Positions 1 through 64,000 of a DNA stretch of 64,000 nucleotides are shown piece by piece. Below the pieces are notes generated by a model. The model was not told where the DNA came from, did not search any database, and worked only from the letters and a program-made list of their open reading frames with translations. The stretch comes from an uncultured Microbulbifer sp. (GTDB lineage: Bacteria; Pseudomonadota; Gammaproteobacteria; Pseudomonadales; Cellvibrionaceae): assembly GCF_947504145.1 (NCBI RefSeq), contig NZ_CANNGQ010000002.1, forward strand, positions 682,001 through 746,000, written 5' to 3'. The position numbers and the translations under genes were made by a program. The number at the start of each line of letters is the position of its first letter. Within the stretch, counting starts at the first letter, position 1.

Positions 1-122
1 CTTTTTTGTGCGTGCACACTGAGAGCCTGTCCCTAGAGGCGTCTATGTTTATCCCTTAGAATGCTTGCTAGCCGTTACAGATTACATAGAACAACCGCAC
101 AGGGCGGGACAGGTTTTATCAA

Positions 123-1028
123 ATGTTCTCCTACTTTATGAAAAAGCGTCTGCGCAAGCACGACGTGGTCAACAACCGTAAACTGGAATCCATCCTCCGG
201 GTGCAGTTGCTGCAACAGCAGTCACTGACCAGTATTGAGAAGGGTGTCGGCAATGATAAAGAACACAATATCGTTGTTTCCCTGACCTCGTTTGATCGCC
301 GTATCCACAATGTGGTTTACGCGGTGGAGAGTGTGTTCCAGCAGTGGGTAAAACCCGATGCGGTCGTGCTGTGGTTGTCCAGAGAGCAATTCCCGGACGG
401 ACAGCTTCCAGAGAGTCTGGTGCGTCAGCAGAAGCGCGGCCTGCAGGTGTTTTACATCGAAGATCTTGGCCCCTACACCAAATATTACTACGCCTTCGAT
501 AAATTCCCTGACAGCCTGATCATCACCGTGGACGACGACACGGTGTATCCGCCGGATATGATTGACCAGTTGTACCGCGCCTGGCTGCGCCACCCGAACT
601 GGATTCACTGTCACCGCGCGCACCTGATGCGGCTGGACAAGCAGGGCAAGCTCAAATCCTACGACGACTGGGGTTCCGACTGGCGCTGGAAAGAGTTCGA
701 CGGCGACCCCTCCCCGCTGGTGTTTCCAACCGGTGTTGGTGGTGTGCTCTATTTCCCGGGCTCGTTGCACCCGGACGCCTTCGACAAGGAAAAATTCCTC
801 AAGCTCTGCCCCAATGCCGACGATGTCTGGCTGAAGGCCATGAGCCTCAAGCAGGGCACCCCCTGTGCCCGCATGCCAGATCCTCGCGACTGGTCCGGCC
901 GCTTCTTTACTGTGGGTGGCACTCAGGACGTGGCACTGCGCAAGGAGAACTGGCGTTCGCGCGGCGGCAATGACTGCAAAATTCGGGACGTGTTTGAGCA
1001 CTACGATCTGTACCAGTTGCTGCGCTGA
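123..1028 (+). CDS. Glycosyltransferase-like protein (GT-A type, DDD motif)
   Basis: ORF with NIVVSLTSFDRRIHNV...SLIITVDDDTVYP, typical of GT2-like enzymes; lies in a glycan cluster. Confidence 0.7.
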   Translation: MFSYFMKKRLRKHDVVNNRKLESILRVQLLQQQSLTSIEKGVGNDKEHNIVVSLTSFDRRIHNVVYAVESVFQQWVKPDAVVLWLSREQFPDGQLPESLVRQQKRGLQVFYIEDLGPYTKYYYAFDKFPDSLIITVDDDTVYPPDMIDQLYRAWLRHPNWIHCHRAHLMRLDKQGKLKSYDDWGSDWRWKEFDGDPSPLVFPTGVGGVLYFPGSLHPDAFDKEKFLKLCPNADDVWLKAMSLKQGTPCARMPDPRDWSGRFFTVGGTQDVALRKENWRSRGGNDCKIRDVFEHYDLYQLLR

Positions 1029-1105
1029 CTTCGCGAAGCAATGGGGAGGGTTGCCCCCGGTAGCGGCACCGCCACCGGGACAGATTCGAAGTCCGGAAAG
1101 AGGTG

Positions 1106-2449
1106 TTACTGGCCGCCGGCCACCTGCGGACGCCCCACACAATAGTATTCAAAACCGGCTTCGGCCATATCCAGCGGGTGATACAGGTTGCGCCCGTCGA
1201 ACACTACGGGGTCGGTCAGGTTACTGCGCACCGTGTTGTAATCCAGCGATTTGAATTGCTGCCACTCGGTGGCAATTACCAGCGCATCGGCACCGGACAG
1301 GGCGCTGTCGCGGGTACCGCACAATTGCAGTTCGTCGCGGTTGCCGTAAATACGCTCGCACTCGTGCATCGCCTCCGGGTCAAACGCCCGCACCTTGGCA
1401 CCCATTTCCCACAGCTTTTCCATCAGCACACGGCTCGGCGCCTCGCGCATATCGTCCGTATTGGGTTTGAAGGACAGCCCCCACAGGGCAAACGTCTTGC
1501 CCGATAGATCCTTGCCGTAGCGCTCCACAATCTTGTCCAGAAGATAGTGCTTCTGAGTGTGGTTGCGCTCCTCCACGGCATTCAATACTTTCGGGTCCAG
1601 CCCCAGCTGCGCGGCAGTGGTTTTCAGAGCCTGTACATCTTTCGGAAAACAGGAGCCGCCGTAACCGATACCCGGATAGATGAAGTGGTAGCCGATACGC
1701 GGGTCGGAACCTATCCCCTGGCGAACGGACTCGATATCCGCACCCACGCGATCCGCGATCACGGCCATCTCATTCATAAAGCTGATCTTGGTGGCGAGCA
1801 TACAGTTGGCCGCGTACTTGGCCAGCTCTGCACTGCGCACATCCATCACGATGACCTTGTCGTGGTTGCGATTGAAGGGCGCATACAGCTGGCGCATCTT
1901 CTGCTCGGAAGCGTTTTCCGAGGTGCCGATGATGATGCGGTCCGGCTTCATGCAGTCCGCCACTGCAGAGCCTTCTTTCAGAAACTCGGGGTTGGAGATT
2001 ACATCGAACTCCAGATTCAGGGCGTTGCGCGCCTGAAGCGTGCGGGTGACTTCTTCACGCACCTTGTCCGCCGTGCCCACCGGTACCGTAGATTTGTTGA
2101 TAATGTATTTCTTGCCGTCCATATGCTCGGCAATGGTGCGGGCCACAGTGAGGACGTAGCGCAGATCCGCGGAACCATCTTCATCCGGCGGCGTACCGAC
2201 CGCGATAAAGATCAGTTCGCCATGGGCAACGCCATCGGCGGCGCTGGTAGAGAAGGTCAGGTTACCGGATTCGTTGTTACGCTTTACCAGCGGCTCCAGC
2301 CCCGGCTCAAAGATCGGAATATGGCCCTGTTTCAGGCGCTCGATCTTGTTTTCATCGATATCGATACAGGCTACGCGGTGGCCTGCCTCGGCCAATACGG
2401 CGGCTTGTACGAGTCCAACATAGCCAGTGCCGAATACGGTAACGTTCAT
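1106..2449 (-). CDS. ugd: UDP-glucose 6-dehydrogenase
   Basis: [26 protein letters not shown] Rossmann start; [14 protein letters not shown] catalytic motif. Confidence 0.95.
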
Positions 2450-2586
2450 GATCTTTTCTCCAATTCCTTTCTTGTTCGGTTACCAGGCGCGGCAGGTGAT
2501 AAACCGGCACTCTGGTGAACTCTAAATAGTAAACGTGACGGCGATATGGCCGTAAGCTTCCTTTCTGTCAGCGGGGGCACCGGCCA

Positions 2587-3612
2587 TCACCGGGCCCACA
2601 CATAGTCGTGGCTGAATTTTGAGCCTGTTGTGGCTTCCACAATATATTGTGCGAACAGGGTGTTATTCATCTCCCGGTGGAAGAATGCCCTGCAATTTCC
2701 CGCCCAGTGCTGGCGTTTGGCATCATCCTGGTGAAATTCCCGCAGCTGCAGCAGCAGTGAATCTTCGCTGTCGAAGTAGGCCAGTGTCTCCGGCGGTACA
2801 AAATCCTCAAACGCGGCCGCGGCGTGGGTCAGCACCAACAGGCCGTTGCCGGCCAGTTGCGCGATACGCGCGGAAGAATACCACTGAAAGCCTTCCTGCC
2901 GGTTCAGGTTCAGGCCCATTTTGCTGTGTGCCAGCTTGCGTTGGTAATCGAGCCCCCACAGGGTGGGCTGGTCGAAGAGCCCGGGGGTGTGAAAGCGGAA
3001 GTCTTGTGGAAGCTGTTCGCGAAGCTCGGAAACCAGTTGACCGCGCTCGGTGTGCTGGCGGGAGTTACTGCAGAACAGCAAGTCCGCTTCCAGTGCCGGG
3101 TCGTCGCCGGCGATGACGCTGACATCGGCATTCTCCACACTGGGGTCCACCGGGTTCGGCATATGCCAGAGGCGGGCGCGGCTGCCGGTAAAGCGTTTGA
3201 GCTCGGCTGTGCCAGTGGAGACAAACATGGCGTCGGCGATGGTGCAGCGCTTTTCGATGTTGGTTGCATTGCGCGGGACAAACAGTGGATCGTTGTTGCA
3301 CGCCGCGAGAAGGATGTGCGGGTGCCTGCGGCGGATCTCGACAAAGGTCTCGTTGTCGATCAGGTCGCAGTGGCCAAATACGATGAGTTCCGGCTGGAAG
3401 GCGTCAACGGTCTGCAACAGGCGCCGGTTGGTTTTCTTTTTGCCCAGTTCGCGGATACCCAGCGGGGCTTCGAATCTGGCGACGTCGCGATCGCTGAAGG
3501 CGAGCACATTGTGGCCGGCGCGAATCAGGCCGGTATATAACTTGAGTGCCCAGCTGACCCGGATGTAGCCGTACTTGCGGTGCTGGTGGTTGTCGACGTG
3601 AAGAATGCGCAT
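2587..3612 (-). CDS. Glycosyltransferase (CgeB/GT1-like) family protein
   Basis: MRILHVDNHQHRKYGYIRVSWALKLYTGLIRAGHNV; likely start at the internal Met (MRIL) of ORF 2587..3651; cluster context. Confidence 0.6.
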   Translation of the reverse strand: MRILHVDNHQHRKYGYIRVSWALKLYTGLIRAGHNVLAFSDRDVARFEAPLGIRELGKKKTNRRLLQTVDAFQPELIVFGHCDLIDNETFVEIRRRHPHILLAACNNDPLFVPRNATNIEKRCTIADAMFVSTGTAELKRFTGSRARLWHMPNPVDPSVENADVSVIAGDDPALEADLLFCSNSRQHTERGQLVSELREQLPQDFRFHTPGLFDQPTLWGLDYQRKLAHSKMGLNLNRQEGFQWYSSARIAQLAGNGLLVLTHAAAAFEDFVPPETLAYFDSEDSLLLQLREFHQDDAKRQHWAGNCRAFFHREMNNTLFAQYIVEATTGSKFSHDYVWAR

Positions 3613-3805
3613 AAAAGAGCTGGCACCAGCAGGACAGGCCCGCACAGGCAATTGGACTAGGTGCCCGGCATTATACTGCCGCGCTCCCGCGGTTCAATTG
3701 TGACGAGGACGGCGGTTCGCGGGGTCCTGTATTCCCTCCCTTGCCTGGGGTAGCATTCTGGCTTTCTGACGGTAAGTACCGGGGTGGCCGTATGAGGCGA
3801 ACGCA

Positions 3806-4726
3806 TTGCTGACAATCTGGCGATTTATGGACGGCAACCGCGCGCACGAGAAGCAGAGTGCTGCGCTGGTCAGTGGGCTGCGAGCAGTACAGGGGGCGGA
3901 CCAGGTCGTATGTTGCGACGTCTCCTGCGCAGAAGCCCATGTGCCCCTCTGGGGGCAGCCATCACAGGCTCTGCGGGATCTGCCCGCGCCAGACTTTATT
4001 CTCGGCGCCGGCCACCGCAGCCATTGGCCTGTGCTGCGCGCACGTCGTCTGTTTGGTGGGCGCAGTGTGGTGGTGATGAAGCCCACTCTGCCGCTCGCCT
4101 GGTTCGATTTTGTCATCGCGCCGGAGCACGATCAGCCCCGGCCGCTGCAGAACGTTATTCTCACCCGCGGCGCGCTTGCCGAGCCGCTCCCCGATTTTCC
4201 AGCAGAGTTCAATCGCGCGCTGTTACTCCTCGGTGGCCCCAGCAAACACTTTCACTGGGATGCAGCAAAAATTGCCGCTGTCACCGGCAGGCTGTTGAAG
4301 CAACCGCGCCAGTGGATAGTGTCCGACAGCCGTCGCACCCCCCAAGACACCCTGGCCCAGTGCGCCGATTCCGGTGCCGAACTCCATCCGTGGCAGCAGT
4401 GTTCTGCCGACTGGCTCGGGGAGCAGATGGCCCGCGCCGGGCAGATCTGGGTCACCGGCGACAGTGTGTCGATGATCCACGAGGCGCTGCAGAGCCGGGT
4501 ACCGGTGGGCGTGATCCCAATGCCCAGCCGCAGCCCGTGCAACAAAATCCGCATGGCCGTCGACCGCCTTCTGGATGAGGGCTTGGTGACGGATCGCATC
4601 GATGGAGATCTGCATACTGCGGCACCGCGTCAGCCCCTCGCCCAACAGGTGATGTGTGCGCAGGCGCTATTGCGGCGTAGCGGTTGGCGGGAAGCGCAGC
4701 CGGTAATGCAAGGAAGTGCCCTGTGA
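3806..4726 (+). CDS. ELM1/GtrOC1-like putative nucleoside-diphosphate-sugar epimerase (DUF1022)
   Basis: WRFMDGNRAHEKQSAALVSGL N-terminus and VTGDSVSMIHEAL motif characteristic of the ELM1 family. Confidence 0.75.
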   Translation: MLTIWRFMDGNRAHEKQSAALVSGLRAVQGADQVVCCDVSCAEAHVPLWGQPSQALRDLPAPDFILGAGHRSHWPVLRARRLFGGRSVVVMKPTLPLAWFDFVIAPEHDQPRPLQNVILTRGALAEPLPDFPAEFNRALLLLGGPSKHFHWDAAKIAAVTGRLLKQPRQWIVSDSRRTPQDTLAQCADSGAELHPWQQCSADWLGEQMARAGQIWVTGDSVSMIHEALQSRVPVGVIPMPSRSPCNKIRMAVDRLLDEGLVTDRIDGDLHTAAPRQPLAQQVMCAQALLRRSGWREAQPVMQGSAL

Positions 4727-5826
4727 TACTGATCGCCACCCAGTGTTTCCCGCCGGATCGCGGCGGCATCGAGGGGCTGATGGGAGGGTTGGCGGATGCG
4801 CTGTGCGCAGTAGAGCGCGAGGTCATCGTGTTTGCAGATCGCACTCGCGCGGCGGAAGTGCCGCGCCCCTGCGCTTTTGAACTGCATCGTTTCGGCGGCT
4901 GGAAGCCCTGGCGCCGCTGGCGCAAAGCGGTGGCCGTGCGCGCTGCGTGCCAATCCGAAAGCGTTGCCGGGGTATTCGCGGACTCCTGGAAAAGCGCGGA
5001 AAAACTGGGCGCACTGGGTGTGCCGCTGGCGATACTGGCTCACGGTATGGAATTTCCCGCGCGCCCGTCGGGCGGAAAAGCCGCGCGCATTCGCAAGGCT
5101 CTGTGTCATGCGGATACCGTCATCGCCAATTCCTCCTATACCGCCGAGCAGGTCAGACCCTATTTGCAGGGGCATACCCGGCTGGTGGTGATCAATCCAC
5201 CCATTGGTCCTCAGCCGCCAGTACTAGAAAAAACACTGGCGACGATGCGCGCGCGTTTCGGTGGCGCGTCGCCGGTACTGTCTACCGTTGCCCGGCTGGA
5301 ACCGCGCAAGGGCGTCGATATGGTGATCCGCGCACTGCCCGCCATCCGGAAAACATTCCCTGCGGTGACTTACCTGGTGGCGGGCAGCGGGGAAGATCGC
5401 GAACGTCTGGATGGCCTTGCCCGCGAGGCGGGTGTGGCAGATTGTGTGCACTTTCTGGGAATGGTGGACGATGCACAGAAGGCCGCGATCTACGCGCTGA
5501 GTGACCTGTATGTGATGCCGGTGCGGCGCGAGGGGAATTCCGTAGAGGGGTTCGGCATCGTCTATCGCGAGGCCAACTGGTACGGTGTGCCGGTATTGGC
5601 GGGGCGCGATGGCGGTGCGGTGGATGCAGTGGAGGAGGGGGAGGCCGGTGCCCTGTGCAATGGCGCCGACCTGGACGAAGTATCCGGGGAAATCCTGAAG
5701 CTGCTGCGGGATAAGGCGGGACGCCAATCCATGGCCGCGCGCGCCGCCGAGCTTGCGCGCGGACCGGCGCAGTGGAAATCGGCGGTGCACCAATTCCTCG
5801 CGACGCTGGGTCCCGCTTCCCGCTAA
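4723..5826 (+). CDS. Glycosyltransferase family 4
   Basis: VILIATQCFPPDRGGIEGLMGGLADAL; LSTVARLEPRKGVDMVIRALP; GFGIVYREANWYGVPVLAGRDGG; GTG start at 4723 overlaps the upstream stop. Confidence 0.85.
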   Translation: MILIATQCFPPDRGGIEGLMGGLADALCAVEREVIVFADRTRAAEVPRPCAFELHRFGGWKPWRRWRKAVAVRAACQSESVAGVFADSWKSAEKLGALGVPLAILAHGMEFPARPSGGKAARIRKALCHADTVIANSSYTAEQVRPYLQGHTRLVVINPPIGPQPPVLEKTLATMRARFGGASPVLSTVARLEPRKGVDMVIRALPAIRKTFPAVTYLVAGSGEDRERLDGLAREAGVADCVHFLGMVDDAQKAAIYALSDLYVMPVRREGNSVEGFGIVYREANWYGVPVLAGRDGGAVDAVEEGEAGALCNGADLDEVSGEILKLLRDKAGRQSMAARAAELARGPAQWKSAVHQFLATLGPASR

Positions 5827-5835
5827 TTACATTTT

Positions 5836-6495
5836 TTACGCTCGTTCCGCTTTCTTCCAGGGAATGCTGCGGTCGGAAATTTCCCAGTGAATGCGCTTCC
5901 ACATTTTTTCGATACGCCGTTGGATATAGCGTCGGCGAGATATGGAAAAATGCTCAGACAGTGGCAGAAATGCCGCGTTCCCCAGGCCATCGACCAGGTA
6001 GAGTTCCAGTTGCCTGTTGCGGGTTACCACAACCAGATTGTGCGGAAGCAGATTTTTGGTGAGCACACCGGTAGCACGCAGCCACTGCGAAAAACGCTCC
6101 AGCGCATCTCGGATGGCCACGTCCAGCCCGACATTTTTCAGATAGGTCTCCAGCGTCATTGCCGGCGCCCCCTGTTCATCCAGCAGCAACTCCGACACGG
6201 CGCCGGGGCCCTCGCTGGTTTCTGTCATTCCGTACCAGCGCGGGAGATGCTCCCACACAGAACTGTGTGAGGACGCGCTTCTCAATACCCGCTGGCGGTA
6301 GCCGGCCACTTCCCGGGCGTTGTCATCAAAGTGGCTGTCGCGGGCCAGCGCTTTGTACCAGGGGGCGCGCTGGCGAAGCTCGGCGACGCGGCCCGGCAAC
6401 ATGACTTTGACACAGCGGTCGGGGAAATCCGGGTGGTGATAGCAGTGGCGGTTGCCGCCGGAGGCAAAGGGCTTGCTGTTGCTGAGGTCGATCAA
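5836..6495 (-). CDS. YrbL family (PhoP regulatory network YrbL-like kinase fold) protein
   Basis: FASGGNRHCYHHPDFPDRCVKVMLP ... LLPHNLVVV resembles the YrbL family. Confidence 0.7.
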   Translation of the reverse strand: MIDLSNSKPFASGGNRHCYHHPDFPDRCVKVMLPGRVAELRQRAPWYKALARDSHFDDNAREVAGYRQRVLRSASSHSSVWEHLPRWYGMTETSEGPGAVSELLLDEQGAPAMTLETYLKNVGLDVAIRDALERFSQWLRATGVLTKNLLPHNLVVVTRNRQLELYLVDGLGNAAFLPLSEHFSISRRRYIQRRIEKMWKRIHWEISDRSIPWKKAERA

Positions 6496-7634
6496 TTCGC
6501 CGGTTCCGCTTTCTTTGCTGATGTTTTTTTTTGCCGTGCAAGCCGCTGGTAGAGCGCCAGTGTGTGTTGCGCCTGCTGCTGCAGGGTAAATTCTGGGGCG
6601 AGGCGTGGGGTCGCGGCGGCGCGCAGCAGTTGGTTGGTTTTGTCCAACAGTTGGTGGCGGTTACCATCTTCCACCAGCCCCTGGGGAAAGCAGGCGTGGA
6701 GGGATTCCGCCGGGCCGCCGATGTCATAGCCGATGACCGGCACCTGCATGGCCAGGGCTTCGATGACCGTGCGCCCGAAAGGCTCTGGTTTACGCGACAG
6801 GTTGTACACCAGTGCGGCGTGCCGGTACCACTCGCGAATATCGTTGCGGTGGCCGGTAAAGGTGATCTTGTCGGCGATGCCGTGCTCTGCCGCCAGTGCG
6901 CGCAGCTCCTGTTCGTAGTGCTGCTTGTTTTTTTCCGCGCCACCGATGATGACGCCGTGGATATCACCCTGCTGTTTTGTCAGCTCGGCAATCATGGCGA
7001 TGAAATCTTCCTGCCCTTTCCAGCGGCTCAGCCTTCCCGGCAGCACCAGCCAGCGGCGGTCGCGCAGCTCGGGAAACTCTCCCAGGGCATTTTCCAGCCA
7101 GTCTGTTGGCACCGGAACCTGAGGCGAAAATTCATTGGTATCCACTCCGCGATAAATCACCTCCGGTTCTGCCTGGAGGTCGGCGGCGTAGTTGCTGAGC
7201 AGATAGTCTTTGACACAATCGGAAATCGCAATGACCTGCTCGCTGCGGGCCATGATTGCGCTGTAACGGTTGATGGAATAGAGCCCGTGGGCGGTACTGA
7301 CCAGGCGCGGCCGGGTGGCCGGGTCAAGTTTCTTCCAGGCAAGATAGGTCAGCCACGCCGGTACCCGGGAGCGGACATGCAGGATGTCTGGTTGTAACTC
7401 GCGGATCAGTCGCCGCAGAGGGTGGACCTGTAGCAGGCTGGTGAGGGATTTTCGCTGCACCGGCAGCGCAATATGTCGGCTGCCTTCCATTTCCAGTTGT
7501 TCCACCATGCGGCCGCCACTGGAAATGACGATGGACTCGTGGCCCTGCTGCACCAGTGCGCGCGCCATATCGAGGGTGCCGCGTTCCACGCCTCCGGCAT
7601 TCAGGGCGGGCAGTAGCTGGATGACTTTCAACAA
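6492..7634 (-). CDS. Glycosyltransferase family 4
   Basis: MLKVIQLLPALNAGGVERGTLDMARALV; LPGRLSRWKGQEDFIAM; PEPFGRTVIEALAMQVPVIGYDIGG. Confidence 0.9.
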   Translation of the reverse strand: MLKVIQLLPALNAGGVERGTLDMARALVQQGHESIVISSGGRMVEQLEMEGSRHIALPVQRKSLTSLLQVHPLRRLIRELQPDILHVRSRVPAWLTYLAWKKLDPATRPRLVSTAHGLYSINRYSAIMARSEQVIAISDCVKDYLLSNYAADLQAEPEVIYRGVDTNEFSPQVPVPTDWLENALGEFPELRDRRWLVLPGRLSRWKGQEDFIAMIAELTKQQGDIHGVIIGGAEKNKQHYEQELRALAAEHGIADKITFTGHRNDIREWYRHAALVYNLSRKPEPFGRTVIEALAMQVPVIGYDIGGPAESLHACFPQGLVEDGNRHQLLDKTNQLLRAAATPRLAPEFTLQQQAQHTLALYQRLARQKKTSAKKAEPAN

Positions 7635-7698
7635 AGAACCGTCTCCCTCATAGAACTTTCTCCATCAAATCGCAGCCTCTAACAAAGAATCCGCCGGC

Positions 7699-9099
7699 TC
7701 AGAGATGCTGAGTTGTCGTGGCCTGCTGGCGCTTTGCCGCCCACAATTGGGTCAGTAGTCCGCCGCCGACCAGCGCCATAACGAAGCGGCCGCTATCGTA
7801 AAAGAGGTAGGATTCGAACAGATTGATCACCCCGAAAAACACCGCAAAAGAAACGCTGAATAACAGGGTACTGCCGGAGATGAGGCCGGCCCTGTAGTAG
7901 CGCAGGCTGCGATGCAGCAGCCAGAATACCAGCGCGCCCAGCAGCAATAATCCCAGCAGACCAAAATTCACCACCAGATCCAGATAGCTGTTGTGCAGGT
8001 GGCCGAAGTTCTGCTTGATCGCTGCGGGCAGGTTTTCCGAGTGATCGAAGATCAGGCTGCGGCCGTTGCCCCCCCAGCCCACCAGCGGCCGCTGGGCGAT
8101 CCACTGCAGGGCTTCCGTCCAGGTGCGGATGCGCACGCCAGTGCTGGTAAAGGGCAGGTTCTCCAGCTCGCCCTGCTGTACGAGGGTGATGGTTTGCCGC
8201 TCGGCATCCAGGCGGTTGCTGACGATGTCACCGAGGCTCAGGTAGCCCGCCAGTAGTGCCGCACCGCAGGTGGCCATGGTGGCCGCGGCGATATAGCGGC
8301 GGTGGCTATGAAAGTGTTTGCGCAGGGTGACGATACCGGCACAGGCGATCACCACCAGCGCAAACAGCATACCCACCCAGCCGCCGCGGGTCTGGGTCAA
8401 CACCACGGCGGTGATACAGGTGGCCAGGGCCAGCAGCCAGCCGGCGCGAATGATCCAGCAGCCGCGGCGGGTGCGCAGTATATCCGGCGCAAATGCCAGC
8501 AGGCCCAGGGCGCCGGTACCAAACAGCATGGCGGTGTGCTGGGCGTTGTGCAGGCCGAAATCCACCCGCACACCGGCAAACCCCTGCTGCCACTCCTGCC
8601 AACCGCCGCCGGAAATCCACGGAGACAGCAGCAGGCCGCAGAGGGCAACGAGCCAGATCGTATAGGTGTTCTTTACCTGCCCGCCCAAGAGTATTGCTAC
8701 CGGAATCATGGCAAACCAGTTGGTGAGCCGGTGCACTTTGAACGAAGATTCGGCCCAGTGGGGGTGAGTCAGCCAGGAGCAGCCCCAGGAAATCAGAGCT
8801 ACCACGATGGCCGCAATCGCCAGCCATAGAATGCCGGAGCGCCGCAGGGAAACCCCGTCCACCGGCCGCCCGTAGATAGCGAGCATCAACAATCCGCACA
8901 GGAGCGCCAGTTGACCGGCTTTGTCCGGCACAGAGTCCAGGCTGATGCCGAAAAAGACATACACCAGTAACGCGGGCACGCCGAGTGCCGGCAGCCAGGC
9001 GCGTGACTGCAGCAGCCGGTTGGGTTGCCACCAGCGCTGCAAGTCGACTCTGTGACTGAGACGGTCGTGCTCGGCTGGGGATGAGGACGGTGTGGTCAT
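7699..9099 (-). CDS. O-antigen ligase / Wzy-like family membrane protein
   Basis: Multi-TM protein with GWGGNGRSLIFDHSENLP...FGHLHNSYLDLVVNFGLLGLLLL periplasmic loop; start taken at MTTPSSSPAEHDR. Confidence 0.8.
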   Translation of the reverse strand: MTTPSSSPAEHDRLSHRVDLQRWWQPNRLLQSRAWLPALGVPALLVYVFFGISLDSVPDKAGQLALLCGLLMLAIYGRPVDGVSLRRSGILWLAIAAIVVALISWGCSWLTHPHWAESSFKVHRLTNWFAMIPVAILLGGQVKNTYTIWLVALCGLLLSPWISGGGWQEWQQGFAGVRVDFGLHNAQHTAMLFGTGALGLLAFAPDILRTRRGCWIIRAGWLLALATCITAVVLTQTRGGWVGMLFALVVIACAGIVTLRKHFHSHRRYIAAATMATCGAALLAGYLSLGDIVSNRLDAERQTITLVQQGELENLPFTSTGVRIRTWTEALQWIAQRPLVGWGGNGRSLIFDHSENLPAAIKQNFGHLHNSYLDLVVNFGLLGLLLLGALVFWLLHRSLRYYRAGLISGSTLLFSVSFAVFFGVINLFESYLFYDSGRFVMALVGGGLLTQLWAAKRQQATTTQHL

Positions 9100-9254
9100 T
9101 GGGGGATAGGCTCGGATACAGCAGAGTTCGACACTGCGGGAATTGGGTCGCACCAGCGGGGCGCATAGATGGGGTAGAATGCTACCAAACGCGGGGGGCA
9201 TTTCCACGGACTTTGTCCCCACTCTGACAATGTGTACGGGCTTCCGTTGTAACC

Positions 9255-10598
9255 TTGATGCGCCATTTTTATACCTGGTTTTTCCGGCTCACTCTGCCAC
9301 TGATGCTGCTGCACCTGTGGTGGCGGGGCCGCGCCGACCCGGCCTACCGCAAGCGCTGGAGCGAGCGCTTCGGCCTGGTTCCCAAGCGCGCGGGCACGCG
9401 CCGTCGCTGGCGCGAGCGTTTCGGTGTGGTACCGGACCGCGCGAGCCGGGCACCGCTGATCTGGATCCACTCGGTTTCGGTGGGCGAGACTCTGGCCGCA
9501 GTGCCATTGATCGAGTCCCTGGCGGCCCGCCACCCCGGCTGGCAGTGGCTGGTCACCACCACTACGCCCACCGGCTCCCAGCGCGTACACGATGCGCTCG
9601 AGCCGATTCTCAATGGGCGCCTGCTGCATTACTACCTGCCGTTTGACCTGCCTGAATGCCTTACGCCATTCCTCGACGCCCTGCGGCCCACGATTCTGGT
9701 GAGCATGGAGACCGAACTCTGGCCCAATCTACTGTCGGTCTGCCACCGGCGCGAAATGCCGGCCATTCTGGTCAATGGTCGCCTGAGCGAAAAATCGGCT
9801 CGCGGCTACGGGCGCTTCTCCCGTTTAAGCCGGGATATGTTGAGCCACCTCAGCAAAGTGGTTGCCCAGTATCCAGCCGACGCTCAGCGCTTCATGGCGC
9901 TGGGGTTGCCGGCCGAGAAGGTGACTGCAGTGGGCAATATCAAGTTCGATCTGCATATCGGCTCGGGCCAGATCAGCAGCGCACAGGCGCTGTCGCATCA
10001 ATGGCGGGGAGCTGCGAATCGGCCCGTATGGCTGGCGGCGAGCACCCACAGTGGGGAAGATGAAATCGTGTTGCAGGCCTATGGCGAGCTCCGCGATGAG
10101 TTTCCGGATTTGCTGCTGGTGCTGGTGCCGCGCCACCCGATTCGCTTCGACAGTGTGGCCCGCTTGTGCCGCGAACAGGGCTTGCGCGTGGCAAGGCGCA
10201 GTGACGGCAACCCTCCCGGTGCCGGGGACCAGGTCTTGCTGGGCGACACCATGGGCGAGCTGCTGCGCTTCTACGGCGCCAGTGACGTGGCCTTTGTGGG
10301 CGGTAGCCTGGTGCCGGTGGGTGGGCACAATATGATCGAGCCCGCAGCCTGGGGAGTGCCGGTGGTATGCGGGCCCTATCTGCACAATTTTGCCACCGTC
10401 TCCAGCCTGCTGGAGGACGCCGGTGGTCTGATGGTGTGCGAGGATGCTGCACAGCTGGCACATCAGGTGGGTTACTGGCTGCGCGACGCGGACAAACGCG
10501 AGATGGCGGGTGCCCGCGGGCGCGAAGTCGCTGCGCAGAACAGCGGTGCACTGGCGCGCACGGTCAGTGAGGTGGAAGCGCTGATGCGGAGCTATTGA
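9255..10598 (+). CDS. waaA: 3-deoxy-D-manno-octulosonic acid (Kdo) transferase
   Basis: LIWIHSVSVGETLAAVPLIESL; TTTPTGSQRV; FVGGSLVPVGGHNMIEPAAWGVPVVCGP. Confidence 0.93.
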   Translation: MMRHFYTWFFRLTLPLMLLHLWWRGRADPAYRKRWSERFGLVPKRAGTRRRWRERFGVVPDRASRAPLIWIHSVSVGETLAAVPLIESLAARHPGWQWLVTTTTPTGSQRVHDALEPILNGRLLHYYLPFDLPECLTPFLDALRPTILVSMETELWPNLLSVCHRREMPAILVNGRLSEKSARGYGRFSRLSRDMLSHLSKVVAQYPADAQRFMALGLPAEKVTAVGNIKFDLHIGSGQISSAQALSHQWRGAANRPVWLAASTHSGEDEIVLQAYGELRDEFPDLLLVLVPRHPIRFDSVARLCREQGLRVARRSDGNPPGAGDQVLLGDTMGELLRFYGASDVAFVGGSLVPVGGHNMIEPAAWGVPVVCGPYLHNFATVSSLLEDAGGLMVCEDAAQLAHQVGYWLRDADKREMAGARGREVAAQNSGALARTVSEVEALMRSY

Positions 10599-10632
10599 GC
10601 CAGGCTTAACCCATCTCTGCGCCAACCCCGCA

Positions 10633-10676
10633 ACACAAAAAAGGCCGGTCGCGAAAGCGCCCGGCCTTTTTTGTGT
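10633..10676. terminator. Bidirectional rho-independent terminator between convergent waaA and GT gene
   Basis: cacaaaaaaggccgg-tcgcgaaagcgc-ccggccttttttgtg: GC stem with A tract and T tract. Confidence 0.85.
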
Positions 10677-10720
10677 CTTCTGTGGCTACTGGAGCGAAGG
10701 CGCGGCAAGCGAGTGCCGCG

Positions 10721-11620
10721 TCAGTGCTTGTCTGTCGCCTTGCGTACACTGCTGCGGATCTGGGTCTGTAGCTTGCTGCCGGTATAGCGGCCCTTGCTCA
10801 CATGGCGGATACGGTAAACCCCAGGGATCTCGAGAGGCTCCCCTTGGGTGCCCAGCAGCCAGCGGAAGGCGCGGTCTTCGTGGGCTTTGCACCAGCGTTC
10901 AGCGGGCTTTTGGTAATAACTCAGGCTGTCGCAGTAACCGCCCGCGCGGGCCATATCGCCGTGGGCAATCTGCAGTGGCCCGGTGGCGCGGTCGCGCGTC
11001 TGTTCCACAAAGCGGCTGTCGTCGATCTCGATCACGCGCAGTTCCGCGGGATCGAAATTGAGCATGGGGTCGTCGTCGGCGAGCAGAGAAGTGATGCGCT
11101 CGCGGGCCGGGAATACCAGGCTGTCGCGGCGGCCTTGCAGCAGCTCGGTCAGGGTGTCGATGCAGTGCTCGCGGAACATCAGGTCGCAGTCAGTAAACCA
11201 GATCCAGTCTGCTTTGGTGGCCAGCGCCGCCTCGTTGCGGCCGATGGCCCGGCGGTAAAGGGATTCTTTGGGGAGCTCTTTCCAGTTCCAGGTGATTCCC
11301 GGGACCTGTTGCTTGGCGAAGAAATCGAGCACCGCGGCGGTGCGGGTGTCTTCGCGGTTGTAGTAGACGGTCATGGTGACCGTGGCCTTGGTGGGTGGGT
11401 AGAGCACCAGGGAGCTCAGCTGATACACCAGGAAATGGGAGTACTGCCAGCAGTGGCTGACAACCTCGATGTCCAGCACGCCGGTGCGCGCCGCACGCTC
11501 GCTTTCCGAGGGCAGCGGTTTCTGGAACAGGGAGGCCGGTATCCAGCCGCTGGCCGCGAGGCGCAGGAAGCGGCTGACAATCGGGTCGGACCAGTGTTTT
11601 TTTGGGGTGGTAGCGTTCAT
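10721..11620 (-). CDS. Glycosyltransferase family 2 protein
   Basis: GT-A-like sequence with TKADWIWFTDCDLMFREHCIDTL. Confidence 0.75.
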   Translation of the reverse strand: MNATTPKKHWSDPIVSRFLRLAASGWIPASLFQKPLPSESERAARTGVLDIEVVSHCWQYSHFLVYQLSSLVLYPPTKATVTMTVYYNREDTRTAAVLDFFAKQQVPGITWNWKELPKESLYRRAIGRNEAALATKADWIWFTDCDLMFREHCIDTLTELLQGRRDSLVFPARERITSLLADDDPMLNFDPAELRVIEIDDSRFVEQTRDRATGPLQIAHGDMARAGGYCDSLSYYQKPAERWCKAHEDRAFRWLLGTQGEPLEIPGVYRIRHVSKGRYTGSKLQTQIRSSVRKATDKH

Positions 11621-11644
11621 TGCTTGGCTCTTTGGTACAGGCCT

Positions 11645-12520
11645 TCAGGCCTGCGTCTGGCTGGTGTTGGTGTGGTCATCGGCGGCGTATCCGCTTTCGG
11701 TCAACTGGCGAATTCCCCGCGGGGTTTCCACAATGCCCTCTTTGGCAACGCGCACGCGCAGTGCCTTGTTGCGGGCGACAATTTCTGGATCTGCGTAGCC
11801 GCGGGGGTGGTCCAGGTGGATGCAGATCGCATCAAAGCGCACATGCCGCGGCTTGATACCGGCATTTTCCAGGCGCACGCCAAACTCGCGATCGAGCCCT
11901 CCCCAGGCCATGCGCTCATCGAAGCCATTGACCTTGAGGATGTCGGCCTTCCAGGCGGAGGCGTTGGAGCCCTTGAGGTTGCAGGCGGTGGGCGTGAGGC
12001 GATTGAGTACCGGCGCCCAGCGCGCGCTGGCGCGCAGTTTCAGGGTTTTGCGTCGGGTCTTCAGGCCATTGGCCTTGAGCCAGGTGTAGTCGAAGCAGCG
12101 GCCGGAGAGGATATCGTCCCGGGTGATCGATTCGCTGGTGCTCATGGGCAGCTTGAAGTAGCTGCCAGACAGAAAGTACCCGGGCTCCGCACGCTGCTTG
12201 TGCACCGCGAGAAAATCCGCCCGTGGGATGCAGTCGCCATCGGTGAAGACGATGTAGTTGCCGCGGGCCTGCAGTATGGCCTTGTTGAGGATGCGGCACT
12301 TGCGGAAGCCGTCGTCCTTCTGCCACACGTGGCGGATATCCAGCCCGGTTTCGCCGCGCAGGCGGGCGACCAGTTCGCCCGTTTCAGGGCCGGAGCCGTC
12401 GTCCGCCACAATTACCTCCAGTGGCGGTTCGCTCTGGCAGCTGTAGCCCCACAGCACCTTTTCCAGCCAGGCGGGAGAGTTGTAGGTGGTCATGATCACG
12501 GAGATTTTCATGGCGGTCAT
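11645..12520 (-). CDS. Glycosyltransferase family 2 protein
   Basis: MKISVIMTTYNSPAWLEKVLWGYSCQSEPPLEVIVADDGSGPET; FTDGDCIP; GGLDREFGVRLENAG. Confidence 0.9.
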   Translation of the reverse strand: MTAMKISVIMTTYNSPAWLEKVLWGYSCQSEPPLEVIVADDGSGPETGELVARLRGETGLDIRHVWQKDDGFRKCRILNKAILQARGNYIVFTDGDCIPRADFLAVHKQRAEPGYFLSGSYFKLPMSTSESITRDDILSGRCFDYTWLKANGLKTRRKTLKLRASARWAPVLNRLTPTACNLKGSNASAWKADILKVNGFDERMAWGGLDREFGVRLENAGIKPRHVRFDAICIHLDHPRGYADPEIVARNKALRVRVAKEGIVETPRGIRQLTESGYAADDHTNTSQTQA

Positions 12521-12564
12521 GGTGGGTAATTCCAGTGCAATCTAACGGTGTCAGAGTATGGCGA

Positions 12565-13251
12565 TCAGAGCTGGTAGCCGTAGCGATTGGCGGCCAGTGT
12601 CAGTTCTTCGCGCAGGGTATCGGGCAACAGGTCCAGGGTGATGTCTTCGCGCTTCTGCCCGCGGGTATTCACATTCCGGGGCAGGCTGTTGAAGGTCTCT
12701 TGTACCTGGTCTTCACGGTAGCTGAATTCGACACTTTCCAGAATGTGCAACAGCAGAGGCAGGTCGAAATCTTCGATTCGGTACTGTAGATACGTCTTGC
12801 CCTCAGAGCACGATTCTACCAGCGCGTTCCAGTCGATCCAGAAGCGTGCCAACCAGGCTGCCTGCTGTTCCAGGGGCAGGGCGGCAAACTCCGCCTTGTT
12901 CATTTTGGGGATATGCGGCAGGTGGCGGCTGCGAAATCGGCCGTGAACCCAGCCTTTCTTCTGCCGCGAGCGGATGAATTCCAGCGGGTGGCGCACCTGG
13001 TGGAAAACCTGGGTGCTGTCGGCGAGGTGCGGCAGCCACGGAGCCGCCTCCCAGGCCGCCTCACCCACGGCGGAGGCTTTCCACTGTGGCTGGCGCAGGC
13101 CACTGCGGGCGAGGAGGCCCGCGATCGGCGACGGTTTGCTGCCGGTAAAGACCTGTTCGTGGGTGCACACACAGCCCAGCTGACTCAGCAGTCTGGCGGT
13201 GTAGGTGGTGCCGGATCGGCCACAGCCGGTGATGACAAAACGCTTGGTCAT
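12565..13251 (-). CDS. Sulfotransferase-like protein
   Basis: MTKRFVITGCGRSGTTYTARLLSQLG (PAPS-binding-like P-loop) within ORF 12565..14094; start taken at Met at 13251, since upstream extension is antisense to the 13444 CDS. Confidence 0.7.
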   Translation of the reverse strand: MTKRFVITGCGRSGTTYTARLLSQLGCVCTHEQVFTGSKPSPIAGLLARSGLRQPQWKASAVGEAAWEAAPWLPHLADSTQVFHQVRHPLEFIRSRQKKGWVHGRFRSRHLPHIPKMNKAEFAALPLEQQAAWLARFWIDWNALVESCSEGKTYLQYRIEDFDLPLLLHILESVEFSYREDQVQETFNSLPRNVNTRGQKREDITLDLLPDTLREELTLAANRYGYQL

Positions 13252-13443
13252 ACAGGTCTCGAAGTCTACGCTGAGCCGAATCCATGGCGTAAAAACGGCG
13301 CATTCTAGGTTGTTTTTCCGGCGACTGCACCCCGGGTGTCCGCGAGTGTAAGCAGAATGGTGTGCCCCGGTAGTATGCGCTGCAAGCCGTCGTGGCATGG
13401 CGACTTCTGGTATGCTGCGCGAAATTTCTACGGATGTCGGGAA

Positions 13444-14343
13444 ATGCACATTTTTGTTTTCTCCTATAACCGTGGCCCTTTTCTTGAGAACTGTATTCGT
13501 TCTATTGAAACCTGCGCGCCACAGTGTGGATTGACGATCATTGACGATGGCAGCGACGACGCAGATACGCGCCGGATACTGGCGGAAATCGGCGAGCGCC
13601 ACCGGGTGTTGGATAAAACCGCGAACTCTGGCCACAAGCTCGGTGGGCTCTATGCCAACATGCAGGCGGCGTTTGAAATGGCCGCTGATGATGAGCTGGT
13701 CTGCTTCCTGCAGGACGATACCCAGATGGTGCGTCCGCTGAGCGATGCGGATCTGGATGAGCTGCGCAATAGTTTCGATCAGCAGCCGGATCTGGGCTTT
13801 ATCTCTCCGGCGTTTGTCCGCGGTATCTCGATCAAAAAAGCCGCCAATCGGGATTTCCGGTTCGACGCCGAGCGCAATTTCTGGTTCTGGTACCCGCGCA
13901 AGCGCTCCACCGGCACCTGGTTTTCCGCTCTGCTGATTGCCGACCCGCGCCGTTTGCGCAAGGTGGGCTGGCAGTTTGATGTGGGGGAGTCGGTCAACAA
14001 CCGCAAGGCGGCAGATATCTTCTGTCGAATGGCCCGCATGCGTGCACCGTTTTCCATGTGGTTGCCCAATGGGCGCGCTTATCGCGGCAAGCAAAAATCA
14101 TTGGCGCTGCGTTTTGGTGAGTGGTCGCGCCGCTGCGGGCTTTATCCGCTGGCGATCATGAGCGAGCAGGAAGTGCAGGCACTGAAAACGGCGGAGCCCG
14201 CGCGTCTGCCGGTGGCCGAGGATTGCCTGAAAACCACCCGCGGTGCGATCAAATCGCCCTGGGCCTACGATCCCATGCAGGGTGCGGGCTGGCTCAAGCT
14301 GCTCGACCGGTTGGAGCGCAAGTTGCGCGGGCTGTTTTCCTGA
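13444..14343 (+). CDS. Glycosyltransferase family 2-like protein
   Basis: MHIFVFSYNRGPFLENCIRSIETCAPQCGLTIIDDGSDDADT; CFLQDDTQMVRPL. Confidence 0.8.
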   Translation: MHIFVFSYNRGPFLENCIRSIETCAPQCGLTIIDDGSDDADTRRILAEIGERHRVLDKTANSGHKLGGLYANMQAAFEMAADDELVCFLQDDTQMVRPLSDADLDELRNSFDQQPDLGFISPAFVRGISIKKAANRDFRFDAERNFWFWYPRKRSTGTWFSALLIADPRRLRKVGWQFDVGESVNNRKAADIFCRMARMRAPFSMWLPNGRAYRGKQKSLALRFGEWSRRCGLYPLAIMSEQEVQALKTAEPARLPVAEDCLKTTRGAIKSPWAYDPMQGAGWLKLLDRLERKLRGLFS

Positions 14344-14454
14344 GTTGGAGCCCGCTGCCGGATGCTGTGGGATCCTGCCGCCCGGCATTAAAATAAGAAA
14401 TTTTGTAATTACTAAAATAGTACAACGACTAATCTGACGCTGGCTGTAAGTGTA

Positions 14455-15213
14455 TTGGTGCAGCACCGTCTACTGAGGGGATTTCCGGTGGGGTATCGGC
14501 AATTCAAAAGCAAGCTCGCACGGGTCATCTATGACGATGCACTGGTGGGGGCCGATTGCGAGAAGCTCTTTCATCTGGACTGGCTGCAGGCCAACAGCCG
14601 CTGCGCCACGGTAGAGCGCGGCAAAGCAGTCATGTTTGAATACCGCGGTGTGGAACTGGTGTTCAAGCAGTACCACCGCGGTGGTCTCGCTGGACGGGTG
14701 GTGGAAAAATCCTATCTATACAGCCGCTTGGCCAATACCCGGGTATGGCGCGAGTTCAATATGTTGCGGGATATGCGCAAGCTGGGCCTGCCGGTGCCGC
14801 GGCCGGTGGCCGCGCGCTGTGTGAGTGTGCCACCGCTGGCTTACCGCGGCGCCCTCATTACCGAGCGGGTGGCGGATTCGCAGAATCTCACTGAGGTACT
14901 GTGTGAGCGCCCGCTCGACAATGAAATGTGGGAAAAACTGGGCGGTTTGATTGCACAGTTCCACGCAAAAAACGTGTACCACGCGGATCTCAATGCCAGC
15001 AATATCCTGCTGACCGGAAGCGGTGCGTTTTACCTGATCGATTTCGACAAGGGGGTGATTCGCAAATCCCTGCCCCGCCAGGATGCGCTGTCGAACGTAT
15101 CCCGTCTGCGCCGTTCTCTGGACAAGCTGCAGGGCAAGCACAGCCCTTTCCATTTTACCGATGAAAACTGGCAGGCTCTGGAAAAGGGCTACTCCGCGGG
15201 TCAGTCAGCCTGA
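14455..15213 (+). CDS. kdkA: 3-deoxy-D-manno-octulosonic acid kinase
   Basis: YRGVELVFKQYHRGGLAGRVVEKSYLYSRLANTRVWREFNML; VYHADLNASNILL; YLIDFDKG: KdkA/WaaP kinase fold motifs. Confidence 0.88.
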   Translation: MVQHRLLRGFPVGYRQFKSKLARVIYDDALVGADCEKLFHLDWLQANSRCATVERGKAVMFEYRGVELVFKQYHRGGLAGRVVEKSYLYSRLANTRVWREFNMLRDMRKLGLPVPRPVAARCVSVPPLAYRGALITERVADSQNLTEVLCERPLDNEMWEKLGGLIAQFHAKNVYHADLNASNILLTGSGAFYLIDFDKGVIRKSLPRQDALSNVSRLRRSLDKLQGKHSPFHFTDENWQALEKGYSAGQSA

Positions 15214-15228
15214 ATCACGCCCCCGGGG

Positions 15229-16257
15229 TTACACGGAATAGTAATCTCGGTACCAGTCCACAAATTTTTGCACGCCTTCACGCACACTAGTATCCGGGCG
15301 GTAACCGACAGCCTGCTGGAGCTTCCGTGTATCGGCGTGGGTGTCCGGAATATCTCCCGGCTGCATCGGCAGCATTTCGCGAATCGCCTCTTTGCCCAGG
15401 GCTTGCTCCAGTGCGTCGATGTACTCGGAAAGCTGGGCGGGATTGCCGTTGCCGATATTGAACACACGAAACGGTGCATTGCTCGTGGCGGGGGTGGGCG
15501 CTGCACTGGACCATTCGGGATCCGCAGCCGCGATCTGATCGGATGACTTGATGACGCCCTCGACAATATCGTCGATGTAGGTGAAGTCGCGGCTGTGGTG
15601 TCCGTGGTTGAACACTGGAATCGGCTTGCCCTCGAGGATCAGGCGTGTGAATTTGAACAGCGCCATATCCGGGCGGCCCCAGGGGCCGTACACGGTAAAA
15701 AAACGCAGTCCGGTGGTGGGCAGCCGGAACAGGTGGCTGTAACTGTGGGCCATCAATTCGTTGGCGCGCTTAGTGGCGGCGTAGAACTGCAACGGGTGGT
15801 TGGCACCGTCGTCTTCACTGAACGGCATGGTGGTATTGCCGCCGTAGACACTGCTGGTGGTGGCGTAAGACAGGTGCGGGGTTTTGGCGTTGCGGCAGGC
15901 TTCGAGCAGATTGAAAAATCCGACCAGATTGCTCTCGACATAGGCCTCAGGGTGCTCGATAGAGTGGCGCACACCGGCCTGGGCGGCCAGGTGAATGACC
16001 CGGTCAAAATCGTGGCGTTTGAAGCAGTCATCGATCGCGCTTTTGTCGGCGATATTGGCGCGGACAAATTCATATCCCACCTCGCCGCCCTGCTGGCCGG
16101 CAAGTTCCGTCAGCGCTTTCAGGCGGTCCTCTTTTAGGCTGGTCTCGTAGTAGTCGTTGACGTTATCGATACCCACCACAGAATCGCCACGCTCGAGCAA
16201 GGTCTTCGCTACGTGGAAGCCGATAAATCCTGCATTGCCTGTTACCAGATACTTCAT
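15229..16257 (-). CDS. NAD-dependent epimerase, UDP-glucuronate 4-epimerase-like
   Basis: [76 protein letters not shown]. Confidence 0.92.
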
Positions 16258-16327
16258 GCCAGTGTCTTCATGAATGTTGTCAGTTTGTAAAAGTCGGTGG
16301 TGGGGGTGACTGTCATTGTAGCCAGCC

Positions 16328-16367
16328 CACAAAAAAGGCCGGCACTATAGCAGTGCCGGCCTTTTAT
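16328..16367 (-). terminator. Rho-independent terminator
   Basis: aaaaaaggccggcac-tatagca-gtgccggccttttatt, upstream of the epimerase and downstream of tolC. Confidence 0.8.
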
Positions 16368-16427
16368 TTCTGCGCCCTGGGTCGGGTTCTTTCCTGCGCC
16401 AGGTGCATGCTCGGGGTTTGGGTCCTG

Positions 16428-17957
16428 CTATTTGCTGAAGCCCGCTGCGCCGCTGTCGAGGATGTGGGCACGGGAAACCGGGCTGGCCGGGTTCAGGCTC
16501 GCATCCAGCTGCTGCAGGTCATCCGGTGCCAGCAGGCCGGCTACCAGTTTCAGGTTCAGGGTGTTAAGGATGTAGTCGTACAGGGCATTGGCGTAGTCCG
16601 TGCGCGATAGTGCCAGGGTGCGCTGGGCCAGCAGCACGTCGACGATATTGCGGGTGCCCACCTCGTAACCGGCCTGGGTGGCATCCAGGGCGCTCTTGGC
16701 GGAGATCACCGCCTGCTCGCGTGCTTCCACCCGGCTGGTATCGGTGGTTACCGCCCGGTGCAGGGTGCGGGTATTCTGAATGGTGTTGCGTTCAGTCAGG
16801 TTGCGGATGTCTTCCGATTGGAATGCCAGATTGCGGGCTTCGCGACGGCTGGCACTCAGGCGGCCGCCACTGTAGATGGGCATCTCAAAGGTGATGGCTG
16901 CAATCTTTGTTTCCGTTTTGTCGTCAATCGGCGTGGCACTCAGGAACGGGGTAATACCAGGAAAGCGCAGTGTGCCGTTGCTGTCGCCATCGACGTACGA
17001 CTTGTCATAGGCGAGAGACCCGTAGAGCTTCGGTAGATGCTCAGCCGCTGATGCGCGGGCGTTATAACGCGAGGCATCCGCAGAAAGACGCGCGGCCTTG
17101 AGGGAGAAATTATTGGCCAGGGCAAAGTCCACCCAGGAAGCGCGATCCACCGGGTCTGGCAGTGCCACGGTAAAGTTCGGTTGTAGCGGTGCCACCACGT
17201 CGTGATTGCGACCGGTAAGTACAGACAGGGCATCGAAATTGCTGAGCAGGTCGTCCTGCGCGGTAAGGCGGCGGGCTACGGCACTGTCGTAAGCTGAGCG
17301 GGAGTCGTACACGTCGGTAATGGCGGTGAGGCCCACTTCAAAGCGCTGTTGGGTCTGTTCCAGCTGCTTGGCCAGGGCCTCTTCTTCGGCGATGGCTGCG
17401 TCCAGTACGTCGTGCGCACGCAGTACGTCAAAGTAGGCTGCGGCAACACGTACCATCATGTCCTGCTGGTTGGCGCTGAATTCGGCTGTGGCCTGTTCGC
17501 TGATGGTTTTGCCCTGCTTGTAGCCGAACCAGGCCGGCAGGTCGAACAGCGCCTGGTCCAGCCGTGCGCCGTAGCCGTGGCTGTCTACGTCTCTGTCACC
17601 ACTGGAAATACCGTTGACCAGGTCGATTTGATCGCACAGTCGGGTACCGTCTGGACAGGTCTGGGCGATGGATTCTGATTCGACGCGAGTTTTGGTGTAG
17701 TCGGCACTCGCGTTCACCTGCGGTAACAGGGCGGAACGACCAAGATTTTTGGCTTCCAGCCCGGCGCGGTAGGCGGCGCGGTCGGCGGCCAGCTGGGGGT
17801 CGTTATCCAGGGCCTGCAGGTACACTTCCCACAGGGTGTCGGCCTGAGCCTGGATGGCAGTGAAGCCGGTACCCAGCCCCAGTACGGCGGCGGCGAGCAG
17901 AGATTTGAGCGGGCGGCCGATCTGGCGGGTTAGGCGCCCTTTTGCACTTCTTGTCAT
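16428..17957 (-). CDS. tolC: TolC family type I secretion outer membrane protein
   Basis: DTLWEVYLQALDNDPQLAADRAAYRAGLEAKNLGRSALLPQVNASADY; start taken at MTRSAKGRL with signal peptide. Confidence 0.88.
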   Translation of the reverse strand: MTRSAKGRLTRQIGRPLKSLLAAAVLGLGTGFTAIQAQADTLWEVYLQALDNDPQLAADRAAYRAGLEAKNLGRSALLPQVNASADYTKTRVESESIAQTCPDGTRLCDQIDLVNGISSGDRDVDSHGYGARLDQALFDLPAWFGYKQGKTISEQATAEFSANQQDMMVRVAAAYFDVLRAHDVLDAAIAEEEALAKQLEQTQQRFEVGLTAITDVYDSRSAYDSAVARRLTAQDDLLSNFDALSVLTGRNHDVVAPLQPNFTVALPDPVDRASWVDFALANNFSLKAARLSADASRYNARASAAEHLPKLYGSLAYDKSYVDGDSNGTLRFPGITPFLSATPIDDKTETKIAAITFEMPIYSGGRLSASRREARNLAFQSEDIRNLTERNTIQNTRTLHRAVTTDTSRVEAREQAVISAKSALDATQAGYEVGTRNIVDVLLAQRTLALSRTDYANALYDYILNTLNLKLVAGLLAPDDLQQLDASLNPASPVSRAHILDSGAAGFSK

Positions 17958-18381
17958 TACTGTTGATTTCCTGTGACAGCTGCGGTCTTCAAGTTTCCGT
18001 GGCGTCGTCGATGATGGATGGCTACGCCCACTGCTTTCCTGTAAACCCCGCTTCCTTTGTATAAGGATCTGAAGCCAGTCTGTAATGTGCTCTGAAGGCG
18101 GTGCTGGCTTGGCCCGGTACAGTGCTCCGTGTTGTGGAGCCTGCCCCGTATCGATGACGGAGTTCGGGCCTGCGGTCGCGAGAGTGTACCTCCCGGCTGC
18201 AGGAGCGTCGAGGCGACGACCGGCGGAAATTGGTATATCTTCGTTAAACGGACGCGAATGTGCGTCCAGTGGCAAAAGGTTCCCGGCTGCCGGTCTGTGT
18301 GCTCTATATCGCGCCACTTCCCGGTTACTCTGACGCATCCGAGCGCGTTGCTGGATGCAGGTGGGGTGAGAAAAGCTCGGG

Positions 18382-19116
18382 ATGATTAGCGAATTTGGAA
18401 GGGGCATGGGACAAGAATCCCCGCAGGGTGTCATTAGCAAAGTATCCGGACGGGACGACCCTCGTCACCGGACGTTGGCGTGGAAGCGCGCCTGCCACCA
18501 GTGCGACCTGTTGCTGACCCGCGCGCACGCGCCGATTGGGCAGCGGCTTTCCTGCCCCCGTTGCGGGGCCACCCTGCACCGCAATATGGATCGCAGTGTT
18601 GCGCATACCGCGGCCCTGAGCCTGAGCGGCCTGCTGCTGTTTATCCCTACCGCGACGCTTCCGCTGCTGGAGTTCTCCCTGTTTTCGTTCGGCGCGGAAA
18701 ACACGTTGATGAACGGTGTTCAGGCGCTGTTTGCCGCCGGCTATATATGGTTGGCCTCCATCGTGCTGTTCTGCAGTGTGGTGGCGCCGCTGGGTAAGTT
18801 TCTGTTGCTGGCGTTTGTCAGCTGGGGCAGTGCGTGGTCGCGCATGGCGAAGCCGGTGGCCCGGGCCCTGCGCTGGTACCACCATCTACAGGAGTGGGGC
18901 ATGCTGGATGTGTACATGCTCGGTATTTTGGTGGCGCTGGTAAAAATGTCCGATCTCGGCAAGATGTCGGTAGAGCCGGGGCTTTACTGTTTTGTGGCCA
19001 TGATGGTGGTGTCCAGCGCTGCCTCTGTGTCGTTTGATGCGGAAACCATCTGGGCGCGTCTCGCCCGGCGCGCCGCGGATAATGACACTGCAGAAAATAC
19101 GGAGGGCACCCAGTGA
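18382..19116 (+). CDS. Paraquat-inducible protein A (PqiA/LetA domain), first copy
   Basis: CHQCDLLLTRA...CPRCGATLHR zinc ribbon and multi-TM; LLLFIPTATLPLLEFSLF. Confidence 0.85.
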   Translation: MISEFGRGMGQESPQGVISKVSGRDDPRHRTLAWKRACHQCDLLLTRAHAPIGQRLSCPRCGATLHRNMDRSVAHTAALSLSGLLLFIPTATLPLLEFSLFSFGAENTLMNGVQALFAAGYIWLASIVLFCSVVAPLGKFLLLAFVSWGSAWSRMAKPVARALRWYHHLQEWGMLDVYMLGILVALVKMSDLGKMSVEPGLYCFVAMMVVSSAASVSFDAETIWARLARRAADNDTAENTEGTQ

Positions 19117-19802
19117 ACCGTCCGGCGCGGGCTTTGTCTCAGGGGTTCTGGACCTGCCTTGGCTGCCGTCTGCTGGTGCGGGCGCCCAGGGCAAATTCAT
19201 GCCTGTGCCCGCGCTGCGGCGCGCGTATACACGGGCGTGTCGAGAGCAGCATCATGCTGACCTGGGCACTGGTCATCACCGGAACCCTGCTGTTGATTCC
19301 CGCAAATGTGCTGCCGGTCATGACGGTCATCTATCTGGGCTCTGGCGACCCGAGTACTATTGTCGGCGGTGCGCTGGAGCTGTATCACAATGGCCTTTGG
19401 GGCATTGCGCTGATCGTGTTCGTGGCCAGTATTGCGGTGCCGGTGATGAAACTGGTGGGGCTGGTGCTCCTGTGCCTGATTGTGCAGCGGCGCTGGGATG
19501 TATCCCCGCGTCAGGCGATGCGGGTTTACCGGGTGGTGAATGCCATTGGCCGCTGGTCGCTGTTGGACCTGTTCATGATTTCGATCCTGGTAGCGCTGGT
19601 GGATATGGGCGCTATTGCCGAGGTCGCCGCCGGTGCCGGCAGTACCGCCTTTGCCACCGTGGTTGTGGTCACCATGTTTGCAGTGCGTGCGTTTGATCCG
19701 CGGCTGATCTGGGACGTCGTCGAAGAAAAACACATAGCCGAAGAAAAAATTGCCGCTGCCCAAGTGCGCGGGAAAGAAAACTCTCACAGGGAGAATGGAT
19801 GA
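19113..19802 (+). CDS. Paraquat-inducible protein A (PqiA/LetA domain), second copy
   Basis: CLGCRLLVRAPRANSCLCPRCGARIHGR; LLLIPANVLPVMTV; overlaps the previous stop. Confidence 0.87.
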   Translation: MNRPARALSQGFWTCLGCRLLVRAPRANSCLCPRCGARIHGRVESSIMLTWALVITGTLLLIPANVLPVMTVIYLGSGDPSTIVGGALELYHNGLWGIALIVFVASIAVPVMKLVGLVLLCLIVQRRWDVSPRQAMRVYRVVNAIGRWSLLDLFMISILVALVDMGAIAEVAAGAGSTAFATVVVVTMFAVRAFDPRLIWDVVEEKHIAEEKIAAAQVRGKENSHRENG

Positions 19803-22159
19803 GCGAACCGCCATTGGAATACGACGCCCAGCCCGAAGGGGTGGCGCGCCGCAGTCGCGGTCTCTCGCTGGTCTGGCTGTTGCCATTGATAGCGGCGCTG
19901 ATCGCTGTCTGGCTGCTGTACAAGGATTTCACCCAGGGAGACATTCGCGCCACCATTCTGTTTTCTACCGGCGATGGCCTGGTAAAGGGCAAAACCGCGG
20001 TGAAGTACTCCGGGGTGGAAATCGGTGTGGTGGAGGATTTCCGCCTGGTGCCCAATGCCAAAGAGCTCAACGGGCAAGACGGCGTGCTGGCCGAAGTCTC
20101 GTTCAACCGCAGTGCGGCTTACCTGCTGACCAAAGGCAGCAAGTTCTGGCTGGTCAAGCCGGAAGTGTCGCTCACCGGGGTACGCGGCCTGGAGACGCTG
20201 GTGTCCGGCAACTATATCGCCATCGAACCCGGCAGCGGTGCCTCACAAAAACACTTTGTCGCCGTGCCCGAACCTCCGGCCTATGTCCGCGGGGACGGCT
20301 TGCGGGTGACCCTCAAGGCGCCGCGCCTCGCCTCCCTGAGCCGTGGCTCGCCGGTGTATTTCCGCCAGCTGGAAGTGGGGCAGGTAGAAAGTTATCGCCT
20401 GGCAGCAGATGACAACGAGGTGGAAATCGACCTCTTCATCCGCCGCGAGTACGCGGACCTTGTGCACCGTGGCAGTCGTTTCTGGAATGCGTCCGGCGTG
20501 TCGATTCAGGGCAGTATCAGCGGAGTAAACGTCGAGCTTGAGTCCCTTGCCTCACTGATTGCCGGCGGGGTCAGTTTCTACACGCCGGCCTCCCAGAAGC
20601 ACACGCCGAAGGCGGCGGATGGCAACACGTTCAAACTCTACAAAAGCTTCGCGGAGGCGGACGCCGGCATTCCGATTACCCTCAATTTCAATCGCGGCGT
20701 CAGCCTTACGGAAGGCTCTACCCAGGTGATTTACCAGGGGATCCGCGTGGGTGAGGTGAATTCAGTCAAGGCCAACCGCAATATTGACGGTATGGAAGTC
20801 GAAGTGCTGATGGACCCGATTACCGACGACCTGCTGACCGAAAATACCCGCTTCTGGCTGGCCCCTCCCACCCTGGATTTCACCTCCGGGGTCAACGACC
20901 TGCTGAAAGGCAATCGCATCGAAGTGGATCTCCGCTCCGGCGACCGCTCGGTGCGCACCTTCGAGGCGGCGAGTGCGCCACCGGCGCGGGACGCCCGTAC
21001 CCCGGGCCTGCATCTGAAACTTACCGCGCGCAATACCGGCTCGATCCAGCGCGGCGCCTCGGTGTACTACCGCCAGATGGAAGTGGGTCGTGTGCAGGGC
21101 ATGGAGCTGGATAGTGATGGTTCCCGGGTCACTGTCTATGTGGTGATTGAGCCTCAGTACGCGCACCTGGTGAACAGTGACAGCCGTTTCTGGAACGTCA
21201 GTGGTGTGCGTGCCAGTGCGAGCCTGCAAGGTATCGAGGTAGAAACCGATGCTCTGCTGTCGGTGGTGCGCGGGGGTATCGCCTTTGGCAGTGGCCCCCA
21301 TCACAGCAAAAACGCCGCGCGCGCACGCACCGGCGACAGCTTCCGCTTGTACAGCAGCCGCGAAGACGCGCTGGAAGAAGGGGTTAACATCTACATTGAC
21401 CTCACCGGTGATGAGGGCCTGAAAGAGGGCTCGCCACTGCGTTACCGGGGGATTCAGGTGGGGGAGATCACCCGCCTGCGTCTCAATTACGAACTGGATG
21501 GCGTGCGCGCCAGAGCACGCCTCTACCGCCGCGCGGAGCGCTTTGCCCGTACCGGCACCCGTATGTGGGTGGTGGGCCCGAAAATCGGCCTGGGCGGTGT
21601 GGATAACCTGGATACGCTGGTGACCGGGCCTTTTCTGGAGCTGGATCCGGGGCTCGGCAACGATCCGCAGACAGAGTTTGTCGCCCTCGCTGCCAAGCCT
21701 GAGCCGGATCTGGCGGATACCATGATGATGCCGGGGCTGGCGCTGATTCTGGACGCCCCGCGCCGGGGTTCCCTCAAGCGCGGCAGCCCGGTGTACTACC
21801 GCCAGGTGAAGGTCGGGCAGGTGACCGGCTATCAGCTGGGGGAACTGGCGGACCGGGTTTACATCTATGTTTATATAGAGCCCGAATATCGCACCCTGGT
21901 GCGGGAGCACAGCAAATTCTGGAACGCCAGTGGCCTGGATGTGAATTTTGGTGTGATGACCGGGTTGGACGTGCATACCGAGTCGGCGCAGTCACTGCTG
22001 GCGGGCGGCATCGCCTTCGCCACACCCGACAATTCGGAGATGGGCCTTGAAGTCGAGTCCGGCAGCCACTACCCACTGTATGGACAGCCCGAAGATGAGT
22101 GGCTGCTGTGGAGCCCGAAAATCGAACTGTATCCAGCGCTGGAAGACAATTTTAAATAG
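19799..22159 (+). CDS. PqiB/LetB-like MCE-domain protein with six MCE repeats
   Basis: N-terminal TM (LVWLLPLIAALIAVWLLYKDF); six repeats of V-Y-x-R/G-x-x-VG-x-V (e.g. VKYSGVEIGVV, VYFRQLEVGQV, VIYQGIRVGEV, VYYRQMEVGRV, LRYRGIQVGEI, VYYRQVKVGQV). Confidence 0.92.
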   Translation: MSEPPLEYDAQPEGVARRSRGLSLVWLLPLIAALIAVWLLYKDFTQGDIRATILFSTGDGLVKGKTAVKYSGVEIGVVEDFRLVPNAKELNGQDGVLAEVSFNRSAAYLLTKGSKFWLVKPEVSLTGVRGLETLVSGNYIAIEPGSGASQKHFVAVPEPPAYVRGDGLRVTLKAPRLASLSRGSPVYFRQLEVGQVESYRLAADDNEVEIDLFIRREYADLVHRGSRFWNASGVSIQGSISGVNVELESLASLIAGGVSFYTPASQKHTPKAADGNTFKLYKSFAEADAGIPITLNFNRGVSLTEGSTQVIYQGIRVGEVNSVKANRNIDGMEVEVLMDPITDDLLTENTRFWLAPPTLDFTSGVNDLLKGNRIEVDLRSGDRSVRTFEAASAPPARDARTPGLHLKLTARNTGSIQRGASVYYRQMEVGRVQGMELDSDGSRVTVYVVIEPQYAHLVNSDSRFWNVSGVRASASLQGIEVETDALLSVVRGGIAFGSGPHHSKNAARARTGDSFRLYSSREDALEEGVNIYIDLTGDEGLKEGSPLRYRGIQVGEITRLRLNYELDGVRARARLYRRAERFARTGTRMWVVGPKIGLGGVDNLDTLVTGPFLELDPGLGNDPQTEFVALAAKPEPDLADTMMMPGLALILDAPRRGSLKRGSPVYYRQVKVGQVTGYQLGELADRVYIYVYIEPEYRTLVREHSKFWNASGLDVNFGVMTGLDVHTESAQSLLAGGIAFATPDNSEMGLEVESGSHYPLYGQPEDEWLLWSPKIELYPALEDNFK

Positions 22160-22233
22160 GCCGGTTTTCCGCCTGTGCGGTCGGGATATCGAACAAATCT
22201 CATACAAGACTCAGACGAGAAAAGGAAAAACGG

Positions 22234-22797
22234 ATGCGTATTACAATAAACAGCCTGCTTGCGGGGCTGCTAGCGGTGGTTGGCCTCACTGGCTGTGGCA
22301 CCCCGACCCAGATCGAACGGATCGAATCGCGTACGCCCGCGGTTAGTTTTCAGACCTATGCCTGGGGAACTGAAGTGCTGACCGGTGACACCGGTGCACC
22401 GGCACAGCTGGTGGAGCTCGATACCGAGTTGCGCCGCACGGTGGGTGCGTTGATGCAGTCCCGCGGCTACCATCAGGTGCAAAGTGTGGACAGTGCGCAG
22501 ATGGTGGTGGAATATCAGATCGCGGTGATCGAAGAAGAGTTTGCCAGCGAAGAAGAGAACGAAAGCTGGGATGCCCAGTTCGACAGCAACGCCCAGCGCG
22601 GTGTTGTGGAGTTGCCGGACCGCAGTGGTGCGCCGCGGGTGACGCTTTCCGTGGGTATCGGCCCGCATAATGCCATGCCCATCTGGGGCGGAAGCGCGAC
22701 CAAGCTGATGGCGCGCCCGGAAGACAAAAACGAGCGTCAGCGTATTCTCAACCGGGCAGTGAGCGATTTGCTCAAGGACCTGCCGCCGGCCAGCTGA
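22234..22797 (+). CDS. DUF4136-like lipoprotein
   Basis: Lipobox LTGCGTP; similar layout to the next lipoprotein. Confidence 0.55.
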   Translation: MRITINSLLAGLLAVVGLTGCGTPTQIERIESRTPAVSFQTYAWGTEVLTGDTGAPAQLVELDTELRRTVGALMQSRGYHQVQSVDSAQMVVEYQIAVIEEEFASEEENESWDAQFDSNAQRGVVELPDRSGAPRVTLSVGIGPHNAMPIWGGSATKLMARPEDKNERQRILNRAVSDLLKDLPPAS

Positions 22798-22896
22798 TGG
22801 CTTAGTGTCGGTATTGCACGTCGATCGTCAACAGAATAATTTTTTCATTCCAGTTCGGCAGGGACGCCGGGACTCTCAACCTCAACAGGAGAGCAC

Positions 22897-23487
22897 ATGG
22901 CTTCACTGCCTCGTATTTTTACCCATCGCCTGAACAGAATCTTTTCTGTCTTTGCCCTCGGGCTTGCCCTGGCCCTGGGGCTCGGTGGCTGTGCCACTCC
23001 CGATCGGGTCGCCGTGGATTACGACCCAGCCTTCAAATTCGCCAACCTGCGCAGCTACTACCTGTTGGATACCCTGGCCAATGGCCCGGTTTCACCATTT
23101 GAGAGTAAACGCGCTAACCAGGCAGTGAACGACGTATTGAGCGGTAGTTACCAGCCCGCGGCCAGCCGCGAAGAGGCAGATTTCCTGGTGCGCGTGCAGT
23201 TGTTCAGCAGCGACAAGGTGGCCGTGTATGAAGACCCCTTCAGTATTTACGGCGGCTACCGCTATTTTGGTTTCGGCTGGCGAGCGCCGCTGCGGGTGCG
23301 TGAGTATCGCGAGTCTTCCCTGATCGTTGACGTCATGTCGCCCGAAGAGGCTCCCCTGTGGCGCGGCAGCATGCCGTCGGTGGCGAGTCGTTACGATGAT
23401 CCCCGGGAGCAGCTTTTCCGTCTGCGGGAAGAAGCCGGAATGATCCTGGCCAAGTTCCCGCCCTACAACGATGTCGGTTTCGACTGA
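22897..23487 (+). CDS. DUF4136 domain lipoprotein
   Basis: Lipobox LGGCATP; VDYDPAFKFANLRSYYLLD motif typical of DUF4136. Confidence 0.7.
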   Translation: MASLPRIFTHRLNRIFSVFALGLALALGLGGCATPDRVAVDYDPAFKFANLRSYYLLDTLANGPVSPFESKRANQAVNDVLSGSYQPAASREEADFLVRVQLFSSDKVAVYEDPFSIYGGYRYFGFGWRAPLRVREYRESSLIVDVMSPEEAPLWRGSMPSVASRYDDPREQLFRLREEAGMILAKFPPYNDVGFD

Positions 23488-23504
23488 TCGTTTGATGCTG
23501 TGGA

Positions 23505-24140
23505 GTGGACCCCGTGACTGAACACAAGGATCTCAAACCGCAATTTACCCGCGGTGCGGTAGATGTCATTTCCCGTCAGATCAAATACGACGGCTTCTTC
23601 CAGATTCACAAGCTGCGCCTGCGCCACCGCCTTTACCGCGGTGGCTGGAGCGGAGATATGGAGCGGGAACTGTTTGTGCGCGGCAATGCGGTGGGGGTGC
23701 TGTTGTACGACCCGGAGCACCAGCTGGTGGCGCTCACCGAGCAGTTCCGGATCGGTGCGCTGGAGCGCGCGAGCGGCCCCTGGTGCCTCGAAGTCGTTGC
23801 CGGCATGGTGGAGGAGGGCGAGTCCCTCGAGGACGTTGCCCACCGCGAGCTGCAGGAAGAGGCGGGGCTGGAAGTGGCTGAGCTGCACTTTATCCGCAGC
23901 TACCTGCCGAGTCCTGGCGGCGCCAGTGAGCGTATGCACCTGTTCTGCGCCTGTGCCGATCTCAGTGGCGTCGAAGGCTATTTCGGGCTGGCCGATGAGC
24001 ACGAAGACATCCGCTTGCGGGTGTTTGCGCTGGACACGGTACTGGAAGCGGTTGCCAGCGGTGACAGCGCCATCGACAACGCCGCCAGTATCATCAGCCT
24101 GCAGTGGTTGCAGCTTAACCGTGACCGCCTGAGAGGCTGA
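23505..24140 (+). CDS. nudF: ADP-ribose pyrophosphatase (Nudix)
   Basis: Nudix box GMVEEGESLEDVAHRELQEEAGLE; start may be internal (VTEHKDLKPQF). Confidence 0.9.
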   Translation: MDPVTEHKDLKPQFTRGAVDVISRQIKYDGFFQIHKLRLRHRLYRGGWSGDMERELFVRGNAVGVLLYDPEHQLVALTEQFRIGALERASGPWCLEVVAGMVEEGESLEDVAHRELQEEAGLEVAELHFIRSYLPSPGGASERMHLFCACADLSGVEGYFGLADEHEDIRLRVFALDTVLEAVASGDSAIDNAASIISLQWLQLNRDRLRG

Positions 24141-24368
24141 CCTGATCCTGGCCTGCCGGGAAACCAGCAGTACTCCGTGAGAGTATTCAGTCATTTACCG
24201 GACGTTGCGTGCCGATAGGCACAGACAAATGGCAATTCCCCCCAGGGGCTGCCAAGGTTAAAGGTATTCCCGCGCCGCTTACGCAATTCAGTCGCGCAGG
24301 GTGTATAAAAACTGTCCATCGACGCCGTAATTCCCTCCCCACTCCCGGTGATACGGGCAATTTGAGAG

Positions 24369-24971
24369 ATGAATCACGGCGCGGACTCAACAGGAGTGTC
24401 GATAATGGCGGTACCGGCAGGCACTGGCCGCAGCAAGGCAATATCGCAGGCACAAGGGGGCTCGAAAGAGCTACATGGCGGGCGCGGCAAGGAGCGTTAT
24501 CGCGTCGATCTGCCTACCTATCACGCCGATTGCGATGCAAATTACCTGCGTCTGTGCAAACTGATGCCGGAACTGGCAAGTAACCAGAGCTGGTCCTACC
24601 AGATGCCCGACGGCACCCTGGAAGTGGCCGTATTAGAACGCAGCAGGTACACCACCGAGGTATGCCTGCAGGCCTCTCCGCTGAAAGGCGGTAGCGGTGA
24701 AAGTAGTGGAAACACTGCGGACAACAACTGGCTGACGCCGCCCCCCATTACCGTGCGCCTCTATCACGATGCGCGTATGGCAGAAGTGGTGGCCGTGGAT
24801 GGTCAGGGGCCGGTAGGCGGTGACGGGCTGAATTTCAGCTACCCCAATCCGGCCATGCACAACGAAGACGAGCGCCAGCAGGTCAATCGCTATCTGAGCG
24901 AATGGCTGGCGCATTGCCTGGCAAACGGCCGCGCCGAGGTCGACCTCCCGTTTCGCGGACGTCAAACCTGA
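24369..24971 (+). CDS. DUF1249 (YqiB-like) protein
   Basis: YRVDLPTYHADCDANYLRLCKLMPEL; between nudF and cpdA, a conserved arrangement; true start uncertain. Confidence 0.8.
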   Translation: MNHGADSTGVSIMAVPAGTGRSKAISQAQGGSKELHGGRGKERYRVDLPTYHADCDANYLRLCKLMPELASNQSWSYQMPDGTLEVAVLERSRYTTEVCLQASPLKGGSGESSGNTADNNWLTPPPITVRLYHDARMAEVVAVDGQGPVGGDGLNFSYPNPAMHNEDERQQVNRYLSEWLAHCLANGRAEVDLPFRGRQT

Positions 24972-25023
24972 AGCCAGCCGGGCATCGCACAAGCGAACAC
25001 GGATGTGACGGCAAGGTGAGACA

Positions 25024-25827
25024 GTGAATATCGAGGCAGTACAATCGGCACAGCGGCTGATCCAGGTCACCGACCCCCATATTGGCGGTCGGCCGGATTA
25101 TCAGTTGCTGGGACTGGATACCGGGCACACCTTGAATGAGGTGCTGTCTGCCGTGTCCGGCGAAGCTGCTTCCTCCGATCTGTTAGTCGTCACAGGCGAC
25201 GTCTCCGCCAATGGCTCCGAAGCTTCCTACCGCCGCTTTCTGCACAAAATGCAGCCGGTCACTACTCCCTGGTACTGGCTTCCCGGCAATCATGATAACG
25301 CCCAGAAAATGGACGAACTGGCCCCCAGGCGGCGGCCGGAAGTGGTCGCCCTCGGCAACTGGCGCCTGCTACTGCTGGATACCAGTGTGCCCGGGCAGAT
25401 CAGCGGCGGGTTGAGTGCCGAAGAAATCGACCGCATTCGCGAATTACTGCGGGATAACCGCGAGCACCCGCTGATGCTCATGATGCACCACCAGCCGGTC
25501 CCGGTGGGTAGTCACTGGATCGACGGGCACATGCTGAAGCAGGGGCGCGACGAATTCATCGAGCTGGTAACCGGTGCAGAAAATGTGCGCGCGATCAGCT
25601 GGGGCCATGTACATCAGCAGTTCGACAGCCACCTGGGGCAGATCGGCCTGCACGCGACGCCTTCCACCTCGGTACAGTTCACCCCTGGCAGCGGCCCCTT
25701 TGCTGTGGATAGTGAAATGCCCGGCTACCGCTGGTTTGACCTGCGCGATGACGGCAGCTACGACACCGGTGTCGAACGCGTAGCCATCGCAGAATACAGT
25801 GTGGACCTGGCTTCCTCCGGATACTGA
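25024..25827 (+). CDS. cpdA: 3',5'-cyclic-AMP phosphodiesterase (metallophosphoesterase)
   Basis: LIQVTDPHIGG; VVTGDVSANGS; LPGNHDNA; MHHQPVPVGS; GHVHQQ. Confidence 0.92.
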   Translation: MNIEAVQSAQRLIQVTDPHIGGRPDYQLLGLDTGHTLNEVLSAVSGEAASSDLLVVTGDVSANGSEASYRRFLHKMQPVTTPWYWLPGNHDNAQKMDELAPRRRPEVVALGNWRLLLLDTSVPGQISGGLSAEEIDRIRELLRDNREHPLMLMMHHQPVPVGSHWIDGHMLKQGRDEFIELVTGAENVRAISWGHVHQQFDSHLGQIGLHATPSTSVQFTPGSGPFAVDSEMPGYRWFDLRDDGSYDTGVERVAIAEYSVDLASSGY

Positions 25828-26013
25828 TTCTGCGTCAACCGCAGAAGTTGGGCCAATCGTCCATTTGCACTTTTTAACCTGTCTTTTATGACCCCTCAGC
25901 CATGCATCTATCATAAGATGGCACGTGAATTCGCGGTTTAGCGGTACCGGATTCCTGCGGTAGAGTGGTGGCAAGTACCATACTCCGCCGACATCACACT
26001 CGAGCCTACAGAC

Positions 26014-26727
26014 GTGCTTACCAGGAAGGAGGTCACCATGCAGACAATTCCCCCTACGATCTACAAGATAACCTTTTACAAGCAAATAACGTCACTGCTG
26101 CTTCTTGCCGTTGTTCTGTTGACGGGCTGCGCACAGCAACCGGTGGCCTCCCCGGAAGACGAAGCCGATGGCCTACTGCCTCGCAAAACCGGCCTGGACA
26201 GCGTCAGTGCTGCCTACGCCTTCGACCTGAGCGGCGCCAAGGTGTACCTGGAGCCTGTGGGCGTAGAGTACACCAAGCGTTTCCGTGGCGCCGGCTCACC
26301 ATTGAGCGCAAAAGACTACGAACTTCGCGACAAGGACATGGCCCGATTACAGGAGGTAATGGGTGAAACGCTGAGTGAGCGATTTCTTGCGCCGCGCCGC
26401 AGCGAGCTGGTTGCCGACAAATCCGAAGCCGATTATGTGATGCAGCTGGATCTGAGCCGTTTTGCTCTCGGTGCGCCGCTCGACCCCCAGCCCTGGTTGT
26501 GGCGGGTCTATACGGACCAGAGCGCCTACGGGACCCTGTCCGGCGAGCTGCAAGACAGTAGCGGCAACCCGGTGATGCGCTTCAGTGACCGTCGTGATAT
26601 CGGCGAGAACTTCGGTGGCCTCGGCCCGAGCGGCCGCTTCGAGCGGTTCAACCAAGTCACCTTCTGGCGTGATATGAAAGTGGACATGCGCCGGGCATTT
26701 GCCAGCCTGGATGAATCCCTGCGCTAG
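26014..26727 (+). CDS. Lipoprotein, DUF3313-like
   Basis: LTGCAQQ lipobox; weak family recognition. True start probably 26038 (MQTIPP). Confidence 0.5.
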   Translation: MLTRKEVTMQTIPPTIYKITFYKQITSLLLLAVVLLTGCAQQPVASPEDEADGLLPRKTGLDSVSAAYAFDLSGAKVYLEPVGVEYTKRFRGAGSPLSAKDYELRDKDMARLQEVMGETLSERFLAPRRSELVADKSEADYVMQLDLSRFALGAPLDPQPWLWRVYTDQSAYGTLSGELQDSSGNPVMRFSDRRDIGENFGGLGPSGRFERFNQVTFWRDMKVDMRRAFASLDESLR

Positions 26728-26795
26728 TACCTACCGAACCCAGTCGGGGAACTGCCGCCGGTACATCTGCCGGCGGCACCGCTATAATCCCCGCC

Positions 26796-27443
26796 ATGTC
26801 ACTACAAGATCCCTATAAAAAGGCCGAGCAGCCCTCCTCCGGTGAGCGCCCGCTACTGGTGTACCTGCACGGCTTTCTGTCCTCGCCGCAGTCCTACAAG
26901 TGTCAGGAGCTTAAAACCTGGTTGATGGAATTTCGTCCGGATATCGTGTTTTACGCACCGTTGATTTCCCCCTACCCGGAGAAGGCCGCAATGGCACTGG
27001 GCGCTGCCGTGGGAGAGTTTGTCGCACGGCATACGGGGCCCATCGGCCTGGTGGGCAGCTCTATGGGCGGGTTCTGGAGCACCTGGCTGGCCGAGCAGCA
27101 CCAGCTGCCCGCAGTGGTGGTCAACCCCGCGGTCACGCCCTCACGCTTTATGCCCGGCTATCTCGGGCAAGATCTCAAACCCTACAGTGGCGAGATGCAG
27201 ACCTATCGCCTGCAGCCCGCGGATGTGGATAAGATGCAGCAACTGGAAGCCGCCATACCGACCAGTCTGAGCGGGCGATACTGGCTGCTGGCGCAGCGCG
27301 GCGACGAGACTCTGGACTGTCGCGAGGCTGAAGCTTTTTATCGCAACCAGCGCCAGACTATTGAAGATGGTGGTGATCACAGCTTCCAGGGATTTGCCCG
27401 CTATGCCGAGGCACTGGTAGATTTCCTGTTTCCAAATAAATAA
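26796..27443 (+). CDS. yqiA: YqiA family esterase (alpha/beta hydrolase)
   Basis: LLVYLHGFLSSPQSYKCQELKTWL; GLVGSSMGGFWSTWLAE; DHSFQGF; located before parE. Confidence 0.88.
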   Translation: MSLQDPYKKAEQPSSGERPLLVYLHGFLSSPQSYKCQELKTWLMEFRPDIVFYAPLISPYPEKAAMALGAAVGEFVARHTGPIGLVGSSMGGFWSTWLAEQHQLPAVVVNPAVTPSRFMPGYLGQDLKPYSGEMQTYRLQPADVDKMQQLEAAIPTSLSGRYWLLAQRGDETLDCREAEAFYRNQRQTIEDGGDHSFQGFARYAEALVDFLFPNK

Positions 27444-27498
27444 CAATCCTTAAAACAACCCGCAAGCAGTAGGCGCCGGCTACGGCGAACAAGACTCT

Positions 27499-29385
27499 AT
27501 GGCCAATTACTCCGCAGAAGATATCGAAGTATTGACGGGGCTGGACCCGGTGAAAAAACGCCCGGGCATGTACACCGAGACCACAAGGCCCAATCACCTG
27601 GCCCAGGAAGTGATCGACAACAGTGTCGATGAAGCCCTCGCCGGCCACGCCAAGAAAATCGAAGTGGTGCTGCACAAGGACCACTCCATATCCGTCAGCG
27701 ACGATGGTCGCGGTATGCCGGTGGATATCCACCCGGAACAGGGGCGCCCCGGGGTTGAGGTGATCCTTTCCACCCTGCATGCCGGCGGCAAGTTCTCCAA
27801 GAACAACTACCAGTTTTCCGGTGGTCTGCACGGCGTAGGGGTGTCGGTGGTGAATGCCCTGTCCAACGTACTGGAGGTGACCATTCAGCGGGAAGGCAAG
27901 GTCCACCGCATCGGCTTCCAGAATGGCGACAAGGTTTCCGACCTGGAAGTGGTGGGGGAATGCGGCAAGCGCACCACCGGCACCAGCGTGCGCTTCCTGC
28001 CAAACCCGAGTTATTTCGACTCTTATAAATTTTCTGTACCGCGCCTGCGCCACCTGCTGCGCGCCAAAGCGGTACTCTGCCCCGGCCTCAACGTCACCTT
28101 TATCAATGAGCAGGACGGTGAGTCCGACCAGTGGTACTACGAGGACGGCCTTAAGGACTACCTGGCTGCGGCCAACCAGGGCTGGGAAGTGCTGCCGGCA
28201 GAACCGTTTGTCGGTGTCTTTTCAGCGGAGACCGAAGCCGCGGACTGGGCGGTGCAATGGTTGCCGGAAGGCGGTGAAGTGACCGTCGAATCCTATGTGA
28301 ACCTGATCCCCACCGCCCAGGGCGGCACCCACGTAAACGGCCTGCGCGCCGGCCTGCTCGACGCCATGCGTGAGTACTGCGAGATTCGCAGCCTGCTGCC
28401 GCGCGGCGTCAAGCTGGGACCGGAAGACATCTGGAACCAGTGCTCTTACGTTCTCTCAGCCAAGCTCGCCGATCCACAGTTCTCCGGCCAGACCAAGGAG
28501 CGCCTGAGCTCCCGCGAAGCCACCGCGTTTATTTCCGGCGTGGCCAAAGATGCCTTCGGCCTGTGGCTGAACCAGCACACCGAAGACGGCGACAAGCTCG
28601 CCGAACTGTGTATCAGCAACGCGCAAAAACGCCTGCGCTCTGCAAAAAAAGTCGCGCGTAAAAAAGTCACTCAGGGCCCGGCGCTGCCCGGTAAACTCGC
28701 AGACTGCTCCAGCGGCGATACCAGCCGCTCGGAACTGTTTCTGGTGGAGGGTGACTCCGCCGGCGGCTCCGCCAAACAGGCACGCGATCGGGAGTTTCAG
28801 GCCATCATGCCCCTGCGTGGCAAAATCCTGAACACCTGGGAAGTGGACTCCAACGAAATCCTCGCCAGCCAGGAAGTCCACGACATCGCCGTTGCCCTGG
28901 GCGTTGACCCGGGTACCGATAATCTCGAAGGCCTGCGCTACAACAAAATCTGTATCCTCGCCGACGCCGACTCCGACGGCTTGCACATCGCTACCCTGCT
29001 GTGCGCCCTGTTCCTGCGCCACTTTCGCCAATTGGTCAGCAACGGCCACGTTTACGTCGCCATGCCCCCCCTGTTCCGTGTCGATATTGGCAAAGACGTT
29101 TATTACGCACTGGACGACGCCGAGCGCCAGGGTATCCTCGATCGCATCGCCGCCGAGAAAAAGAAAGGGAAGATTCAGGTAACCCGCTTTAAAGGCCTGG
29201 GTGAAATGAACCCCCTGCAGTTGCGCGAAACCACCATGGATCCGAATACCCGTCGTTTGGTGCAGCTGTATATCGACGACGGTGACAATAGCAATCAGTT
29301 GCTGGATATGCTCCTCGCGAAAAAGCGAGCGGGTGACAGGAAACAGTGGTTGGAAAGCAAGGGGAACCTTGCGGAAATCAGTTGA
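27499..29385 (+). CDS. parE: DNA topoisomerase IV subunit B
   Basis: KKRPGMYTETTRPNHLAQEVIDNSVDEALAGHAKKIEVVLH; LVEGDSAGGSAKQARDREFQAIMPLRGKILN. Confidence 0.97.
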   Translation: MANYSAEDIEVLTGLDPVKKRPGMYTETTRPNHLAQEVIDNSVDEALAGHAKKIEVVLHKDHSISVSDDGRGMPVDIHPEQGRPGVEVILSTLHAGGKFSKNNYQFSGGLHGVGVSVVNALSNVLEVTIQREGKVHRIGFQNGDKVSDLEVVGECGKRTTGTSVRFLPNPSYFDSYKFSVPRLRHLLRAKAVLCPGLNVTFINEQDGESDQWYYEDGLKDYLAAANQGWEVLPAEPFVGVFSAETEAADWAVQWLPEGGEVTVESYVNLIPTAQGGTHVNGLRAGLLDAMREYCEIRSLLPRGVKLGPEDIWNQCSYVLSAKLADPQFSGQTKERLSSREATAFISGVAKDAFGLWLNQHTEDGDKLAELCISNAQKRLRSAKKVARKKVTQGPALPGKLADCSSGDTSRSELFLVEGDSAGGSAKQARDREFQAIMPLRGKILNTWEVDSNEILASQEVHDIAVALGVDPGTDNLEGLRYNKICILADADSDGLHIATLLCALFLRHFRQLVSNGHVYVAMPPLFRVDIGKDVYYALDDAERQGILDRIAAEKKKGKIQVTRFKGLGEMNPLQLRETTMDPNTRRLVQLYIDDGDNSNQLLDMLLAKKRAGDRKQWLESKGNLAEIS

Positions 29386-29389
29386 TTTA

Positions 29390-29417
29390 AAAGCCTCGCA
29401 ACGCGGGGCTTTTTTTG
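29390..29417 (+). terminator. Rho-independent terminator of parE
   Basis: aaagcctcgc-aac-gcggggctttttttg. Confidence 0.85.
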
Positions 29418-29439
29418 GGCGTCAGGGGGTAAAAAGTGA

Positions 29440-29549
29440 TGCCTATATCTAGGCATGTGCCCAGTACAGGGGTATGGGTATATCTAGGCATTATGGGCGT
29501 ATATAGGCACCCCATGCCCAGATATAGGCAATATGCCTATATCTGGGGC
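29440..29549. repeat. Cluster of six spaced 16-bp quasi-palindromes, best copy TGCCTATATCTAGGCA
   Basis: Copies at 29440 TGCCTATATCTAGGCA, 29458 TGCCCAGTACAGGGGT (weak), 29475 TGGGTATATCTAGGCA, 29494 TGGGCGTATATAGGCA, 29515 TGCCCAGATATAGGCA, 29534 TGCCTATATCTGGGGC; start-to-start spacing 17-21 bp. Confidence 0.85.
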
Positions 29550-29563
29550 TTTTGAATAAAACT

Positions 29564-29570
29564 GTTAGCT
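29564..29570 (+). other. Candidate integron core site GTTAGCT upstream of the first cassette
   Basis: Matches GTTRRRY and the R' end of the attC sites below; immediately upstream of ORF 29586. Confidence 0.5.
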
Positions 29571-29585
29571 CCTCAGGAGTAGTGA

Positions 29586-29996
29586 ATGACAACCAATGAA
29601 GGAAGAGTTTATTTTGCTCTTGATGGAGAGGTTTTTGATCCCGATGAACTCACGGAATTTCTTGGCATAGAGCCAACCTCAATCCAACGGAAGGGAGCTA
29701 AAGTTCCAGGCAGAGTTCCGAAGACGAATTCGTGGCAATTCTCTACAGAAAATGTAGTTAACGATTACATCGATGTCTTTCACTTGTCTTCGCTGGTCAT
29801 TGAACAATTAAAACCAAAGAAGGATCTAATATTAAAGGCAAAGGAAAAATTCAGCGTACTCCCAAGACTTGAAGTTGTTCTATCTCTTTCTATGAATGAG
29901 CAGCATTCAACGCCCGCGATTGGATTTCACGTGGAAACAATGGAATTTTTAGGTGAAATTGGGGCGTTCGTTGATATTGATACATACAAGCACTAG
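29586..29996 (+). CDS. DUF4279 domain protein (cassette 1)
   Basis: RVYFALDGEVFDPDELTEFLGIEPTSIQRKGAKVPGR...SWQFST pattern of DUF4279. Confidence 0.8.
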   Translation: MTTNEGRVYFALDGEVFDPDELTEFLGIEPTSIQRKGAKVPGRVPKTNSWQFSTENVVNDYIDVFHLSSLVIEQLKPKKDLILKAKEKFSVLPRLEVVLSLSMNEQHSTPAIGFHVETMEFLGEIGAFVDIDTYKH

Positions 29997-30004
29997 TGCG
30001 AAAG

Positions 30005-30148
30005 AGCTAACAAGGCCGGGCAATTTGCTCCGGGCCTACGGCCCTCCGCGGGACAGCTTACCTTGTGCACGTTTTGCGCGGGTCGCTACGCTCCTATTAT
30101 TGCGCAAAACGTGCACAAGGTAAGCTGCCCCTGCCGGCGGCGTTAGCC
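30005..30148 (+). repeat. attC site 1 (~144 bp)
   Basis: AGCTAAC ... GTTAGCC ends; perfect 26-bp internal inverted repeat CAGCTTACCTTGTGCACGTTTTGCGC (30054-30079) / (30102-30127). Confidence 0.88.
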
Positions 30149-30170
30149 CCTTCTGGTTCTGAGACATAGA

Positions 30171-30953
30171 ATGGATATAGATTCTAAATCGATAAAAATT
30201 ATAAAAGCCAAATACTGGAAAAATGGCTGGATAGATTCAAGTAAAAGGAATTTATCTGGCTCCGATGCCGAACACCTTTCTAACCATGGCTGGAATTTTG
30301 GCACTGTAAAGCTTAGCCATGACCAAATAATCAGTGACGTTGTCGAAAAATGTAGAGATATGAGCTTAAAGGATGGCGCTGCATTATTGTCCCAGTCGCT
30401 TTCAACAAGAAAGGTTCAAGATCGATCATTTATTTCTTCTGTAATTCAAGCCTCAAATATGCCAAAACACTCGCACACTACAAGTGATCGATGTCCAATT
30501 TGCGGCTTATACAATGAGGTCGAGATAGATCAAGATGTCCTACTGTTTGAAAAATTAATGTGGGGCGGGGTTCGTTTAACAAATATTGAATATGTTTGGC
30601 TTGACTTGAAATTGATAGATAGAAATTGCCACCAGAAGGCCAACTTCGAGGATCTTATAAATCTGGTAATGAGTTTCGAGGCAAGGAGTGACAAGCTGTC
30701 AGCTTCAAAATTTGCCGCATCTCTTAAAGAAGTTAAAGGCAACAAAGCTGAGCGTGAAATTCTCTGTAGTATATTGGGTGTTTGCAATATCCTTCAGCAT
30801 CCTGAACATACAGGGTTCCTGTTGAAGTATCATCCGGCAAATGAGAGGCAACTGCCGAATCAGCACTTCATTGATTTAGAATGGCCCTTCTGCTGGTACA
30901 ACAGTAGCTTTGGTGTTAACAAAGGCGCATTGGAAATACTAACCAACAAATAG
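30171..30953 (+). CDS. Hypothetical protein, unknown function (cassette 2)
   Basis: 260-aa ORF filling the space between two attC sites; CPICG motif (TSDRCPICGLYNEVE). Confidence 0.75.
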   Translation: MDIDSKSIKIIKAKYWKNGWIDSSKRNLSGSDAEHLSNHGWNFGTVKLSHDQIISDVVEKCRDMSLKDGAALLSQSLSTRKVQDRSFISSVIQASNMPKHSHTTSDRCPICGLYNEVEIDQDVLLFEKLMWGGVRLTNIEYVWLDLKLIDRNCHQKANFEDLINLVMSFEARSDKLSASKFAASLKEVKGNKAEREILCSILGVCNILQHPEHTGFLLKYHPANERQLPNQHFIDLEWPFCWYNSSFGVNKGALEILTNK

Positions 30954-31022
30954 GGCTAACAAGGTGCTGCTAGGGACAAACCTACGCTACGCTCCGGTTT
31001 TCCCCAGAGCACGGCGTTAGAG
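30954..31022 (+). repeat. attC site 2 (~69 bp)
   Basis: GGCTAAC ... GTTAGAG ends; internal complementarity GTGCT/AGCAC and GGGA-AAACC/GGTTTTCCCC. Confidence 0.85.
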
Positions 31023-31040
31023 AAAACTAATCAAATCTTT

Positions 31041-31430
31041 ATGAGAACTATCAAGCTATTCTGGGTCGGAATTTTATTTGGATTGGCTGCTTGTGCATCA
31101 CTCCCAAAGAAAGAGTTCAGTAATATTGCTGATGTCGTAGAGGGGGTGTGGGGCTGGTCTGACACGAATGACTGTGTCGAGAATTACCATGAGATTGATA
31201 TATCAAATAATCGGAAAAGAATGACTATAACATTTAGAAATGTGGGGTTTGCTAGTGAAACCGATTCTAGGAAAAAGTTTGAATATCAGATTTTAATGAT
31301 TGGCCATAATATTATTTCAACGAAAATGGATGATGATCTAAGAGTCGATAAATTTGGTAACCCTGTGACGTGGAATTTAGTCTTGCTAGATAATAAGAAT
31401 TATTGTTGGCAAAGGGGGGTGGGAGCCTGA
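31041..31430 (+). CDS. Small putative lipoprotein, unknown function (cassette 3)
   Basis: MRTIKLFWVGILFGLAACASLPKK signal plus lipobox. Confidence 0.7.
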   Translation: MRTIKLFWVGILFGLAACASLPKKEFSNIADVVEGVWGWSDTNDCVENYHEIDISNNRKRMTITFRNVGFASETDSRKKFEYQILMIGHNIISTKMDDDLRVDKFGNPVTWNLVLLDNKNYCWQRGVGA

Positions 31431-31461
31431 GCAATGCACCGAAATAATCAACCGGTGCCCG

Positions 31462-31536
31462 CTCTAACAAGCAAAGCAGCAGGGCTGCGGCCGGGATATT
31501 CCATTGCGTGGCGCGTCCCTGTTTGCGGCGTTATGC
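31462..31536 (+). repeat. attC site 3 (~75 bp)
   Basis: CTCTAAC ... GTTATGC ends; GCAAA-CAGGG / CCCTG-TTTGC complementarity. Confidence 0.8.
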
Positions 31537-31566
31537 GTGCAAAGTAAGTCATTACAAGGAGAGAGC

Positions 31567-32079
31567 ATGAAAAGGTTGCTGGATGCTAATAGAGAGCTTC
31601 TGTTTTTTACTGTTGCTTTTATCGTTGTAATAGTGAATACAATAAACGTTCGTTACTTTGGTGAAAAGCTTGGTTCGTTTTCCGAAATCGCAATCCTGGC
31701 TGATTTCGCAATATTTCTACCGCTTCTGTATATTTTATTTTTCCGGTATGAGTTAAAGAAGGCGTTAGTGAAGTCTTTAGGTATTGCCTGCATTGGCTTT
31801 TGGGGAGCCAGTGTATTGGTGCCGGGAATACAGCAAGACATACTCTTAGACTATGGATTTATCCGTTACGTTGGGTTATCCGTTTTGGTGTTCATAGAAG
31901 TTAAGGTTACGTTTGTAATTTGGAAGGCGGTTTTTTCAGGTAAAGATCGAGATCAGATACTTAAAGAAGCCAAGGATCGAGCGGATATGCCGGAATGGGT
32001 TGCACGGCTCATGGTTTGGGAGGCCTCATTCTGGAAAAAGCTAGGTAGAGCCATCGGGATCGGCAAAAAGCGCAAATAG
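31567..32079 (+). CDS. Membrane protein, unknown function (cassette 4)
   Basis: MKRLLDANRELLFFTVAFIVVIVNTINVRYFG with several TM segments; start taken at the internal Met after a GGAGAG RBS. Confidence 0.7.
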   Translation: MKRLLDANRELLFFTVAFIVVIVNTINVRYFGEKLGSFSEIAILADFAIFLPLLYILFFRYELKKALVKSLGIACIGFWGASVLVPGIQQDILLDYGFIRYVGLSVLVFIEVKVTFVIWKAVFSGKDRDQILKEAKDRADMPEWVARLMVWEASFWKKLGRAIGIGKKRK

Positions 32080-32086
32080 TACGTAT

Positions 32087-32199
32087 CCCATACAAGGCCG
32101 GGCAGTTTGCTCCAGGCGTTCGGCCTTCCGTACTCCCAATATCGCGCAAAACGCACATGACATGCACAGGGTAGGCTACCCCTGCTGGCGACGTTAGCT
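32087..32199 (+). repeat. attC site 4 (~113 bp, degenerate left end)
   Basis: ACAAGGCCGGGCAGTTTGCTCCAGG (near copy of attC 1) ... CTGCTGGCGACGTTAGCT. Confidence 0.75.
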
Positions 32200-32214
32200 G
32201 CACAGAGTAGTTTC

Positions 32215-32523
32215 ATGAGAAAGAAACAATATAAAGCATCAGAAATTTACGAAGAAATTGGCCCAAATCTGGTCAGCTGCTGGATCACTTTATATTTAAT
32301 GGGAGTTCTCTTTCTCGGATCTCTTGCTTCTACAATCCTTGGTGGCATTGGCTACGATACGATTTTGCTAGTTTTCTCGGGGTTGATTCTCGTGCAGGCC
32401 ATACGCGGAATCGTACAATTGAGGGGTTTACGAGTAAGGCTTCAGAACGATCCTGAATCGGTTCGCATGTCAGATGTACTGGCTGCACCAAGTTTCAAGG
32501 GTATTTATGCCTTCGTCAGGTAG
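32215..32523 (+). CDS. Small membrane protein, unknown function (cassette 5)
   Basis: 102-aa ORF with two hydrophobic segments. Confidence 0.65.
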   Translation: MRKKQYKASEIYEEIGPNLVSCWITLYLMGVLFLGSLASTILGGIGYDTILLVFSGLILVQAIRGIVQLRGLRVRLQNDPESVRMSDVLAAPSFKGIYAFVR

Positions 32524-32650
32524 CAGGTTGTTCTACGGTCCTTCAGGCCTTCGCGGGGCGACTTACCTTGTGCGCATTTTGCGCGGCGCGCTGCGCTCCC
32601 AAGTTCGCACAAGATGTGCATAGCATTGATCGCCCCTGTTACGGGGGTAT
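32524..32650 (+). repeat. Degenerate attC-like site 5
   Basis: GGGGCGACTTACCTTGTGC resembles attC 1 GGGACAGCTTACCTTGTGC; CTTGTGCG (32567-32574)/CGCACAAG (32606-32613) inverted repeat; canonical ends not clear. Confidence 0.5.
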
Positions 32651-32676
32651 GCAATATTTCAATCAGATGGAGCTCG

Positions 32677-33338
32677 AAATGAAATTCTTGGTCTTCTTGG
32701 GCACCCTGCGGGATAGTACGCCTCCGACGCCGGCACGCCTGGGGGTTAGGGTTACAGAAGCAGTTTTGGAGTGCCTGAAAAGTCGATATGCCGAACATGA
32801 CGTTGAGTTGGTTGATGTTCTGGATTATCCGCCAGAATCCGTCTTCAAGCCGCACTTTGCTTACCCTCGGAGCAAGGCACCTTCCGCTCTAAACCAATTG
32901 GCAGAAAAGATAGAGAGTGCCGATGGATTCGTTTTGGTTAGCCCTGAATATAACCATTCAATGAGTCCGGCGCTTGCCAACTTGTTGAACCACTTTGGCA
33001 GTTCCTTGTTCTCCTACAAGCCAAGTGCGATTGTTACCTATTCAGCAGGCCAGTGGGGCGGGATGCGTGCAGCGGTCGGCATGCGCACGTTTCTTTCAGA
33101 GCTGGGCTGTCTGCCGGTTTCTGCAATGATACATGTGCCCAAGGCTCAAGAAATATTTACGGCGGATGGCTCATTGCAGGCGCAAGAGGATCAAGGCTCC
33201 TGGTTCGATTATTTTGGTCGGACATTTAACCAACTGATTTGGTGGGCACAGGCAGCGAAGGGCCATCGAGCGCAGGTTGATCCGCATAAGCTGGTAAGAG
33301 ATTTCAAGACGGACCCATCCCAACGCAATGCACCATAA
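32677..33338 (+). CDS. NAD(P)H-dependent FMN reductase family protein (cassette 6)
   Basis: MKFLVFLGTLRDSTPPTPARLGVRV; FVLVSPEYNHSMSPALANLLNHFGSSLFSYKPSAIVTYSAGQWGGMRAA flavodoxin-like motifs. Confidence 0.85.
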
Positions 33339-33363
33339 TCGGGTGTTATGCGTCATCGAGTTT

Positions 33364-33564
33364 ATGAGTGTCGAGATAGATACAATTAGACAACTGGAGC
33401 AGAGAAAGCAGTTTCTTTTGTTTCCAGTATCAATTGCGTTTACGTGTGTTTGGATAGCGCTGCATGTATTCCATGTGAGAAACCACATCTATGTATCGGG
33501 AATTCACCTTTGGGGTGTTTCGAAGTACATCTGGCTGACTACCACTTTCGTGCAAGTGCAATAA
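33364..33564 (+). CDS. Small membrane protein, hypothetical (cassette 7?)
   Basis: MSVEIDTIRQLEQRKQFLLFPVSIAFTCVWIALHVF; preceded by core-like GTTATGC at 33345. Confidence 0.45.
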   Translation: MSVEIDTIRQLEQRKQFLLFPVSIAFTCVWIALHVFHVRNHIYVSGIHLWGVSKYIWLTTTFVQVQ

Positions 33565-33613
33565 GTAAGCCGCGTCTGATTGCGCCTTTCCCCGGAGTAG
33601 GGCAACGGGTTCC

Positions 33614-34684
33614 TTACTTTAGACTCCCCCTGATGAACACAATCATGTCGTTTAGAGTATCCGGTGCGTCTGCATCAAAACAGCTGCCCAGGTACTCATT
33701 GCACCCGGTGTCCAGAAACGCGTGATTTTTGTCGGGATACTCTTTGTACTTCACCCGTTGGCCGGCGGAATCAAGTTTTTCTACAAAGGCGTTTACTGCC
33801 GCAGGCGGTGTTGTGGTGTCTTTGCTACCTACACTTGCAAAGATCGGGGGCAGCTTTTTATCTTCGGCACTGGGGATCAGATGTAGTGGGGATGCTGCGC
33901 GGTAGAGGCGGGGGCTATTTACGATGTTGTACCCCTTACCAAAAATTCCGCGGGGTTCGGCACCACCCATTTTCCAGAAGAAGTTTCCCGCGGACTCCAA
34001 GCCCCGCTTTGCTCGACTTTCCAGGTCAAATACACCATAGCTGAGAACCGCCGCCTGCACGCCCAGCGCTCCGTGTTCAGCTATTTGCTCCGCTGTTTTC
34101 CCGGGGGGAATGTACGTCGGCCGGAATGCGAGATTATCCGGTGAAAATGGCTTGCTGCTCAGCTTGTCTCCTGCCAACACCACCATGGCGCTCAGGTGAC
34201 CACCGGCGCTATCGCCCGTGACTACGATGCGTTCTGGGTCACCGTGATATTGGGCAATATGCTCTTTTACCCACAGGACGCCACCGAGGGCATCTTCGAT
34301 GATGTCGTCCATGGTGGTGGTGTTGTTGTTATCACCCAGAAGTCGATAGTTCATGTTTGCCACGACAAATTCTCCGTGGCTGGCCAGGTATTTTGCCGTG
34401 GACTCCATAATGCTGTTGTTGTTGATCAGCCAGCCTCCGCCGTGATAGATCACTACGACCGGGTAGTTTTGGCGCCCGGTATCAGGAACGAATATGTCGG
34501 CCGTCAGGGTTATATTGCCGGCCCTTGCCCAGCGGATATCCCGGTGTGCGAGGAGGGGCGTTGGAATTCCTGCTGGTGATACGGTGGGTGCCTCTGCGAG
34601 TGCGGAAGGGGTGCCAGGGATGAGCAGAAAAACAGCAATGATCAGTGACTGAAGGTGGGATGGCAGGGGCATGAGTGACCTCAC
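33614..34684 (-). CDS. Alpha/beta hydrolase (carboxylesterase/HSL-like), secreted
   Basis: Signal peptide; VVIYHGGGWLINNNSIM; VTGDSAGGHLSAMV; DKNHAFLD. Confidence 0.85.
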   Translation of the reverse strand: MRSLMPLPSHLQSLIIAVFLLIPGTPSALAEAPTVSPAGIPTPLLAHRDIRWARAGNITLTADIFVPDTGRQNYPVVVIYHGGGWLINNNSIMESTAKYLASHGEFVVANMNYRLLGDNNNTTTMDDIIEDALGGVLWVKEHIAQYHGDPERIVVTGDSAGGHLSAMVVLAGDKLSSKPFSPDNLAFRPTYIPPGKTAEQIAEHGALGVQAAVLSYGVFDLESRAKRGLESAGNFFWKMGGAEPRGIFGKGYNIVNSPRLYRAASPLHLIPSAEDKKLPPIFASVGSKDTTTPPAAVNAFVEKLDSAGQRVKYKEYPDKNHAFLDTGCNEYLGSCFDADAPDTLNDMIVFIRGSLK

Positions 34685-34747
34685 TTTTTGCTATGAGGTC
34701 ACTCTAAGGGGATTTCGGGGCGTACGCCAGATACCGTCGAGCCGGTG

Positions 34748-35677
34748 TTATCCCACTTTCGCAGCGTGGGATGATTCGGTTGCCGTTTTCGATGGCGATG
34801 AACTGCTTTTGACAAATCGTCTTCCGTACGCCGCTAACAAAAAGCCGATGGGAAACATGATCACGCCGTAGATGGCGGAGGGTACTGACATATCGCTGGA
34901 CTGCAGCAGCGTCAGTGTCACCATCAACCCGAGGGTGCCGTTTTTGATCCCCAGTTCTGTGGCGACGGCGAGGCGCTCGCGGCTTCCCAGGCCCGCCATA
35001 CGAGTGCACAGCAGGCCGACGGCTATGCCCAGTATGTTCAGAGCGATGGCGGCAGGGCCTGCCTGAATCAGCAGGTCGACAACACGGTCGCGCATCCCAT
35101 ATACGATGCCGGCAATCAGGGCGGCCAGCACTACACCGCCAAATATACTCACCACGCTTTCTGCGCGCGCGGCCAGTGCGGGACGCAGCGCTTTGACACC
35201 CATGCCGATGGCGACCGGTAAAAGCACGATCGCGGAAAGCATCAGCACGGTTTTGCCCAGCGGCAGGCTGATCTCTTGCGCAGTGCCAAAATAGAGCTTG
35301 AGGGCAAAGTTGGCGAACAACGGAATGCTCATGATGGTGATGAGGCTCGCGGATACCGTAAGCACAATGGACAGCGCCACATTGCCTTTTGCGAGCAGGG
35401 TGAACAGGTTGGAGGTGGTACCGCCGGGGCAGGCGGCGATAATCACCAGGCCGACAGCCATTGCCGGGGGCAATTGCAGGACCCAGGCGAGGGCGAATGC
35501 CAGCAGGGGCATGACCAGAATCTGAGCAATGGTGCCGAGGATCAATCCAGCGGGTTTTACCGTGACCTGATGGAAGTCCCGGGCGGTGAGGGTCATGCCG
35601 ATGCCGACCATGATGATGAACAGAGACAGGGGGAGTCCGATTGAGATAAGCGGGCTGGATTCCATGGGAAGCTCCAA
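34748..35677 (-). CDS. Bile acid:sodium symporter family protein
   Basis: Multi-TM; ACPGGTTSNLFTLLAKGNVALSIVLTVSASL; ELGIKNGTLGL. Confidence 0.88.
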   Translation of the reverse strand: MELPMESSPLISIGLPLSLFIIMVGIGMTLTARDFHQVTVKPAGLILGTIAQILVMPLLAFALAWVLQLPPAMAVGLVIIAACPGGTTSNLFTLLAKGNVALSIVLTVSASLITIMSIPLFANFALKLYFGTAQEISLPLGKTVLMLSAIVLLPVAIGMGVKALRPALAARAESVVSIFGGVVLAALIAGIVYGMRDRVVDLLIQAGPAAIALNILGIAVGLLCTRMAGLGSRERLAVATELGIKNGTLGLMVTLTLLQSSDMSVPSAIYGVIMFPIGFLLAAYGRRFVKSSSSPSKTATESSHAAKVG

Positions 35678-35833
35678 ATTTATTATTCGATCTTATTTTG
35701 TATAGCCCAAACTGCCGGAGCTTCCATCGGTTGGCAAGTTTTCTGAGGACTTTGTGTTGGCGGTATCGGAGGCTGGGTGCGAAAACGACGGGCTGTTTGC
35801 CCGCCGTTTCCTTAAGCCCATCAATACGCCGCG

Positions 35834-36451
35834 TTAGTGGAGGCTAAGGGAGTAGCGCAGGGTGGTGTAATCGTGGGGATCCGCCTTACACGCGAACCCC
35901 AGTTCCCGTGCTACGTGGTCAATGGCGCTATTGCTGGCAGATTCGATGGAGTAGATCTCGTCCAGCCCATCTGCCTTGGCCGCATCCACCAGCTCCTGAA
36001 GCAGGAGTTTACCCAAGCCGACATTTTGCCAGTCATCGGCTACTACCACGGCACACTCGCAGGCGTGACCGTCCGGGTCGCAGGCGAAATTGGCAACACC
36101 TACGGCGTGCATCGTACCGGCCTCGTCCTCATGCAAAGCAATAAACGCCTCGTGCTGGGCATCGTTGTCGGTAAGGATACGCATCAGGTGCTGGGTGACG
36201 CGCCCAATCCCGCCGAGAAAACGCATACGACTGGAGTCTGGTGACAGGCTTTCGATCATTTCTCGCTCCATATTGCCATCTGAGGCCTGAACCGGGCGAA
36301 TGGCCACTTGGCGGCCGTCACTCAGGGTGTAGCGGAAAGCGCCGGCCTCACGGCCATTGCCCGAATACGCTCGCGACGACGACTCCATCGTCGAGGGTGG
36401 TGTTGAGGCTCGTGTAGGTATCGTTTGTGAGGTGCGTGCTGTACTAGACAT
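35834..36451 (-). CDS. GNAT family N-acetyltransferase
   Basis: VADDWQNVGLGKLLLQELVDAAKADGL acetyl-CoA-binding motif. Confidence 0.85.
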   Translation of the reverse strand: MSSTARTSQTIPTRASTPPSTMESSSRAYSGNGREAGAFRYTLSDGRQVAIRPVQASDGNMEREMIESLSPDSSRMRFLGGIGRVTQHLMRILTDNDAQHEAFIALHEDEAGTMHAVGVANFACDPDGHACECAVVVADDWQNVGLGKLLLQELVDAAKADGLDEIYSIESASNSAIDHVARELGFACKADPHDYTTLRYSLSLH

Positions 36452-36902
36452 GATGTGCCCTCCCCGTTTTGCAGTGGAGAAATATTACGGTCGGGCAACC
36501 GTGGTCGAAAGGTTCCACTGGTTAACGGCGGGAGAAAGGAACCGAATAAGGCGTTTATTGTTACTTCGGAAATAAAACTGGGCAGTCTGCCGCCCTGTGG
36601 TATAGTGCCGCGGCTGGCGCTACTGCCAGTTGCGTCATCTGTAGGCCGGATTGATTTTCGGCTCATTTCTGGAACACAGTGCTACACAGTGTATCCGATC
36701 CCCTTCTACTGAATGCCGCACCATGCCGAATGAGAATTTTCGGCCAACGCCTCTGGCGGCAACCAATCTCAGCTCCGTGGAACATCGGCCTTATCAAAGG
36801 CACGGCGGATTGAGTATTCCAATTTTTGCCCTGAGCGACAGGCTTGGGCGTAACGCGGGTCGGTGTGATTGTTCCCCCGGCCGCCCTCAATAAAGAACCT
36901 CT

Positions 36903-38357
36903 ATGTTATTTGAAGATCTCGGCCTAGCGCCGGAAATCGCCCGCGCCGTTGCGGAGCAGGGCTATACCAAACCGACCCCGATTCAGGAGCAGGCTATCCC
37001 CGTCGTAATGCGCGGTGGCGATGTGATGGCGGCGGCACAGACCGGCACCGGTAAAACCGCCGGCTTCACCCTGCCGTTGTTGCACAAACTGAGCGCAGGC
37101 AAGCGCGCGGGTAACAATCAGGTGCGCGCTCTGGTACTGACCCCGACCCGCGAACTGGCGGCGCAGGTATTCGACAATGTGCAGAGCTACAGCCAGTACC
37201 TGCCCATGCGCCACTCGGTGGTATTCGGTGGAGTGAAAATCAATCCGCAGATGATGCGCTTGCGCGGTGGTGCGGACATCCTCGTGGCTACCCCCGGTCG
37301 TTTGCTGGACCTGTACAACCAACGCGCGATCAAGTTTGACCAGCTGGAAACGCTGGTACTGGACGAAGCCGACCGCATGCTGGATATGGGCTTTATCCAC
37401 GACATCAAAAAAATCCTGCGTGCGCTGCCGGCCAAACGTCAGAACCTGCTGTTCTCCGCGACCTTCTCTCCGGAAATTCGCACCCTTGCTAAAGGGCTGG
37501 TCAATGATCCGGTAGAGATCGATGTGAGCCCGCGCAACACCACCACCAAGACCGTGCAGCAAAAACTGCACCCGGTGGATAAGTCCCGCAAGGCGAATCT
37601 GCTGTGCCATCTGATTAAGGAAAATGGCTGGCATCAGGCGCTGGTGTTCAGCCGTACCAAGCACGGTGCCAACCGGTTGGCCAAACAGTTGGAGCAGAAC
37701 CGGATTCCGGCAGCGGCGATCCACGGTAACAAGAGCCAGAATGCGCGTACCAAGGCGCTGGCGGATTTCAAAAACGGCAAGGTACAGATCCTGGTTGCGA
37801 CAGATATTGCTGCCCGCGGTATCGATATCGATCAGCTACCTCAAGTGGTGAATTTTGATTTGCCGAATGTGCCCGAGGATTACGTGCATCGAATCGGCCG
37901 TACCGGCCGTGCCGGTGCCAGCGGTCAGGCCGTTTCCCTGGTCTCGGCCGACGAGGCCAAGCAGCTTTGGGATATCGAAAAGCTGATCAAGAAACCCATC
38001 GAGCGCGAAGAGATTGAAGGCTACGAGCCGGATCATCAGTTGCCTGCTTCCGGTGGCAAGCCCGGCAAGGGCAGCCAGGTGCGTCGCGGTGGCGGTGGAA
38101 ATGCTAGCGGGAATGGTGGCGGAAACGCCGGCCGCAATAAGCCGGCAGGCAACAAGCCCGCCGGTGGCAGACGCGGTTCGAGCAACCGGGCGTCCGATGG
38201 CCGCTCGGAAGGTCGCTCGGAAGGTCGCTCGGAAGGTCGCGGCGGCAATGATCGCTCGGGCAATCGATCTGGCGGCAACGCGAATGGCAATGGCAACGGT
38301 GCCGCAAAGCCGGGGCAACGTCGTCGTCGGCCGCGTCGGAACACCGAATCTGCCTGA
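36903..38357 (+). CDS. rhlE: DEAD-box RNA helicase, RhlE-like
   Basis: [47 protein letters not shown]-rich C-terminus. Confidence 0.92.
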
Positions 38358-38395
38358 CTGCTAGGAACCGGCGCTGTGTAACAGACAGGGCCAGC

Positions 38396-38437
38396 AAAAA
38401 AGGGCCGGCTGACGTGAAGTCTCCGGCCCTTTTTTTC
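38396..38437 (+). terminator. Rho-independent terminator of rhlE
   Basis: caaaaaagggccgg-ctgacgtgaagtct-ccggccctttttttc. Confidence 0.85.
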
Positions 38438-38476
38438 GGCTGTCAGAAATTGGTTTCCGCGTGCCCCAGTACCGAC

Positions 38477-39793
38477 TTAATTTTTCTGGCGATCGAAATA
38501 ATCCAGTGTCAGCTGGGTAATCGCCTTGGTGCCAATTGCCAGTGCGCTTTCATCCACGTAAAAACGCGGCGAGTGATTGCTGGCAGCGGTGGCCGGGTCA
38601 GTGCCTTTCGGGGTGACGCCGAGGAAGTAGTAAAAGCCGGGGATCTCATTGGCGAAGAAGGAAAAGTCTTCGGCACCGGTAATTTTCGGAATCACCATCA
38701 CCTTGTTGTCACCCGCCGCGGCCTTGAGTGCGGGGATAGCGGCTTCCGTCAGCGCCGGGTTGTTGACGGTGACCGGGTAGCCTTCCAGTATTTCCACTTC
38801 TGCACTCGCGCCGCTACTTTCGGCAATATTCTCCGCGGTTATCTTCAATCGCTTGAAAATTTCCTGGCGGTTATCCATATCGAAGTTGCGGATGGTGCCG
38901 TTCAGGTAGACGCTGTCCGGAATAATATTGTTGCGCACACCGCCGTCGATCACGCCGAAAGAAACCACCGCGGGCTCCTTGGTGATGTCGATCTGGCGGC
39001 TGACGATGGTCTGGGTGCCCATTACGATCTGGGCTGCGGCGGTAATCGGGTCGACGCCGCCCCAGGGGCGGGAGCCGTGGGTCTGGCGACCTTTCACATT
39101 GATGCGGAACTCATCCGAGCTCGCCATCAGCGGGCCGGAGCGGTAGCCGATCACGCCGACGGGCAGGCTGGAGGTGACGTGCTGGCCGAAGGCCACGTCC
39201 GGTTTGTATTTTTTAAACAAACCTTCTTTCAGCATCAGTTCCGCACCGCCTTCCTCTCCGTCTGGCGCACCTTCTTCCGCGGGCTGGAAAATAAACAACA
39301 CGTTGCCGGCCAGCTCATCGCGCATCCCTGCCAGCACCTGCGCGGCGCCCATCAACATGGCAACGTGGGTATCGTGGCCACAGGCATGCATTACGCCCAC
39401 TTCTTCGCCGTTGTATTCGGTCTTGGCCTTGGAGGCGAAGGGGATATCCACCTGCTCGGTGACTGGCAGTGCATCCATATCGGCGCGCAGGGCGACGGTG
39501 GGACCGGGCTTGCCGCCTTTCATCAGGGCGACGACGCCGGTGTGGGCGATACCGGTTTCCACTTCCAGTCCGAGGGATTTCAGGTGTTCGGTGATGTATT
39601 TGGCGGTTTCGAACTCGCGGTTGCCCAGCTCCGGGTTCTGGTGCAGGTGGCGGCGCCACTCGACGACCTTGTCTTCAGTCTGCTTCAACTGTTTGTCGGC
39701 GTCAGCTGCTTGCGCTGTAGAAGCCAGGGCAAGTGCGGGGGCGAGAGAAACAGAGAGGGCGAGGAGTGCTTTTTTGATCGGGTTATTATTCAC
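38477..39793 (-). CDS. M20 family amidohydrolase (secreted)
   Basis: WRRHLHQNPELGNREFETAKYI; ALRADMDALPV; HACGHDTHVAMLMG; GTG start at 39793 before a signal peptide. Confidence 0.9.
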   Translation of the reverse strand: MNNNPIKKALLALSVSLAPALALASTAQAADADKQLKQTEDKVVEWRRHLHQNPELGNREFETAKYITEHLKSLGLEVETGIAHTGVVALMKGGKPGPTVALRADMDALPVTEQVDIPFASKAKTEYNGEEVGVMHACGHDTHVAMLMGAAQVLAGMRDELAGNVLFIFQPAEEGAPDGEEGGAELMLKEGLFKKYKPDVAFGQHVTSSLPVGVIGYRSGPLMASSDEFRINVKGRQTHGSRPWGGVDPITAAAQIVMGTQTIVSRQIDITKEPAVVSFGVIDGGVRNNIIPDSVYLNGTIRNFDMDNRQEIFKRLKITAENIAESSGASAEVEILEGYPVTVNNPALTEAAIPALKAAAGDNKVMVIPKITGAEDFSFFANEIPGFYYFLGVTPKGTDPATAASNHSPRFYVDESALAIGTKAITQLTLDYFDRQKN

Positions 39794-39900
39794 AAGGAAT
39801 TCCTGTGTTGCAGTACATGACCAGTGGTGAGGTAACCATGCACTGCTGCAAGAATCAATCCCAGCTCCCGAGTGCTGCGGTGGGCCGTGCAACCAGGCGT

Positions 39901-39930
39901 AAAAAAACCGCGCCGGAAGGGCGCGGTTTT
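39901..39930 (-). terminator. Rho-independent terminator downstream of the AbgT gene
   Basis: aaaaaaaccgcgcc-ggaag-ggcgcggtttt. Confidence 0.8.
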
Positions 39931-39960
39931 AATAGGAAAGGTGATTCTCTCCGGGGCGAC

Positions 39961-41562
39961 TTACATGGTGAAGTAAGTGGCTGCTCCGGGCCCAACGGGC
40001 ATACCTGCGACAAATACCCACAGGAAGAACAGCGCGGTCCAGCCGATAAAGAAGAAGATGGAGTAGGGGATCATGGTGGCAATCAGTGTGCCCATGCCCA
40101 GGTCTTTCTTGTAGCGGGTGGCGAAGGAGACGATCAGGCCGAAGTAACTCATCATCGGGGTGATGATGTTGGTAACCGAGTCGCCGATCCGATAGGCCGC
40201 CTGGATCACTTCCGGGGCGTAGCCGAGCAGCATCAGCATCGGCACGAAGATTGGCGCGGTGACGGCCCACTGGGCGGAGGCGCTGCCGAGGCTCAGGTTG
40301 ACGATGCCACACATCAGGATGAAGAACACGAACAGTAGCGGGCCAGTCAGGCCGATACTCTGCAGGGCCTCGGCACCCAGCACCGCGAAGATGGTGCCCA
40401 GGTTGGTCATCTTGAAGAAGGCCACAAACTGCGCGGCGAAGAACACCAGCACGATGTACATGCCCATGGTGCCCATGCTCTTGGACATGGCGTCGATCAC
40501 ATCGCGGTCATTCCGCATGGTGCCCACGGTCTTGCCGTAGACAAAGCCCGGAATGGCGAAGAACACCACGATCAGCGCCACAATGCCTTTCAGGAAGGGC
40601 GAGCCGGCTACTGCGCCCGTCTCCTGGTTACGCAGTACACCCCACTCGGGCACGATGGTGAGTGCCAGCAAACCGCACACACCAAGAACCGCGAGGCCTG
40701 CATATTTCAGGCCGCGTTTTTCCTCGGCGGTGAGCTGGGTCATCTTGTCTTGAGACAGGTCCACGGAGGCTTCGCTGTTGTCGTACTTGCCCAATTTGGG
40801 TTCGACGATCGCCAGGGTCACCCAGCTACCGAGGGTAGTGATCAGAAAGGTACTGATGATCATGAAGTACCAGTTCACTTCCGGGCCCACCACATAATTG
40901 GGGTCGATCATGTGCGCGGCGGATTCGGTGATTCCCGACAGCAGCGGGTCCACGGTGCCCAGTAGCAGGTTGGCGCTGTAGCCACCGGATACACCAGCGA
41001 AGGCCGCAGCCAGGCCGGCCAGTGGGTGGCGGCCGAGGGAGTGGAAGATCATCGCGGCCAGCGGAATCAATACCACATAACCCAGTTCAGACGCGGTGTT
41101 GGAAATGATGCCGGCGAATACCACGATCACCGTGACCGTGCGTTTGGAGGCCTTGAGCACCATGCCGCGCACGGCGGCAGACAGCAGCCCCGAATGTTCG
41201 GCAATACCCACACCCAGCAGCGCTACCAGAACGGTGCCCAGTGGAGCAAAACCGGTGAAGTTGGTTACCAGCGTGGTGACGATGGTCCTGAGCCCCTCGC
41301 CGGAAAGCAGGTTGACTACATGAATGACCCCGTCAGCGGCGCGGCCAGCAGCGCCCACCGGGCGCGGGTCTTCCACTGAGAGCCCGAAGAAAGCGGCGAT
41401 ACCACTGAGGATGACGACGCCCACCGCAAACATGGCGAACAGGGTAATGGGGTGGGGGAGCAGGTTGCCCAGCCACTCGACGGTATCGAGGAAGCGGGTA
41501 AAGGCTGTTTTCTTGCCAGATCCGGCGGGCTGGATGTCACTTGAGGAAGTGGATGTCGTCAT
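39961..41562 (-). CDS. AbgT family transporter
   Basis: RFLDTVEWLGNLLPHPITLFAMFAVGVVILSGIAAFFG; NLSLGSASAQWAVTAPIFVPMLMLLGY; YRIGDSVTNIITPMMSYF. Confidence 0.93.
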   Translation of the reverse strand: MTTSTSSSDIQPAGSGKKTAFTRFLDTVEWLGNLLPHPITLFAMFAVGVVILSGIAAFFGLSVEDPRPVGAAGRAADGVIHVVNLLSGEGLRTIVTTLVTNFTGFAPLGTVLVALLGVGIAEHSGLLSAAVRGMVLKASKRTVTVIVVFAGIISNTASELGYVVLIPLAAMIFHSLGRHPLAGLAAAFAGVSGGYSANLLLGTVDPLLSGITESAAHMIDPNYVVGPEVNWYFMIISTFLITTLGSWVTLAIVEPKLGKYDNSEASVDLSQDKMTQLTAEEKRGLKYAGLAVLGVCGLLALTIVPEWGVLRNQETGAVAGSPFLKGIVALIVVFFAIPGFVYGKTVGTMRNDRDVIDAMSKSMGTMGMYIVLVFFAAQFVAFFKMTNLGTIFAVLGAEALQSIGLTGPLLFVFFILMCGIVNLSLGSASAQWAVTAPIFVPMLMLLGYAPEVIQAAYRIGDSVTNIITPMMSYFGLIVSFATRYKKDLGMGTLIATMIPYSIFFFIGWTALFFLWVFVAGMPVGPGAATYFTM

Positions 41563-41874
41563 TATTTCTCCTGTGGCTCGCCTGCCGGCTAAAAAATGAT
41601 CAGTGGCGCGCAATCATACATTGGAAATGACAGCGATGCCATTTGGGCAGCGAGACCGGCTTTTATTCTCTGAGTATGCAATTTCCGGGCAATGTTCCGC
41701 CCAATTATCGGTTCATAAAAGGACATGCTGCCAGTTTTTTGGCGCAGAATGCAATGTCTGTCATGGTGTGGACAGCTGAATACGGCGTGAAACTGAGGGA
41801 GAAGCAGGGTAGCGGGGGTTGTGGGAGCCGTTCCTCGTGTACGGGCACCGGGGGCCCGCACACGACTCTCGAGG

Positions 41875-42615
41875 TCAGAACTTGTAACCGAGTCCCACCG
41901 AGTAAACCCAGGGGTCTACATCGACATTGGTAGTAATACGGGTGTTGTAGCCTTGGCTGGTGCGGAAGTCGATCTTTGCCTTGGTGTCGATATCCAGGTA
42001 CCAGACGGCGGCGTTGAACAGCCAGTTACTGTCGCGGCCAAACTGGATGTCGATCCCCAGTTCACCGGCCAGCCCCCAGGAATCGTCCAACTTCAGGCTC
42101 GCGTTACTGGATGCATCGAGTACGTCCTCAAAATACTCCTGCGCAACATTACTGATATCTTCATCCATAAAGGTGGTGAAGTTCACGCCGATACCTACAT
42201 AGGGCTGCACCCAGGACTCGGTGCATACCGGGAACCACTGTACGGTGAGGGTGGGCGGCAGATGTTCGATACTGCCGAGGTCCACTTTGCCCAGCAGTCC
42301 CCCGGTGGCGGGGTCTGGCAGACCGGCTACTGCCAGGTCGTGCTCGAACGGCAGTGCCGCCAGCAGACCGAGGCCGAAGTGGTCGGCGAACAGCCAGGTG
42401 GCGGTAAAGGTGGCGCTGTCACCGTCATCCACATACACACGGGTGTCTGGCAGGGTGGTGGTGTTGTCGATGCGCAGCCAGTCGGAGTCGTCATCCGGGT
42501 CGACGAGCCCCCAGCCGATGCGGACGACCACATCGCCCTGTTCGTAATCGGCGAGGCACTGGCCGGCGCCGAGAACGGCCGCCAGTGCGGCGGATGTGAG
42601 AATGGCGGCTTTCAT
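41875..42615 (-). CDS. OmpW family outer membrane protein
   Basis: GLGLLAALPFEHDLAV; HLPPTLTVQWFP; QPYVGIGVNFTTFMDE. Confidence 0.88.
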   Translation of the reverse strand: MKAAILTSAALAAVLGAGQCLADYEQGDVVVRIGWGLVDPDDDSDWLRIDNTTTLPDTRVYVDDGDSATFTATWLFADHFGLGLLAALPFEHDLAVAGLPDPATGGLLGKVDLGSIEHLPPTLTVQWFPVCTESWVQPYVGIGVNFTTFMDEDISNVAQEYFEDVLDASSNASLKLDDSWGLAGELGIDIQFGRDSNWLFNAAVWYLDIDTKAKIDFRTSQGYNTRITTNVDVDPWVYSVGLGYKF

Positions 42616-42808
42616 GAGTTCGCTCCTTGAACTTCTTGGGGGTGTGGCGCAACACTTTTAGTCTAGCCGGGAGTTTCATTACGCAATATTTTTGCGTTTA
42701 CTCTGGTGTCAGCCTGTTGGCAGTTGCCGGGCCGGTATCTCAGCGCAATAATGTGATCACAAAGTTTGACGTTTTATTCCGTTGTGCGGTACTGCTTGGC
42801 GGGTGGTT

Positions 42809-43534
42809 ATGGAGAGTAGTGCGGATATGAAGATTGGCGTTCTGAAGACCGATGATGTGCGCCCCCAGCTGGTGGGGGAGTTTGGTGAATACCCGGAGAT
42901 GTTTGCGGACTTGCTGAAACGTGAGGATCCGTCTCTGGAATTTGTGACCTATGAGGTGCAGCACGGGCACTATCCGGTAGATATTAATGAGGTGGACGCC
43001 TACCTGATTACCGGCAGCAAGACCGGGGTGTACGACGACCAGCCGTGGATTCCGCCATTGATGGAATTTGTGCGCGAGCTGCACAAGCGGAAAAAGCCGA
43101 CCCTTGGGATCTGTTTCGGGCATCAGTTGATAGCCCATGCTCTGGGTGGTGAAACGCGCAAGTCTGAGAAGGGTTGGGGTGTGGGTGTGCACAGTTACCA
43201 GGTGCAGGAAACGCCGGCCTGGATGGTGGCGCCGCAGCAAAATTTCAGTCTGCTGGTGAGCCATCAGGATCAGGTGGTGACGCCGGCGCCGGGCACCAAG
43301 GTGATTGCGTCCAGTGACTTCTGCCCTTATGCACTGCTGCAGGTTGGTGAGCATATGCTTACCATGCAGGCGCACCCCGAGTTCACCAAACCCTACTCAA
43401 AGAGTTTGATGGAGTTGCGCACAGAGGTGTTTGGGGAGGATATGGTGGACAAGGGGAAAGAGTCACTCACCAACGATATCCACACCAGCGCAGTGGCCCG
43501 GTGGATGCTGGCTTTTTTGAAGAGTGCTTCGTAA
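42809..43534 (+). CDS. Class I glutamine amidotransferase-like protein
   Basis: MKIGVLKTDDV; DAYLITGSKTGVYDD; PTLGICFGHQLIAHALGG; QAHPEF. Confidence 0.88.
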   Translation: MESSADMKIGVLKTDDVRPQLVGEFGEYPEMFADLLKREDPSLEFVTYEVQHGHYPVDINEVDAYLITGSKTGVYDDQPWIPPLMEFVRELHKRKKPTLGICFGHQLIAHALGGETRKSEKGWGVGVHSYQVQETPAWMVAPQQNFSLLVSHQDQVVTPAPGTKVIASSDFCPYALLQVGEHMLTMQAHPEFTKPYSKSLMELRTEVFGEDMVDKGKESLTNDIHTSAVARWMLAFLKSAS

Positions 43535-43585
43535 CACGAGTTGACCCCATGGCTGTGGAGAAAACTTCGCAGCCGGTTTGCTGGT

Positions 43586-43624
43586 CTTTCGCGGTAACCT
43601 CACAGGCATGAATAACCGCGAAAG
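43586..43624. terminator. Candidate hairpin between convergent genes
   Basis: CTTTCGCGGT...ACCGCGAAAG, 10-bp perfect inverted repeat; no clear T tract. Confidence 0.4.
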
Positions 43625-43636
43625 CCCAACCTGTGG

Positions 43637-44197
43637 CTATTTCCACTTAATGTTGCAACCAATAGACGGCGCTTGATCCTCCGCAGGTTTTTCTCCTGCC
43701 AGCACCTTATCCACAGCCACGCGTAAATCCTTCCCGGTCACCGGCTCATCAGTTCCCGGTCGGCTGTCATCAAACTGGCCGCGGTAAGCCAGCTTCCCTT
43801 CTTTATCGAATAGAAAAAAGTCCGGCGTACAGGTCGCATCAAAAGCCCTGGCCACAGACTGATCCTCGTCCACCAGATACGCGAAGCGATACCCCCGTAT
43901 GGCCACTTCTTCCTGCATTTTCTCTGGGCGGTCTTCCGGGTAGCTGGCGAAGTCGTTGCTGTTGATGGCGACGATGCCGAGGCCGGCGGGGATGTACTGT
44001 TCGGCCAGTTCCGACAGGCCCGCAGCGATATGTTTTACGAAGGGGCAGTGGTTGCAGATGAATATGACCAGCAGGGGCTTGCCGGCGTAGTCGTCGCTAC
44101 TGACGAGGGTGTCGCTTTGCGGCTGAGATGTGTCGGGAAGTTGGAAGCTGGGCATGGGGGTGCCGAGGGGGATCATGGCGGATGGGGTGAGGGCCAT
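43637..44197 (-). CDS. Thioredoxin-like / AhpC-TSA (redoxin) family protein
   Basis: FQLPDTSQPQSDTLVSSDDYAGKPLLVIFICNHCPFVKHIAAGLSELA; CTPDFFLFDKEGKLAYRGQFDDSRP. Confidence 0.88.
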   Translation of the reverse strand: MALTPSAMIPLGTPMPSFQLPDTSQPQSDTLVSSDDYAGKPLLVIFICNHCPFVKHIAAGLSELAEQYIPAGLGIVAINSNDFASYPEDRPEKMQEEVAIRGYRFAYLVDEDQSVARAFDATCTPDFFLFDKEGKLAYRGQFDDSRPGTDEPVTGKDLRVAVDKVLAGEKPAEDQAPSIGCNIKWK

Positions 44198-44416
44198 AGG
44201 GACTCCTTTCCGGGTTATGTGGTTCCGACGGTTGTTTCTGCAAGCGTGGTCTGAGTGTACGGCTTTTACAGGTGTATTCCAGGCCGCACTCTATTTGGTG
44301 TGTACTACGTCAATTAACGCATACCCCTCGCTTCTGAATATTGTTTCCATTGGCCTTGAATCCAACCTGTTGGCGGGCGTATTGCCGGGCTGCGGGAACA
44401 AGCTGTCAGTGCCTTT

Positions 44417-45316
44417 ATGAATCAACTCGTAATCCCGGATCCCAACCTGGCAGAAGCTGCCAAACCGAGCCGTTGGCATGCGGATCTGGAGTTGCAGTTT
44501 GCGCTGGGCACGCGGGGTTGTCGCCTGGCGCGCAACCGGCATACGGGGCCGCTGTATGTGCAAAAGCCGTTTTTTCCAGAGGGGCGGGATCTGGCGCATG
44601 TGTATCTGTTGCACCCACCGGGTGGTCTGGTTTCCGGGGACCGGCTGGATATTCGTGTGGCGGTGGAGCAGGGCGCAGGTGCGCTGGTGACGACCACTGG
44701 TGCAGGGCGTGCTTATCGGGCGCGGGCCGATGGTTTATTGCAGAGCCAGCATACGATGCTCAGGGTGGAATCCGGGGCGAGCCTGGAATGGCTGCCGCTG
44801 GAAAATATTGCCTACCCCGGCGCCAATGGTGCCATGCACACACGGGTGGATCTGGAGCGCGGTGCGCGCTTTGCCGGTTGGGAGGTGACATCGCTGGGAT
44901 TGCCGGCGTGCGACGCACCGTTTGCCGGTGGGCAGTTGTTGCAGCGGTTGGAAATATTTCGCGAGGGTGTGCCGCTGCTGGTGGAGTCATTGCGATTATG
45001 TGGTGCTGACTTATCCGGCAATAAAATGATGAATGCCCGCGCGGGCCTGCAAGGGTTGCCGGTAAACGGCCTACTGGTGATGGGACCGTTTGAAAGCGCC
45101 CCCCTGGACTCAGTGCTGAAAGAGTGCCGGGAGATCATCGCCAGGCACGAAAAGCACAGCACCGCTGGCGTTACGCTGGTCGGGGAAATGCTGGCAGTGC
45201 GCGTGCTGGGGCGCTGTGCATTCGAAGTGCGCGGGCTGTTGACGGAGTTGTGGGAGCGCCTGCGGCCGGAGTGGCTGGGGCGCGCGCCCTGTGCGCCGCG
45301 CATCTGGCGTACGTAA
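44417..45316 (+). CDS. ureD: Urease accessory protein UreD
   Basis: [37 protein letters not shown]...[16 protein letters not shown]. Confidence 0.95.
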
Positions 45317-45350
45317 CGATCAATTTATAAAAGTCTCTGCAGGTTTTTGC

Positions 45351-45653
45351 ATGGAATTATTGCCACGAGAAAAAGACAAGCTGCTGGTATTCACCGCAGC
45401 GCTACTCGCCGAGCGTCGATTGGCGCGTGCGCTGAAGCTGAATTATCCCGAAGCCGTGGCACTGATCACCATGGAAATCATGGAGGGCGCGCGGGACGGT
45501 AAAACCGTGGCGGAGTTGATGGGCTATGGCCGCGAAATTTTGAGCGCGGATCAGGTGATGGACGGTGTTCCGGAATTGATCCGCGAGGTGCAGGTGGAGG
45601 CGACCTTCCCCGACGGCACCAAACTGGTCACCGTGCACAACCCGATCAGCTAA
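45351..45653 (+). CDS. ureA: Urease subunit gamma
   Basis: [39 protein letters not shown]. Confidence 0.97.
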
Positions 45654-45670
45654 CCACGCAAGGGCAGAAA

Positions 45671-46012
45671 ATGATTCCCGGAGAAATTCAGGTCGCGCAG
45701 GACAAAGGCGATATCGAACTTAACCCCGGCCGCGAGACGTGCACGCTGCGGGTCGAAAATATTGGTGATCGTCCGGTGCAGGTGGGTTCCCACTATCATT
45801 TTTATGAGGTCAATCCGGCGTTGCGATTTGAGCGGGAAAAAGCCCGTGGTTTTCACCTGAATATTGCGTCCGGCACCGCGGTGCGCTTTGAACCGGGGCA
45901 GGGCCGCGAGGTGGAGCTGGTGGCGTACGCCGGTGACCGCAAGGTGTATGGATTTCGAGGCGAAGTGATGGGCGCCCTGGATGTGAATGACGAGGGAGGG
46001 CCTGACGCATGA
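45671..46012 (+). CDS. ureB: Urease subunit beta
   Basis: [51 protein letters not shown]. Confidence 0.97.
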
Positions 46013-47724
46013 GCCGGATGGACCGAGAAAGCTACGCGCAAATGTTTGGCCCCACCACCGGCGACCGCGTACGCCTGGCGGATACCGAGCTGTGGTTGCA
46101 GGTGGAAAAAGATTTCACCCGCTACGGTGACGAGGTGAAGTTTGGTGGGGGTAAGGTGATTCGCGATGGTATGGGGCAGAGCCAGCGCCCTTCTGCCGAG
46201 ACCCCCGATCTGGTGATCACCAACGCGCTGATTCTCGATTACTGGGGTGTGGTGAAAGCGGATGTCGCAGTGAAAGACGGCCGCATCTCGGGTATCGGCA
46301 AGGCCGGCAATCCGGACGTGCAGGAAGGGGTGGAGATCATTATCGGCCCGGGTACCGAAATTATTGCTGGTGAGGGTTCCATCCTCACCGCCGGTGGCAT
46401 CGATGCGCATATTCATTTTATCTGCCCGCAACAGATCGAAGAGGCGCTGATGTCTGGCGTCACCACCATGATTGGCGGTGGCACCGGTCCGGCCACCGGC
46501 ACCAACGCCACCACCTGTACCCCCGGCCCGTGGAATATCGGCAAGATGCTGCAGGCCACTGACAGCCTGCCAATGAATCTCGGTTTTCTCGGCAAGGGTA
46601 ATGCCAGCCTGCCGGAGGCCATCGAAGAGCAGCTGGAAGCCGGCGCCTGCGGCCTGAAATTGCACGAGGACTGGGGCACCACCCCTGCGGCCATCGACTG
46701 CTGCCTGACTGTGGCAGAAAAATACGATGTGCAGGTAGCGATTCACACCGACACCCTGAATGAATCTGGCTTTGTGGACGACACGCTCGGTGCTTTTAAA
46801 GGCCGTGCGATTCACACCTATCACACCGAGGGTGCCGGTGGCGGACACGCGCCGGATATCATCAAGGCATGCGCTTCGGAAAATGTGTTGCCATCTTCTA
46901 CCAACCCAACCCGGCCTTACACGGTAAACACGGTAGACGAGCATCTCGACATGCTGATGGTGTGTCACCACCTGGATACCAGTATTCCGGAAGATATCGC
47001 CTTCGCAGATTCTCGTATCCGCAAGGAAACCATCGCCGCCGAGGATATCTTTCACGATCTCGGCGCCTTCAGCATGATCGCCTCGGACTCCCAGGCCATG
47101 GGCCGTGTGGGTGAGGTGGTTACCCGCACCTGGCAGACGGCCCACAAAATGAAAGTGCAGCGCGGCAATCTAGCGGAAGACACGGCCGGTGAAACCGCCG
47201 GTGCCGATAATTTCCGCGCGCGCCGATATATCGCCAAATACACTATCAATCCCGCCATCACCCACGGTGTCGCTCACGAAGTGGGTTCCATCGAAGTGGG
47301 GAAACTGGCGGACCTGGTGCTGTGGAAGCCAGCATTTTTCGGTATCAAGCCGTCCATGATTATCAAGGGTGGCATGATTGCAGCCGCGCCTATGGGCGAC
47401 CCCAATGCCTCCATTCCTACGCCCCAGCCGGTGCACTATCGGCCCATGTTTGGTGCCCACGGCCTGGCCGCAGCCAAAACTTCAGTGACGTTTGTCTCCC
47501 AGGCCGCACTGGAAAATTGTGTGGGCGAAAAGCTCGGCCTGCAGCGCAAACTGGTGGCCTGTAAAAATACCCGCAGTATCCGCAAGAAAGACATGCTGCT
47601 GAACGACTGGCAACCGGATGTCACTGTTGATCCACAGACCTACGAAGTGCGGGCGGACGGAGAGCTGCTCACCTGCGAACCCGCCACTGAGTTGCCGCTG
47701 GCCCAGCGCTACTGCCTGTTTTGA
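46009..47724 (+). CDS. ureC: Urease subunit alpha
   Basis: [82 protein letters not shown]. Confidence 0.98.
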
Positions 47725-47740
47725 TTTTGAGGAATTTGCT

Positions 47741-48268
47741 TTGACTCTGGAAATCTATCAACGCCTCGGCACCACGACTGGAAAGACTGCACAGTTCACC
47801 GTGGTACTGGATCACCTGCAACGGGATCGCGGCCGCCTGCGTGCGCAAGCCAGTGACGGCACCGAGGTACGCATTTTTCTGGAGCGTGGAAAGCCATTGC
47901 AGGTGGGCGAAATACTACTCAGCGAGTGTGGCAAGTTTATCGAAGTACAGGGGGCGGCAGAGCCAGTAACCACGGCCCGTTGTGAAGACTGGTTTACCTT
48001 CAGTCGCGCCTGCTACCACCTGGGTAATCGCCATGTGAAATTGCAAATTGCAACTGTGGAAAATGGGGAGGGTGAAAGCGAGCGCTGGTTGCGCATCACG
48101 CCCGATCACGTACTGGAAGAAATGCTGGAATTACTCGGGCTGAACCTGACCCGGGAGAACGCGGTTTTTGTACCCGAGTCCGGCGCTTACAGTGGTGGTC
48201 ACTCCCATAGCCATTCGCACCATCATTCACACAGCGCGCACGAGCATCATGAGCATCACCACCACTGA
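47741..48268 (+). CDS. ureE: Urease accessory protein UreE with His-rich tail
   Basis: LTLEIYQRLG (TTG start) ... [23 protein letters not shown]-terminus. Confidence 0.93.
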   Translation: MTLEIYQRLGTTTGKTAQFTVVLDHLQRDRGRLRAQASDGTEVRIFLERGKPLQVGEILLSECGKFIEVQGAAEPVTTARCEDWFTFSRACYHLGNRHVKLQIATVENGEGESERWLRITPDHVLEEMLELLGLNLTRENAVFVPESGAYSGGHSHSHSHHHSHSAHEHHEHHHH

Positions 48269-48923
48269 TGCGGCGCTGCTGCGCCTGTTGCAACTGTCCA
48301 GTGCCAGCCTGCCGGTGGGTGGCTACGCATTTTCCCAGGGGCTGGAATATGCCATCGACACCGGCTGGGTAAAGAATCTCGACGACACGCGGGACTGGTT
48401 CTCGCTGCAACTGATCGACTCCCTGGCTCAAGTGGATTGCCCCATCCTGTTGCGCTGCCATCGCGCCCTGCAGCAGAGCGACGTAGAACAATTGCAGTAT
48501 TGGAACCACTACGCGCTGGCCTGCCGAGAGACCCGCGAGCTGCGCCTTACCGACACCGCCACTGGCAACGCCCTGATTCGGCTGTTGGTTCAACTGCAAA
48601 TAGAGCCTGTTCTACCCAGGCAGGAAACCAGCTTCGTCGCCGCCTTTGCCATTGCCGCCAACTACTGGCAGCTGAACGAAGATGCGGCAATGCTCGGGCT
48701 GGTGTGGACCTGGCTGGAAAATCAGGTGGCCGCGGCCACCAAACTGGTGCCGCTGGGGCAGACCCAGGCGCAACAACTGATTGGTGAGATACAGCAACAG
48801 GTGCCCGCCGCAATTCGGCGCGCGTACCAGCTGGACGATGGTGAACTCGGCGCGGGGCTGCCTGCACTGGCCATCGCCAGCGCTAAGCACGAACATCAGT
48901 ACAGCCGTTTATTCAGATCCTGA
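48249..48923 (+). CDS. ureF: Urease accessory protein UreF
   Basis: [28 protein letters not shown]; overlaps the ureE end. Confidence 0.95.
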
Positions 48924-48945
48924 ACGTATTTACGGGACGATTATT

Positions 48946-49617
48946 ATGACTACAGTCAACTTGACGACAGGTAACCTAACCGCAACCAAAAAGCAGACCC
49001 TGCGTGTCGGTATCGGCGGCCCCGTAGGCTCCGGGAAAACAGCGCTGCTGCGCGAACTCTGCAGCGCGATGCGCGATCACTACGATATCGCCGTCGTCAC
49101 CAACGATATCTACACCCAGGAAGATGCCAAGTTTCTCACCCATCATGAAGCCCTGAGCGCCGACCGTATTCTCGGTGTGGAAACCGGTGGTTGCCCCCAC
49201 ACCGCCATCCGCGAAGACGCCTCGATGAATCTCGCTGCCATCGACGAACTCATCGCCCGCCATGGCGACCTCGACGTGGTCTTCGTGGAAAGCGGCGGCG
49301 ACAACCTCAGCGCCACCTTCAGTCCGGAACTCTCCGACCTCACTATCTATGTCATCGACGTCTCCGCCGGCGACAAAATACCGAGAAAAGGCGGCCCCGG
49401 TATCACCCGTTCCGACCTGCTGATCATCAACAAAATCGACCTCGCTCCACTGGTGGGTGCGTCCCTCGACGTCATGGACCGCGATGCAAAAAAAATGCGC
49501 GGCGAGCGCCCGTTTGTCTTCTCCAACCTGAAGGCACAGAAGGGCCTCAAAGACATCATCCAGTTCATCGTGCGCGAAGGCATGCTCGAAGAAAAATCCA
49601 TCCCCGCAATCGCTTAA
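48946..49617 (+). CDS. ureG: Urease accessory GTPase UreG
   Basis: [54 protein letters not shown]. Confidence 0.97.
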
Positions 49618-49653
49618 CTCCCACACCAGAACATCAAGAAGTAGAGACCAATT

Positions 49654-49863
49654 ATGAAACTGAGAAAACTACTGCTCGCATTTACCACTTTGATCGCCGC
49701 AACCGTCAGTCTGCTTGCTCAGGCCCACGAAGGCCACGCCCCGGCAGGTGTTGTGCACGAATTGCATCACATGCTGTGGGTTGTGATGGCACTTGCAGTG
49801 AGTGCAGTAGCAGTATTCCTGATCAGAAATCACGGAAAGAAAAAAGAAAACACAGAAGACTAA
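49654..49863 (+). CDS. Small single-pass membrane protein with His-rich periplasmic segment
   Basis: Signal peptide, AHEGHAPAGVVHELHHMLWVV, one TM, Lys-rich tail; directly after ureG. Confidence 0.75.
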   Translation: MKLRKLLLAFTTLIAATVSLLAQAHEGHAPAGVVHELHHMLWVVMALAVSAVAVFLIRNHGKKKENTED

Positions 49864-49893
49864 TCAGCTACGAAGCCCAGTGTTAGACGCGCA

Positions 49894-50018
49894 GGTGGAG
49901 TGGCGGGGGCGGGCTTTCAGGAGCGTCGCAAACAGGATGTTTGCGCCGCAGCGCCCAGGGATGGATTCACAGGGGGGCGCCTAGCTCGGTCCTGAAAGCC
50001 CGCCCCCGGTGCTCCACC
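49894..50018. repeat. Structured palindromic intergenic element
   Basis: Perfect 19-bp inverted repeat CGGGGGCGGGCTTTCAGGA (49904-49922)/TCCTGAAAGCCCGCCCCCG (49990-50008), outer GGTGGAG/CTCCACC, inner hairpin CGCAAACAGGATGTTTGCG and GCGCCC/GGGCGC. Confidence 0.8.
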
Positions 50019-50051
50019 GCCACACAACGAAATAAAAGACCACCAAAGACC

Positions 50052-51002
50052 TCAGGAATCCGGGTTTAAGGCCCGAATAGCAATCCCCGCTGCAGCGGTC
50101 CGATTCTCAACCCCAAGCTTCGAAAAAACCCCCTCGAGATGCTTGTTCACAGTCCGAGGACTCACATCAAGAATCTCGCCAATCTCACGATTCGTCTTCC
50201 CGTTGGCAATCCAGAATAAAACCTCCGATTCCCGCTTGGTCAATGCAAGCTTTTCCCGAAGAACCTCTTCACCCGCGGGCCCACCGTCATCGACCAGTTT
50301 CAGCAAGAAGGTGTTGCTGTCGCGCTGTTCGATAAACACCACCGCCAGTGGTTTTTGTAGCCCGTCCAGTTTCAGCTTGTGCCCTGCAGCCGGATTGCGT
50401 GATAGCCACACCTGTAACTCCGCGCCCATTTTTTGCTGCAACTCCGATTCCAGTACACCTGCACTGCTCAGCAGGGCGTAGGTCTGTGGTGTGGCCCAGT
50501 GCATCCTGCCCGCGGCGTCCACGGTAAACAGAAACTGCCCGGTAGAATCCAGGGCCTGGTGGGCACTGGATGTCAGGCGGGCATTGTTCAGGTGCACCTT
50601 CATTCGCGCCAGCAACTCACTGGGCTGAATTGGTTTGGTCAGATAATCCACTCCGCCACTTTCCAGTCCGCGCACGATATTTTCCGAGTCGGTCAGCCCG
50701 GTCATAAAGATCACCGGGATCGACGCCAGCTCCGGATCCGCTTTGAGCAAGCGGCAGGTCTCAAAACCATCCAGCCCCGGCATGACCGCGTCCAGAAGGA
50801 TCATGTCCGGGCGCAGGCGGCGGGCGATATTCAGCGCCTGGCTGCCGTCCAGTGCTACCAGCGCATCGATGCCCGCCTGCTCAAGTGTGTCGTTGATCAG
50901 ACTTAGGGTATCCGGCGAATCGTCCACTACCAGCACAATATCGCCGGTGTGTGGGTCCGCATTTGCCGTCGCCGGGTTTGCGGTATCGTCGCGGGGTTTC
51001 AT
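50052..51002 (-). CDS. Response regulator, receiver + LuxR-type HTH
   Basis: DIVLVVDDSPDTLSLINDTL...MILLDAVMPGLDG; LTKRESEVLFWIANGKTNREIGEILDVSPRTVNKHLEGVFSKLGVENR. Confidence 0.93.
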   Translation of the reverse strand: MKPRDDTANPATANADPHTGDIVLVVDDSPDTLSLINDTLEQAGIDALVALDGSQALNIARRLRPDMILLDAVMPGLDGFETCRLLKADPELASIPVIFMTGLTDSENIVRGLESGGVDYLTKPIQPSELLARMKVHLNNARLTSSAHQALDSTGQFLFTVDAAGRMHWATPQTYALLSSAGVLESELQQKMGAELQVWLSRNPAAGHKLKLDGLQKPLAVVFIEQRDSNTFLLKLVDDGGPAGEEVLREKLALTKRESEVLFWIANGKTNREIGEILDVSPRTVNKHLEGVFSKLGVENRTAAAGIAIRALNPDS

Positions 51003-54000
51003 TCGCTCTCCTTGATGGCCAGGGCTTCGCTCAACTGTTCGAAGCGCATGGTGTCCGCCAGCTGGCGAAATTCTTCAATCTGATTTTTCTCTACCACGGA
51101 TTCAGCGGCAAGCCGATCCAGAGTGCGGTGTACACCGCTGCGGTAGCCGATACGGGCATAGGCCAGTAACTCGGCCAGTAGCGGGTGGTCGGGCAGTACC
51201 TGTGTGGAAATGGGTTGCGGCGCGGACCTAGCGACAGGTTTATTTTCGTTGGCGTAGGTCCACTCGAATGTCAGCAGGCGCGCCAGGGTGTCGAACAGCT
51301 TCTGGTTCACCAGAGGTTTTACCAGGTAGGCATCGTGGTGGGCCGGTTCGCTGTCGCCGGGTTTCAGGTGCCGTTCATGGGCGTCGGCGGAGAGCATCAC
51401 GATAGGCGCGGTAATGCCGTTTGCCCGCAACCGCTCGGCCAGTGCCAGCCCGTCCATACCGGGCATGGTGACATCCAGTAAAAACAGGTCTGGTGTTTGC
51501 TGCTGTACCAGCGTCAGGCAGTCCTCCGCGCTCTGCGCTTCCAACAGGGAGAATCCCAGCGGGGTCAGCAGGTCGCCGATCAGTCCGCGGTGGATGGGCT
51601 CGTCGTCCACCACCATCACGCTGCGTCGCCTGCCTTCATAGCCGGTAATACGGCGAACCGGCACTTCGCGACGATGATCCGAATCCACCCACGACAGCAA
51701 CAGGGAAACCGTAAAGCGGCTGCCTTTGCCGGGCTCGCTTTCGAGGCGCAACTCGCCACCCATGATTTCCGTCAGCAGATAGGCAATGGTCAGGCCGAGG
51801 CCTGTGCCCGGTGCTACGGGTGTGGTGCCGTTGCGCACCCGCTCGAAGGGTTTGAGAATCCGCGCCTGGTCCTCAGGATCAATGCCCACGCCGGTATCCA
51901 CAATGGTGAATTCGGCCACCTGGTTGCGGTAGCGTATATGAAATTCCACCTGTCCCTCGCGGGTGTATTTGATCCCGTTGGAAAGGAGGTTGATCAGAAT
52001 CTGCCGCAAGCGTTTTTCATCGGCGATTACGGTGGAGGGCAACCGGTTGTGGATATGGCAGTAAAAGTGGATGCCTTTCGCTTCTGCCTGTGGGCGAAAC
52101 ATTTCCACCATCTGCTCCAGCAGTTCCGGCAAGCGCACCTGGTTGCGATAAATATCCAGTCGGCCCGCTTCGATCTTGGAAATGTCTAACAGTCCTTCGA
52201 TCAGGTCTGTCAGGTACTCGCCGCTGCGCTTGATAATACGCAGACCATTGCGGTGTTTTTCCGGGATGTCCTGCTGCTGGTTGAGCAGTTGGGCGTAACC
52301 GAGAATGGATTGTAGGGGGGTGCGCAACTCGTGGCTGATACCAGAGAGGTATCGGCTTTTTGCACTGTTTGCCCGATCCGCCTGTTCTTTGGCGGCCTGT
52401 AGCGCGCGGTCGGTTTCCTTGTGCGCGTCGATTTCGTGGAGCAACAGGCGTGTCTGACGATTGGATTCCGTCTGCGCGACGATACGGCTGTCGTGGGTGA
52501 GCAGGAACAGCCAGCATAAAACACCCGCAATCATTGAAAGGACGGCAAACAGTGTCCAGAAGGCCTGGCTCAGCAGCTCCGCTTCGCTGTGGTTGGCCGG
52601 GTGCAGTTGGCCGTAAATCAGCGACAGCACCCCGGCGATGCACACGCAGGCGCCCAGCAGCAGGGTGGCAAAGCGGCCCAAGCGTGCATCCACCCGCTTG
52701 GCCACCTGCTGCGGTACCAGCAGTTTCATCAGCGAGGCCAGTTGCTGGGAGAATCGTGCATCCGGTTTGCAGGCATCCAGGCAGCGGGAATCCAGCGAAC
52801 AGCACAGGGAACAGATGGGCCCCTGATAGGCCGGGCAGTGGCTCATGTCGGCGGGCTCGAAATCGTTCTCGCAGATACAGCAGGTTTTGGCTGTCTGGAT
52901 GGCGCCCAGTGCCTGCCTGTCATTGCCGTTGTCATCGCCATCGTCATCCAGGGAGTCCCGGTGGCGCGCCAGATAAAAACGCCCGCCAGTGGCGATGCCC
53001 AGCAGCGGCACCATCACAAAGCAGATACCGAGGCTGATAAAGCTGGCGAAGTTTTTTGCCCCTTCACCGAAATGGCCGAGATAACACACGATACCAATCA
53101 GTGAGGCCAGCAACATCGAGCCCACGCCCACCGGGTTGAAGTCGTACAGGTGGGAGCGCTTGAATTCCACATAAGAGGGGCTGATTCCCAGCGGCTTGTT
53201 GATCATCAGGTCTGCCGCCAGGCAGCCCAGCCAGCTGATCGCCACCAGGGAGAAAATCCCCAGTACCCCTTCAAGTGCGCGGTAAATCCCCAGCTCCATC
53301 AGGATCAATGCAATGCTCACATTGAATACCAGCCACACCACCCGTCCCGGGTGACTGCGGGTCAGCCGCGAGAAGAAATTCGACCAGGCGATGGAGCCCG
53401 CATAGGCATTGGTGACGTTGATCTTCATCTGCGAGATCACCACCATCACACCCGCCAGAATCAAGGCCATGGTGGGGGACTGGGTGAGATAATTGAACAC
53501 CATCTGATACATGCGCACCGGGTCCGCGGCCTGCTCGCTGGACGCGCCGGCGGTAATAGCGAGGTAGGCCAGAAAAGACCCGAACAGCATTTTGATCACC
53601 CCGATAAAAATCCAGCCGGGCCCGGCCAGGGTCAGCCAGAACCACCAGCGTTTACGATTCTCCCGGGTTTTTTCCGGCATAAAACGCAGGTAATCCACCT
53701 GCTCACCAATTTGCGCCACCATCGCAAAAAACACCGCACTGGCCGCGCCGAACAGCATCCAGTTGAAGTCGGCTCCTGCGGGATTGTGCTGTGGGGTGTA
53801 CTGGGTCCAGTCCTGCACTCGCGACAGTTCAAACCAGGCGGCGATGCCGAGGGCCAGGCACTGCAGAAACAGCCACAGCGGCTGGGTACCGATCTGGAAT
53901 TTGCTGACGGCCCGGATGCCGTGGGTCACGATGGGAATCACCGCCACCGCACACAGGATATAGCCAATGGCCGGGGGAATACCGAGCAGGGCGTGCAGGG

Positions 54001-54466
54001 CAGAGGTGAGGATGGCGGCTTCGATGGCGAAGAAGATAAACGTGAAGGAGGCGTAGATCAGCGAGGTGATGGTGGAGCCGAGGTAACCGAAGCCTGCACC
54101 GCGGGTGAGCAGGTCGATATCGAGGCCGTGTTTGGCGGCGTAGTAGGTGATGGGGAAGCCGGTGATAAAGATCACGGCGGCAACGGCGAGCATGGCGGTG
54201 ACGGTGTTGATAAAGCCGTAGTTGAGGGTCACCGCGGCGGCGATGGCCTCTAGCGCGAGGAAAGCGGTGGCTCCCAGGGCGGTCTTGGCCACCTGTTCGA
54301 TGGTAAAACGTCGCCCGCGCACGGCGGTGAACCGCAGTGCGAAGTCTTCGAGGGTCTCGTCTCCCACCCACTTGTTGTAGGTCCGCCGTACGCGGAATAC
54401 CTGTTGTGCGGGTCGCATGGCCTGTTGTTCGTTGTCGTTATTGTTGCCCGTAAAAATCTCAACCAC
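50999..54466 (-). CDS. Hybrid sensor histidine kinase with N-terminal NCS1-type permease domain, Cys-rich segment, HisKA/HATPase and receiver
   Basis: Multi-TM NCS1-like region (GDETLEDFALRFTAVRGRRFTIEQVAKTALG... NAYAGSIAWSNFF); CCICENDFEPADMSHCPAYQGPICSLCCSLDSRCLDACK; SGISHELRTPLQSILGYAQLL; GTGLGLTIAYLL; FLLDVTMPGMDG. Confidence 0.9.
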   Translation of the reverse strand: MVEIFTGNNNDNEQQAMRPAQQVFRVRRTYNKWVGDETLEDFALRFTAVRGRRFTIEQVAKTALGATAFLALEAIAAAVTLNYGFINTVTAMLAVAAVIFITGFPITYYAAKHGLDIDLLTRGAGFGYLGSTITSLIYASFTFIFFAIEAAILTSALHALLGIPPAIGYILCAVAVIPIVTHGIRAVSKFQIGTQPLWLFLQCLALGIAAWFELSRVQDWTQYTPQHNPAGADFNWMLFGAASAVFFAMVAQIGEQVDYLRFMPEKTRENRKRWWFWLTLAGPGWIFIGVIKMLFGSFLAYLAITAGASSEQAADPVRMYQMVFNYLTQSPTMALILAGVMVVISQMKINVTNAYAGSIAWSNFFSRLTRSHPGRVVWLVFNVSIALILMELGIYRALEGVLGIFSLVAISWLGCLAADLMINKPLGISPSYVEFKRSHLYDFNPVGVGSMLLASLIGIVCYLGHFGEGAKNFASFISLGICFVMVPLLGIATGGRFYLARHRDSLDDDGDDNGNDRQALGAIQTAKTCCICENDFEPADMSHCPAYQGPICSLCCSLDSRCLDACKPDARFSQQLASLMKLLVPQQVAKRVDARLGRFATLLLGACVCIAGVLSLIYGQLHPANHSEAELLSQAFWTLFAVLSMIAGVLCWLFLLTHDSRIVAQTESNRQTRLLLHEIDAHKETDRALQAAKEQADRANSAKSRYLSGISHELRTPLQSILGYAQLLNQQQDIPEKHRNGLRIIKRSGEYLTDLIEGLLDISKIEAGRLDIYRNQVRLPELLEQMVEMFRPQAEAKGIHFYCHIHNRLPSTVIADEKRLRQILINLLSNGIKYTREGQVEFHIRYRNQVAEFTIVDTGVGIDPEDQARILKPFERVRNGTTPVAPGTGLGLTIAYLLTEIMGGELRLESEPGKGSRFTVSLLLSWVDSDHRREVPVRRITGYEGRRRSVMVVDDEPIHRGLIGDLLTPLGFSLLEAQSAEDCLTLVQQQTPDLFLLDVTMPGMDGLALAERLRANGITAPIVMLSADAHERHLKPGDSEPAHHDAYLVKPLVNQKLFDTLARLLTFEWTYANENKPVARSAPQPISTQVLPDHPLLAELLAYARIGYRSGVHRTLDRLAAESVVEKNQIEEFRQLADTMRFEQLSEALAIKESE

Positions 54467-54715
54467 CGGGTACTGCCTACTGCTGATTGCTCGTCATATC
54501 GTTTTTCTTGCAACAAGAATACCGGATTTACCCGGTAGCGGTGCCGCCACTGCACGAGACCCGAAGCCCGGGATCTTTAGTGTACGTTCATCCCTTGCCC
54601 TGAAAACCGTCAAATGACGTAGTCCAGTACCCCAATACGCGTATGGCTCCTCTGTCCGCTCGGTCGAATAATCGATAGCACCAAAAAATAACCAATCGAG
54701 ACCAAGGGGAAAAAC

Positions 54716-55891
54716 ATGGATATGTTGTCAGGAGGTTTCCGACTGCAAGGGGTATCGCAGTCGGAAAGCGTGTCGCAGTCGAAGAAAATGTTGGCCCGCA
54801 GCGCCTGCGCCGCGGCGGTACTGGCGGCTAGCGCGGTATCACTGCCGGCGGCGGCCAAGCAGTTTGAATCCGAAGGTGGGCAGACGTTCAGTATTGGTGC
54901 GGGCTTCCGCTCCCAGTTTCAGTCGGTGGAAGGGGACAGTGAATTCACTCTGCCGGATATCCGGGTTTACACCTCCGGGCAGTTGAACGACACCGTGAAG
55001 TTTACCTTCAACCTGCAACAGCGCGATGGCGACACCGCCGATGTGCTGGACGCGATTGCCCAGTTCGAGTTCAGCCCGCAGTTCAATATCTGGGCGGGGC
55101 GTATGCTGACCCCGGCCGACCGTATTGAAATGAGCGGCCCGTTCTACGGCCTTAGCTGGAACCAGTATCGCCAGCCGCTTTACGCCTCCGACCAGGGCGG
55201 CGAGGCGGGGCTGATCGGGCGTGACGAGGGCATCACCTTCTGGGGCACTGCCGGCAAGTTCCAGTATGCCGCGGGCTCGTTTATCGGCCTTGACGAGTAC
55301 AGTAATCAGGACGAAAACCCGCTCTACGCCGCGCGCTTCGCTTACAACTTTCTGAATATGGAAGCCAACCCCGGCTACTACACCAGCTCCACCTACTACG
55401 GCGGGCTCGGCAATATTTTCACCCTCGCGTTCTCCCTGCAAAGTCAGGAAGACGGTGTGGGTAGCGCGGAAAGCGCGGGCGATTTCTCCGGCTGGACCGT
55501 GGATATGCTGTCAGAAACCGTGCTCGATGCCGGTGGTGTGATCACCGTCGAGGCGGAATACAAAAGTTTTGATGCGGATTACACCCTCGCTTCGCAACCG
55601 GCAGTCGGCGACTGCTTCTGCCTGTTTGACGGCGAATCTGCCTTCGCCACCGCCGCCTATCTGTTCCCGTCCAACGTGGGCCCCGGCAAATTCCAGCCCT
55701 ACGCGCGCCTGGTCGAAAACAGTCCTTCGGATGCTGCGAGCAGCAGCTCCACCGAGCTGGGGCTCAACTATGTGGTTAATGGCCACAACACCCGTTTGAA
55801 CCTCAGCTTTGTCTCCGGCGATGCCAATGCCTCCGGTTACGCGGGTGCCGATGTCGATGTGCTGAGCCTGGGCATGCAGGTACAGCTGTAA
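54716..55891 (+). CDS. Outer membrane porin-like beta-barrel protein
   Basis: Signal-like region; FTFNLQQRDGDTADVLDAIAQFEFSPQFNIWAGRMLTPADR; C-terminal GMQVQL. Confidence 0.8.
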   Translation: MDMLSGGFRLQGVSQSESVSQSKKMLARSACAAAVLAASAVSLPAAAKQFESEGGQTFSIGAGFRSQFQSVEGDSEFTLPDIRVYTSGQLNDTVKFTFNLQQRDGDTADVLDAIAQFEFSPQFNIWAGRMLTPADRIEMSGPFYGLSWNQYRQPLYASDQGGEAGLIGRDEGITFWGTAGKFQYAAGSFIGLDEYSNQDENPLYAARFAYNFLNMEANPGYYTSSTYYGGLGNIFTLAFSLQSQEDGVGSAESAGDFSGWTVDMLSETVLDAGGVITVEAEYKSFDADYTLASQPAVGDCFCLFDGESAFATAAYLFPSNVGPGKFQPYARLVENSPSDAASSSSTELGLNYVVNGHNTRLNLSFVSGDANASGYAGADVDVLSLGMQVQL

Positions 55892-55939
55892 CGCCAGACT
55901 GAAACCGAATTACGAAAATAACGAACAGGAGTCATTCCT

Positions 55940-57226
55940 ATGAAACTGAAAAAATTTGTTGCCGGCCTGGCGCTCGCCGCCGGTACCAGTGTGATTAGCG
56001 CCGCGGCACTGGCCGCGGAAACCATCAAGGTGGGTGTGCTGCACTCGCTGTCCGGGACCATGGCCATCAGCGAAACCACCCTCAAAGACACGGTCCTGAT
56101 GATGGTGGACGAGCAGAATCGCAAGGGCGGTCTGCTGGGTAAAAAACTGGAAGCCGTGGTTGTGGACCCGGCGTCCGACTGGCCGCTGTTTGCAGAGAAG
56201 GCACGCGAGTTGCTGACCAAGGAAAAAGTGGATGTGATCTTCGGCTGCTGGACATCTGTGTCGCGCAAATCCGTACTGCCGGTAGTGGAAGAGTTGAATG
56301 GCCTGATGTTTTACCCGGTGCAGTATGAAGGGGAAGAGTCTTCGAAAAATGTGTTCTACACCGGTGCCTCTCCCAACCAGCAGGCGATCCCAGCTGTGGA
56401 CTACCTGATGTCTGACCTGGAAGTAGAGCGCTGGGTACTGGCCGGAACCGACTATGTGTACCCCCGCACCACCAACAAGATTCTTGAGTCTTACCTGGAA
56501 GCCAATGGTGTTGCCAAGGAAGACATCCTGATCAACTACACACCTTTCGGTCACTCCGACTGGCAGAGCATTGTTTCCGATATCAAAAAATTCGGTAGCG
56601 CAGGCAAGAAAACGGCAGTGGTTTCCACGATCAACGGCGATGCCAATGTGCCCTTTTACAAAGAGCTCGCCAACCAGGGTATCAGTTCCGAAGATATTCC
56701 GGTGGTGGCCTTCTCTGTGGGAGAAGAAGAGCTTTCTGGTATTGATACCGGCCCACTGGTGGGCCACCTGGCAGCCTGGAATTACTTCCAGGGTATCGAC
56801 AGTGAGTCCAATGAATACTTCGTCCAGCAGTGGAAGAAGTTTATTGGTGACGAAAAACGGGTGACCAATGATCCCATGGAAGCCACTTACATTGGGTTCA
56901 ATATGTGGGCCAAGGCCGTGGAAAAAGCCGGCTCTACAGAAGTGGATGCGGTGGAGCAGGCGATGATCGGCATCGAGTTCCCCAATCTTACCGGCGGTGT
57001 GGCCAAGATGAACAAAAACCATCACCTGTCCAAGCCGGTGTTTATCGGCGAGATTCAGGACGACGGTCAGTTTGAAGTGGTGTGGGAAACCGACGGCGTT
57101 GTTGCCGGCGATGCCTGGTCCGACTTCCTGCCGGGTTCCAAAGACCTGATTGCCGACTGGACCGCGCCGATCAAGTGCGGAAATTACAACACCAAGTCCG
57201 AGGCCTGTAGCGGCCAAGTGCAGTAA
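55940..57226 (+). CDS. urtA: Urea ABC transporter substrate-binding protein
   Basis: ETIKVGVLHSLSGTMAISETTLKDTVLMMVDEQNRKGGLLGKKLEAVVVDPASDWPLFAEKARELL. Confidence 0.96.
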   Translation: MKLKKFVAGLALAAGTSVISAAALAAETIKVGVLHSLSGTMAISETTLKDTVLMMVDEQNRKGGLLGKKLEAVVVDPASDWPLFAEKARELLTKEKVDVIFGCWTSVSRKSVLPVVEELNGLMFYPVQYEGEESSKNVFYTGASPNQQAIPAVDYLMSDLEVERWVLAGTDYVYPRTTNKILESYLEANGVAKEDILINYTPFGHSDWQSIVSDIKKFGSAGKKTAVVSTINGDANVPFYKELANQGISSEDIPVVAFSVGEEELSGIDTGPLVGHLAAWNYFQGIDSESNEYFVQQWKKFIGDEKRVTNDPMEATYIGFNMWAKAVEKAGSTEVDAVEQAMIGIEFPNLTGGVAKMNKNHHLSKPVFIGEIQDDGQFEVVWETDGVVAGDAWSDFLPGSKDLIADWTAPIKCGNYNTKSEACSGQVQ

Positions 57227-57361
57227 TCCGATGGTAGTGGTGCGTGGTTGCTCTTTTTTCTTCATGGATGATGCAAAAAGAAAATCCTCAAGTGAACGCA
57301 CCACTGCACACAGGGTGAGCCGAAATACCCTCTGCCTGTAGGGTGTTTTGGTTAGGGAGTT

Positions 57362-57415
57362 GGCCCCGGTAATTCAGAAGTATTGGATTGCCCGGGGCCT
57401 GTTTCCGTTTTTGGT
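57362..57415 (+). terminator. Candidate attenuator/terminator between urtA and urtB
   Basis: GGCCCCGG(T)AAT...ATT(G)CCCGGGGCC hairpin followed by TGTTTCCGTTTTTGG. Confidence 0.5.
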
Positions 57416-57427
57416 GTTATCCAATAA

Positions 57428-59140
57428 GTGCGACTTGCGCTTGTTGTCGGGAACCGTGTCGCGGAGCTATCTGTGAAAAAGTTGTCTGTGAAAAAGTTGT
57501 GTGTGAAAGAGCTATCTCTTCAAAAATTAATACAGTGTTGTGGCCTGCTGCTGGCACTGCTTGCCAGTGTTTGCGCCCAGGCACAGCCGAACACCGCCCC
57601 ACCGGCGATGGATGCAACCCTGCAGCAGCTGACCAAGGCTAGCCTGCGCGAAACAGGAGCGTTGGTGGAACATCTGGAACGCGTCGGTGGAAAAACCATG
57701 CGCCCCTTGTTTGAAACCATGCTGGCGGGGGATCTTCATTACCACAAGGAGACCGGTCAGTTGATGGCCGTCAGAAAAAACGTGGACGGCGACCGACTTG
57801 GACGCGACGTGTTTAGTGGCGCAGATTTTGGCGTGCAGCAACGCAGGGACATCAAGAAAATCCGTGTGAACAACCGCCTGCGCAGTCAGTTGCGTAGTGC
57901 CCTGGGGCGGATGGATTTATTTCACGGGAGTGAGGCGGAAAAGCGCGCAGCCGTTGAAGCCATTCTCGACGATCTCAGCACCGAGAATATGCGCCTGTTA
58001 GAGAGTGCCGCGGATGCCGGCGTTGGCGCAGCGGTAACCGATCTGATTGATCTGGCGGAAGCCATGGTACGGTTACGCGACAGCAGTATCACCGACGAAC
58101 GCCTGGCGGCAATCGAGGTTATGAGTGAGCGCCTGGAGGCACCGGTACGAAACCAGTTGCAGCGGCTCGTCGATAACGAAAATGAACAGGATATGGTGGT
58201 CAAGGCGGCTGCCGCGAAGGCGCTGGATAAAATTTCCGGGCGCATTGAGTTTTACGGACAGCTGGAGCAGCTGTTTTTTGGCCTGAGCCTGGGTTCGGTG
58301 CTGTTGCTTGCGGCCATCGGCCTCGCCATCACCTTCGGAGTGATGGGGGTGATCAATATGGCCCACGGCGAGATGATCATGCTGGGGGCCTACACCACCT
58401 ACGTGATTCAGCAGTTGATGCCTGAGGCAATCGGCTATTCGCTGCTTATTGCAGTGCCGGCGGCGTTTTTGGTGTCCGGCAGTGTGGGTGTGCTGATTGA
58501 ACGCGGGGTTATCCGCCACCTGCAGGGGCGCCCGCTGGAGACGTTACTGGCAACCTTTGGTATCAGCCTGATCCTACAACAGGCGGTGCGCAGCATTTTC
58601 TCGCCGCTGAATATGCAGGTGGTTACCCCGGAGTGGATGAGCGGATCGCTTTCGATCAATCCGGTGTTCTCCGTCACATTTAACCGCTTGTATATTCTGC
58701 TGTTTGCCATCGCGGTTTTCGTCACCCTGGTGATGATTCTGAAAAAATCCTCCCTCGGCCTGAACGTGCGCGCGGTATCCCAGAATCGGGATATGGCGAA
58801 AGCCATGGGCGTGCGTACGGAAATGGTGGATGCCATGACTTTTGGCCTGGGCTCTGGCATTGCCGGGGTCGCCGGTGTGGCACTTTCTCAGCTGACCAAT
58901 GTGGGGCCGAATCTGGGCCAGTCTTACATCATCGACTCGTTCATGGTGGTGGTTTTTGGCGGAGTGGGCAATCTGCTGGGTACGCTGGTCGGTGGCTTTT
59001 CACTGGGTGTGGCGAACAAGTTTCTTGAGCCGAGCACCGGTGCGGTGCTGGCGAATATCATCGTACTGGTCTGTCTGATCCTGTTTATTCAGAAGCGGCC
59101 CAAAGGGCTATTTCCACAGCGCGGGAGGGCAGCGCAATGA
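57428..59140 (+). CDS. urtB: Urea ABC transporter permease UrtB
   Basis: MGVINMAHGEMIMLGAYTTYVIQQ; N-terminal periplasmic domain; start uncertain (57428-57502). Confidence 0.95.
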   Translation: MRLALVVGNRVAELSVKKLSVKKLCVKELSLQKLIQCCGLLLALLASVCAQAQPNTAPPAMDATLQQLTKASLRETGALVEHLERVGGKTMRPLFETMLAGDLHYHKETGQLMAVRKNVDGDRLGRDVFSGADFGVQQRRDIKKIRVNNRLRSQLRSALGRMDLFHGSEAEKRAAVEAILDDLSTENMRLLESAADAGVGAAVTDLIDLAEAMVRLRDSSITDERLAAIEVMSERLEAPVRNQLQRLVDNENEQDMVVKAAAAKALDKISGRIEFYGQLEQLFFGLSLGSVLLLAAIGLAITFGVMGVINMAHGEMIMLGAYTTYVIQQLMPEAIGYSLLIAVPAAFLVSGSVGVLIERGVIRHLQGRPLETLLATFGISLILQQAVRSIFSPLNMQVVTPEWMSGSLSINPVFSVTFNRLYILLFAIAVFVTLVMILKKSSLGLNVRAVSQNRDMAKAMGVRTEMVDAMTFGLGSGIAGVAGVALSQLTNVGPNLGQSYIIDSFMVVVFGGVGNLLGTLVGGFSLGVANKFLEPSTGAVLANIIVLVCLILFIQKRPKGLFPQRGRAAQ

Positions 59141-60357
59141 TTAGGGTGAACCCTGCGTTGAATACGGTAGTGAAGAATGTATGGAGTACAGTCGGCAGTG
59201 TGCTGAGTAACTTGCGTCAGCCCGGGAAAGGTTCGTCCATGCTGGTGGGCGTACTGCTGGTCACCACCCTGGCCATGTCCGCGGCTAACCTGCTATTGCC
59301 GGTGGATTCGCCGCTGTATGTGAGCACCTACACCATTACGTTGATGGGGAAATATCTGTGCTTTGCCATGCTCGCCATGGCGGTGGATATCATCTGGGGC
59401 TACTGCGGAATTCTGAGCCTGGGCCACGGGGCATTTTTTGCCCTTGGCGGTTATGGCATGGGCATGTACCTGATGCGCCAGATTGGCGATCGCGGTGTGT
59501 ACGGTAATCCGGATCTGCCAGATTTTATGGTGTTCCTCAACTGGCAGGAGCTGCCCTGGTACTGGTCTGGTATGGACCAGTTCTGGTTTGCGGTATTGAT
59601 GGCGCTCGCGGTGCCCGGCCTGCTGGCGTTTGTGTTCGGCTGGCTGGCGTTCCGCTCGCGGGTGACTGGTGTTTACCTTTCCATCATGACCCAGGCTCTG
59701 ACCTACGCGCTGATGCTGGCTTTTTTCCGCAATGAAATGGGTTTTGGTGGCAATAACGGGCTGACGGATTTCAAGGATATTCTTGGCTTTGATTTGCAGT
59801 CAGATGCCACCCGGGTAGGGTTGCTACTGGTTACCACCCTGTTGTTGGTGATTGCGATCCTTACCAGCCGTGCGATTGTGCAGTCGCGTCTCGGTCGCGT
59901 GATTGTGGCTGTGCGGGATGCGGAAGCGCGCTCGCGTTTTCTTGGCTATCGCACCGAGCACTACAAAGTGTGGCTGTTTGTCTACTCCGCATTGATCGCC
60001 GCCGTCGCGGGCATGCTGTATGTGCCGCAGGTGGGCATTATCAATCCCGGCGAATTTTCTCCGCTCAACTCCATTGAGGTTGTGGTGTGGGTGGCTGTGG
60101 GTGGTCGCGGCACACTTTACGGCGCCATCGTCGGCGCCTTGTTGGTGAACTACGCAAAAACCCGCTTTACCGCGATTATGCCGGACGGCTGGCTATTCGC
60201 GCTGGGCGCACTGTTTGTGATCGTGACCGTCTATTTACCCCAGGGGCTGGCAGGCTTGTTGCAGCGTTTTTCCGGTGACAAGCCCGAGCAAGCTGCCGGG
60301 CGGGAACTGGATAGCGATGCCTCAAACGGGGTGAGCGGCCGGGAGGCAAATGCATGA
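59137..60357 (+). CDS. urtC: Urea ABC transporter permease UrtC
   Basis: DIIWGYCGILSLGHGAFFALGGYGMGMYLM. Confidence 0.95.
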   Translation: MIRVNPALNTVVKNVWSTVGSVLSNLRQPGKGSSMLVGVLLVTTLAMSAANLLLPVDSPLYVSTYTITLMGKYLCFAMLAMAVDIIWGYCGILSLGHGAFFALGGYGMGMYLMRQIGDRGVYGNPDLPDFMVFLNWQELPWYWSGMDQFWFAVLMALAVPGLLAFVFGWLAFRSRVTGVYLSIMTQALTYALMLAFFRNEMGFGGNNGLTDFKDILGFDLQSDATRVGLLLVTTLLLVIAILTSRAIVQSRLGRVIVAVRDAEARSRFLGYRTEHYKVWLFVYSALIAAVAGMLYVPQVGIINPGEFSPLNSIEVVVWVAVGGRGTLYGAIVGALLVNYAKTRFTAIMPDGWLFALGALFVIVTVYLPQGLAGLLQRFSGDKPEQAAGRELDSDASNGVSGREANA

Positions 60358-61199
60358 ACAGTCTGAATGAATTTACCGGGCAGGCGCGAGAACTGATGCG
60401 CCGGGATACCACCTGGCCATTTCTGGTGCCGCGGCGGCGTTCGCCGGATGTGTCAAAAAACGTGATCCTGTATCTCGAAGGGCTGAGTGTCAGCTTTGAT
60501 GGTTTTAAAGCATTGAATGATCTCAACCTGTATGTGAACGACGGCGAATTGCGCTGCCTGATCGGTGCCAATGGTGCCGGTAAAACCACGCTGATGGATG
60601 TTATCACCGGTAAAACCCAGTGCGACAGCGGCAGTGCCTGGTTCGGCCAGAATATCGATTTACTGGCTCACGACGAGGCAGAAATTGCTCAGCTGGGTAT
60701 CGGTCGAAAGTTCCAGAAGCCGACGGTGTTTGAGGCGCATACGGTCTTTCACAACCTCGAGTTGTCGCTGCAGGGCAGCAAAGGTGTGTGGAGTGCACTG
60801 ACCGCAAAACTCTCGGGCGCTGAGCGCGACCGTATCGACGAAGTGCTGAATATCATCGGCCTGGAGAAGGCCCGTTTCCAGATGGCGGGTGCGCTCTCTC
60901 ACGGGCAGAAGCAATGGCTGGAGATTGGCATGCTGCTGGCGGCGGAGCCGCGCCTGTTGCTGGTGGATGAACCGGTGGCAGGGATGACGGCGGAAGAAAC
61001 CGAGCGCACTGCGGAGCTGCTGACATCCCTGGCCGGCAAACACACGGTGATTGTGGTTGAGCACGATATGGAGTTCGTACGCAGTATCGCGCGCACGGTG
61101 ACGGTGTTGCATCAGGGCTCAGTGCTGGCGGAGGGCACCATGGATCAGGTGCAGAACAACCGGGATGTGATCGAGGTTTATCTGGGAGAAGAAGCGTGA
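60354..61199 (+). CDS. urtD: Urea ABC transporter ATPase UrtD
   Basis: LIGANGAGKTTLMDVITGKT; LSHGQKQWLEIGMLLAAEPRLLLVDEPVAGM. Confidence 0.95.
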   Translation: MNSLNEFTGQARELMRRDTTWPFLVPRRRSPDVSKNVILYLEGLSVSFDGFKALNDLNLYVNDGELRCLIGANGAGKTTLMDVITGKTQCDSGSAWFGQNIDLLAHDEAEIAQLGIGRKFQKPTVFEAHTVFHNLELSLQGSKGVWSALTAKLSGAERDRIDEVLNIIGLEKARFQMAGALSHGQKQWLEIGMLLAAEPRLLLVDEPVAGMTAEETERTAELLTSLAGKHTVIVVEHDMEFVRSIARTVTVLHQGSVLAEGTMDQVQNNRDVIEVYLGEEA

Positions 61200-61891
61200 T
61201 CCGGATCGAGAAACTGAATCAGAAATACGGCGGGACGCAGATTCTCTGGGATCTGGACCTGAATATCGAGCAGGGTTCCTGTACCTGCATTATGGGAAGA
61301 AATGGCGCCGGCAAGACGACGCTGTTGAAGTGCCTGATGGGTTTGTTGCCGGCCAGTGATGGGCAGATCCTGTATGAGGGGAAGCCGATTGAGGGGCGGC
61401 CGGCACAGGCGCGGGCGAAGATGGGGATTGGTTATGTACCTCAGGGACGGGATATTTTTCCGTTGTTGACGGTGGAGGAGAATCTGCAGATTGGTTTGCC
61501 GGCGCGCCGCGATGGCCTGAAGACGATTCCGCCGCGGATTTTTGAGTTGTTTCCGGTGTTGCAGGATATGTTGCATCGCCGGGGTGGGGATCTTTCCGGT
61601 GGTCAGCAGCAGCAGTTGGCGATTGGTCGCGCGCTGGTGATTGATCCGAAGGTATTGATTCTGGATGAGCCGAACGAGGGGATTCAGCCGAATATCGTTC
61701 GTCAGATCGGGGACGTGGTGACGCAGCTCAATGAAGAGGACGGGCTGACGGTAATCCTGGTGGAGCAGAAGCTGGGTTTTGCCCGTCGCGTGGGCAAGGA
61801 GTTTCGTCTGATGCAGAAAGGTTCGGTGGTGGCGGCGGACCGGATGGCGAATCTGGATGACGGACTGATTCGCCAGTACCTCGCGGTTTAG
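61196..61891 (+). CDS. urtE: Urea ABC transporter ATPase UrtE
   Basis: IMGRNGAGKTTLLKCLMGLL; LSGGQQQQLAIGRALVIDPKVLILDEPNEGIQPNIVRQI. Confidence 0.95.
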   Translation: MIRIEKLNQKYGGTQILWDLDLNIEQGSCTCIMGRNGAGKTTLLKCLMGLLPASDGQILYEGKPIEGRPAQARAKMGIGYVPQGRDIFPLLTVEENLQIGLPARRDGLKTIPPRIFELFPVLQDMLHRRGGDLSGGQQQQLAIGRALVIDPKVLILDEPNEGIQPNIVRQIGDVVTQLNEEDGLTVILVEQKLGFARRVGKEFRLMQKGSVVAADRMANLDDGLIRQYLAV

Positions 61892-61900
61892 TGTTTTTCG

Positions 61901-61951
61901 GCTTTGATTTCCCGACAGCTTTGATTGCTCGACGGATGTGATTTCCCGACA
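61901..61951. repeat. Three tandem 17-bp repeats
   Basis: GCTTTGATTTCCCGACA / GCTTTGATTGCTCGACG / GATGTGATTTCCCGACA, head to tail with no spacer. Confidence 0.85.
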
Positions 61952-61972
61952 TAGTATCTTGCGGACTTTTTA

Positions 61973-62947
61973 TCAGCAAAAAACCTGCAGGTACTCCCTG
62001 TTCCCATAAAAGTGAAATTCTTCCAATGCGCTGTACGCCAGTTTGATCACATGATCATCGTCACTGTGCAGCGCCTTTTCTGTGATTTCCGCCTGTCGTT
62101 GCGGGATGTCCTTAATCACTTCTGATTTCACCGGCTGGATCGTTTTTGGCCCGGTACTCAAATACGCAATCACCAGGCCCTGCCAGAAATAGCGCAACGC
62201 CGCCTCCTGATCTGTGCAGTAGGGCAGGATCAGGCGCAGAGCGTGACAGCCGGTTACGCCGTGTAGCAGGGTGAAGTCCCGGGTGCCGAGGTAGGCATCG
62301 ATCGCGACGCCGGCAATGTCTTCAAGGCCGAGCAACCTGGGTTGGATTGTTGCTTCCATCCAGCCCGCTTGACCGGTGACGGAGTGCATATGGTCTGCGA
62401 TGTTGCCTGGGGCGAGGGGTATTTCGGGGTATTTATCGGTTACCCGCTGAATCACTTCTTTGGCGGTTGCGATGGCGGGGGTGGTTTCTGTACGACTCGT
62501 CAGTTCGTGGTAGTCGAGGTTCCAGTAAGCAAGACCCATGGCGATTTCTTCCAGGTGGCGAGCGTCGACGCCATAGGCGGTGCGAATTAGGCCGTGGAAG
62601 GCGGCGGTGGCGATGGCCGGGAGAAGTTTGGGTAATTCCTGCTGCAGGCACTTGGCGATACCGAGGTGCTTGAGCTGCTGTTCGTAGTAGTGCAGAGCGC
62701 TGGGGAATAGGTCGTCGCGATTGCGACATTCGGTGATATCAGTGATTTCCTGCACCGGGCTGCCGGGGCGTGGTTGCAGGTGTGGGGTGCTGCGGTCGAA
62801 GGTGTGCTTGAGCTCAGTGGGGCCCGCTGACAGTTTGTCCAGAGCGATCAGCACCATGGGCAGATGGTTGGCCAGCCGGTCTCCGTAATGCACGTGATAG
62901 CGGCTGCCCGCTTCGAGTAATTCCACACAATTGCGGGTAATGCTCAC
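61973..62947 (-). CDS. Questin oxidase-like family protein (DUF4243)
   Basis: ANHLPMVLIALDKLSAGPTEL; TAAFHGLIRTAYGVDARHLEEIAMGLAYW; HGVTGCHALRLILPY. Confidence 0.75.
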   Translation of the reverse strand: MSITRNCVELLEAGSRYHVHYGDRLANHLPMVLIALDKLSAGPTELKHTFDRSTPHLQPRPGSPVQEITDITECRNRDDLFPSALHYYEQQLKHLGIAKCLQQELPKLLPAIATAAFHGLIRTAYGVDARHLEEIAMGLAYWNLDYHELTSRTETTPAIATAKEVIQRVTDKYPEIPLAPGNIADHMHSVTGQAGWMEATIQPRLLGLEDIAGVAIDAYLGTRDFTLLHGVTGCHALRLILPYCTDQEAALRYFWQGLVIAYLSTGPKTIQPVKSEVIKDIPQRQAEITEKALHSDDDHVIKLAYSALEEFHFYGNREYLQVFC

Positions 62948-63176
62948 AAATCCTGCCTCCGCTCAATAAATGGCCATATTTTTTAATTCCGAGCTAATTC
63001 AATAGTTTATGTCGCCACAGGCATCCTCCCCAAACCTTCTGTTTGGTTATTTTCCTTTCTTATAAACAATAATATTGTCCAACAAATAGAGTTTTGATAG
63101 CGTATTGGTTCTTCGGCCCCGGGTGGTCGAGGAAAGCAAAAATAATTGAATAAAAATGCGATGAGAGGGAAATGCC

Positions 63177-64000
<824 letters not shown>

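Follow-up and report, generated by a model that had tools for sequence, protein, structure and literature searches.

An integron cassette array downstream of parE in a Microbulbifer genome starts at a copy of the attI core of a remote integrase

The window, that is, the whole 64,000-nucleotide stretch of DNA analysed here (C2:682001-746000), comes from the genome of an uncultured Microbulbifer sp. (G000), which comprises 4.36 Mb in 18 contigs. It contains a cassette array located between the 3′ end of parE (position 29385) and an esterase gene of the opposite strand (Table 1). Five cassette ORFs, all on the plus strand, span positions 29586-32523 and alternate with attC sites; their GC content is 38–44% as compared with 58% for the whole window, in agreement with the initial annotation, which had described the cassette ORFs as AT-richer than their surroundings. 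The same annotation counted up to seven cassette ORFs. This is true of the five, while neither ORF6 (GC content 52%) nor ORF7 is associated with an intact attC site. ORF6 is probably an old cassette that has no attC, and ORF7 is probably a fossil cassette, the last of the array.

Searches with PADLOC, NCBIfam and Pfam returned no function for cassettes 2–5 and 7. The product of cassette 5 has an 88% identical relative over 43 amino acids, encoded near intI of another genome (G029). None of the seven window ORFs matches a known defence gene in PADLOC, and the array does not classify as a phage-defence island. No tyrosine recombinase is found in the 64-kb window, as had been noted from the start.

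Table 1. Features of the region between parE and the esterase gene, in window coordinates
Feature	Position	Strand	Description
parE-end terminator	29383..29415	+	Intrinsic-terminator-like hairpin AAAAGCCTCGCAACGCGGGGCTTTTTTT; same placement in orthologues
Type B leader	29439..29552	+	Repeated imperfect palindromes, ATGCCTATATCTAGGCAT and variants
Leader terminal palindrome	29517..29547	.	14-bp stem, adjoins attI core; fold z -6.3
attI core	29553..29567	+	TGAATAAAACTGTTA; identical to core of intI-adjacent attI on contig C8; junction signature
Cassette 1 ORF	29586..29996	+	136 aa, DUF4279 protein; PF14106, 71.7 bits
attC 1	30005..30148	+	R1 142.1 bits, E 1.8e-36; fold z -8.7; intact
Cassette 2 ORF	30171..30953	+	260 aa, CPICG motif; no family match
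attC 2	30954..31022	+	R1 19.3 bits, E 0.0035; fold z -2.9; short, R boxes intact
Cassette 3 ORF	31041..31430	+	129 aa, lipoprotein-like signal (LAAC) in translation; no family match
attC 3	31462..31536	+	R1 17.0 bits, E 0.015; short, R boxes intact
Cassette 4 ORF	31567..32079	+	170 aa, hydrophobic segments judged by eye; no family match
attC 4	32087..32199	+	R1 18.4 bits, E 0.006; R'' mutated, stem decayed
Cassette 5 ORF	32215..32523	+	102 aa, hydrophobic segments judged by eye
attC 5	32518..32652	+	R1 61.9 bits, E 1e-14; R'' and R' mutated, boxes TAGCAGG / GGTATGC
ORF6	32679..33338	+	NADPH-dependent FMN reductase family; PF03358, 101 bits; azoreductases in PDB
ORF7	33367..33564	+	74% identity with an ORF of this genome's C6 array (L143:6968-7174)
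Right-flank esterase gene	33614..34684	-	Chromosomal frame; adjoins parE in M. harenosus, with no array at this place

The attC sites were searched for with a covariance model, R1, trained solely on 16 attC sites beside the integrase on contig C8. R1 recovers all four sites claimed in the initial annotation at identical coordinates and adds a fifth, decayed site, which had been overlooked, as had the attI core and the palindromic leader. Rfam gave no attC match, only chance matches. A strict R''/R' pattern search was dropped in favour of the covariance model, since it demanded GTTRRRY together with near-perfect complementarity of the boxes and found none of the window sites.

In an integron cassette the R'' box is the reverse complement of the 5' heptamer of the same cassette. 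This grammar is exact in cassettes 1–3 (GTTAGCT/AGCTAAC, GTTAGCC/GGCTAAC and GTTAGAG/CTCTAAC), confirming the attC/cassette architecture first proposed, and mutations have disrupted the match in cassettes 4 and 5; complementary R''/R' boxes are intact in three of the five sites. When folded as bottom-strand DNA, attC 1 is far better and attC 2 moderately better than shuffled sequences, while attC 3–5 are no better. The quality of the attC stem thus drops with growing distance from position 29564, and this gradient, together with the mutated distal boxes, is expected if cassettes are inserted next to parE and decay sets in at the far end. The proximal end of the array looks recombination-competent, while its distal cassettes, judged by their boxes and stems, are now without functional attC sites and the distal end is decaying. 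In view of the small size of the array and the decay of its distal attC sites, this copy may be little used.

The predicted crossover at the attI core lies between positions 29564 (G) and 29565 (T). The preceding leader begins a short way 3' of the terminator hairpin and was aligned with those of G010, G025, G027, G028 and M. mangrovi. Its ATGCCTATATCTAGGCAT-type repeat occurs in this genome only in the window, at the head of the C4 array and in one other place. Across 18 leaders the terminal palindrome has 94.8% of cells paired and five double-change cells, as compared with 19–56% pairing in slide controls. The leader presumably carries regulatory or accessory sites.

The search for intI elsewhere in the genome, which the initial annotation had suggested, finds a single TIGR02249 match above the cut-off (411.9 bits vs 265), a complete integron integrase gene at C8:41465-42406 on the minus strand. 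Between this gene and the first cassette there is a LexA-type box, CTGTTTTTATATACAG, conserved with small changes in an alignment of seven genomes, followed by attI. The C8 attI ends in the 15 bases TGAATAAAACTGTTA, and this sequence has five exact copies in 4.36 Mb where 0.008 are expected, the other four being at C2:711553 (window position 29553), C4:267914, C7:7726 and C1:74. The copies on C2, C4 and C7 have attC arrays downstream in the correct orientation, so that with C8 there are four array-heading copies, and the C1 copy faces outward 73 bases from the contig end. Copies remote from intI are referred to here as satellites.

R1 detects about 100 attC sites in the genome, located on C8, C3, C9, C11, both ends of C7, C6, C4 and in the window. 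Array heads reach contig ends on C8, C7 and C1, and tails start at contig ends on C3, C6 and the right end of C7, which fits five arrays with five heads; because three of the arrays run off contig ends, we infer the pairing of heads and tails there. The leaders are of two types: type A, of about 240 bp, is found at the C8 attI as well as at the satellites on C7 and C1, while type B, a run of imperfect palindromes, is present in the window and on C4. Leaders end short of intI and, where examined, are placed after the terminator of the upstream gene, the exception being C4, where leader and gene end overlap.

A complete integron, in which intI adjoins attI, is therefore found on C8 and not in the window. 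The description of the window array as an integrase-less cluster of attC sites (CALIN) stands by the operational definition, but it leaves out that a complete intI is present on C8 and that the array starts at a copy of its attI core.

The arrangement is not peculiar to one genome. A strong IntI match is present in 43 of 48 Microbulbifer genomes, and exact TGAATAAAACTGTTA copies number up to six per genome, with a reversed control pattern near zero; attI cores altogether reach six or seven per genome. Among 146 genomes of the order, multiple copies of TGAATAAAACTGTTA are found only in Microbulbifer, and the two single matches outside this genus are at about chance level. Around 65 heads from 19 genomes, collected by the core sequence, 224 attC sites lie downstream, one upstream and one on the opposite strand, and intI adjoins at most one collected core per genome. 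Six orthologous head loci recur across the genus with shared upstream flanks of up to 3.65 kb, and the cassettes at these loci are largely unrelated between species.

The parE locus is one of these. Leader, core and flanks are common to G000, G010, G025, G027 and G028, and no cassette DNA of at least 200 bp is shared with the window at this locus in the other four. A fifth other species (G033) has a shortened core, and in a sixth the contig is cut at the core. The right flank is also conserved, and in M. harenosus parE is followed directly by the esterase side, with no leader, core or attC. In a test with selection independent of the core, the 3' end of parE was taken in 30 genomes: a leader follows in seven, in six of them with an attI-type core, the seventh contig ending at the core. 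An attC site lies within 1.5 kb in all six leader genomes with readable sequence and in none of the 23 genomes without a leader. Identity across orthologues is 57–88% in the leader, 0.98–1.0 in the core and about 0.5 downstream, falling to background right after the crossover.

The insertion downstream of parE inferred in the initial annotation is thus borne out in being variable between species, but it is not a one-off event, since leader and core are present in six of 30 genomes. Nor is the ORF block itself conserved across the genus: the site is conserved in part of it and the cassettes are not. In the parE tree of the 30 genomes, the seven genomes with attI at parE do not fall in one resolved clade. 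The best reading of the sequences is that the platforms, leader plus core, would be inherited vertically while the cassettes turn over.

Cassette insertion has left its signature at the satellite cores. The three variable bases that follow GTTA agree with the R'' box of the first cassette's own attC at 81 of 101 heads (shuffle control: mean 5.7, maximum 15), which indicates that cassettes were inserted there. In G027 a satellite begins with a cassette that matches one of the intI array at 99.8% identity over 539 bp, one exact cassette ending precisely at GTTA on both sides, and in G028 a whole cassette is common to a satellite and the intI array at 100% identity. Comparison of 287 cassettes gave 26 pairs with at least 80% identity over the full cassette, 12 of them between different array pieces within one genome, some of these pieces in G000 being contigs possibly of one array.

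A second clade of IntI, 61–70% identical, occupies the same home locus. In most members examined its attI core is TGAATAAACTGTTA, one base shorter, which has 4–5 copies in many genomes and 0–2 in long-core genomes. Short-core satellites occupy orthologous loci at which other genomes have long-core satellites, and one of these is at parE in G033; the core there was considered as a decayed copy with one base deleted, and this was rejected as G033's own integrase has an identical core. Genomes with the long type contain 31 long and eight short satellites, and those with the short type 13 long and 30 short (Fisher p about 8e-6 (8.5e-6), phylogeny ignored). A hand count at five shared loci gives 22 long and one short vs five long and 12 short, the exceptions being G019 (one), G002 (three) and G033 (two). 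On the whole, the core type of a satellite tends to be that of the resident integrase. In three genomes (G025, G007 and G042) satellites persist although no intact cognate intI is present, so that conservation is possible without current integrase service.

Taken together, the array-heading attI cores, the orthology of the platforms, the exact recombination signatures at satellites, the whole cassettes shared with the integrase array and the core type matching the resident integrase lead us to regard the parE locus, with a probability of roughly 0.83, as one platform of a distributed chromosomal integron, in which one IntI serves several attI sites in trans. The single IntI of the C8 home locus, with its LexA-type box, would serve attI sites fixed elsewhere, including the one after parE. 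Any array would release cassette circles, which would integrate through attI x attC recombination (G^TTA) at whichever of the attI sites is in use, and arrays at separate loci would thereby draw on one cassette pool, and platforms of leader and core would pass vertically while cassettes change. That IntI acts in trans, and does so at present, is what we infer. We also favour, with clearly less assurance, a further proposal in which up to about six fixed attI platforms per genome would form a multi-slot integron, each being a separate first position for one cassette pool, maintained by selection and adjusted through a change of one base in the spacer upon replacement of the integrase type.

Among the alternatives, the one that fares best, though improbable, is that every locus formerly had its own intI, since lost, and that the arrays are dead CALINs. 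A 94-amino-acid intI fragment beside one core in G042 and the satellites retained after loss of the cognate intI would agree with this. However, no trace of intI is found in about 4 kb upstream of the satellites apart from that one core, the core type follows the resident integrase, and the cores are invariant while first cassettes differ between sister species, so that acquisition must have continued after the platforms were fixed.

It is still less probable that the window array represents a single off-target event, the home integrase placing cassettes now and then at chance, attG-like chromosomal sites. Off-target insertion is a known mechanism of CALIN formation (PMC8618304) and secondary sites are known (PMC10127599), but chance sites would not have an identical 15-mer and a homologous leader, nor would they be orthologous across species, and the empty site of M. 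harenosus lacks both core and leader. The Microbulbifer arrays resemble attG insertions in that cassettes would be inserted by IntI away from the home attI. By the title of Loot et al. 2024, attG sites are reportedly non-classical and widespread; as far as that title tells, they differ from the Microbulbifer sites, which are exact attI cores, orthologous between species. That segmental duplication or rearrangement scattered the parts of one large array is hardly credible, for although assembly breaks are located within arrays and attC sequences are common to different arrays, the same pattern is present in single-contig genomes (G001, G010, G017, G033 and G047), and satellites differ in flanks and leaders, yet have precisely placed core and cassette junctions.

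The distributed integron proposed here is similar to the sedentary chromosomal integron (superintegron), for example that of Vibrio cholerae, in its TIGR02249-family IntI, the divergent intI and attI, the LexA-type box, the near-identical host-specific attC sites and the number of about 100 cassettes, but its cassettes are placed in five attI-headed arrays rather than one. The window array also resembles a CALIN, being an attC cluster with no intI nearby, and IntegronFinder-type software would be expected to call it so. Absence of attI is not in the formal definition of a CALIN, although it belongs to the usual image of an orphan array. Unlike this image, the window array starts at an attI core, identical to that of C8 and preceded by a conserved leader, and it is part of a set matching the resident integrase.

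CALINs, which occur about as often as complete integrons, have been described as degraded integrons (PMC9024848), and off-target insertion, loss of intI and rearrangement have been proposed as their origins (PMC8618304). In Xanthomonas, as far as the accessible part of the source goes, CALINs are found at conserved loci away from the home integron at ilvD, as the Microbulbifer satellites are remote from theirs, and are stated to be mobilisable in trans; attI at their heads is not mentioned in that part (PMC12444791). A search of the open-access literature found no account of multi-attI chromosomal integrons or of Microbulbifer integrons. IntegronFinder 2.0 does not search for attI outside class 1 (PMC9024848), and so standard software misses a multi-attI arrangement.

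While CALINs are usually explained as degraded or off-target products, the CALIN-like arrays of Microbulbifer offer another picture, that of a system in which one integrase apparently feeds distant copies of attI. The occurrence of both core lengths at shared loci, alongside two integrase types, constitutes a natural experiment on attI recognition, and chromosomes with multiple attI sites allow one to test what attI x attI rearrangements cost and what is gained from having several first positions. The multi-slot reading, if true, would mean that these bacteria have several entry points, independently placed, for the cassettes of one pool.

Between two and five long-core heads, array beginnings marked by the longer of the two attI cores, are retained in each of five Microbulbifer genomes (G025, G042, G002, G007 and G033), and the integrase search of these genomes found no intact long-type integrase, which in G042 is represented by intI fragments only. 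These satellites persist after integrase loss and turn into true CALINs. G026 contains both integrase types, each adjoining its own core (L158 and L395), and the frame of one of the two is interrupted by a stop.

The attC site downstream of parE in M. elongatus is accompanied by a second, weak attC, and neither an exact nor a near core was found in this parE locus. The palindrome of the type B leader, which precedes the core at the window's parE locus, also occurs as a single perfect copy outside the window, with no known array nearby. Three separate arrays of G010 (L221, L222 and L224) each carry ~1.7-1.9 kb of DNA, 98% identical, which exceeds cassette length and is possibly an insertion element or intron.

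Attachment sites, leader palindrome and cassette pairs
Feature	Location
attC, 57.6 bits, ~8 kb 3' of M. elongatus parE	L052:19916-20045
Leader palindrome ATGCCTATATCTAGGCAT	C2:617808-617825
Shared ORF, unlike attC	L222/L243
Shared ORF, unlike attC	L227/L245
Shared ORF, unlike attC	L215/L234
Shared ORF, unlike attC	L217/L234
Shared ORF, unlike attC	G000_C9 (L145)/L259

Comparison of cassettes revealed five pairs in which the common ORF is 84-91% identical in DNA, the attC body differs and similarity ends at the R'' box TAACAA. This pattern suggests attC swapping at R'', which, if true, bears on how cassettes form.
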